From: a virus
DNA: 31,171 nucleotides
Virus record (IMG/VR): IMGVR_UViG_3300043398_000464
Location: 1 to 31,171 of that record
Direction: 5' to 3' (one strand)
The notes under the pieces are model-generated. The model did not search any database. It had not been told where the DNA came from and worked only from the letters and a program-made list of their open reading frames with translations. The position numbers and the translations under genes are program-made. Every line of letters begins with the position of its first letter. Within the stretch, counting starts at the first letter, position 1. This document shows, piece by piece, positions 1 to 31,171 of this stretch.

Positions 1-432
1 TTGAGCATTGTTCCACGGCTTAGCCTGTTCATTGAAAAGAACGGGCTGAGTCGTGACCTGTCCCGAGTGTTCCACACCTGTCTTTTCAACCATACCATGC
101 TGTACAGTGAGCAAGAACATCGTTAGCCTGGTGTTAAATCGATTCGTCAATCCCCCCTTACAGAGGGCCGTTTGCTGTTTAAGCTTGGCCATTTCGTGGG
201 CTTCTTTCATGCCTTGATGGCGCTCACAGAATCTCCCTAGATCGGACTGCGAAACTCGGTGCTTGAGGCAAAACTCTCCGAGAAGGATCTGATTGTCTGA
301 ATCAATCCACTCCCAAAATTTCTCTTCAAGTTCATCGAGTCTATCTTCGGTCCACTTTCTTCTATGACCTTTTGGCCTATCGCTGAAATCGAGTGGTTTT
401 TTTGTCTCTGGAAATTCTGGTGATTCGGACAT
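1..432 (-). CDS. Putative terminase small subunit / DNA-packaging protein (partial, runs off left edge)
   Basis: The minus frame is open from an ATG at 432 to the window edge, giving 144 residues without a stop; an in-frame TAG lies just upstream of the ATG, so the start cannot be extended, though no good Shine-Dalgarno is visible. The protein has a basic N-terminus (KGHRRKWTED), a helical HTH-like middle (FCLKHRVSQSDLGRFCERHQ) and a block reading LCKGGLTNRFNTRLTMFLL followed by VQHGMVEKTG. That last block resembles the 'GGL..FN...tkFvL...HG..eKT' region of small terminase or DNA-packaging proteins, which recognise pac or cos DNA and load the large subunit. The assignment rests on remembered motif resemblance only. 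The gene lies about 20 kb from the large terminase and on the other strand, which is unusual in a linear map. An alternative is another phage HTH protein. Confidence 0.55.
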   Translation of the reverse strand, partial: MSESPEFPETKKPLDFSDRPKGHRRKWTEDRLDELEEKFWEWIDSDNQILLGEFCLKHRVSQSDLGRFCERHQGMKEAHEMAKLKQQTALCKGGLTNRFNTRLTMFLLTVQHGMVEKTGVEHSGQVTTQPVLFNEQAKPWNNAQ

Positions 433-498
433 GGTTGACTACTAGGGGGATTAAGGTTAATCTGTATGCCAACCTAACATTTTTTGAGTTAAATTAAA

Positions 499-1449
499 AT
501 GGATACAAAAGATCCTATCAGCCATCAGCATTGTGTAGTGGCTACTCGCGTCACTGCTGAAACGATGTTTGTGCTAAACTTTTTTTCTACTATTTTCGGT
601 TGTTACCGCCAGGATATCGTGCGCTATGCGATCCTCATGTTCATCGATAGGTATTCGCATCTAATTGGTGCTGAGATAGATGTAGATACTATCCTTGAGG
701 GCTATATGGATACTACACTTGCTCTTACTCCTCCTAAAATTCAGCAGGACGGATCTCGCCACACCATCTATCGTACATGCGAAGTGACTCCAGAGGAAAT
801 ACCGGAATATTTAGTCGCTGGTATGGATCCTGACATAAGAAAGGTGCTTTTGAGAGACATTGTGCATGAGGACGACTCTCTCAACCCAAATATCCCAATG
901 AACACTCCTGATCAAAAGCTTCATAGGATGGATACAGACGCAGCTGGTGTTCATTTACATGAGTACATAGCTGAAAATATAGATCCAACGAGTAATGCTG
1001 TGCCTGGGGAATGTTGGGATGAATGGAACGAGTTCAAAAAAACACTCACTGATGACACGACCGGTCTAGATGGTCTCAGAAATGCGGACCTATCCAATCT
1101 AGAAACTGAATGGAGGGCTTATCAAGAGGAACTCGCTAAAGCTCGTGCTGTAGCAGATCAACCACTGTGCCAACGCACTAGCAGGCCCCGCAAGCGTAAA
1201 ATCAAACAGAATAAGCCCGAGTGGAAAATACAGGACGAGCACGATGCTGTTGTGGCATCAATGTCTACCGGTACTGCTACCGATGATAGTCCCAAACCAT
1301 CAAATGAGATTGACTGGGTCGGAGATCTATTCGAAGAGGCCCTGTTAGAGTCCTCGAAAGGACTGGATATAGCCAAGACAGCTATCGAACCGCATTTTTC
1401 AGATGAGCAGTGGTCGTTTGTCGGGTCTCGTGGCAGTCAGTTCTACTAA
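499..1449 (+). CDS. Hypothetical phage protein, 316 aa
   Basis: A 316-residue ORF with no recognised family. The N-terminal 60 residues look helical and mildly hydrophobic (AETMFVLNFFSTIFGC), the middle is acidic, and residues about 225-240 carry a strongly basic patch (SRPRKRKIKQNK), followed by an acidic, aromatic C-terminus (residues near 282-316). No Shine-Dalgarno is visible before the ATG, only A/T-rich sequence, so the start is uncertain. The gene stands alone on the plus strand between two minus-strand genes. It is divergent from the small-terminase-like gene across 66 bp and overlaps the stop of the ParB-like gene by 4 bp. The basic patch could bind nucleic acid, but no function can be assigned. 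Confidence 0.7.
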   Translation: MDTKDPISHQHCVVATRVTAETMFVLNFFSTIFGCYRQDIVRYAILMFIDRYSHLIGAEIDVDTILEGYMDTTLALTPPKIQQDGSRHTIYRTCEVTPEEIPEYLVAGMDPDIRKVLLRDIVHEDDSLNPNIPMNTPDQKLHRMDTDAAGVHLHEYIAENIDPTSNAVPGECWDEWNEFKKTLTDDTTGLDGLRNADLSNLETEWRAYQEELAKARAVADQPLCQRTSRPRKRKIKQNKPEWKIQDEHDAVVASMSTGTATDDSPKPSNEIDWVGDLFEEALLESSKGLDIAKTAIEPHFSDEQWSFVGSRGSQFY

Positions 1450-1964
1450 GCCTTTATCTTCATGTTTAGACCATGTTTGTTTGCCAGTGATTCGATAGCC
1501 GGAAGTACTTCGATCATACGGTCGGAATCCTCGAATTCGATAGTCACTTTAGGTTTGACTGGTTTTTTTTCTGAGGTTCCAAGCCCTAGATCCTTTTCTG
1601 TGAAGCCCCAGTCGAGAAGATCATTGATGTCCCATTGATTTGCCAGTATCTCCCAGTCCCAATCGCCAACGTTCTTGTTGAGGCGAATATTTAACTCATC
1701 CACTTCCTCATCACTCAAGAGCCGATCTGGCAGCCAACAGAAGCAGCTAGTCTCTCCCTGAAGTTTAAGCACTGATATACGTTGATGTCCCCCGATGATG
1801 GTGAAATCGGCGTTGAGCACGGGCTTGTCAATCAAACCAAACTTACTCATCGACTCATCAAGGTGCCTCTGCTGCTCTACACTCAACGATCGTGGGTTTT
1901 TGGTATGCACCCTTAGCTGATCAAGCGGAACGTCTATAAGGGTCCAAAATGGCTTTTCTGACAT
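1446..1964 (-). CDS. ParB/sulfiredoxin-fold nuclease-domain protein, 172 aa
   Basis: The first 100 residues match the ParB-like N-terminal domain: a 'lDQLRVHTKNPR' opening (residues 15-25), 'SMSKFGLIDKPVL' (38-50) and the GGHQR box (58-62), equivalent to the nucleotide-binding GxxR loop of ParB. A segment after it (NVGDWDWEILANQW, about 95-108) is typical of free-standing phage ParB-domain proteins often found near phage DNA methylases. Full-length partition ParB also has a central HTH domain, which is absent here, so chromosome partition is unlikely and a DNA-modification or nicking role is more plausible. The ATG directly follows the TAG of the 44-residue gene (TAGATG), so the two are translationally coupled in the RusA operon. 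The stop overlaps the convergent gene by 4 bp. Confidence 0.85.
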   Translation of the reverse strand: MSEKPFWTLIDVPLDQLRVHTKNPRSLSVEQQRHLDESMSKFGLIDKPVLNADFTIIGGHQRISVLKLQGETSCFCWLPDRLLSDEEVDELNIRLNKNVGDWDWEILANQWDINDLLDWGFTEKDLGLGTSEKKPVKPKVTIEFEDSDRMIEVLPAIESLANKHGLNMKIKA

Positions 1965-2099
1965 CTACTTCTTCACCTTCTTTTTTGCTTCTCTTGCTGT
2001 CTCCAAGGAAATAGCTACAGCCTGTTTCTGTGGCTTTCCTTCCTTCTTTAGCATTTTGATATTGGCTGAGACGGTTTTAGGTGAGTGTCCCTTTTTCAT
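1965..2099 (-). CDS. Small basic phage protein, 44 aa
   Basis: A 44-residue ORF beginning [20 protein letters not shown] and ending in a lysine-rich tail ([10 protein letters not shown]). Small basic proteins with the pattern 'GhS..tvs.NIk.l..EGkp..QAvAIal..Are' recur in many phage genomes near RusA or terminase genes; their role is unknown to me. A GGAGAGG Shine-Dalgarno precedes the ATG by about nine bases. The start lies 23 bp inside the 3' end of rusA and the TAG is followed immediately by the ATG of the ParB-domain gene. This tight packing and the family resemblance support a real gene despite its size. Its charge suggests nucleic-acid or acidic-protein binding; that is inference. Confidence 0.75.
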
Positions 2100-2535
2100 T
2101 GGCATTTGCCTCTCCATTGGTTAAGTAGTCAACGATGATGATGGTGCGAGGTTCATATCCCCAGTATTTTCGTAGATTGAGCGATTCTATTTGTGCGTCG
2201 TCACGCCATAGGACTCCGTTAGCTGCATCTAGCGTGAATTTAGCAAGGTTATCAAGATCAGGTCTTTTTGCATGACCAGTACCTAGTAGACGACTACGTT
2301 CAGTTTTACCCATACTGAGGGGTAGAGACATCTCGTAGGCTATCGTCACCTCTATACGACGTAAAAATAGACCGGCAATATCGTCGCATCTAGATAATGC
2401 TGATCTTAATCGCCATCTGAATGTGGTTTTTTCATCGACCTGAGGATCATAGGTTGTTGTCTTTCCCTTTACCCGTCTTGTTCTTGCGCGGGCCTTAGCT
2501 GTGGGCTGTCCATCTATTACTATTTTTATACGCAT
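2077..2535 (-). CDS. rusA: RusA-like Holliday junction resolvase
   Basis: This 152-residue protein has the RusA signature: an N-terminal '[13 protein letters not shown]' strand-turn (residues 7-19), '[18 protein letters not shown]' (90-107) and 'WRDDAQI' (110-116). The acidic residues D93, D95, D103, D112 and D113 correspond to the conserved metal-binding cluster of RusA, and N96 and K99 are also conserved. RusA endonucleases act as dimers that resolve four-way junctions, in phages usually clearing recombination or replication intermediates before packaging. Length is close to the family norm (about 120-150). It is the first gene of a three-gene leftward operon with the 44-residue and ParB-domain genes, divergent from an HTH gene. 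The ribosome-binding site is weak (GGGG). Confidence 0.93.
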
Positions 2536-2563
2536 TTAGCCCCGCTGGATCGATAACCACCGC

Positions 2564-2592
2564 TGTACCGAAACCGTGGTATCCCATATAAT
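2564..2592 (+). promoter_or_regulatory. Candidate promoter for the HTH gene
   Basis: A perfect TATAAT at 2587-2592 lies about 18 bases before the HTH gene's start. The hexamer 17 bp upstream (2564-2569, TGTACC) is a poor -35 match. It is within the 75-bp divergent spacer between rusA and the HTH gene, where an operator would be expected. The short leader leaves room for the strong AGGAGG ribosome-binding site only. Confidence 0.4.
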
Positions 2593-2610
2593 ATACTACA
2601 GGAGGGTCTT

Positions 2611-2955
2611 ATGCACCTAGACAAGTGGCTACATGACAAAAAGTTGTCCATTTACGATATCGCATCTTTATGCGGCATTACGGTACAAAGCTTCAACAAA
2701 TTTAGACGGCAGAAAGAAGGATGGCTGCGGGAGCGTTGTTATATCGCCAGTCACGGACAGATAACCGATGTGGGATTCCCAGAGTTATCCAATTTACCCT
2801 GCAACGCCCTACGTAGGCGCGGTTCGCATACCATTATTATTTCGTTCCTTGAGGAGGACCACGATGACAATAACGACGAGTTCAGAACAGGCTCCATTAT
2901 CAGCAGAAAAGATGGAACCACCACCAGTAAAAGTGATGAATACGGATGGCTATGA
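2611..2955 (+). CDS. Small Cro/YdaS-like helix-turn-helix protein
   Basis: A strong Shine-Dalgarno (ACAGGAGGG) precedes the ATG. The first 60 residues read as a small Cro/YdaS-like DNA-binding domain: MHLDKWLHDKKLSIYDIASL, then CGITVQSFNKF, and an ASHGQITDVGFPEL segment like the 'TgGkVt..dl.pel' end of these repressors. The position opposite rusA, with a promoter in between, fits a transcriptional switch. The final 31 codons overlap the next gene in another frame by 92 bp and look like non-protein sequence (acidic and Ser/Thr-rich), so the functional protein may be only the first 60 to 70 residues, or a frameshift may have lost the native stop. Confidence 0.65.
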   Translation: MHLDKWLHDKKLSIYDIASLCGITVQSFNKFRRQKEGWLRERCYIASHGQITDVGFPELSNLPCNALRRRGSHTIIISFLEEDHDDNNDEFRTGSIISRKDGTTTSKSDEYGWL

Positions 2956-3601
2956 GTCGATCCTTCCAACTGTTGGACCAGTGCCATCTCTTAAGGAAAA
3001 GCTTGGTCCAATAGATCTAGAGCTAGCCAAAGATATTGAGTTTGTCGAATGCTATGAGCTGTTCGGTGCAAACGGAAAAACACTTTCGTTTAGTGCGCAC
3101 GTCTATTGGAAAAGCCAGAAGATGGATCTGCGAGGATTCGTGATCACATGCACCAATAAGCAGAAGCGCATCACTAAAATTACAGAGCCAATGTGCCTAG
3201 TATGGTCCAAAGAACACGGACATGCCGTATGGGTCCCCGCGTTTAGCCACATGGATCCGAAGTTCATGGACACGATCCGTCATATCATCATCGAAAACTG
3301 CCAGGACTTTGTACGGGAGTTTAGACCATACGGAGGTATGGCACGGTCCTGCCACGATTTGCTCAAGAGTCGCTACATGCGCAACGTGAAGCTAAAGACG
3401 GTGGATGTAGAGCAGGTATATCGTCCGTATCAGAAAAAGAAACGATTGCCTACAAAACCTGGCACAGGAAAAAAACCCTCCTATGATCCGAGCAATAAGG
3501 CGCGAACTGCACCTCGTGCATCACAAAAAACTACTTATAGTGCACCTGAAAAATTGAGCTCACCACCGCCAGGATCCCGTCCTAGCTATAAAAAATACTA
3601 G
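2864..3601 (+). CDS. Hypothetical phage protein with basic, proline-rich tail, 245 aa
   Basis: The frame is open further upstream, but GAGGAGG with six-base spacing selects the ATG at 2864 (MTITTSSEQAPLSAEK). Residues about 45-170 look like a compact globular domain with alternating strands (KTLSFSAHVYWKSQKMDLRG, HAVWVPAFSHMDPKF). From about 190 the sequence is Lys/Pro/Ser-rich and probably disordered, ending SRPSYKKY. No family is recognised. The basic tail could contact nucleic acid. The gene starts 92 bp inside the HTH gene and ends before an intrinsic terminator at 3694-3734, so HTH and this gene probably form a two-gene early operon. Confidence 0.75.
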   Translation: MTITTSSEQAPLSAEKMEPPPVKVMNTDGYESILPTVGPVPSLKEKLGPIDLELAKDIEFVECYELFGANGKTLSFSAHVYWKSQKMDLRGFVITCTNKQKRITKITEPMCLVWSKEHGHAVWVPAFSHMDPKFMDTIRHIIIENCQDFVREFRPYGGMARSCHDLLKSRYMRNVKLKTVDVEQVYRPYQKKKRLPTKPGTGKKPSYDPSNKARTAPRASQKTTYSAPEKLSSPPPGSRPSYKKY

Positions 3602-3672
3602 GTTAAAAAAAGGATGTGGACTTAGAGTACAAATTGTTCTTTGGGGTCCTTACCTGTTCCTGACCTTGCGGT

Positions 3673-3888
3673 TTAACGCTTTTCATTGTGCACGCCGCCC
3701 AATCCGGCTTTGTTTTGGGCGGCTTTTTCTTTTTGCATTAACTCATTTAATTTTTTACGTAGCTCTTCCCACTCCTCAGGACCGAGTGCTGGCGATCTGC
3801 ACAACCTGTGGCAACCAAGGCGCCCAATTTGATCTGCAGGAGCATTAATGGCGCTAGTTCTAGACACGGGTGTCAACTCGGTAGCCAT
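3673..3888 (-). CDS. Possible small protein, 71 aa (doubtful)
   Basis: The ORF begins 16 bp inside the end of the upstream minus-strand gene and encodes a Cys-containing N-terminal half (GCHRLCRSP near residues 25-33) and a charged helical C-terminus (EEWEELRKKLNELMQKEKAA). The helix looks protein-like and the overlap suits an operon. Against it, the Shine-Dalgarno is poor and its last 20 codons coincide with the rightward terminator hairpin. It may be a genuine small gene sharing sequence with the terminator or a chance ORF. Confidence 0.35.
   Translation of the reverse strand: MATELTPVSRTSAINAPADQIGRLGCHRLCRSPALGPEEWEELRKKLNELMQKEKAAQNKAGLGGVHNEKR
3694..3734 (+). terminator. Rightward intrinsic terminator
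   Basis: A perfect 9-bp stem, GCCGCCCAA (3694-3702) and TTGGGCGGC (3715-3723), with a 12-base loop, is followed by TTTTT, C, TTTTT. It lies about 90 bp after the stop of the 245-residue gene and should end the HTH operon transcript. No T-run exists on the other strand, so it acts rightward only. Confidence 0.88.
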
Positions 3889-4217
3889 TCTGCGTCTCGT
3901 AAAGGTTTCGTTTTTTCTAGACCTATCAGATCCCAGTCTTTTTTTACCTCTTGATTTGTCCTCTTCGGACCCCCGCCCTTAACAGGAGCGCAACGTTTAG
4001 CTGCGAATGCCTGGATCTCATCTAAGGGCTTATTGACTTCAGCCACCTCGAAAAAACGCACGTTATTGATCGCAATCCACAGGCCCCGTTTGAGTTTGTG
4101 GCATCTATATACTTCCCCGGCTGAAATCGCTTTCATGAAATTTACCATCTCTTCCTGAGGCACACGGACGCGTATTGCTTTGTCGTCTATAAATGAAAAA
4201 TCAATTGCGTAATACAT
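3873..4217 (-). CDS. Hypothetical phage protein, 114 aa
   Basis: An ATG at 4232 is possible, but AAGGA with five-base spacing selects the ATG at 4217 (MYYAIDFSFIDDKAIRVRVP). The protein begins with a strand-rich segment ending GLWIAINNVRFFEVAEV around residue 65, reminiscent of a small beta-barrel, then a basic stretch (CAPVKGGGPKRTNQEVKKDW) and a short tail. I do not recognise a family. It is divergent from the first winged-helix gene across 66 bp that hold a small palindrome, so the two may share regulation. It overlaps a doubtful downstream ORF by 16 bp. Confidence 0.7.
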   Translation of the reverse strand: MYYAIDFSFIDDKAIRVRVPQEEMVNFMKAISAGEVYRCHKLKRGLWIAINNVRFFEVAEVNKPLDEIQAFAAKRCAPVKGGGPKRTNQEVKKDWDLIGLEKTKPLRDAEWLPS

Positions 4218-4236
4218 AATATTCCTTAACATGCTC

Positions 4237-4253
4237 GGTATGAATAGAATACC
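4237..4253. promoter_or_regulatory. Palindromic operator-like site
   Basis: GGTAT (4237-4241) and ATACC (4249-4253) form an inverted repeat centred in the 66-bp divergent spacer between the 114-residue gene and the first winged-helix gene. Short palindromes in such spacers often bind phage repressors; here it is inference from position and symmetry only. Confidence 0.3.
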
Positions 4254-4283
4254 AAAAATGCCGATTTGACTCTAGGAGGCAAT

Positions 4284-4601
4284 ATGGACGAAAAGGATCG
4301 ACCCATACCGGACGCGGTTTTAGATTACTGGCTACGCAAACTAACTCCTCACGAGTTCAGAATGCTTGTGTACCTCTTGCAGAAGACCTATTGCGTGCGA
4401 TGTGACTTTGTCAAGCTAAGCATTTCGGAAACGGCTCGGGAGCTTAGGACGACCGCTGGTATCATTAATCTGGATCTAGACGGACTTCTATCAGAAAACT
4501 TGATCAATCTTATGCCTGACGAGGAGGATGGTTGTTTACGAATCGTGCTTAGGGAGTGGATTTTTCTGAATAGGTTTCCCGACGGATGGGATGACAATTA
4601 A
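4284..4601 (+). CDS. Small winged-helix-like protein, 105 aa
   Basis: An in-frame TTG lies upstream, but AGGAGG four bases before the ATG at 4284 fixes the start (MDEKDRPIPDAVLDYW). Residues about 18-95 read as a winged helix: LTPHEFRMLVYLLQKTY, then KLSISETARELRTTAGIINL as the recognition region, and EDGCLRIVLREWIFLN as the wing and end strand. The layout is the same as the domains of the next two genes (4886-5584 and 5638-6783), so the three look like diverged paralogues. The likely role is DNA binding in replication control or initiation. The gene ends within the A-tract of a leftward terminator. Confidence 0.75.
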   Translation: MDEKDRPIPDAVLDYWLRKLTPHEFRMLVYLLQKTYCVRCDFVKLSISETARELRTTAGIINLDLDGLLSENLINLMPDEEDGCLRIVLREWIFLNRFPDGWDDN

Positions 4602-4625
4602 AAAAGGGCGGTCGATGGGCCGCCC
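4600..4625 (-). terminator. Leftward intrinsic terminator 1
   Basis: On the plus strand six A's (4600-4605) precede GGGCGG (4606-4611), an 8-base loop and CCGCCC (4620-4625). Read leftward this is a GC-rich stem followed by TTTTTT, the classical terminator form. There is no T-run on the right, so it is not a rightward terminator for the gene that ends at 4601. No leftward protein gene lies upstream of it, which is why a leftward small RNA is proposed. Confidence 0.7.
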
Positions 4626-4718
4626 TGCGCTAACACACGATTGGTATATGAATGGGATCGCCAAGGAGCGAGATCCAATCGCGACATGACATCTGCGAGT
4701 TATTCGTCTATCCGTCTA
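4600..4718 (-). ncRNA. Candidate leftward structured small RNA, about 119 nt
   Basis: A leftward promoter-like sequence (4725-4753) would start transcription near 4718, and terminator 1 would end it near 4600. The interval has no convincing ORF and is strongly structured: CGATTGG and CCAATCG form a perfect 7-bp inverted repeat spanning about 4638-4681, and GGATC and GATCC form a nested, partly competing stem. Promoter, structure and terminator in order are the usual signature of a bacterial small RNA. All three were found by eye, and the target is unknown. It may instead be a structured leader on the plus strand for the 4886-5584 gene. Confidence 0.4.
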
Positions 4719-4724
4719 GGCAGG

Positions 4725-4753
4725 ACCATAGCATTCCTATCGCAGCAAGTCAA
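4725..4753 (-). promoter_or_regulatory. Leftward sigma70-like promoter for the small RNA
   Basis: Read leftward, TTGACT (4753-4748) is separated by exactly 17 bp from TATGGT (4730-4725). These match the consensus at 5 of 6 and 4 of 6 positions. No leftward protein gene follows within 500 bp, so its likely product is the short RNA ending at terminator 1. Confidence 0.45.
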
Positions 4754-4771
4754 AGATTTTTAGTTGCCCGC

Positions 4772-4793
4772 AATCCTATGTTGAGTTAGGATT
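4772..4793. promoter_or_regulatory. Inverted repeat in the spacer before 4886-5584
   Basis: AATCCTA (4772-4778) and TAGGATT (4787-4793) are perfect inverted arms around an 8-base centre. Only a TT follows on the right, too short for a terminator. An operator for one of the neighbouring winged-helix proteins is possible. The rest of the 284-bp spacer at 4602-4885 holds the candidate small RNA, its promoter and terminator 2, and no protein gene was found in it. Confidence 0.35.
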
Positions 4794-4808
4794 TTGCGTT
4801 TCGATGCC

Positions 4809-4841
4809 AAAAAAAAGACCCCACAACACAGGGTTGCGGGG
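4809..4841 (-). terminator. Leftward intrinsic terminator 2
   Basis: Eight A's (4809-4816) precede a stem of CCCC-A-CAAC (4819-4827) with GTTG-C-GGGG (4833-4841), one internal A/C mismatch and a 5-base loop. Read leftward it is a GC-rich hairpin followed by T8 (after a short TC). It stands about 45 bp before the start of the 4886-5584 gene and would end any RNA copied leftward from that gene's 5' end. Confidence 0.68.
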
Positions 4842-4885
4842 CCCAACAAGGATTAATGCTCTACTAAAAGGAGCATAAAATTAAT

Positions 4886-5584
4886 ATGTCTATTGGTATA
4901 TCAGAAGCTGCAATTTCTTGCAGCGAAAATCAACAGTACGGAATGAAAAATATGGAAGAGCCAAGGAATGGTTCGTATTTGCACATACTTAAGTCGGTTG
5001 ACGAGGTCATGGACAATCCGTGGATAGTAGACAACTCAAAAGAATTATTTAAAAAGATTAGAGATATCGCTGGGCCAAGTCGACATTATATTGAGGTAGA
5101 GAAATCGCCTGGAAGGATTTCATTGCCGGGCAACAGCGAATCAGAAAACTTGGAAATGCAGTTCACAATAGGAAGTCTGTACCGCAAGGGTGCATTGCTG
5201 TTGAGCGACAATAAGATATTAGAAAATACTTCACATCATGATAAAGAATCTACTATATGGGGATGTATGGGCTGGGGAAATGCAAATGCACTACTCACCT
5301 CACAAGAGGTATTTATACTAAATAAATTATATCAGCAATATTGCGTGTTTGGAGAACTCGGAATATGTGTTGATTCAGACGAGGTTATAAGTAAGCGAAT
5401 AGGCATCACTATAGAGGGTATACAAAAATACAAAGTCTTACTCTCTGTTGCCAGAGAAAAACTAGAGGGCGGATCCTTTATCTCTATTGGTAAACGTTAT
5501 AAGGAAAATGGTGAGAGAGACACAGACGTCATCGTTTTCCACGAGCTGAATCTTCTTACCATGTCATATAATAGAACACGATAA
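4886..5584 (+). CDS. Winged-helix-like replication-region protein, 232 aa
   Basis: The ATG at 4886 follows an AAAGGAGC Shine-Dalgarno with rather long spacing (about 12 bases). The N-terminal half is polar with no recognised domain. Residues about 135-225 (LTSQEVFILNKLYQQYC, then SKRIGITIEGIQKYKVLL, then GGSFISIGKRYKENGERD) match in layout the winged helix of the downstream initiator, including the wing 'FIS....Y..NGeR.tDvI'. It may be an accessory initiator or regulator of replication. It is flanked on both sides by leftward terminators, and a leftward promoter-like sequence overlaps its first codons, so antisense control of its start is possible. Confidence 0.75.
   Translation: MSIGISEAAISCSENQQYGMKNMEEPRNGSYLHILKSVDEVMDNPWIVDNSKELFKKIRDIAGPSRHYIEVEKSPGRISLPGNSESENLEMQFTIGSLYRKGALLLSDNKILENTSHHDKESTIWGCMGWGNANALLTSQEVFILNKLYQQYCVFGELGICVDSDEVISKRIGITIEGIQKYKVLLSVAREKLEGGSFISIGKRYKENGERDTDVIVFHELNLLTMSYNRTR
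4895..4923 (-). promoter_or_regulatory. Weak leftward promoter inside the start of 4886-5584
   Basis: Leftward, CTGCAA (4923-4918), 17 bp, then TATACC (4900-4895) with a TG one base before it (extended -10 form). Consensus matches are 3 of 6 and 4 of 6, so it is weak alone. Transcription would start near 4888 and end at terminator 2, giving a roughly 80-nt RNA antisense to the ribosome-binding site and start codon. The reading depends on the parallel with the stronger case at 5586-5729. Confidence 0.25.
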
Positions 5585-5585
5585 C

Positions 5586-5623
5586 AAAAAAAAGCCACCC
5601 ACTATATGTAACTGATGGGTGGC
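5586..5623 (-). terminator. Leftward intrinsic terminator 3
   Basis: Eight A's (5586-5593) precede a perfect 8-bp stem, GCCACCCA (5594-5601) and TGGGTGGC (5616-5623), with a 14-base loop. Leftward it is followed by T8. The right arm ends three bases before the AAGGA ribosome-binding site of the initiator gene, so the hairpin may also form in that gene's own leader. Confidence 0.75.
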
Positions 5624-5695
5624 TTAAGGATAAAAACATGTCTGCAAGCTTAGCATCATCGTGTATTTCTAGCAACGAATTAGATAGCACGACCA
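5586..5695 (-). ncRNA. Candidate antisense RNA to the initiator leader, about 110 nt
   Basis: A leftward promoter (5702-5729) and terminator 3 bound a short interval with no leftward ORF. The predicted RNA would be complementary to the initiator's leader, its AAGGA ribosome-binding site and about its first 19 codons. Antisense RNAs of this size that cover an initiator's translation start control copy number in several plasmid families (CopA and RepA of R1, for example). Neither the RNA nor its effect is shown by sequence alone; spurious promoter matches in A/T-rich DNA are the main risk. Confidence 0.4.
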
Positions 5696-6783
5696 ATTTA
5701 AATAATAAACTTACAAACAAAAGAATCAACTCAGGTTTCACCATATTTCAAAGAATTTTGTTTTCTTTGCCACTGTCCGGAGATGCACTGATAATATTTA
5801 TGTTTTTACGAGATGTGGCTGGAGAGCACGGGAAATGCTTCATGTCAAATGCGAAAATAGCCGCAGGTAGTGGTAGATCAATACGCACCGTCATAAATGC
5901 AAAAAAACGACTGTCTATGCCGATGAAAGAGCTGAAGGGGAGGTCTTTGATCAGCTGCACGCCACAGTATGAATCGAACGGAAATAGGGGATCAGACTTA
6001 ATCAAACTCGTAGATATTTGGGATCTGAACCATGAGCACGTAGTGTCGAAAGTGCGAGCGCAAAAAATCGACGTTGAAAAACAAAATAGAGATGCAAATT
6101 TTGCACCACCCCCCACCCCCCCTTGTGCAAATTTTGCACACAAACAAGAACCCTTTTCTTGTCTTAAAGAGAATATAAGAGAAGAACTAAAACAGGGAGC
6201 AGAGCTCCCCTGTCTCTGTTCTCCTCCAAAGAGGGAGTCTCAAAAGCCCAAAAAAGCAAGACTATGCGAACTGGAGGACATCCAGGATCTCATCGATGAA
6301 GGAAAAATATCCCTTCAAGAGGCGAAGCAGCTTTGCCTGAGTGGAAACGCACTGCAAATCCGCATGGCTGTAGAGGCAATGGATCAACCCTTGGCTAGAG
6401 GTCGCCGAATTTTTAACCGGGTCGCTTGGCTACGGGCTGCAATACGCGATCTATATGTCCCGTCTACGAAATCGCCCCGAAAATTCCACGATAAACGCAC
6501 TCCAGGTCAGGTCGATAGAGAAACGACCGCGGCTAGATCGTCCGCAATCGGTAAAATATGCGCACAGCTTCCAGAGGTCCAAAAGATGGCAGCTCAGCGA
6601 GACTGGATCATCGGATGGATGGACGGCTACCTATGCGCTCAGGGACCAAATGGAGAAATGTGGACGATAAGTACTGACGACCCCAAAAATCTCATCGACG
6701 AGGCAATCAAGATGTCCAAGCATATTCAGCAAATACCCATAAACCCATCTATAGTGGCCCAGATTAAACGATCGCAATGCTAG
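5638..6783 (+). CDS. Phage/plasmid-type replication initiator with winged helix and embedded iterons
   Basis: AAGGA eight bases before the ATG supports this start. After a polar leader of about 40 residues, residues 40-135 form a winged-helix domain (LSGDALIIFMFLRDVAGEHG, SNAKIAAGSGRSIRTVIN, then RSLISCTPQYESNGNRGSDL). This is followed by a linker whose DNA holds two iteron-like repeats and encodes ANFAPPPTPPCANFAH (153-168), then a charged spacer and a helical C-terminal domain from about residue 205. N-terminal winged-helix proteins with the origin inside the linker-coding DNA are the plan of lambda O and of many HTH replication proteins of phages and plasmids. It should bind the origin and recruit replication proteins, though no helicase or primase gene is visible nearby. 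It is the last of three related genes. Confidence 0.75.
   Translation: MSASLASSCISSNELDSTTNLNNKLTNKRINSGFTIFQRILFSLPLSGDALIIFMFLRDVAGEHGKCFMSNAKIAAGSGRSIRTVINAKKRLSMPMKELKGRSLISCTPQYESNGNRGSDLIKLVDIWDLNHEHVVSKVRAQKIDVEKQNRDANFAPPPTPPCANFAHKQEPFSCLKENIREELKQGAELPCLCSPPKRESQKPKKARLCELEDIQDLIDEGKISLQEAKQLCLSGNALQIRMAVEAMDQPLARGRRIFNRVAWLRAAIRDLYVPSTKSPRKFHDKRTPGQVDRETTAARSSAIGKICAQLPEVQKMAAQRDWIIGWMDGYLCAQGPNGEMWTISTDDPKNLIDEAIKMSKHIQQIPINPSIVAQIKRSQC
5702..5729 (-). promoter_or_regulatory. Leftward promoter inside the initiator gene
   Basis: Leftward, TTGATT (5729-5724), 16 bp, then TATTAT (5707-5702): 4 of 6 and 5 of 6 consensus matches. The start point would be near 5695, about 100 bp before terminator 3. 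It lies within A/T-rich coding sequence, which raises the chance of a spurious match. Confidence 0.4.
6093..6138. repeat. Iteron pair, candidate replication origin
   Basis: TGCAAATTTTGCA occurs at 6093-6105 and again identically at 6126-6138, a spacing of 33 bp (about three helical turns and exactly 11 codons). Each copy is a near-palindrome and the second is extended by a flanking G and C. Between them runs an unusual C-rich tract, C6-A-C7 (6109-6122). The DNA lies in the linker-coding part of the initiator gene, where lambda-O-type origins sit, and is followed by an A-rich stretch near 6165-6195 that could melt. Binding and origin activity are inferred. Confidence 0.55.
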
Positions 6784-6883
6784 CAATACCTACATGCTGG
6801 TCACCAAGAAAATAGCAACACAGAGGTTTTTAAAGGGGTTGGGATATTTTACCGCAGAAAATTATCCGAGAGCGTTGACGTAT

Positions 6884-6914
6884 GTTATCGTCCCTGCCAA
6901 CGAAAAACGCTTGC
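6884..6914 (+). repeat. Duplicated 31-bp promoter element, copy 1
   Basis: This 31-bp block matches 7587-7617 at 30 of 31 positions (A versus G at position 16). It begins GTTATCGTCCCTGCC and ends with the -35 region of a promoter. Downstream sequence diverges except around the -10. A shorter partial match (ATGTTATCG plus CCC) occurs at 20368-20385. Position upstream of -35 suggests an activator site or UP element. Confidence 0.75.
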
Positions 6915-6940
6915 ACTCTTTGTTTCGGGTGTGCTAAAAT
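6911..6940 (+). promoter_or_regulatory. Early promoter 1
   Basis: TTGCAC (6911-6916), an 18-bp spacer and TAAAAT (6935-6940) lie downstream of copy 1 of the duplicated element and 43 bp before the start of the 185-residue gene. The same arrangement recurs at 7614-7642, which strengthens the call. Confidence 0.6.
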
Positions 6941-6983
6941 AGGCGCACCTCAGAAGGAAAACCTGAGCCAACAGGAGGAACCC

Positions 6984-7541
6984 ATGTACACACGACTCGA
7001 ATTTGAAGATGATTTTTCAGCAGGCCGCACACCAGTCGAGATTCTTGATTATTTCAAAGAGGCGGTAGAGGATACAGATAATATACTCAAGCAGCTGAGA
7101 GATCGCGATCAAGAAGATTCGGACGGTTACGGCATGCAAGAGCTCCTATATCGACTGCGTTGTGAGTCTTTTGAGGACGCTAAGCGACGCATTAAGTCAC
7201 ACAAGACGTTCGGATGTAGAAATCTGACAGAGCTGGTCGATCTGATCGAGCAGACGCCGTATTTTGATTTGGATCTAGATATGGGCGACTTGCCGACGTG
7301 GCACTGGTCATACAAGCAAATAAAGCAGGACTTTGGCATTGAAGGCACATCAGATCAGCCGATCCTGTCTTGGGATGCGAACGAAGTTCTGTTTGGCAAT
7401 GCAAAAAATAAGGCTATGATCAGTCTGCCTATACGTGGTCTAGTTCAGGATAGCTGCTGCAAAAATCCAAAAGCAGCCTCCAACTGGAGGTTCCAACGAG
7501 AACTAACCGGCCTAGACAACCCAGGACGTATGGTCCGATAG
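6984..7541 (+). CDS. Hypothetical acidic early protein, 185 aa
   Basis: The frame is open to an upstream ATG, but that ATG lies within the duplicated promoter element, and AGGAGG with five-base spacing supports the start at 6984 (MYTRLEFEDDFSAGRTPVEI). The protein is acidic, with a helical first half (EILDYFKEAVEDTDNILKQL) and a less ordered second half. No family is recognised. It has its own promoter of the same type as the next gene, upstream of the recombination genes, so it is probably an early protein of the replication and recombination phase. Confidence 0.75.
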   Translation: MYTRLEFEDDFSAGRTPVEILDYFKEAVEDTDNILKQLRDRDQEDSDGYGMQELLYRLRCESFEDAKRRIKSHKTFGCRNLTELVDLIEQTPYFDLDLDMGDLPTWHWSYKQIKQDFGIEGTSDQPILSWDANEVLFGNAKNKAMISLPIRGLVQDSCCKNPKAASNWRFQRELTGLDNPGRMVR

Positions 7542-7586
7542 CTTTAGTTATGTTGCACTCCAACAAAACTGGACCTAAATGCACAC

Positions 7587-7617
7587 GTTATCGTCCCTGC
7601 CGACGAAAAACGCTTGC
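7587..7617 (+). repeat. Duplicated 31-bp promoter element, copy 2
   Basis: Second copy of the element at 6884-6914 with a single difference in 31 positions. It lies in the 150-bp spacer between the two acidic early genes, directly upstream of promoter 2. Conservation is tight in the element and ends at the -35, unlike a general duplication of the whole region. Confidence 0.75.
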
Positions 7618-7642
7618 GATAAATGTAAAGTCACTGTAAAAT
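7614..7642 (+). promoter_or_regulatory. Early promoter 2
   Basis: TTGCGA (7614-7619), a 17-bp spacer and TAAAAT (7637-7642) precede the operon that carries the 110-residue protein, RecT and the exonuclease. The identical TAAAATAGG around the -10 in promoter 1 supports a shared regulatory signal. Confidence 0.6.
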
Positions 7643-7691
7643 AGGTGTGTCGCTACGGAAGTGGTGATGCAACACGAACAGGGATTCAAAA

Positions 7692-8024
7692 ATGTATCCA
7701 GAAACAGAAAATATCATCGAGGCTACAGAGCAATCAGTACTAGCTCTTGAGTGTCAATCTGCTTTACATCCATCTAGACGATGCAAAGCTACAATTCTAG
7801 CTGCGCTAACACTCATAGATGATCTTACACAGTCATGGTTTCTAGAGGATCTAACAGTGTCTGATTTGATCGATTTAGACGCAGGCGAGTTCGAGAGTGT
7901 CATCGAAGAGCTAAATTACCACATCAAAGCTGCTCAAAAATCTATCGACGACTACAACGAGCGTTCTATGCCATGCGACGGGCAGACTGCTTGGCAAGAC
8001 ACCGCGCACCTATTTGGAGTTTAA
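7692..8024 (+). CDS. Hypothetical acidic protein, 110 aa
   Basis: First gene behind early promoter 2, with a modest CAGGG ribosome-binding site. It is acidic and probably helical throughout (NIIEATEQSVLALECQSAL, then LIDLDAGEFESVIEELNYH). No known family is recognised. The stop TAA is one base away from the RecT start (TAACATG), so the two are translationally linked. A role as a recombination accessory protein or host-nuclease inhibitor is possible from position only. Confidence 0.75.
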   Translation: MYPETENIIEATEQSVLALECQSALHPSRRCKATILAALTLIDDLTQSWFLEDLTVSDLIDLDAGEFESVIEELNYHIKAAQKSIDDYNERSMPCDGQTAWQDTAHLFGV

Positions 8025-8025
8025 C

Positions 8026-8805
8026 ATGAGTAGCCGCCAAGAATTAATCACTGTAGATGCATTCACATTAGAGGCTGAGCGCTCATTTGAGCTCGCACAA
8101 AAGCTACATACCCAAAAGCACTACGCTAAACTAGGTATGGATGGCATTCTAGCTATCCTTGCACAAGCTAAAGCCATTGGCATTGATCCAGTACGAGCTT
8201 TAAATGGGGGGTGCTACTACGTTAATGGCAAGGTAGAGCTATCTGCACAGATGATGAATCAACTGATACGTAAAGCCGGTCATAGTATCACCGTAGACAA
8301 AAAATCAGATGATACCTGCTACACCCTGCATGGCAAGCGACATGATAATGGGGATACCATGATGGTGTCCTTTAGTATCGATGAAGCAAAAAAGGCTAAT
8401 ATTAGTAAAGGTTTTGCATGGCTCAACTATCCTGGAGATATGCTATTTGCTCGCGCACTAAGCCGTTTAGCTCGTCGCCTATTTGCAGATGTGATAGGAG
8501 ACTGCTATGTAGACGGAGAAATCTCTAGCGCAATAGAGGCGGAAAAAGCGATGTGCAAAAACACGCCAGAGAAAGAAGTAGATGTAACTATACATGTGCC
8601 AGAAAAACAACTGCATGTTGAACTATGCTCTCAATCGCAATGCGACGAACTTTTAGCATTAGTCTCGATGGATAGTGTGCTGAAGGAAAATCTACAGAAC
8701 TTCTTGAGCTCTCGATTCGATGGCGATATGCAAAAGTTGCCGTCCAACGTCATAAATGGAATGATTGCGAGATTGAAAAAGCTACAGGAGAGTACATGCG
8801 AATAG
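8026..8805 (+). CDS. recT: RecT-family single-strand annealing protein
   Basis: An in-frame TTG at 8014 could start translation, but GGAG ahead of the ATG at 8026 is a better match (MSSRQELITVDAFTLEAERS). The 259-residue protein shows RecT-type motifs: ALNGGCYYVNGKVELSAQMM (58-77), a strand pair with ITVDKKSDDTCYTLHGK (88-104) and the core WLNYPGDMLFARALSRLARR (132-151). RecT proteins anneal complementary single strands made by a partner exonuclease and so promote homologous recombination. The next gene overlaps it by 10 bp and encodes that exonuclease. The C-terminal third (from about residue 195) is a less conserved helical region. Confidence 0.87.
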   Translation: MSSRQELITVDAFTLEAERSFELAQKLHTQKHYAKLGMDGILAILAQAKAIGIDPVRALNGGCYYVNGKVELSAQMMNQLIRKAGHSITVDKKSDDTCYTLHGKRHDNGDTMMVSFSIDEAKKANISKGFAWLNYPGDMLFARALSRLARRLFADVIGDCYVDGEISSAIEAEKAMCKNTPEKEVDVTIHVPEKQLHVELCSQSQCDELLALVSMDSVLKENLQNFLSSRFDGDMQKLPSNVINGMIARLKKLQESTCE

Positions 8806-9647
8806 AGTTAGAGCAAGGTACTCCAGAGTGGTTGACCTTTAGAGAGACAAAAATTGGTGCTTCTGACGCTCCCATAATCATGGGGGTGTCTCCTTGGTGT
8901 ACGCCGTATCAGCTATGGGAGCGTAAACTAAGATTGAAAGAAGCCCAGACAATGACACCTGCCATGGCTCGTGGTCACGCTATGGAAGCAAAGGCTAGAG
9001 AACAGCTAGAACTCCATTTTGGAATAGTCCTTAAACCGGGTGTGATTCAGAGCGACGTGTATGAGTGGCAGATGGCGAGCCTGGATGCGATTAGCGAAGA
9101 CGGGTCAATAGTGATAGAGATCAAATGCCCAGGCAAGGATGATCATTCGTCAGCAGCCTCAGCAAAGGTACCAATGCATTACGCTCCTCAGCTACAGCAT
9201 ATAATGGCTGTTACCGGAGCACAAAAGATGTTCTACTTTAGTTATTCTGACGACAGCAGTCATCTGCTGGAGGTAGATAGAGACAATAATTACATCACTG
9301 AAATGATTCGTAAGGAACGCACATTCTACTCATGCATGATGAATCTGACACCGCCGGAATTATGTGGCAAAGATACTCAATCGTGGGATCCTTCCGATGA
9401 AGATAACGTCCGTCGATTAGTCAATTTATTGGAATACCGCAAGTTAATAGAGGATGAGATCTCCTCGTTGCAACGTCACTTAAAGTCTAAATTAACAACA
9501 ACAACTGTTGGGTACGGTCTAAAAGCTTATTTTATTAAAGAGCGCGGAACTGTAGACTATTCCTCAATTCCAGAATTAGCTAGCATAAATCTGGATAAAT
9601 ATAGACGATTCTCCATGCCAACATGGGGATTTAAGTTGGAGGAGTAG
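8796..9647 (+). CDS. YqaJ/lambda-exonuclease-like recombination nuclease
   Basis: The start is supported by AGGAG in the end of recT. The 283-residue protein has the YqaJ-type core: QGTPEWLTFRETKIGASDAP (7-26), ARGHAMEAKAR (58-68) with E64, ASLDAIS with D97, EIKCPG with E108 and K110, and QLQHIM (132-137). These correspond to the metal-binding and catalytic residues of PD-(D/E)XK exonucleases of the lambda Exo type, which degrade one strand of duplex ends and supply single strands to RecT. Length is normal for the family (about 200-320). A coiled-coil stretch (LLEYRKLIEDEISSLQRHLK) lies near residues 209-228. Confidence 0.92.
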   Translation: MRIELEQGTPEWLTFRETKIGASDAPIIMGVSPWCTPYQLWERKLRLKEAQTMTPAMARGHAMEAKAREQLELHFGIVLKPGVIQSDVYEWQMASLDAISEDGSIVIEIKCPGKDDHSSAASAKVPMHYAPQLQHIMAVTGAQKMFYFSYSDDSSHLLEVDRDNNYITEMIRKERTFYSCMMNLTPPELCGKDTQSWDPSDEDNVRRLVNLLEYRKLIEDEISSLQRHLKSKLTTTTVGYGLKAYFIKERGTVDYSSIPELASINLDKYRRFSMPTWGFKLEE

Positions 9648-9648
9648 T

Positions 9649-9852
9649 ATGGTCCAATTAGATTTATTTCCTTTTGACGACGATGTACACATGTGGAGTG
9701 AGATCCTTGATATCAAGGAAAGCCATGGCAAGGTACGACGGCGGCTTTTTGCAGAGTTAAGTGAGTTGAAGGCACAGATAGCAGAGCTCAAGGAAGAGCA
9801 TGCGCAGCTACAAAAACAACAGAAAAGGAATTCAGCATTTACATGGATTTAG
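9649..9852 (+). CDS. Small coiled-coil protein, 67 aa
   Basis: GGAGGAG at the end of the exonuclease gene is an excellent ribosome-binding site, and the start is two bases after the stop. The second half is a leucine-spaced charged helix (ELSELKAQIAELKEEHAQLQ), a likely coiled coil. No enzyme motif is present. Its place behind the exonuclease suggests an accessory or regulatory peptide. The last 10 bp overlap the next gene. Confidence 0.7.
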   Translation: MVQLDLFPFDDDVHMWSEILDIKESHGKVRRRLFAELSELKAQIAELKEEHAQLQKQQKRNSAFTWI

Positions 9853-10199
9853 ATGAATTACGTAAACAAAATAATATGTTGTACGACAAAAACCTGTCCC
9901 TACGCGAAGAAATTAGTTATCTGAGGGAAAAGATAGACACAATACAAAATTCAATAGCTTGTAATTCATTAAATCTGGTGTTGCTGACTATAACCGTTTG
10001 TGTATTACTTTTAGTTCCTGGCATTTGGGATAACTTTATTACTGTGCTACAGTTTTTTGGAGCTGTAATAATGGCTGCAATAGTTACAGAAACCGGAAAT
10101 GCCATTACAGTCACATTAATAGGACTAGGATTGTATATTTGGTATGGCGGAAGGGAATCTGCCAAACCTAACATACCCCCTAGGCTACCAAATCGGTAG
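9843..10199 (+). CDS. Membrane protein with N-terminal coiled coil, 118 aa
   Basis: Residues 1-37 form a charged helix with heptad spacing (DELRKQNNMLYDKNLSLREE), followed by three hydrophobic stretches at about 41-60 (LNLVLLTITVCVLLLV), 65-82 and 86-104 (ITVTLIGLGLYIWYGG). This gives two to three membrane passes. Small phage proteins with several passes can be holins, superinfection-exclusion factors or replication-membrane anchors, and sequence alone cannot decide. It is the last gene of the rightward early operon and converges on the fibre operon, 11 bp away. No strong terminator was seen between them. Confidence 0.65.
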   Translation: MDLDELRKQNNMLYDKNLSLREEISYLREKIDTIQNSIACNSLNLVLLTITVCVLLLVPGIWDNFITVLQFFGAVIMAAIVTETGNAITVTLIGLGLYIWYGGRESAKPNIPPRLPNR

Positions 10200-10210
10200 A
10201 AATTGGTAGA

Positions 10211-10432
10211 TTATAGGTTTTCTGGGCTTGTTGGAGTCAAATCCACCCTAAATCCGGATTTGTCGTAAAGGTAGTCCTCGCTCCACTCCTCGATGAGGTT
10301 ATCATCCTCTAGGCCCAGCTTTTCATTGAGCAGCTCGCAAGCGAAGGCTGTCATGCATAGAAAAACGGCAATTCCTATATATGAGGCGAGCGACGTGTAT
10401 AGAGAATAGCGAATTACTGCTGCTGCTGACAT
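10211..10432 (-). CDS. Small single-pass membrane protein, 73 aa
   Basis: AGGAGC with good spacing precedes the start (MSAAAVIRYSLYTSLASYIG). Residues about 10-32 are hydrophobic and end in FACELLNEK, with a weak resemblance to a lipobox around the Cys near residue 31. An acidic soluble tail of about 40 residues follows. It is the last gene of the fibre operon, after the lectin-like fibre at 10443-11375 (10-bp gap). A lysis role such as a spanin- or holin-like component is possible but unproved; no lysozyme gene is near. Confidence 0.65.
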   Translation of the reverse strand: MSAAAVIRYSLYTSLASYIGIAVFLCMTAFACELLNEKLGLEDDNLIEEWSEDYLYDKSGFRVDLTPTSPENL

Positions 10433-10442
10433 GGGAGAGCTC

Positions 10443-11375
10443 CTAGATATACTCGTTTGCGTCGTTGAGATAATAGATCGTATCGATCAGCACCTGTGCC
10501 TTATTGTCCTTAACACGAACTTTGTAGCTAGGGTTGGTTTGATCGATAGGCAAATTAGAAGTGAAGGTACCAAGCGATGCCGCATCTAGGAAACACTCCA
10601 CTAGGGCGCCGTCTTTGCTGAACGCAATCGCGACCTTATGCCACCCGGTACCAATGGCAATGCCGGTGTTGGTAGATGTTAACGCGGCACCGGGCACACC
10701 CCTACACTGTATGAACCAATTTGCTGACGTTGCACGCTTAGCGTAGATATTTACCCCACACGAGCCCGTGGATGCATCTAATTGGCTACCTATAATGAAT
10801 TGGAGGACCCCGTTTGCCCCCCAATCAGCTACTTGGTCTATATAGAAATCCCAGCCGATAGCCACGTTAGATTGCTGATCACTGGTATTCGTCCAATATA
10901 GCCCCGTATCGGTCCTACTAAGTGTGGCATCGTTTGTGCTACCTGGAGTCGGGTTTAGAGAGACTACACCCAGACGTCCTCCACACTGTGTATAGGTGGT
11001 GAAGTCATCGACCAACTCAGCCGTACCTGTGATATGGAGCCCCCATCCGTCGATTCCGTCTTGAACTGCAACGGCCGGTGCGCTCCACGAAATATCTGTC
11101 CAGCAGTGGTTAAGAACATTCTCTGGAAGGAAGAGACTGCTAGGATCAAACGGATCTGGAGATACTGACGTAGAAGTCGCGGATACTGTAATAGTATTTC
11201 CTGAGCCGCTAGTAGACGCTCCTGTAGCGCCAACCACATTAAGGATGTGTGAAGCTGCGGTAGCCGACCCTGAATCGGTTGCATATGTCAGAGGAACATT
11301 CCCCTTCAGGCTAAGAATGCTTCCAGATTGACTGAAATGGGCGTTGTCAGGGTTTACCGTGGAATTAAATGTCAT
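10443..11375 (-). CDS. Lectin-like tail-fibre protein C, 310 aa
   Basis: The N-terminus (MTFNSTVNPDNAHFSQSGSI) and the following module (TYATDSGSATAASHILNVVG, then STSGSGNTITVSATS) are shared with the next two upstream genes. After a short linker (about residue 75) the C-terminal 230 residues look like a jelly-roll carbohydrate-binding domain, including GTGWHKVAIAFSKDGALVEC, LDAASLGTF and a final TIYYLN, as in LamG/concanavalin-type folds. The likely role is receptor recognition at the virion tip. Its ATG overlaps the TGA of the 297-residue gene (ATGA). Confidence 0.75.
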   Translation of the reverse strand: MTFNSTVNPDNAHFSQSGSILSLKGNVPLTYATDSGSATAASHILNVVGATGASTSGSGNTITVSATSTSVSPDPFDPSSLFLPENVLNHCWTDISWSAPAVAVQDGIDGWGLHITGTAELVDDFTTYTQCGGRLGVVSLNPTPGSTNDATLSRTDTGLYWTNTSDQQSNVAIGWDFYIDQVADWGANGVLQFIIGSQLDASTGSCGVNIYAKRATSANWFIQCRGVPGAALTSTNTGIAIGTGWHKVAIAFSKDGALVECFLDAASLGTFTSNLPIDQTNPSYKVRVKDNKAQVLIDTIYYLNDANEYI

Positions 11376-12265
11376 AGTGATAGACTCTCGCTGAGATAGT
11401 AGACGGTATCATAATGCAATTTTGCCTGACTGTGGTATTGCGCGTATGTGCAAAACAACTCATCGGTATCTGCGGGGATATTAGCGTTGTGGGTTGCTAC
11501 GAGGGTACCGTCGATATAGAATTCGACGCTTGTCGCAGTATTATTGGCCCATATCATGAACTTATGCCAGCTCGTGTTGATGGCTACGCCACTATTTGTT
11601 TCCTCTACGCCTATACCGTCTCCTGAGCGACAGATGAAATTGGCCGAGTATGACGGATCGCAATAGAACCACGTTCCAATGGTTGGTGCCGACGCGGTCG
11701 ATGGATTAGTTCCACTCAGCCCAAAATGCGCATACGCTCCAGCTCCCCATCCACTAGCCAGATCAAACGCCACAGCCCATCCCATACTCATTTCCTGAGT
11801 ACCTATGCATAGAGGACAGTACGCATACCATCCCTGCGACGTAGAGGCTGTTGTAGTCAGCGCCTGCACGCCTACACGCCCTCGCATCAATGACGCGGTA
11901 GCACTCGTGATGGTAGGTGTACTGGATCCGATGCGCACCCATCGTCCACGGACTGGAGTGGTGACAGAGACTGGATTAAAGTACCACTCATCTATGATGG
12001 ATCGTCGGGAAAACAGGGTATCTGGCACATGAGGATCAGGAGGATTTCCTCCAGCTCCAGCTTCCAGATTCAGGCTGACAGTGCTACTAGAACCAGATGA
12101 GTTCATGTTAGTTCCACCAGCAATAGTCAGAGTGTTAGCTGCCGACACTGCGGTTCCGCTGTCTGTAACAAACGAAAGTGAAGTTGCGGCACATAACTGA
12201 AGCTTTCCACCTGAGGTAGTGAAATAAGTCTGGCTCGGGTTGCATGAGTCATTGAAGACAGCCAT
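11372..12265 (-). CDS. Lectin-like tail-fibre protein B, 297 aa
   Basis: Begins MAVFNDSCNPSQTYFTTSGG and repeats the module FVTDSGTAVSAANTLTIAGG, then SSGSSSTVSLNLEAG. The C-terminal domain aligns in layout with its neighbours: NTSWHKFMIWANNTATSVEF, YIDGTLVATHNANIPAD and the closing DTVYYLSE. It shares NPSQT with protein A. Start and stop are fused to adjacent genes (TAATG at 12265, ATGA at 11372-11375). The spread of sequence in the lectin part compared with the conserved N-terminus points to diverging receptor specificities. Confidence 0.75.
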   Translation of the reverse strand: MAVFNDSCNPSQTYFTTSGGKLQLCAATSLSFVTDSGTAVSAANTLTIAGGTNMNSSGSSSTVSLNLEAGAGGNPPDPHVPDTLFSRRSIIDEWYFNPVSVTTPVRGRWVRIGSSTPTITSATASLMRGRVGVQALTTTASTSQGWYAYCPLCIGTQEMSMGWAVAFDLASGWGAGAYAHFGLSGTNPSTASAPTIGTWFYCDPSYSANFICRSGDGIGVEETNSGVAINTSWHKFMIWANNTATSVEFYIDGTLVATHNANIPADTDELFCTYAQYHSQAKLHYDTVYYLSESLSL

Positions 12266-13137
12266 TAGGCACCATTGCTGAAGTAGAGTTGATCAAAATC
12301 CAGTGTATTGATGTACGGCACGCCGGTATCGCACTGCTGATATACCGTCCAGTAGAGCGCTGTCGATGTACTGGGGAGATTCGTTGAGTGTGAAGCTACC
12401 AATACTCCAGCTAGGTAGAAATCTATTTGGCTTGCTGCGCTATTCACAACAATCGCCATCTTGATGGCATCTGTGGTAATCGCGACAGATGTTGTGGTGC
12501 TCGTCGTTACTCCACCACTCGATGTTTTGCAGATATAATAGCTAGAATTTGTCGGGTCCATATAGAAAACGGCACCGTCTGTAGGTAGCGATGCATTGGG
12601 GATATTGTGCAGCCCTAGATAGCAATATTTACCGGAACCCCATCCAGAAGACACCTTCAGCTTGATTACCATTCCCCAAGCTAACTCATAGGTCCCTATG
12701 TACGTTGGGTGCAGCCCATAAACTCCGACATTAGGATAATATAAATGCATGGCATACTGACGCCCATAGTAATACGGAGCAACTGATGCTCCCACACCCT
12801 GAGAGGAACCAAATCGTCCGAATGCATTATCCCCACCTCCTCCAGTCGATTGCACTCCGTAGTTTCCTATCTTCCATGCAAGACGATTCTGTGCGCGAAA
12901 TAACAGCGTCTGATCGTCTGGTTCAGGGGGTGCGCTCGTTGCATTAATAGTGACAGTACTTCCTGCCCCGGACGTAGAAACACCAGCTCCGCCAAGAATA
13001 TTCAGAATATTGGCTGATGGTATAGCTGTGCCACTATCTGTGACATAGCTTGTGGCAACGGTCTGAACGGGTTCAAGGATTGATCCAGATTGCGTGAAAT
13101 GCGTTTGAGATGGATTGCATGATCCGTTGAACACCAT
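12265..13137 (-). CDS. Lectin-like tail-fibre protein A, 290 aa
   Basis: Begins MVFNGSCNPSQTHFTQSGSI, followed by SYVTDSGTAIPSANILNILG and STSGAGSTVTINATS. The lectin-like part contains YLAGVLVASHSTNLPSTST and ends LDFDQLYFSN. It is the closest in N-terminal sequence to the repeats of the 353-residue gene that precedes it. The two share TAATG at 13137. With 11372-12265 and 10443-11375 it forms a three-member tandem family with conserved N-termini and variable binding domains. Confidence 0.75.
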   Translation of the reverse strand: MVFNGSCNPSQTHFTQSGSILEPVQTVATSYVTDSGTAIPSANILNILGGAGVSTSGAGSTVTINATSAPPEPDDQTLLFRAQNRLAWKIGNYGVQSTGGGGDNAFGRFGSSQGVGASVAPYYYGRQYAMHLYYPNVGVYGLHPTYIGTYELAWGMVIKLKVSSGWGSGKYCYLGLHNIPNASLPTDGAVFYMDPTNSSYYICKTSSGGVTTSTTTSVAITTDAIKMAIVVNSAASQIDFYLAGVLVASHSTNLPSTSTALYWTVYQQCDTGVPYINTLDFDQLYFSNGA

Positions 13138-14198
13138 TAAACTACCGTCAGGTTACCGATTGAGTCCATGATTTCCCAATCGTTATTGGCGGTCACACAG
13201 ACTAAATTGACGCAGTCCCGACGGTGGTTACTAGAGATTGACCCTCCGGCCCCTGTAGTCGAGGCTGCGACTCCGAAATATATGGTCTGGCCTGCGTTTT
13301 GAGCAATCGTGAATCCTCCTGCTCCCTTACCGACAATACGAATGGAGTCTCCCAGTGCGGCACTAGCAGGTAAAGTAGCAGTAATAAGTGTGGCACGGTT
13401 CATCACATAGTTAGTGTTTACGGCTAGTGCCTGTGTGGCAGCTGTGACCTCTACCCAGTTCGAGAATGAGCTGTCCGCGGTAATGGTTACCGTCGAGCCC
13501 GCACCACTTGTACTGATCCCTGCGCCACCAGCTATGGTGATGACATTAGCGGCAGGAACAGCGCTTCCAGCGTCTGTAGAAAAGGATAATGGTACTGACG
13601 AATCGGCATTGATTGTAAGCGTAGCTCCTGCGCCACTAGTAGAGCACCCTGTACCACCTAGCACATTTAGCACACCAAGCGCAGGTACAGCGCTACCCGC
13701 GTCGGCGGTATAAGATGTAGCCACAGAACCGGAAGTGCTTATTGTTCCACCGACCGATACAATCGTTGTATTATCGACTTTGACGACACCCTTTTGACCG
13801 GCACTAGCATCTGCGACCGTAATAGTCATAGCTGAACCCGATCCAGATGTGCTGACACCCTGGGTGGAATTTCCAAGCATGTCAATATCACCGGCACCGT
13901 CTGGAATTACCTGGACCGCGTCATCTCCAGTCAGAGTCTGTAATCCAGACGCTCCCCCTGTACCATCAAAACGTACCCATATCGCATCGCCTGACGAGTC
14001 AAATCTTACAAGAATCCACTCCTCTCCTTCTGATGCAGGAGACTGTGATTCCTTGTTGGTACGCCAAATCGTTTGCAAAGCGAACTTTTTATCGCTAGTA
14101 GTCGGACGTCTAGGGGCGTCTACAGTTGGAACAAGAGCCCGTCTGTAGTCTGCATAGGCCAATCCGTCTGTATTTTGGCCAGGTACTCCGAAAGTCAT
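13137..14198 (-). CDS. Repeat-bearing tail-fibre protein, 353 aa
   Basis: The N-terminus (MTFGVPGQNTDGLAYADYRR) differs from other fibre genes and may attach to the virion. Residues about 155-235 hold two tandem copies of the module found singly in the three lectin-like genes: SYTADAGSAVPALGVLNVLG with TSGAGATLTINADS, and SFSTDAGSAVPAANVITIAG with TSGAGSTVTITADS. The C-terminal 110 residues are a beta-rich end domain (TATLPASAALGDSIRIVGKG, later NNDWEIMDSIGNLTVV) like those found at tips of many phage fibres. Its start is next to the stop of the 69-residue gene (TAAATG). Confidence 0.78.
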   Translation of the reverse strand: MTFGVPGQNTDGLAYADYRRALVPTVDAPRRPTTSDKKFALQTIWRTNKESQSPASEGEEWILVRFDSSGDAIWVRFDGTGGASGLQTLTGDDAVQVIPDGAGDIDMLGNSTQGVSTSGSGSAMTITVADASAGQKGVVKVDNTTIVSVGGTISTSGSVATSYTADAGSAVPALGVLNVLGGTGCSTSGAGATLTINADSSVPLSFSTDAGSAVPAANVITIAGGAGISTSGAGSTVTITADSSFSNWVEVTAATQALAVNTNYVMNRATLITATLPASAALGDSIRIVGKGAGGFTIAQNAGQTIYFGVAASTTGAGGSISSNHRRDCVNLVCVTANNDWEIMDSIGNLTVV

Positions 14199-14408
14199 TT
14201 ATACGCCCTTAAGTAGCACGAGTTCATCTTCTGTCAATCCAAGACGAGAGAGTACTTTTTTTCGTTGCTCTGATCGATGAATCTCTTGCTGGCGTTCAGC
14301 TTGCATCTTAGCTTCGCCTTGCGCCCAAAGTGCTCTATATTCAGCTTTTTGCTCTTCTGATAGGTCGACACGTACGCCGTCCTTCATGATATGGGTAGGT
14401 TCGTCCAT
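14199..14408 (-). CDS. Small tail/fibre accessory protein, 69 aa
   Basis: A charged helical protein (LSEEQKAEYRALWAQGEAKM, ending LGLTEDELVLLKG), resembling small phage tail-assembly or fibre-assembly proteins with a 'dG..v.Ls.ee...' start. It sits between fibre genes with stop-start overlaps on both sides (TAATG at 14408, TAAATG at 14198), typical of chaperones made with their client. Function is inferred from size and location. Confidence 0.6.
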   Translation of the reverse strand: MDEPTHIMKDGVRVDLSEEQKAEYRALWAQGEAKMQAERQQEIHRSEQRKKVLSRLGLTEDELVLLKGV

Positions 14409-15799
14409 TAGGCGTCCTTTACTCCGTAAATAATGAAATCGCCAGAAGCGATATTGCCTGAACTGAAAATAAATTGTATTCCGTCAGTAGCCCCTGCAGT
14501 CGTGTACTCTCCAAATAAATGGGTCATTGATGCTGCTGTAGTAGTGCTATGCAGGTTAGACGTGGCGGTAATGCCAGTGCGCGTACTCACATTTAAAGGG
14601 TCCCACAGCCAGATCACTGAATTAGTGTATTCCGCGGCAGCATTACCTAGGTTTCCTGTGGTTAGCTGTATTTCAGTGTCTGTAGAGGTACCAATGTTGG
14701 CAGTCGTAGATACCGAGTTGGTATTACCCGCATAGGTATAATCGCTTGCACCCGCTTTCCATGAAGATCCGTTGTCAGTCGATACGCGGACATATAGTAG
14801 GACAGCGTCAGTGGCTGGGATCACATTTTGTAGCAGAATTACATACTTGTTATATGTGGACGTAAGATAGGTATTTGTAAATGTCACCGACGCAGAAGCG
14901 GAAGCAGATGTCTTCGTGAGATATACCCATGTGCCGCTCGGGGATGCCCATTTCAAACCGTTAGCCTGAGCCGAATCGGCAGTAAGCACGTAATTATTCG
15001 TACCTACAGCAACTGCACTTGGAGCTCCCGATCCATCACCAACAATAATGGTACCCTTTGCTGTACCATCCACCGCCGTGAGAGCTGAAGTGCCATTACC
15101 AAATAAATGATATCCCGTTCCGAACGTTGTAGAACCAGTGCCGCCATCAGAAACCGCAATGGTGGCTGCTGAATTTTTAATCAACTTTCCTGTAGTACCG
15201 TCGAATTTGGCAAAGCCACCGTCAGTCGCAGAGCCCGGACCAACAACATCCCCTACTGCGGGGGCTGAGATCGTCAGAGAGCCTGCGCCGGGCGTAAGAG
15301 TAATTCCTGTCCCTGCAGTGATACTTGCTACGACAGGATCAGTGCCAGTAGAGCCGATAAGAAGCTGGCCATTAGAAGGCCTAGCAGTAGCAGTAATACC
15401 TGACGTTCCACTTCCAAGAAGAATGCCTCCATCTGTCAGAGATGTAACCCCAGTACCTCCACTTGTCACTTCAAGCGCATTCGCAAGTGATAATACCTGT
15501 ACATTAGACAGACTCATAGCCGTTGTGGCGTTTGTCTTAAAGACTAAAACATCATCACTAGATTCATAAACACCAGTGTCCGCATCTCCAAATACGATAC
15601 CGGATGAAGCGCCTGATGGTATAGTGATCAAGTCATTATCATTCAGAATAACTCCCGAATCGTTGAGACGAACCCCTGATGTACCATCCCATCGAGCTAT
15701 AGCATTGTCAGTAGTGCCGCCCGCTGTAGGTGGCAATACTCCACGGTCATGCTGATCAACTGCTAGATCACCTGTGAATGGATTGAGTGTGACAGGCAT
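14408..15799 (-). CDS. GTG-repeat tail-fibre protein 2, 463 aa
   Basis: Begins [20 protein letters not shown] and then [20 protein letters not shown], a segment typical of fibre proteins, followed by repeats of the form [35 protein letters not shown] and [10 protein letters not shown]. From about residue 290 it has a distinct C-terminal domain (YVRVSTDNGSSWKAGASDYT, ending FIIYGVKDA) that looks like a receptor-binding beta sandwich. It is a paralogue of 15799-17205, with matching order of modules and long near-identical stretches of DNA. The stop is shared with the 69-residue gene (TAATG). Confidence 0.82.
   Translation of the reverse strand: MPVTLNPFTGDLAVDQHDRGVLPPTAGGTTDNAIARWDGTSGVRLNDSGVILNDNDLITIPSGASSGIVFGDADTGVYESSDDVLVFKTNATTAMSLSNVQVLSLANALEVTSGGTGVTSLTDGGILLGSGTSGITATARPSNGQLLIGSTGTDPVVASITAGTGITLTPGAGSLTISAPAVGDVVGPGSATDGGFAKFDGTTGKLIKNSAATIAVSDGGTGSTTFGTGYHLFGNGTSALTAVDGTAKGTIIVGDGSGAPSAVAVGTNNYVLTADSAQANGLKWASPSGTWVYLTKTSASASASVTFTNTYLTSTYNKYVILLQNVIPATDAVLLYVRVSTDNGSSWKAGASDYTYAGNTNSVSTTANIGTSTDTEIQLTTGNLGNAAAEYTNSVIWLWDPLNVSTRTGITATSNLHSTTTAASMTHLFGEYTTAGATDGIQFIFSSGNIASGDFIIYGVKDA
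15021..15046 (-). repeat. Direct repeat between fibre paralogues, copy 1
   Basis: A 26-bp exact match to 16421-16446 inside an otherwise diverged, homologous stretch. It codes for the GDGSGAPS segment. Exact runs of this length among synonymous differences suggest recent gene conversion or strong constraint. Confidence 0.7.
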
Positions 15800-17205
15800 T
15801 AGCTTTGCTTAACTCCATATAAAGTGATCGATCCGCTGGAAATATTACCAGAAGACATCAAAAACTGAATTGCATTTGTAGCGCCAGTTGTGTTGTATAC
15901 ACCAGTTCCAGAATGGTTCATCAATACAGATGATACGTTCATGACCGCGCCAGAGCACTGGAATGACGTTTTGGTATTAGCATTCATCGGCTCATACATC
16001 CACATCCACAGACTCACGATTTCTCCTGCATCGACTCCGCAAGTCTGACTATTTAGAATATTGTATTGAGCTGCTCCAGCTGAACCTACGTTGTTTCCAG
16101 CACCTGAACTCAATGTTCCGTTTGATACTGATAGATAGTCGGTACCACCACTTTTCCATGTAGATCCATCATCTGTGGATACTCGCAGGTAGAACGAAGT
16201 ACTATTAGTTGCTGGAACTATATTTCGTATATATAATGCATACAGATTATATGTAGTTGTAATATATGTGCTTGTAAACGATAGTGATGCTGATGAACTA
16301 GCAGTGACGGTAGCTAATGGAACAAAACTTCCAGTTGGAGGAGTTCCCCATTTTACTCCTGTGGATTGAGCACTATCAGCTGTTAAAACGTACGTATCAG
16401 TTCCAACTGCCAGTGTAGAAGGAGCTCCCGATCCATCACCAACAATTATGGTGCCTTTTGCTGTACCATCAACAGTGGTCAATGCGGAGGTACCGTTACC
16501 AAAAATATAATATCCTGTGCCGAATGTGGTGGATCCGGTACCGCCATCAGCTACTGCAATCGTGGCTGCCGAATTTTTTAGCAACTTCCCCGTGGTGCCA
16601 TCGAATTTTGCGAATCCGCTATCTGTGGATGATGCAGGCCCAACGACATCCCCGGCGGAGACTGCTGCCCATTTAACGCCTGCTGTTTGTGTGCTGTCTG
16701 CTGTCAAAACATAGGAGTTGGTACCGACCGAGACAGAGCTGGGGGTTGTCGTTCCGTTTCCGACGACTATTGAACCTTTTGAACTCGCATTTATCGCTTG
16801 TACAGCGTTTCCACCATTGCCGATTAGGGTATATCCGGCACTCAAATTATTGCTTCCAGTGCCGCCGCTAGGTACGGTGAGTGGATTGGCGAGATATACA
16901 GCTTGTGTATTGGAAATCTCTATCGCTTCGATGCCGTTAGTTTTGAATACCAGTGTATCATCTGACACCTCATATAGACTGGTATCTCCATCTCCCCATG
17001 CAATGCCCGCTGTAGATCCACTGGGAATAGTGATGCGATTGGCATCGGATAGTGTAACCCCCGAATTTGCCAATCGCTCACCGGTAGTTCCATCCCAGCG
17101 AGCTATCGCGTCATCCGTAGTAACACCCCCAGACGGAGGTTGAATGCCTCCAGAAGCGTTATCGGCATCGAAGCGGCCTGTGAGCGGGTTATATACTAGC
17201 TTCAC
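15799..17205 (-). CDS. GTG-repeat tail-fibre protein 1, 468 aa
   Basis: Starts at GTG ([20 protein letters not shown]) with GAGGG four bases before it; the site overlaps the stop of the upstream gene. Sequence and module order follow its paralogue: [60 protein letters not shown] twice with variation, and an end domain ([20 protein letters not shown], finishing ITLYGVKQS). The central repeat unit is duplicated relative to the other paralogue's layout. The stop is fused with the next start (TAATG at 15799). It is a likely alternative or co-assembled receptor-binding fibre. Confidence 0.82.
16421..16446 (-). repeat. Direct repeat between fibre paralogues, copy 2
   Basis: Exact 26-bp partner of 15021-15046, at the equivalent codons of the upstream paralogue 1,400 bp away. 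Homologous exchange between the copies would delete or fuse the two fibre genes in frame. Confidence 0.7.
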
Positions 17206-17211
17206 AGTCCC

Positions 17212-17775
17212 TCACTCGTAGACGTAATTTGCCCAGCTTTGCGCGTCAACTATGCCAGATCCTGCATACACACCGTATGCGCTTGTGTTTACGTTATCAC
17301 CATCAATGGTATTTAGCTCAAAAGTGGTTGGAGTTACCGATGCGACCATATAGACAGTATCCGTCGTATTGTCAAAATTGACTTCCGTCATTCCGATTGC
17401 TCCGCTAATGGTAACAAGGTCGCCATTGCTGAATCCATGCGCTGTGGACGTAGTGACAACACCAGGATTGGCATTGGTTATTGCGGACACAACAAAACCT
17501 GATCCATCAGAGAATACAAACTCGTATTCAGTGCTTGCCACTCCCAGATCATTCTGAGGCCATTTTAAGGAGATTAGACCATTGTTAGCGTCATAGGCCA
17601 ATTTGCAGAGTTGCCACAGGGGCTCTGTTTCAGGAGCGCCTGGTCTAGCACGTGCAATATAAATGGGGTTTGCATTAGCGTCATTGATAAGTCGGATGGA
17701 GACCTCTCCATCCGAACTGATCGGCTCACGGCGGCTGCCCGTACCGTATTTAAGTGGTCTATTAGTAGTCGCCAT
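17212..17775 (-). CDS. Virion/tail protein with FCCH-like domain, 187 aa
   Basis: The Shine-Dalgarno AAGGGG overlaps the stop of the long-fibre gene (TAAGGGGTG). Residues 1-95 form an N-terminal region (SDGEVSIRLINDANANPIYI). Residues about 98-175 carry the pattern 'NPGVVTTSTAHGFSNGDLVT', 'YMVASVTPTTFELNTIDGD' and 'AYGVYAGSG', the repeat commonly labelled ubiquitin-activating-E1 FCCH-like in phage proteins; there it is structural, not enzymatic. Related copies occur in 26870-27463 and twice in 29338-31171. It probably joins or caps the fibre. Confidence 0.72.
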   Translation of the reverse strand: MATTNRPLKYGTGSRREPISSDGEVSIRLINDANANPIYIARARPGAPETEPLWQLCKLAYDANNGLISLKWPQNDLGVASTEYEFVFSDGSGFVVSAITNANPGVVTTSTAHGFSNGDLVTISGAIGMTEVNFDNTTDTVYMVASVTPTTFELNTIDGDNVNTSAYGVYAGSGIVDAQSWANYVYE

Positions 17776-17785
17776 GATTCACCCC

Positions 17786-20296
17786 TTACGCCTGGAATCC
17801 GCACTTCATAGACACGATATTCACTGCGCCTGGAGCAACTGCACCATGCTCGATACGGATAAACGGTGCAACTACGTCTGTGCTATCAAAAGTGAATGCC
17901 GCTGTGCTAGTAGGTGCTGCTCCATTGATTGTATAGGTTACAACACCAGCTGCTGATACCAGAACTTTCAGTGTCTTGGTAGCGCCATCACCACCCCATG
18001 CATCGGTGGTGTTGGTCAGTGTTTGACCACCGCTATTGAGCTCTGTACAAAGCACTATGTTGGTTGCAGAAGTTAGGGTAAACATACCGATAGCTGCATA
18101 ATCGGTATAGTTAGCAAATGTGGCATTGTTAGCTTCAGTCTTACGGAATCCGATGCAGTACGGACTTCCTCCGCTGATATCCGCGATGGTCATTTGGACT
18201 TCGAAGAAGAAGGCTGCACTGGTGCCAATCGTGAAGCTATTTCTAGAGTTATTTCTAGCGGCCCCCCAGTTATATTCTACTCCATCAGTAGCCGTAAGAT
18301 CTAGGGATACTAAAAGACCACTAGAACTCATTCTTGGAGCGATTATGGTCTGGGTACCGATGATAAACTGTTCCATAATGATGCCATTTCCTATGGACAT
18401 CAAGTTCACATCTCCGGCAACACCGGTAGGTGCTGCACCAGTAGTCAGGTTAGACTGCAGTACTGGTGATTGAGCAAAGGTGATGCTATCACCGGTAGAG
18501 GTGACAAAGTTTGTTGTCGCTTCCTGGATGGTACCTGTCATGGTGATCTTGCCGGTTCCCGCCTTCAGTACAAGGGCTGATGCACCGGTAGTGTTGCCAA
18601 CGGTGACAGTCCTAGCTGCTGCACCAGTACCAACGTTGATGGCTTGTGCCACCGCATCGTTACCAATTCCGATGGCAGCAGCTGAGCTATTCAACTCCAG
18701 CACTCCACTTGTATCCAAAAGCAGTCCATTAGAGCCGGATGCTAATGTCATACCTCCGGCAGCGTTGCTAGCATTCAGGGTAATAGCGTCAGAGACCGCT
18801 TCCGTAGCCTGGATGTTCACAGATGAACCAGTGGCGACGATATCTATGTCCTCTCCCGCAGAGGCTCCACTGGCCAGCAGATCTACGCCCCCAGCAGTTG
18901 ATTCGATGACAATGGAGTTTGCTGCGTTTTGTGAGGACCGCATGCTTACCTGAAGCGCTCCATCCATGTCGATACCACCAGCTGATGCCTGCAAAGTAAT
19001 AGCGTCGCTAACAGCTTCACTAGATGAAACGTTTACTGATGAACCAGTCGCTACTAAATCCAGGTCCTCGCCAGCCGCTGCTGAGCTACAGGTGATATCT
19101 ATTCCACCAGCACTAGAGTTGATGACGATAGAGTTAGCTGCGTTCTGGGATGAAGCGATGTTGATCTGAAGTGCTGCATCCATGTCAATGCCGCCAGCTG
19201 CGGCTTCAAGATTAATGGCATCCGCGCTAGCAAGTCCTGTAGAGGTAAGAGTGATACCGCCAACATCAGATAGGATGTTTACTGAGGCAACACCAGTTCC
19301 CTGGTCAGCATGGATCTTGATGGCTTCGCTGGTGCCACCGTTTGCACGCAAATAGATAGCATCCGATACGTTCTCGGTAGCAGTGATTTGAACACTACCA
19401 CCGGTATTGGTGATTGTTATATCCTGTGTTGCCTCTCCAGTTGCCAAAAGTTGAATGCCACCCGCGCTGGCCGTTAATTTGATTGCATCAACGGCATCTT
19501 CTGATGCGGTGATGTTGACTGAAGAACCACTGGTGGTAATATCAATATCCTCACCTGCTGCGGCACCACTACATGTGATATCTATACCACCAACCGAACT
19601 CACGATCTTGATGGAGTCCGCTGCATTTTCTCCAGCAGTCAGATTGATTGAGCCAGCCGTACAAACAAGGTCAATATCCTCACCTGCTGCCCCAGCGGCA
19701 GTGAGGTCAATACCGCCGGCAGATGCAGATATAACAATCGCGTCAGCAGCATTTTGAGAAGAAGCGATGTTGATTTGCAAAGCGGCGTCGGCATCAATCC
19801 CGCCAGCTGCACTTAGGAGCGTGATGGCATTAGCTGCAGCTTCTTCGCCGTTAACAATTACCCTTCCAAGAGAACTTTGCAGAGTCAGATCTATTCCAGC
19901 ACCAGAGACAGCAAAATGAGAGGCTGCGTCCGCGTCTAGACCAATTGCGCCGGTTGAATCAGCAGTCAGAGTGGTAAATGTACCAGCGGCTGGCGTAACA
20001 CCACCGATAGCTGGTGGAGCTGCGAAAACAGCTGATGTTTTCAGCGGGGTCATTGCCCTATCATCATTAGTTCCAGCAACAGCTTGAGCATTTGTAGCCA
20101 ACTTTCCAATTCCACTAGTACTCTCACTCCAGGCCGGAGATCCTGAAATAGCTACAGCAGCTACACCAGCCGGAGAACAAACGATATCTTGTCTGGTTCC
20201 AGCAACAGATTCTGCAACTGTGGCGATTCTAGCCTTGCCTGATACTGTTGTACTTGCGTCTGGTGTGCCTAGATAGGCTAGTGGGTCGATGGGCAT
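17786..20296 (-). CDS. Long repeat-built tail fibre, 836 aa
   Basis: First gene of the leftward operon, with GGAGG before the ATG. Residues 1-90 carry two fibre collar repeats (GKARIATVAESVAGTRQD and GKLATNAQAVAGTNDDRAMT). Residues about 125-530 consist of about ten degenerate units that alternate short (AGGIDMDAALQINIASSQN) and long (GGIDITCSGAAAGEDIDI) forms, suggesting an elongated beta-helical shaft. Residues 530-640 are Gly/Ala/Thr-rich. The last 190 residues (SSGLLVSLDLTATDGVEYNW, SPYCIGFRKTEANN, ending VNIVSMKCGFQA) form a lectin-like head. It is the longest protein here and the likely main host-range fibre. Confidence 0.85.
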   Translation of the reverse strand: MPIDPLAYLGTPDASTTVSGKARIATVAESVAGTRQDIVCSPAGVAAVAISGSPAWSESTSGIGKLATNAQAVAGTNDDRAMTPLKTSAVFAAPPAIGGVTPAAGTFTTLTADSTGAIGLDADAASHFAVSGAGIDLTLQSSLGRVIVNGEEAAANAITLLSAAGGIDADAALQINIASSQNAADAIVISASAGGIDLTAAGAAGEDIDLVCTAGSINLTAGENAADSIKIVSSVGGIDITCSGAAAGEDIDITTSGSSVNITASEDAVDAIKLTASAGGIQLLATGEATQDITITNTGGSVQITATENVSDAIYLRANGGTSEAIKIHADQGTGVASVNILSDVGGITLTSTGLASADAINLEAAAGGIDMDAALQINIASSQNAANSIVINSSAGGIDITCSSAAAGEDLDLVATGSSVNVSSSEAVSDAITLQASAGGIDMDGALQVSMRSSQNAANSIVIESTAGGVDLLASGASAGEDIDIVATGSSVNIQATEAVSDAITLNASNAAGGMTLASGSNGLLLDTSGVLELNSSAAAIGIGNDAVAQAINVGTGAAARTVTVGNTTGASALVLKAGTGKITMTGTIQEATTNFVTSTGDSITFAQSPVLQSNLTTGAAPTGVAGDVNLMSIGNGIIMEQFIIGTQTIIAPRMSSSGLLVSLDLTATDGVEYNWGAARNNSRNSFTIGTSAAFFFEVQMTIADISGGSPYCIGFRKTEANNATFANYTDYAAIGMFTLTSATNIVLCTELNSGGQTLTNTTDAWGGDGATKTLKVLVSAAGVVTYTINGAAPTSTAAFTFDSTDVVAPFIRIEHGAVAPGAVNIVSMKCGFQA
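18706..19921 (-). repeat. Degenerate tandem repeats coding the fibre shaft
   Basis: About ten related units of 28 or 43 codons, in the order short, long, long, long, variant, short, long, short, long, partial. Several blocks such as the coding of INIASSQNAA and SAGGIDI recur almost unchanged in DNA, so unequal recombination could change shaft length in whole-codon steps. Confidence 0.75.
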
Positions 20297-20326
20297 ATGC
20301 GCCTCCGTTTTTCTTTAGACTAAATT

Positions 20327-20354
20327 TTGTAATGGAATTTATCAATTGTATTAT
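20327..20354 (+). promoter_or_regulatory. Candidate rightward late promoter
   Basis: TTGTAA (20327-20332), a 16-bp spacer and TATTAT (20349-20354) lie in the 111-bp divergent spacer between the fibre operon and the packaging operon, 54 bp before the zinc-ribbon gene. A partial copy of the early duplicated element (ATGTTATCG plus CCC) follows at about 20368. No equally good leftward promoter for the fibre operon was seen in this spacer. Confidence 0.4.
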
Positions 20355-20407
20355 GCAAAATATGCCTATGTTATCGCCCCAGTCTGGCTAAATAATTTTG
20401 GTGTCTT

Positions 20408-20650
20408 ATGAGGCGATGTGCCACGTGTCTGAGTCCTCTAACGAAGCGTCAAAAACGATTCTGTAGTAAAAGCTGCCTCGCATCAATGCGTGGTTCCTCA
20501 AGCAGCCGATCAAAAAAGCGGTACAAAATATGTATGTATTGTGGTGCTGAATACACAAAAAAACCGAGCTCATACGAGCGTAGCAAGTTCTGCAGTAAAT
20601 CATGTCAAGGTAAGTCATGCACGATCAGTCTGGAAATAGAACAATCATAA
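20408..20650 (+). CDS. Tandem zinc-ribbon protein, 80 aa
   Basis: Two similar metal-binding motifs occur in tandem: C4-x2-C7 ... C19-x3-C23 (ending RFCSKSC) and C42-x2-C45 ... C62-x3-C66 (ending KFCSKSC). Eight cysteines in this spacing indicate two zinc ribbons, as in short treble-clef or ribbon proteins, with a Ser/Arg-rich basic linker. The ribosome-binding site is weak. Its end overlaps the large terminase gene by 34 bp, so the two are coupled. A DNA-binding helper of packaging is an attractive inference; an HNH-nuclease remnant is the alternative, but no HNH core is present. Confidence 0.65.
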   Translation: MRRCATCLSPLTKRQKRFCSKSCLASMRGSSSSRSKKRYKICMYCGAEYTKKPSSYERSKFCSKSCQGKSCTISLEIEQS

Positions 20651-21969
20651 TCCCAGACTTCAAACCACGACACTATCAAATCGATTTTTTCAAGGCCATG
20701 GATAGCGGATATAAACGAGCTGTATGCGTGATGCATAGGCGTGCAGGTAAGGAGGTTATGTGTTGGAATTACATGATTCGCCAAGCTTGGTGGCATCGGG
20801 TAGGTACGTACTGTTACTTTTTTCCTAAGTCAACACTTGGACGCCGTATCTTATGGGATGGGGCGACTGGTACAGGGAAGCGATTTCTAGACTACATACC
20901 AACCGAAATAATCGAATCGGTTAATAAGCAGGAGATGAGCATCCGCCTGACGAATGGATCTTTCATTCAAATCATCGGTACAGACGCCATCATAAACGTC
21001 GGTATAAACCCCGTAGGATGTGTTTTCAGCGAGTTTTCACTTCAAAGTCCGGATGCGTGGAACTTTACTCGTCCCATTTTGAGAGAGAATGGCGGATGGG
21101 CTGTAATGAACTTTACGCCAAGGGGCAAGAATCATGCCTATGATCTTTATGAAATGGCTTCTAGAGACCCAGATTGGTTCTGTCAGCGACTAACTATCGA
21201 CGATACTTATAGAGATGACGGCACTCACATAATCACGGCTGAAGACATTGAGAAAGAGCGTGCCGAAGGCATGTCAGAACACCTGATTCAGCAAGAATAT
21301 TACGTGTGCTTCGATAAGGGTATAGAAGGCGCTTTTTATGCTAAGCTGTTGAATATAGCAGAAATGGAAGGGCGCGTATGTCCAGTTCCTCCAGACCCCC
21401 ATGCTCCGATAGACACGTTTTGGGATATTGGAGTCGGAGATAGCACGACCATCATCTTTGCTCAACGATGCGGTCAGGAAATCCATATAGTGGACTGTTA
21501 CGAAAACCACGGCGAGGGTTTAGCTCATTATGTGAACATTGTTCAGCAAAAAGCTTCTATGTATGGATGGTCGTATGGTGGTCACTATGCGCCTCACGAC
21601 ATACAAGTACGTGAGTTTACACAAGGGGCTCGCAGTCGATTGATGATCGCTAAAGAACTTGGCATTCCATTTCAAATAGTGCCAAATCTTCCTATTATCG
21701 ATGGCATCGAGATGGTTAGAGGACTATTTCCACGGCTCTGGATCGATAGCGTGAAGTGCAAACGATTGGTGAAGGCACTTGAAAACTACCACAAATCATA
21801 CAACGAAGCAATGAACGTATATTCGGAGCGACCGGTACATGACTGGTCAAGCCATTGGGCAGATGCAGCTAGATACATGGCTGTGCAGTATTCAAAATCG
21901 TCTCAGGCCGGTAGAATGACAGAATCAGAAGCTCTCGCCATGGAACGCAAATATCGATCCTATCACTAG
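20617..21969 (+). CDS. terL: Terminase large subunit
   Basis: A 450-residue packaging motor protein. The ATPase domain has the Walker A variant HRRAGKE (40-46), Walker B VFSEF (136-140) with E139, and the coupling motif NFTPRGKNH (165-173). The nuclease domain has an RNase-H-like triad: D270 in FWDIGVGD, D328 in APHDIQ and D416 in SHWADAARY. It drives DNA into proheads and cuts concatemers. Length is normal for the family. It starts within the zinc-ribbon gene and precedes the portal gene by 62 bp. The small-terminase-like gene is not adjacent and lies at the far left end on the other strand. Confidence 0.95.
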   Translation: MHDQSGNRTIIIPDFKPRHYQIDFFKAMDSGYKRAVCVMHRRAGKEVMCWNYMIRQAWWHRVGTYCYFFPKSTLGRRILWDGATGTGKRFLDYIPTEIIESVNKQEMSIRLTNGSFIQIIGTDAIINVGINPVGCVFSEFSLQSPDAWNFTRPILRENGGWAVMNFTPRGKNHAYDLYEMASRDPDWFCQRLTIDDTYRDDGTHIITAEDIEKERAEGMSEHLIQQEYYVCFDKGIEGAFYAKLLNIAEMEGRVCPVPPDPHAPIDTFWDIGVGDSTTIIFAQRCGQEIHIVDCYENHGEGLAHYVNIVQQKASMYGWSYGGHYAPHDIQVREFTQGARSRLMIAKELGIPFQIVPNLPIIDGIEMVRGLFPRLWIDSVKCKRLVKALENYHKSYNEAMNVYSERPVHDWSSHWADAARYMAVQYSKSSQAGRMTESEALAMERKYRSYH

Positions 21970-21999
21970 TTTCATGTAGCTTAAACGTTAATTTTTTTG

Positions 22000-22032
22000 T
22001 AGGATGTTCCTAGATCTACTCGGGACATCCTA
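22000..22032 (+). promoter_or_regulatory. Hairpin at the portal gene start
   Basis: TAGGATGTTCC (22000-22010) and GGGACATCCTA (22022-22032) pair over 11 bp with one G-U, around an 11-base loop. The right arm ends at the first base of the portal ATG and buries the only purine-rich sequence before it. No T-run follows, so it is not a terminator. It could limit portal translation. Confidence 0.6.
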
Positions 22033-24092
22033 TGCCTCTAAATGAGCACGAGATACTCAGCGCCTTCGATAATTATTATTACGAAGCTTGGTATGCCTGG
22101 AACAATTTTTATCCGGAAGCTGAGCGTGACCTTCAGTTCTATCTAGGAGATCAGTGGAGTATAGCTGAAAAGCGAGCTCTTCAGGAAGAAGGACGAAATG
22201 CATTCGTCTTCAATAGGATCCGTCGTGTAATCAATATGGTGACGGGTTATCAGCGTAAAAATCGCTTAAGTTCTGTTGTCGTTCCTATCGAGGGTAGTGA
22301 TCAAAAAACAGCTGATCAGCTATCACAGCTGCTAACCTACGTCATGTCAAGTCAAGATGGCTATAATACGATCAGTGATTGTTTTGGAGGAGCTCTAAAA
22401 ACTGGGTGGAACCTAGGGTCAGTATATGTAGACTATAGAAATGATCCCATCGATGGCGATATCGTAATCGATCGTGAGCCTTGGAATGGTTTTATCATTG
22501 ATCCGTATTTCACAAAGCTTGATCTTTCCGACTGTTCCTATATTCTGCGGCGTAAATACCTATCCGAGAATATGGTAGTATCCCTACTGCCAACGAGAGA
22601 AAAGGAAATTCGAGAACTTCACCATGTTGGCTGGGAACGCGATGATAAGTTCACGTGGCTACCATACCAGACGCAGCCTGGTGGAGAAGATTTGATGGCC
22701 TATTCCGAGATGTACCTTCAGCGGTGGTCGTCTCAGAAGGTCATTGTAGATCGTGACACTGGAAGGTGGGCGGATTTCGAAGGGTCTCCCGACGATTTTC
22801 AACGTCTAAAGTCCATGCAGCCATCTTTTGAAATGGTAAAGCGCCAGAAGCGCTATATTGACATGTACGTCATCGTCAATAATCGTGTCCTTCACCATGA
22901 GACAAATCCGTTTGGTATCGACGAATATCCATTCGTGCCATTCGTCGCGATTTGGGAGCCTGAGAGCTCTGATTGGTCTATGAAGGTACAATCTCTCACC
23001 AGAGGAATGATCGACCCGCAGAGAGAGTCTAATCGACGTAGAAGCCAGATGATTGATCTGCTCGATAGCCAGATTAATTCCGGTTGGATTGCGACAGAGG
23101 GCTCAGTCATTAATCCTAGGAGTCTATTTCAGGCGTCTCAGGGTAAGGTTATCTGGAAACATCAGGATGCAGCACCTGACGCTCTCACAAAAATCCCCCC
23201 CGCACAAATACCTCCGTCTATGTTTCAGCTACAACAGCAATTTGACCAGGATATCAACGAGATAGCTGGAGTAAACGACGCTGCATTTGGACAGATCGAG
23301 ACAGCTAACGACTCCGGGGTGTTACAGCTATTGAGGCAAGGAGCTGCAATCACCAATCTACAGGACCTATTTGATAATCTGCGCAGGAGTCAAAAGGCAC
23401 TCTCTGGAAAAATATTGAAGCTTATTCAAAAGTGGTCACCAGCAAAAGTTGCACGCATCATCAATGAAGAGCCTACTAAAGAATTTTATGAGCAGAGCTT
23501 CACCAAATATGACTGTGTCATTCAAGAAGGCGTGCTCACCGATACTCAACGTCAGCAGTTCTTTAGACAACTTATCGATTTGCAGCAACTCGGCGTTCCA
23601 ATTCCTCCCATGCTCCTTGCTAAAGCAGCTCCCCTACAAGGCAAGAGTGAATACATGGAAGAAATGGAGCAATTTCAACAGCAACAAGCTCAGCAAGCCG
23701 CAGAACAACAAAAAATACAGGAGCAGCTACTCAGTGCGCAAACGAACCTCGCTACTAGCAAATCTGTGGAACAAATGGCTGGTGCGAAAGAACGATTTAC
23801 ACGTGCGGTGGCTAATCTTGGTCTTGAGGATGAGCGTAACAGCATGGCAGTGGAGAATCGCGCTGACGCAGCTCTCAAACACGCTCAAGCAGCTAATGAG
23901 CTTGCATCTTTGCAGATGGAAAATACCGCCAAGTATCTCTCTTTAGTCGAACTGATGGATAAATCAGCAAAGGCTAAAGCAGATAGACTCAAAGAGGAAG
24001 ATGTTACCATCACGGCACTTGCCTCATCCCCTGCCGCTCAAGCTGAGCAAGCATCACCAATTCAACAAGTTAACAAGGAGTTACTCCAATGA
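22032..24092 (+). CDS. Portal protein, P22-like
   Basis: A 686-residue protein with the portal signature of the P22 gp1 type: RVINMVTGYQRKNR (65-78), FGGALKTGWNLGSVYVDYR, GFIIDPYFTKLDLSDCSYIL and the later MIDPQRESNRRRSQ and NEIAGVNDAAFGQIETANDS region. The C-terminal 140 residues are Gln/Ala-rich and coiled coil (MEQFQQQQAQQAAEQQKIQE), as in barrel or crown extensions of these portals. It forms the dodecameric DNA channel at one capsid vertex. The start is covered by a hairpin, and the stop overlaps the next gene (ATGA). Confidence 0.92.
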   Translation: MPLNEHEILSAFDNYYYEAWYAWNNFYPEAERDLQFYLGDQWSIAEKRALQEEGRNAFVFNRIRRVINMVTGYQRKNRLSSVVVPIEGSDQKTADQLSQLLTYVMSSQDGYNTISDCFGGALKTGWNLGSVYVDYRNDPIDGDIVIDREPWNGFIIDPYFTKLDLSDCSYILRRKYLSENMVVSLLPTREKEIRELHHVGWERDDKFTWLPYQTQPGGEDLMAYSEMYLQRWSSQKVIVDRDTGRWADFEGSPDDFQRLKSMQPSFEMVKRQKRYIDMYVIVNNRVLHHETNPFGIDEYPFVPFVAIWEPESSDWSMKVQSLTRGMIDPQRESNRRRSQMIDLLDSQINSGWIATEGSVINPRSLFQASQGKVIWKHQDAAPDALTKIPPAQIPPSMFQLQQQFDQDINEIAGVNDAAFGQIETANDSGVLQLLRQGAAITNLQDLFDNLRRSQKALSGKILKLIQKWSPAKVARIINEEPTKEFYEQSFTKYDCVIQEGVLTDTQRQQFFRQLIDLQQLGVPIPPMLLAKAAPLQGKSEYMEEMEQFQQQQAQQAAEQQKIQEQLLSAQTNLATSKSVEQMAGAKERFTRAVANLGLEDERNSMAVENRADAALKHAQAANELASLQMENTAKYLSLVELMDKSAKAKADRLKEEDVTITALASSPAAQAEQASPIQQVNKELLQ

Positions 24093-24298
24093 AGTATAGC
24101 TCTGAAAAGCCTACTATAAATATGGCTAAATCAAACAACGATAAATTTGGTAATCCGCTGAAAGGTAAAATCATGGGTAACATGGATAAGCCTATGATGG
24201 TGTCTACAACGGGACCTATGAAAGACGCAAAAAAAGCTGAAACACTGAAAATGTGTGACAAAGGCTACTCAGCTCAGGCTTGGAATTACAAGTACTAG
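24089..24298 (+). CDS. Small basic phage protein, 69 aa
   Basis: Begins MKYSSEKPTINMAKSNNDKF and continues with short Gly/Met/Lys-rich segments (KGKIMGNMDKPMMVSTTGPM) and a CDKGYSAQAW end. It is probably disordered. The ATGA overlap with the portal stop and the one-base gap to the next start (TAGAATG) show coupled translation. It may be a minor head protein or assembly helper; no family with known function is recognised. Confidence 0.7.
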   Translation: MKYSSEKPTINMAKSNNDKFGNPLKGKIMGNMDKPMMVSTTGPMKDAKKAETLKMCDKGYSAQAWNYKY

Positions 24299-24299
24299 A

Positions 24300-24665
24300 A
24301 TGAAGCAAGATCTACATGAAAGCACCGATGCATTGATCCAGGCAGACGCAAAAGAGATCGAAAAGATCTTAAATCGCAAGCCTACTGGTCAGTATTGGAT
24401 TGTGATCGCTTACAAGCCCATGAAGGCTATTCTGACAACAGGTGAAACCATTCTTCGTCGTATGGTAAAAACCTATGTCCGAAAGCCACCGCCACTGCTG
24501 GGAACAATCGTTTTAGAGGTACGGGATGGACAGATTATGAACCACCAAATCAATGTCCACGACATACCTATTGACTGGAAGGGAATTGGAGACGTCGGAT
24601 CACCAGAGAAGTCCTACGTACAAGACCGTCCAGATATAGCAAATTCTTACGTGTACAATAACTGA
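24300..24665 (+). CDS. Hypothetical head-module protein, 121 aa
   Basis: A GTG at 24255 would extend the frame, but it would overlap the preceding gene by 44 bp, so the ATG one base after that gene's stop is chosen (MKQDLHESTDALIQADAKEI). The middle contains a strand-rich segment (QYWIVIAYKPMKAILTTGET, then LLGTIVLEVRDGQIMNHQIN), and the end is polar (DIANSYVYNN). It is conserved in position between portal and scaffold genes, so a minor virion or assembly protein is likely. I do not recognise its family. Confidence 0.72.
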   Translation: MKQDLHESTDALIQADAKEIEKILNRKPTGQYWIVIAYKPMKAILTTGETILRRMVKTYVRKPPPLLGTIVLEVRDGQIMNHQINVHDIPIDWKGIGDVGSPEKSYVQDRPDIANSYVYNN

Positions 24666-24679
24666 GGTGCCGCCGACTT

Positions 24680-25339
24680 ATGGGCGATGATTTGAATACG
24701 GGCGCAATGACGGAGGCCGCCGCTCCACCAGTAAATACCGATCAGAACGCTAACCCTCAGCAGGATCAGGAACATGTAGTTCCCTTATCTGCTTTACAGG
24801 CAGAGCGAAAGAGTAGGCAGCAACTGGAAGAAAATCTAAAGATGATGCAAGAGCATTTAGCTCTTTTGGAAGCTCGAACGAATCAGCCCCAGGCTCAAAC
24901 GCCGAAGGATGACATGGACGAGGACGATGTGCTTACTGTTAGAGACCTAAAACGGATTCTCGATAAAAAAGAAAAACAGTATGAGACGTCAATTCAAGAG
25001 CTAAAAGTTATACAGCAACATCCTGATTATCAGGAGATTGTCTCCAAATATCTTCCCGATGTCATCAAAAGCAATCCATCGTTGCGAAATACCCTCGTGA
25101 ACGATCCAAATCGCTATGAGCTTGCCTATTGGCTAGCTAAGAATTCTGATGCTTATAGAAATGAGTCAAAACAAACTGCTAAAAATGCCGATGCCGAAAA
25201 GATTATCCAAAACGCTGAGCGTGCGGGATCACTTACATCGGTTGGGCATGCAGTGGGTGGTACTCCCAAAGTAAGCTACAAGAATATGAGCGATGCAGAT
25301 TTCATGAAACAGGTACACCGCAATCTTGGTTACTCTTAA
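24680..25339 (+). CDS. Probable scaffolding protein, 219 aa
   Basis: Acidic, Gln-rich and coiled coil (SALQAERKSRQQLEENLKMM, residues about 37-56), with a helical middle (DLKRILDKKEKQYETSIQEL) and a C-terminal basic tail (about residues 185-219, MSDADFMKQVHRNLG), the usual capsid-binding arrangement of scaffolds. It lies directly before the major capsid gene, where scaffolds normally are. It would fill the prohead and be released or cleaved on maturation. There is no protease domain. Confidence 0.8.
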   Translation: MGDDLNTGAMTEAAAPPVNTDQNANPQQDQEHVVPLSALQAERKSRQQLEENLKMMQEHLALLEARTNQPQAQTPKDDMDEDDVLTVRDLKRILDKKEKQYETSIQELKVIQQHPDYQEIVSKYLPDVIKSNPSLRNTLVNDPNRYELAYWLAKNSDAYRNESKQTAKNADAEKIIQNAERAGSLTSVGHAVGGTPKVSYKNMSDADFMKQVHRNLGYS

Positions 25340-25354
25340 CCTATAGGAGCCACC

Positions 25355-26296
25355 ATGGCCATTACCACAACAGCCGTATTGCCACCAGCAGTCCGGGAAT
25401 ATTATGACCGTCTACTACTCATGACAGCCTACCCTGCGCTGATCCACACAAAGTTTGCTCAGCGCCGTACCCTACCGAAGAAATCGGGGGATACCATCGT
25501 CTTCAGACGCTACAGCAAGCTAGCGACAGTGCCAGTCCCACTTGTCGACGGTACAACTCCTCCAGGAGCAGCTCTATCCGTCACTGATATCAGTGCACGA
25601 GTGGATTTCTACGGAAACTTCGTAACCATCACTGACCAGGTCGAGCTAACCGTTGAGGATAAGGTGCTTAACGAGGCCTCTCGACTTTTAGCACAAAATA
25701 TGGGACAAACCATTGACGAAGTAACCCGAGATGTGTTAGCATCTACTTCGTCTGTGCTACTCTGTAGCAATGGCGTCAACGGCAACACTCCAACGGAGCT
25801 GACAAAAGCCGATCTCGACGCAGCAACAGTCGCTCTGCTCGGAAACGACGCAGAGATGATCTCAGAAGTAATCGTCGGAAGAGATGCATTCGGTACAGCC
25901 CCTATCAGAAGTAGTTTCTGGGGACTTATGGATTCGGCATTACTAGATGATTTAGAAGCTGTTTCTAACTTTATATCATCAGCTAACTATCCTAACAATT
26001 CAGCAGTATTAGATTACGAATGGGGTTCTACAGGGAACATCCGTTGGTTATATACATCGGCCGGAAGCGTGTCTAGCGCATCGCCCGCGGTGTATAATAA
26101 CTTCATCGTTGGTAAAGAAGCCTATGCTGTAGTCCATCTTGGAGCAGAGAGCGGTGAGTTCTATGTGCATCCGCTCGGCAGCGCTGGTGCTGGTGATCCA
26201 CTAAATCAAAGAGGATCGGTCGGATGGAAACATCCGTTTGTATCGCGTATCCTCAATGATTCTTTTATGTTGAACGTTATGGCCACACACTCATAG
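25355..26296 (+). CDS. Major capsid protein, N4-gp56-like
   Basis: A 313-residue protein after AGGAG. It begins MAITTTAVLPPAVREYYDRL and has the family layout: FAQRRTLPKKSGDTIVFRRY (34-53), ISARVDFYGNFVTITDQVEL, a helical spine (LLAQNMGQTIDEVTRDVLAS) and an end reading GSVGWKHPFVSRILNDSFML. This is the HK97-fold coat of the N4-gp56 family by remembered motif similarity. The position after the scaffold gene agrees. No signal for processing is visible. It will be the most abundant virion protein. Confidence 0.9.
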   Translation: MAITTTAVLPPAVREYYDRLLLMTAYPALIHTKFAQRRTLPKKSGDTIVFRRYSKLATVPVPLVDGTTPPGAALSVTDISARVDFYGNFVTITDQVELTVEDKVLNEASRLLAQNMGQTIDEVTRDVLASTSSVLLCSNGVNGNTPTELTKADLDAATVALLGNDAEMISEVIVGRDAFGTAPIRSSFWGLMDSALLDDLEAVSNFISSANYPNNSAVLDYEWGSTGNIRWLYTSAGSVSSASPAVYNNFIVGKEAYAVVHLGAESGEFYVHPLGSAGAGDPLNQRGSVGWKHPFVSRILNDSFMLNVMATHS

Positions 26297-26344
26297 AGTT
26301 ACGACATTCGTAGCTTAAATACACGAACATCGTTATAGTTGATA

Positions 26345-26363
26345 CCATCCAACGATTGGGTGG
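26345..26363 (+). promoter_or_regulatory. Hairpin over the HNH gene's ribosome-binding site
   Basis: CCATCCAA (26345-26352), loop CGA and TTGGGTGG (26356-26363) form an 8-bp stem with one G-U pair. The right arm holds GGGTGG, the only Shine-Dalgarno-like sequence, five bases before the ATG at 26369. The stem would hide it. Comparable hairpins limit translation of some T4 homing endonucleases. Confidence 0.55.
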
Positions 26364-26368
26364 TTGAA

Positions 26369-26869
26369 ATGAAAAGATGTAGCACCTGTAGAGAGGAAAA
26401 AGAACGTGATCAGTTTCACAAGGATTGCACAGCAAAAGATGGACTGCAAACGTCTTGCAAAATCTGCAAGAACGCTAAGTGTCGTCAAAAATATGCTGAA
26501 AATCCTGAGTGGGCTGAAAAGCGTCGCCTTAAAAATTCTTTGTTCCACAAGATTCGTAGAGACTCCATTGCCGAACGCAAGAAAAGTTATTATGAATCCG
26601 ACCATGGAAAAATGCTTCATAGAGAGCATTCGCGAGCGTGGAAATCTAGAAATAAAGACAAGATACGCGCTCACGCTGCTGTCGAGCGAGCACTTAAACG
26701 AGGAATTATCGTGAAACCTAAATACTGTACAAATTGTGCATCGTCTAGGCGTCTAGAGGCTCATCATCAGGATTATACCAAGTTACTCGATGTGACTTGG
26801 TTGTGTAAATTATGTCATGAATCCGTAACTATAAAGAAACACTCCGTTAAATCGGAGATGGAGACCTAA
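26369..26869 (+). CDS. HNH homing-type endonuclease, 166 aa
   Basis: An in-frame TTG at 26339 exists, but the ATG at 26369 gives a natural zinc-ribbon start (MKRCSTCREEKERDQFHKDC). It has two zinc knuckle pairs near the N-terminus (C4-C7 and C30-C33), a basic helical linker and the HNH end: YCTNC (119-123), LEAHHQDYTKLLDVTWLC (129-146) and CH (149-150). Such genes cleave DNA and spread between phages. It sits alone between capsid and next structural gene. Its stop abuts the next ATG with no space (TAAATG), so its 3' end also supplies the GGAGA ribosome-binding site of that gene. Confidence 0.9.
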   Translation: MKRCSTCREEKERDQFHKDCTAKDGLQTSCKICKNAKCRQKYAENPEWAEKRRLKNSLFHKIRRDSIAERKKSYYESDHGKMLHREHSRAWKSRNKDKIRAHAAVERALKRGIIVKPKYCTNCASSRRLEAHHQDYTKLLDVTWLCKLCHESVTIKKHSVKSEMET

Positions 26870-27463
26870 ATGGCTCAGATCAAAACGTTTTCATTCACCA
26901 ACGCTAACCCAGCCGTAGCTCGTAAGCTAAACGTGGGTTTTGACGTGGCAGAGATCACCACTATCGATACCACTAACGGTGGTTCATGGCAGTGGGTATA
27001 TGGGATGGCAAATGCATCCTATCTAGACGTAGATGCCGGTACGATCACCACGAGCAACGGATTTACTCCATTCACCAATGGGGCTAACTACGGAGCTACC
27101 ATCAGCAACTTCACCAGTGCTAACCCTGGCGTGATCACTGTGGATTCCACTGTGGCAGCAGGATTCACAGCTGGTGACACTATCATGGTGTCGGCATTGG
27201 CTGATGATGGTAGCGGTACATCAAAGAATGGCGAGTTTGTGATTGCATCAGTCACAGCTACGACCATTACTTTGACAGCAAACACCAGCGCATACTCTGT
27301 GTATGTGTCCGGTGGTTATGTCAGCCGCGTCAGTAATAGCGCTGGCGATCCTATTCCTACTGAGAACTTCGCTCAGAGAGGAATTACCTGTGGTACTGGC
27401 GTCGTGGGTGCAAATAGCGCTGCGATGGTTGCCATTGTCAAGGGTTCCGAGTCCGTTCTGTAA
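26870..27463 (+). CDS. Probable head protein with FCCH-like domain, 197 aa
   Basis: Begins MAQIKTFSFTNANPAVARKL and has a strand-rich first part (GSWQWVYGMANASYLDVDAG). Residues about 82-150 contain the FCCH-like pattern TSANPGVITVDSTVAAGFTA, GDTIMVSAL and ATTITLTANTSAYSVYVSGG. The end is Gly/Ala-rich (GTGVVGANSAAMVAIVKG). It follows the capsid gene apart from the HNH insertion and is followed by a stable hairpin. A capsid decoration protein is a reasonable inference; no direct family match is remembered. Confidence 0.72.
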   Translation: MAQIKTFSFTNANPAVARKLNVGFDVAEITTIDTTNGGSWQWVYGMANASYLDVDAGTITTSNGFTPFTNGANYGATISNFTSANPGVITVDSTVAAGFTAGDTIMVSALADDGSGTSKNGEFVIASVTATTITLTANTSAYSVYVSGGYVSRVSNSAGDPIPTENFAQRGITCGTGVVGANSAAMVAIVKGSESVL

Positions 27464-27469
27464 TCACAC

Positions 27470-27495
27470 GGGAGGAGCGCAATCCCGCTCCTCCC
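27470..27495 (+). other. Strong intergenic hairpin without T-tract
   Basis: A perfect 10-bp stem, GGGAGGAGCG (27470-27479) and CGCTCCTCCC (27486-27495), with a 6-base loop. There is no T-run on either side, so it is not a typical terminator. It lies between the putative decoration gene and the next gene, where it could protect the upstream abundant mRNA from 3' exonucleases. Confidence 0.75.
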
Positions 27496-27511
27496 ATTTA
27501 CTGGAGATCCA

Positions 27512-27859
27512 ATGCCTAGACTAGATTTCAAAGAGGAAAACTTCGATAAGCTCCCCATCGTTGGCAGCAAGCCAAGGAATGAAAAAGAGGAGAAGTTCCT
27601 ACGTGAAGTGCTCAAGGTAGAATTCATGAATTTAGAGCAGCCAGGACTGGCTGAAAAGTTTACGTATGGAACAACCAAGTGGTTCATGTATCCATTACTG
27701 ATGCATGGTGGAATTTATAGACTACCACGCCATATGATCCGCCATATCGAGAATTGCCAAACTCCAATTTGGAATCTCAAGCCAGACGCATATGGCAAGA
27801 TGCATAAATCCTGCACTGGATATAAGCCACGATTCCAATGCCGTCAAATGTTTGAATAA
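27512..27859 (+). CDS. Hypothetical structural-module protein, 115 aa
   Basis: GGAG with good spacing precedes MPRLDFKEENFDKLPIVGSK. The protein is basic and rich in aromatic residues, with a middle EKFTYGTTKWFMYPLLMHGG and YRLPRHMIRHIENCQTPIWN and an end CTGYKPRFQCRQMFE. No enzyme motif is visible. The spacing between head genes and connector suggests a minor virion or assembly protein. The family is not recognised. Confidence 0.72.
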   Translation: MPRLDFKEENFDKLPIVGSKPRNEKEEKFLREVLKVEFMNLEQPGLAEKFTYGTTKWFMYPLLMHGGIYRLPRHMIRHIENCQTPIWNLKPDAYGKMHKSCTGYKPRFQCRQMFE

Positions 27860-27868
27860 GGACTGACT

Positions 27869-28774
27869 ATGGCCACCTGGACCTTTGCAGATATACGAAC
27901 GAAGACGCGCCAGGTTTCAGGCCGTCTATCTGTGAATGAGCTCAATACGAACGAGCTAGATACTTACATCAATCGATATCTGCAATATGAGTTTCCAGCC
28001 GAGGTAAAGCTCAATCGAAACCTCGTAAACTACGAGTTCAACACTGAGTTCAATGTCCAGAACTATGATTTTCCATCTGGATATACGAATTTCGTCCCCG
28101 AGGCTTGGGTTGACAATCAGCCCATCCTCTTCTATCAAAACACTGACAGATTCTACCTAGAAAACAGCTCTTCTGTTTCTAGGTTCCCTCAGTGGGTCGG
28201 AGATGGGGTAACTGTTAGCTTCAGCAACACCTACGGTGACAGCACGCCTATTCAGACAGGATCGGTGCTCGTAGACGATCAAGTTGAAGTATTCACAGAT
28301 AATGGAGCTGGTGTTCTGACTGGAAGTCTCGGTGGTACAGGAACAGTCAACTATGCTACAGGTGCGGTTGCCGTGACATTTAATAGCGCTCCGGCTAATG
28401 GGCAGTCTATTGATGTCAGTTTTGTCACTCTTGCTGTTGGGTCACCCACAGCTGTATTGATGTTTGATAACCAGTTTGTGTTTTACCCCATGCCCGATAG
28501 AGCCTACAGAGTTCGTATAAAGGCATGGAGTTTATCCCTTGTGCGTACAGCGACTGGAGGCACATCCACGACGCTCGAAGATCCATATGATCGTCCTCTG
28601 CTGGATGAATGGGGTCCAACCATCGCCTTCGGCGCTGCACGTCACATCGTTTCTGATTTTGGTGAAGCAGATAAATATGCTGAGCTAACAGCTCTCTATA
28701 AGGAACAGGTAAACTACATACTAACCCGCACTCACGTCGATCTTGAGTCTACGCGTGCCCTACCGATGTTTTGA
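27869..28774 (+). CDS. Probable head-tail connector/adaptor protein, 301 aa
   Basis: AAGGA precedes MATWTFADIRTKTRQVSGRL. The first 45 residues (SVNELNTNELDTYINRYLQY) look like the helical N-terminus of phage adaptor proteins that bind the portal. A beta-rich domain then covers about 100-200, with the pattern VGDGVTVSFSNTY, SVLVDDQVEVFTDNGAGVL, GTVNYATGAVAVTFNSAPAN. The end is helical (FGAARHIVSDFGEADKYAEL). This plan (helix, domain, helix) is shared by connector proteins of several podovirus-like genomes. It is likely the first ring below the portal. Confidence 0.7.
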   Translation: MATWTFADIRTKTRQVSGRLSVNELNTNELDTYINRYLQYEFPAEVKLNRNLVNYEFNTEFNVQNYDFPSGYTNFVPEAWVDNQPILFYQNTDRFYLENSSSVSRFPQWVGDGVTVSFSNTYGDSTPIQTGSVLVDDQVEVFTDNGAGVLTGSLGGTGTVNYATGAVAVTFNSAPANGQSIDVSFVTLAVGSPTAVLMFDNQFVFYPMPDRAYRVRIKAWSLSLVRTATGGTSTTLEDPYDRPLLDEWGPTIAFGAARHIVSDFGEADKYAELTALYKEQVNYILTRTHVDLESTRALPMF

Positions 28775-28780
28775 GGTATT

Positions 28781-29338
28781 ATGGTCTGGGATAATAGTCG
28801 GCCAACGACTAGCGAAAAAATACGAAATCTATCGGCTGCAATCACACCTAACTGGGTGGCGATCGAGGAGGCTAGCGATGGTGATGCAGCTGGAGATAAG
28901 CTGAAACTGTGGGCCGTTAACCTTGTAGATAGAGCTACCATCGGTGGACCTAATACTCCTGCTGCTATCACTTCTGCAGGCCAACTTTATGGCCTGAATG
29001 ACACGGTCAGTGGAAAGGTAGAGCTATTCTATATAAACGACACAGGTGGAGTGACTCAGCTCACGCAAGGTACTGCTACAGCTGCTACGGCAGGACAAGT
29101 ACTGTTACCTGGTGGAATCTTGATGAAGTGGGGAACTCAAGCGATATCTGGAGCAAGTCCACAAGCTGTGACATTTCCGACTGCTTTTCCTACAGCCATT
29201 TTTAATATTCAGGTCACTGCTGCCACTGACTCTTCACAGGCATATAGGTCTACAAACGCAACGACTGCTGGATTTACGCTTCGATGGGATGTTTCTGTCG
29301 CGGCACAGAATATTTACTGGGTAGCCCTGGGGAACTAA
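28781..29338 (+). CDS. gp53-like tail/fibre tip protein, 185 aa
   Basis: A TGAGG stop and Shine-Dalgarno overlap precedes MVWDNSRPTTSEKIRNLSAA. The C-terminal 75 residues have the pattern of the gp53-like C-terminal fibre domain: ILMKWGTQAISGASPQAVTF, PTAFPTAIFNIQVTAAT, AGFTLRWDVSVAAQNIYWVA and a final LGN. These domains bind receptors in tail fibres. It is short compared with full fibres and is encoded with head-tail genes, not in the leftward operon. The stop overlaps the next gene (TAATG). Confidence 0.75.
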   Translation: MVWDNSRPTTSEKIRNLSAAITPNWVAIEEASDGDAAGDKLKLWAVNLVDRATIGGPNTPAAITSAGQLYGLNDTVSGKVELFYINDTGGVTQLTQGTATAATAGQVLLPGGILMKWGTQAISGASPQAVTFPTAFPTAIFNIQVTAATDSSQAYRSTNATTAGFTLRWDVSVAAQNIYWVALGN

Positions 29339-31171
29339 TGCAGCCATACCAGCCGTTTTTAATCGCTCCGTATGCCACTGGTTTAGATACGACAATGGAG
29401 CCGTGGTTACAGCCTATCGACGCATTTCCTGAAATAGAGAATGCACAGCTTCATCATGGATTCGTTCAAAAACGGCTTGGATATTCACAGCTAGCCCTAT
29501 TAGTACATAGCGTCGGTGCCAACTGGAATCTAGGTGGAGCGCCCGCGGTTACACAGGCTAATCCTGGTGTCGTGACGGTGATTTCAACAGTAGGTCTCTC
29601 AAATGGAGACGTCGTCGAGTTTCGTTCGGTTGGCGGTATGACCCAGCTTAATGGAAACCGCTATGAGGTGGATTCGGTTGGCGCTACAACATTTGAGCTA
29701 TTGGATACCGTTACGACTAACTTTACCGCTCATAGTGGAGGAGGCGCTGTTTATCTAATTCCAGAGCTTCCTGTGATGGGAATAGGGTTATATATCGATA
29801 GCTCGGGAGGTAAAGTCACTTTAGCCTTTGATACCGAGCGTGCCTGTGTCTTCAATAGCACCTCTGGTGTTTTTGATCCTCTCGATACCAGTGATATATT
29901 TAGCGGTGGTGCAAGCGACTACGTTTTCACGTGTAACTGGGCCAGTAGTAGTTCCTCTGCAGCGACAGTGCTCGATCGTATGTATTTCACTAACGGTTTA
30001 GCCTACTCGGCTGGAATGAACGGCATACGCTACTATGACGGAGGCACCACTACAACATCTTTTCGACCTACGATCAACGGTGTAACTTCGATCAATGGCT
30101 GCAAGCTGATCTTTGCTATGAGGGATCGTCTATTCCTCTTACATACGATTGAGGGAGCTAGGACGTATCCTCAAAGGGCACGCTGGTGCCAGATACAGAA
30201 TCCTGATAATACCAATGCCTGGGACGATAATGCTGCTGGTCGAGGTGGTTTCGTTGACGCGCCTACATCTGACCAGATCGTAAGCGCTGTCGCTCTCAAG
30301 GACTATCTCGTTGTCTATTTTACCAATAGCGTATGGATACTCAGCCCGAATCCAGATCCCGCACTTCCAGTTCGGTGGAACAAGCTAAACGACTTCCGTT
30401 CATGTGATGGACGGATGGCTTCTGTTGGCTACGATTCATTTGCGATAGCTGCTGGAGTGAGAGGTATCACGGCATCTGATACAACCCAGACTGTACGCAT
30501 CGACGAGCGGATCCAGGATTTTATCTCAGATGAGGTGAATAGGAACTTTACGTCGAACCTATTCTTCAAGCGCAACTTTGAGCTTCAGAGGACATGGATG
30601 CTTTACCCGCGCCTAGAGTCTGAGGATACCAATGCGGCGCTCGTTTACGACGATGACTCAAAGGCGTTTAGCACAGCTACCATCGATATGAATGTGCTTG
30701 GGTATGGCAGCCAGATTGTAGATGCAACGATTGCTGACTTCAACGATCAGACCTTAGATGAATTTGGTGATGATGAGACTTTACAAAGCTACTTTTACGG
30801 CGATGATAGCGAGTTGTTTCTAGGGGGCGATATTCTAGGAATGGTGCATGTAATGGAGCAGGGTGATGAAGACGCTCAGAGATTTTACTCTTCATCAATC
30901 GTATCCGTGACACAGTCCAATCCTGGAGTAGTTACGGTGACGTCCGGATATGGTCTGTCTAACGGTGATGTCATCAGCATCGACAATGTTGCTGGAATGA
31001 CTCAACTCAACGATCGCTATTTTACCGTCTCAAATGTCGTAGGCAACACTTTTGAGCTCACAGGCGTGAATACCTCTGGATATGGTGTTTATACGTCTGG
31101 GGGCTCTGTAAATGCCCTTCTTGGCGATCATATAGATATGACACTTTTGTCAGCCGGTTGGAATCCTTGGA
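29338..31171 (+). CDS. Large tail-tube-like protein with FCCH-like modules (partial, right edge)
   Basis: Open from the ATG at 29338 to the window edge, at least 611 residues. It begins MQPYQPFLIAPYATGLDTTM and has the tail-tubular or stabilisation pattern RVQ-poor but with PTSDQIVSAVALKDYLVVYF (near 315-335), followed by TNSVWILSPNPDPALP. Two FCCH-like modules flank this core, at about residues 70-140 (TQANPGVVTVISTVGLSNGD, GMTQLNGNRYEVDSVGATTF) and 520-592 (TQSNPGVVTVTSGYGLSNGD, GMTQLNDRYFTVSNVVGN). It is probably the large tail-tube or gatekeeper component of a short-tailed virion. The C-terminus is missing. Confidence 0.72.
   Translation, partial: MQPYQPFLIAPYATGLDTTMEPWLQPIDAFPEIENAQLHHGFVQKRLGYSQLALLVHSVGANWNLGGAPAVTQANPGVVTVISTVGLSNGDVVEFRSVGGMTQLNGNRYEVDSVGATTFELLDTVTTNFTAHSGGGAVYLIPELPVMGIGLYIDSSGGKVTLAFDTERACVFNSTSGVFDPLDTSDIFSGGASDYVFTCNWASSSSSAATVLDRMYFTNGLAYSAGMNGIRYYDGGTTTTSFRPTINGVTSINGCKLIFAMRDRLFLLHTIEGARTYPQRARWCQIQNPDNTNAWDDNAAGRGGFVDAPTSDQIVSAVALKDYLVVYFTNSVWILSPNPDPALPVRWNKLNDFRSCDGRMASVGYDSFAIAAGVRGITASDTTQTVRIDERIQDFISDEVNRNFTSNLFFKRNFELQRTWMLYPRLESEDTNAALVYDDDSKAFSTATIDMNVLGYGSQIVDATIADFNDQTLDEFGDDETLQSYFYGDDSELFLGGDILGMVHVMEQGDEDAQRFYSSSIVSVTQSNPGVVTVTSGYGLSNGDVISIDNVAGMTQLNDRYFTVSNVVGNTFELTGVNTSGYGVYTSGGSVNALLGDHIDMTLLSAGWNPW

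Follow-up and report, generated by a model that had tools for sequence, protein, structure and literature searches.

In the window, the 31,171-nt stretch of virus DNA analysed here, a leftward intrinsic terminator stands between the replication initiator gene and the gene preceding it (Table 1). We read it as the end of a short leftward non-coding transcript that, like OOP of lambda and P22, starts at the initiator gene or shortly within it. The RNA would cut initiator translation, or its synthesis would hamper rightward early transcription. We put the probability of this reading at roughly 0.45. For the phage group of the window, reached through portal and RecT, it is rather likely that an undescribed family of leftward sRNAs is encoded between a cro-like gene and the initiator. 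The loop of each terminator and a single-stranded stretch of ~11 nt would pair with ribosome-binding sites (RBSs) in the same phage, at between one and three early genes and above all at the gene before RecT, with loop, stretch and targets co-evolving, and the units of the window, including the one ending at 5586, would be a diverged counterpart.

Table 1. Features of the early region of the window, in order of position
Feature	Position	Strand	Basis and details
Small winged-HTH-like gene	4284..4601	+	HTH by eye and weak similarity to a relative; SD TAGGAGG, ATG 4284
Third leftward terminator, at stop codon of gene 4284-4601	4598..4625	-	Strict scan
Best leftward promoter of the region, TTGACT-17-TATGGT, extended -10	4725..4753	-	TSS ~4719, P = 0.020
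Second leftward terminator, apical loop CCTGT	4809..4843	-	Strict scan
Upstream gene, C-terminal part matching the HTH region of the initiator (34-35% identity)	4886..5584	+	Sequence comparison
Leftward intrinsic terminator, hairpin and T8	5586..5623	-	Fold energy, shuffles, strict scan
Replication initiator, HTH_36 at residues 46-92	5638..6783	+	Profile match
Candidate leftward promoter TTGCTA-17-TAAGCT, extended -10	5647..5675	-	Weight matrix, TSS ~5641, P = 0.083
Leftward promoter of the preliminary description, TTGATT-16-TATTAT	5702..5729	-	Chance level, TSS ~5695, RNA ~110 nt
Gene before RecT, positional counterpart of the main sRNA target in relatives	7692..8024	+	RBS ACACGAACAGGG
RecT-like annealing protein, query for relatives	8026..8805	+	Profile/alignment

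Genome and relatives

Genes of portal, large terminase, RecT and YqaJ type are present in the window, a virus record from a tailed-phage genome. A sister contig (L136, 83-85% identity), whose match ends at window position 782, joins the end of the window (31171) to its start across ~4.7 kb absent from the window. The genome is therefore circular or permuted, with a size of ~36 kb.

In the collection of relatives, the portal led to 58 loci and a RecT alignment to 30 viral loci, and a RecT search of genome collections gave three contigs (L138, L139 and L140). Two of these three lie in MAGs of Chlamydiae and one in a MAG of Verrucomicrobia; as host assignment by binning is weak evidence, they are possibly tailed phages of PVC bacteria. 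The search through the portal found no prophage hosts. Except for one distant case, conservation of the initiator and the upstream gene does not extend to the relatives.

Three HTH-type genes (starting at 4284, 4886 and 5638) follow each other in the window with leftward terminators between them, and two of the three share similar HTH stretches. A similar arrangement is seen in L112 and L123. Within the initiator gene, two identical palindromic repeats (TGCAAATTTTGCAC, positions 6093-6106 and 6126-6139) sit between the HTH part and the C-terminal part, like the iterons of lambda O, and are putative origin repeats. Further to the right GAAAAACGCTTGC followed by TAAAATAGG occurs at ~6900 and again at ~7600, ahead of genes 6984 and 7692; this pair is probably a repeated rightward promoter.

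Terminators in the window

The leftward strand of 5586-5623 carries a GC-rich hairpin, GCCACCC-ATCAGTTACATATAGT-GGGTGGC, followed by T8. Its stem of GCCACCC/GGGTGGC plus two further A-U pairs has a folding energy of ~-17 kcal/mol (z -4.8), and none of 200 shuffled sequences was equally stable. The terminator is real, and on this point the preliminary description, which had noted a leftward perfect-stem terminator with T8, is borne out. The T-tract ends at 5586, adjoining the stop codon of the upstream gene, which ends at 5584, and the element lies 15 bases 5' of the initiator ATG.

A strict scan found seven terminators in the 31 kb, against 0-4 in shuffled sequences. Three of the seven are leftward, lie within ~1 kb of each other (4598-4625, 4809-4843 and 5586-5623) and are interspersed among the small HTH-type genes. 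Orthologues of the 5586 element were found neither among viral contigs and phages nor among plasmids and related records.

Candidate promoters and the predicted RNA

The preliminary description placed the start of the transcript at TTGATT-16-TATTAT. This promoter is present at the position given (5729-5702), but its strength is at chance level: it matches the consensus at 9 of 12 positions, has a weight-matrix score of 7.9, and such sites number 5 in the scan against 5.0 expected. A higher-scoring leftward site (9.2), TTGCTA-17-TAAGCT with an extended -10 at 5675-5647, overlies the first codons of the initiator in a pO-like position and would give an RNA of ~55 nt.

As a control, the scanner recovered the oop units of lambda (TSS 38677, terminator 38594-38629) and P22. 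The best leftward promoter in 5624-5800 reached P = 0.083 against shuffles. In the identical test the real oop promoters had P values of 0.022 (lambda) and 0.113 (P22), so on sequence alone the promoter of the 5586 unit stays a candidate.

The geometry first described holds, with the initiator ATG at 5638 and 19 codons spanned if transcription started near 5695. The absence of a leftward ORF holds in part: no SD-bearing leftward ORF of at least 30 codons was found over the initiator leader, but a 62-codon ATG frame is open on the leftward strand (5744-5556) and passes through the terminator. By construction the predicted RNA, of 55 or 110 nt, is complementary to the initiator leader, SD and start codon, and its folding gave no second strong stem-loop.

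We propose that a leftward transcript begins at ~5641 or ~5695 and stops at 5586-5623. With its full complementarity to SD and start codon, the RNA would lower translation of the initiator. By another route, leftward transcription itself may interfere with rightward early transcription towards the origin.

Probable leftward units in the early regions of relatives

Twenty-four early regions, those of the relatives and that of the window, were compared, near-identical duplicates being left out. The interval counted runs from the stop codon of the cro-like HTH gene to the initiator start. Strong terminators in these regions are antisense in 34 cases and sense in 1, with at least one antisense terminator in 22 of the 24 regions. 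When all regions were shuffled ten times, 0-3 antisense and 0-1 sense terminators appeared, ~1 being expected, and elsewhere in the genomes of the relatives strong terminators occur at 0.11 per kb, both strands combined.

The leftward promoter signal summed over 21 regions is raised between -150 and +90 of the initiator start (z 3.6, above 100 of 100 shuffles), an interval that was picked after viewing the binned promoter profile. The same 21 regions show no such excess on the rightward strand, nor in the intervals to either side. Because of the 34:1 bias of the terminators and this promoter signal, the phage group of the window probably has, as a common trait, a leftward transcription unit where lambda has oop. 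The two strands of the long leftward intervals have similar folding energies, which are little informative.

A rival reading is that of an insulator, in which the hairpin does no more than halt stray leftward transcription before the upstream HTH gene, with no dedicated promoter and no RNA function. In the mapped regions, measured from the stop codon of the rightward HTH gene before them, the 3' ends of the terminators lie at ~-8 to +57 nt, which would keep leftward RNA out of that gene; the three leftward terminators in series in the window also fit, as does a promoter of the 5586 unit that is not significant. On the other side stand the enrichment of leftward promoter signal near the initiator and, in the relatives, the co-variation of the loop and the strand upstream of it with their targets (see below), for which an insulator has no need. 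We consider an insulating role possible, though doubtful.

A candidate sRNA in the relatives

Within the leftward interval of the relatives, mostly 300-450 nt, DNA conservation is recognisable only in the last 40-75 nt. This 3' module ends in the terminator hairpin; ahead of that come an unpaired CUCGCGUGUAG-like stretch of ~11 nt and, in several members, a stem-loop. The terminator stem is free to vary, but its apical region retains TGGT in 16 of 22 cases. Members of the candidate family are found in early regions L089-L102, L114, L124, L125, L135 and L138.

RBSs of the same genome repeatedly contain the reverse complements of stretch and loop together. The target is CTATACGCGAGGAGAACCACC-ATG in G029, CTATACGCGAGGAGAACCAAT-ATG in G020 (own loop ATTGGTTC) and ACACACAGGAGCACC-ATG in G008 (own loop ATGGTGC). 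In L124 it is AGCTAGACAC...GGAGTACC, where the own stretch is GTGTCTAGCT and the own loop GGTACTC. For five loop variants or more, the phage's own target has the matching complement. Most often the target gene is the one preceding RecT. In G026 the stretch is found at RecT itself, and the initiator of G005 has the complement of the loop (ACACGGAGCACCACC-ATG).

Own pairing was compared with swapped pairing over 16 phages, and 0 of 5000 permutations reached it, be it in energy, stretch or loop, each taken separately. RecT was used in this test as the target in G003, a choice that is probably wrong and works against the claim; another leftward gene start carries the motif there. The complement of the loop 7-mer of the own phage is held by 21 of 603 SD-bearing starts, against 0.13% for permuted 7-mers, the phages being akin and the matches thus not independent events.

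Given the joint recurrence of the two complements and the swap test, the relatives probably encode a trans-acting sRNA that would block translation initiation through two contact sites. The terminator loop and the single strand upstream of it are predicted to pair with the RBSs of the gene before RecT, of RecT, and in one phage of the initiator. The RNA appears to go beyond a cis effect on the initiator and to act in trans on RBSs of further early genes. No Rfam entry matched it, and a phage switch of this kind is not described in the literature and RNA library searched. With Rfam, the window had no match at gathering thresholds, and the relatives and positions 4200-6000 gave low-scoring matches only, far under gathering scores.

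A second class of sites, GAACCAC-~22 nt-CTACACGCGAGGC...TGATCATCC, was seen outside the early region in G026, G029, G011, G010, G020, G013 and G014.

Predicted leftward RNAs of the window as possible pairing RNAs

The covariance model of the 3' module of the relatives, whose pairing register is one column off and whose pair counts were left unused, gave no match at 5586 and nothing significant elsewhere in the window. The terminator at 5586 has no TGGT-type loop with a CGCGTGTAG-like strand 5' of the hairpin, and no unit of the window has an own loop and seed complementary to early-gene RBSs as in the relatives. We take the window unit to be a diverged, more cis-acting member of the group of leftward units.

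One of the leftward RNAs of the window could still pair with early-gene RBSs as in the relatives, that from 4719 to 4598 (~120 nt as predicted from TSS and terminator) or the one ending at 4809 being likelier candidates than that ending at 5586. The former has the best leftward promoter of the region, and immediately 5' of the 4598 hairpin CGTGTGTTAG resembles the motif of the relatives, but the model match there (4601-4638) has an E value of 3 and is not significant. The CCTGT loop of the latter is complementary to ACAGG in the RBSs of 2611, 6984, 7692 and 8796, that is, 4 of 14 early starts, but ACAGG overlaps the common SD core. A two-site match like that of the relatives is lacking: none of the three leftward RNAs has two-site complementarity to any RBS except the own overlapped one, and the loop and flank at 5586 match no RBS beyond that of the overlapped initiator. 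To the RBS of gene 7692-8024 the leftward RNAs of the window have only short complementarity. The 4809 loop and the 4598 unit are weak leads for target pairing, and we regard a trans-acting RNA in the window itself as unlikely.

Within the rightward mRNA the hairpin could also serve as a leader or 3'-end structure, for it can fold on the + strand beside the initiator SD, but with T8 on the leftward side only and the orientation bias of 34 to 1 in the group this is very improbable.

If the reading of the 5586 terminator as the end of an OOP-like unit and that of the sRNA family are true, a leftward RNA unit where regulator and initiator genes meet is not confined to lambdoid phages but recurs in others. 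In the phage group of the window it would have become a regulator with several targets, linking replication to recombination genes. The co-varying pairs of loop and target make a direct mutational test possible.

Comparison with known systems

The preliminary description had compared the unit with the countertranscript control of plasmid copy number, as in CopA/RepA, and had thought it unusual in a phage. The likeness to CopA/CopT of R1 lies in an antisense unit over the initiator leader, and the circular or permuted genome of ~36 kb would be compatible with it. The differences are in initiator type, genome type and layout. Instead of a plasmid Rep-type protein, the window encodes an HTH_36 initiator with weak profile matches to phage O/DnaD-like initiators, and the initiator has no match in 72,556 plasmid records; packaging and portal genes are present in a lambda-like layout, and the predicted RNA has no second strong stem-loop. 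Copy control of this type is highly improbable. What stays plausible of the antisense proposal, from the terminators in 22 of 24 regions and the promoter signal over 21, is a leftward non-coding unit over the initiator leader. Nor is the place unusual in a phage, as lambda and P22 have oop at the matching position (PMC3985674, PMC5869508), and so has phage BTP1 (PMC7067206).

The 5586 unit is a probable OOP-like leftward unit. With OOP of lambda and P22 it shares its place, an intrinsic leftward terminator between the preceding regulator gene, at the 3' end of which it lies, and an O-like gene, and the lack of an ORF, and it would act in a similar way. The candidate leftward promoter at the initiator start (in the window at P = 0.083) and the putative origin repeats inside the initiator gene would be further likenesses. 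No sequence similarity between the two was shown. Lambda OOP overlaps cII by 52 nt; in the window the terminator comes to its end where the upstream gene has its stop codon. Antisense overlap with the upstream gene, tested for filing the unit as a member of OOP, was not found, and we do not count the unit as an OOP member. Most relatives differ from OOP in their interval of 300-450 nt and in an RNA that appears to pair with other early genes. The lambda pO promoter has been reported to affect replication through convergent transcription (PMC3985674). Inhibition of replication has been reported to need an intact oop sequence, and the role of OOP in it has been described as in search of explanation (PMC3349717).

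The predicted RNA of the relatives resembles C4 of P1/P7 and sar of P22, in which a phage RNA pairs with a phage mRNA and blocks its translation. C4 pairs around the RBS, and its complementary stretches are probably in loops (PMC12197685). Unlike these RNAs, which act on an antirepressor, that of the relatives would act on the recombination operon and, once, on the initiator; it would pair through its terminator loop, and it lies behind a cro-like gene.
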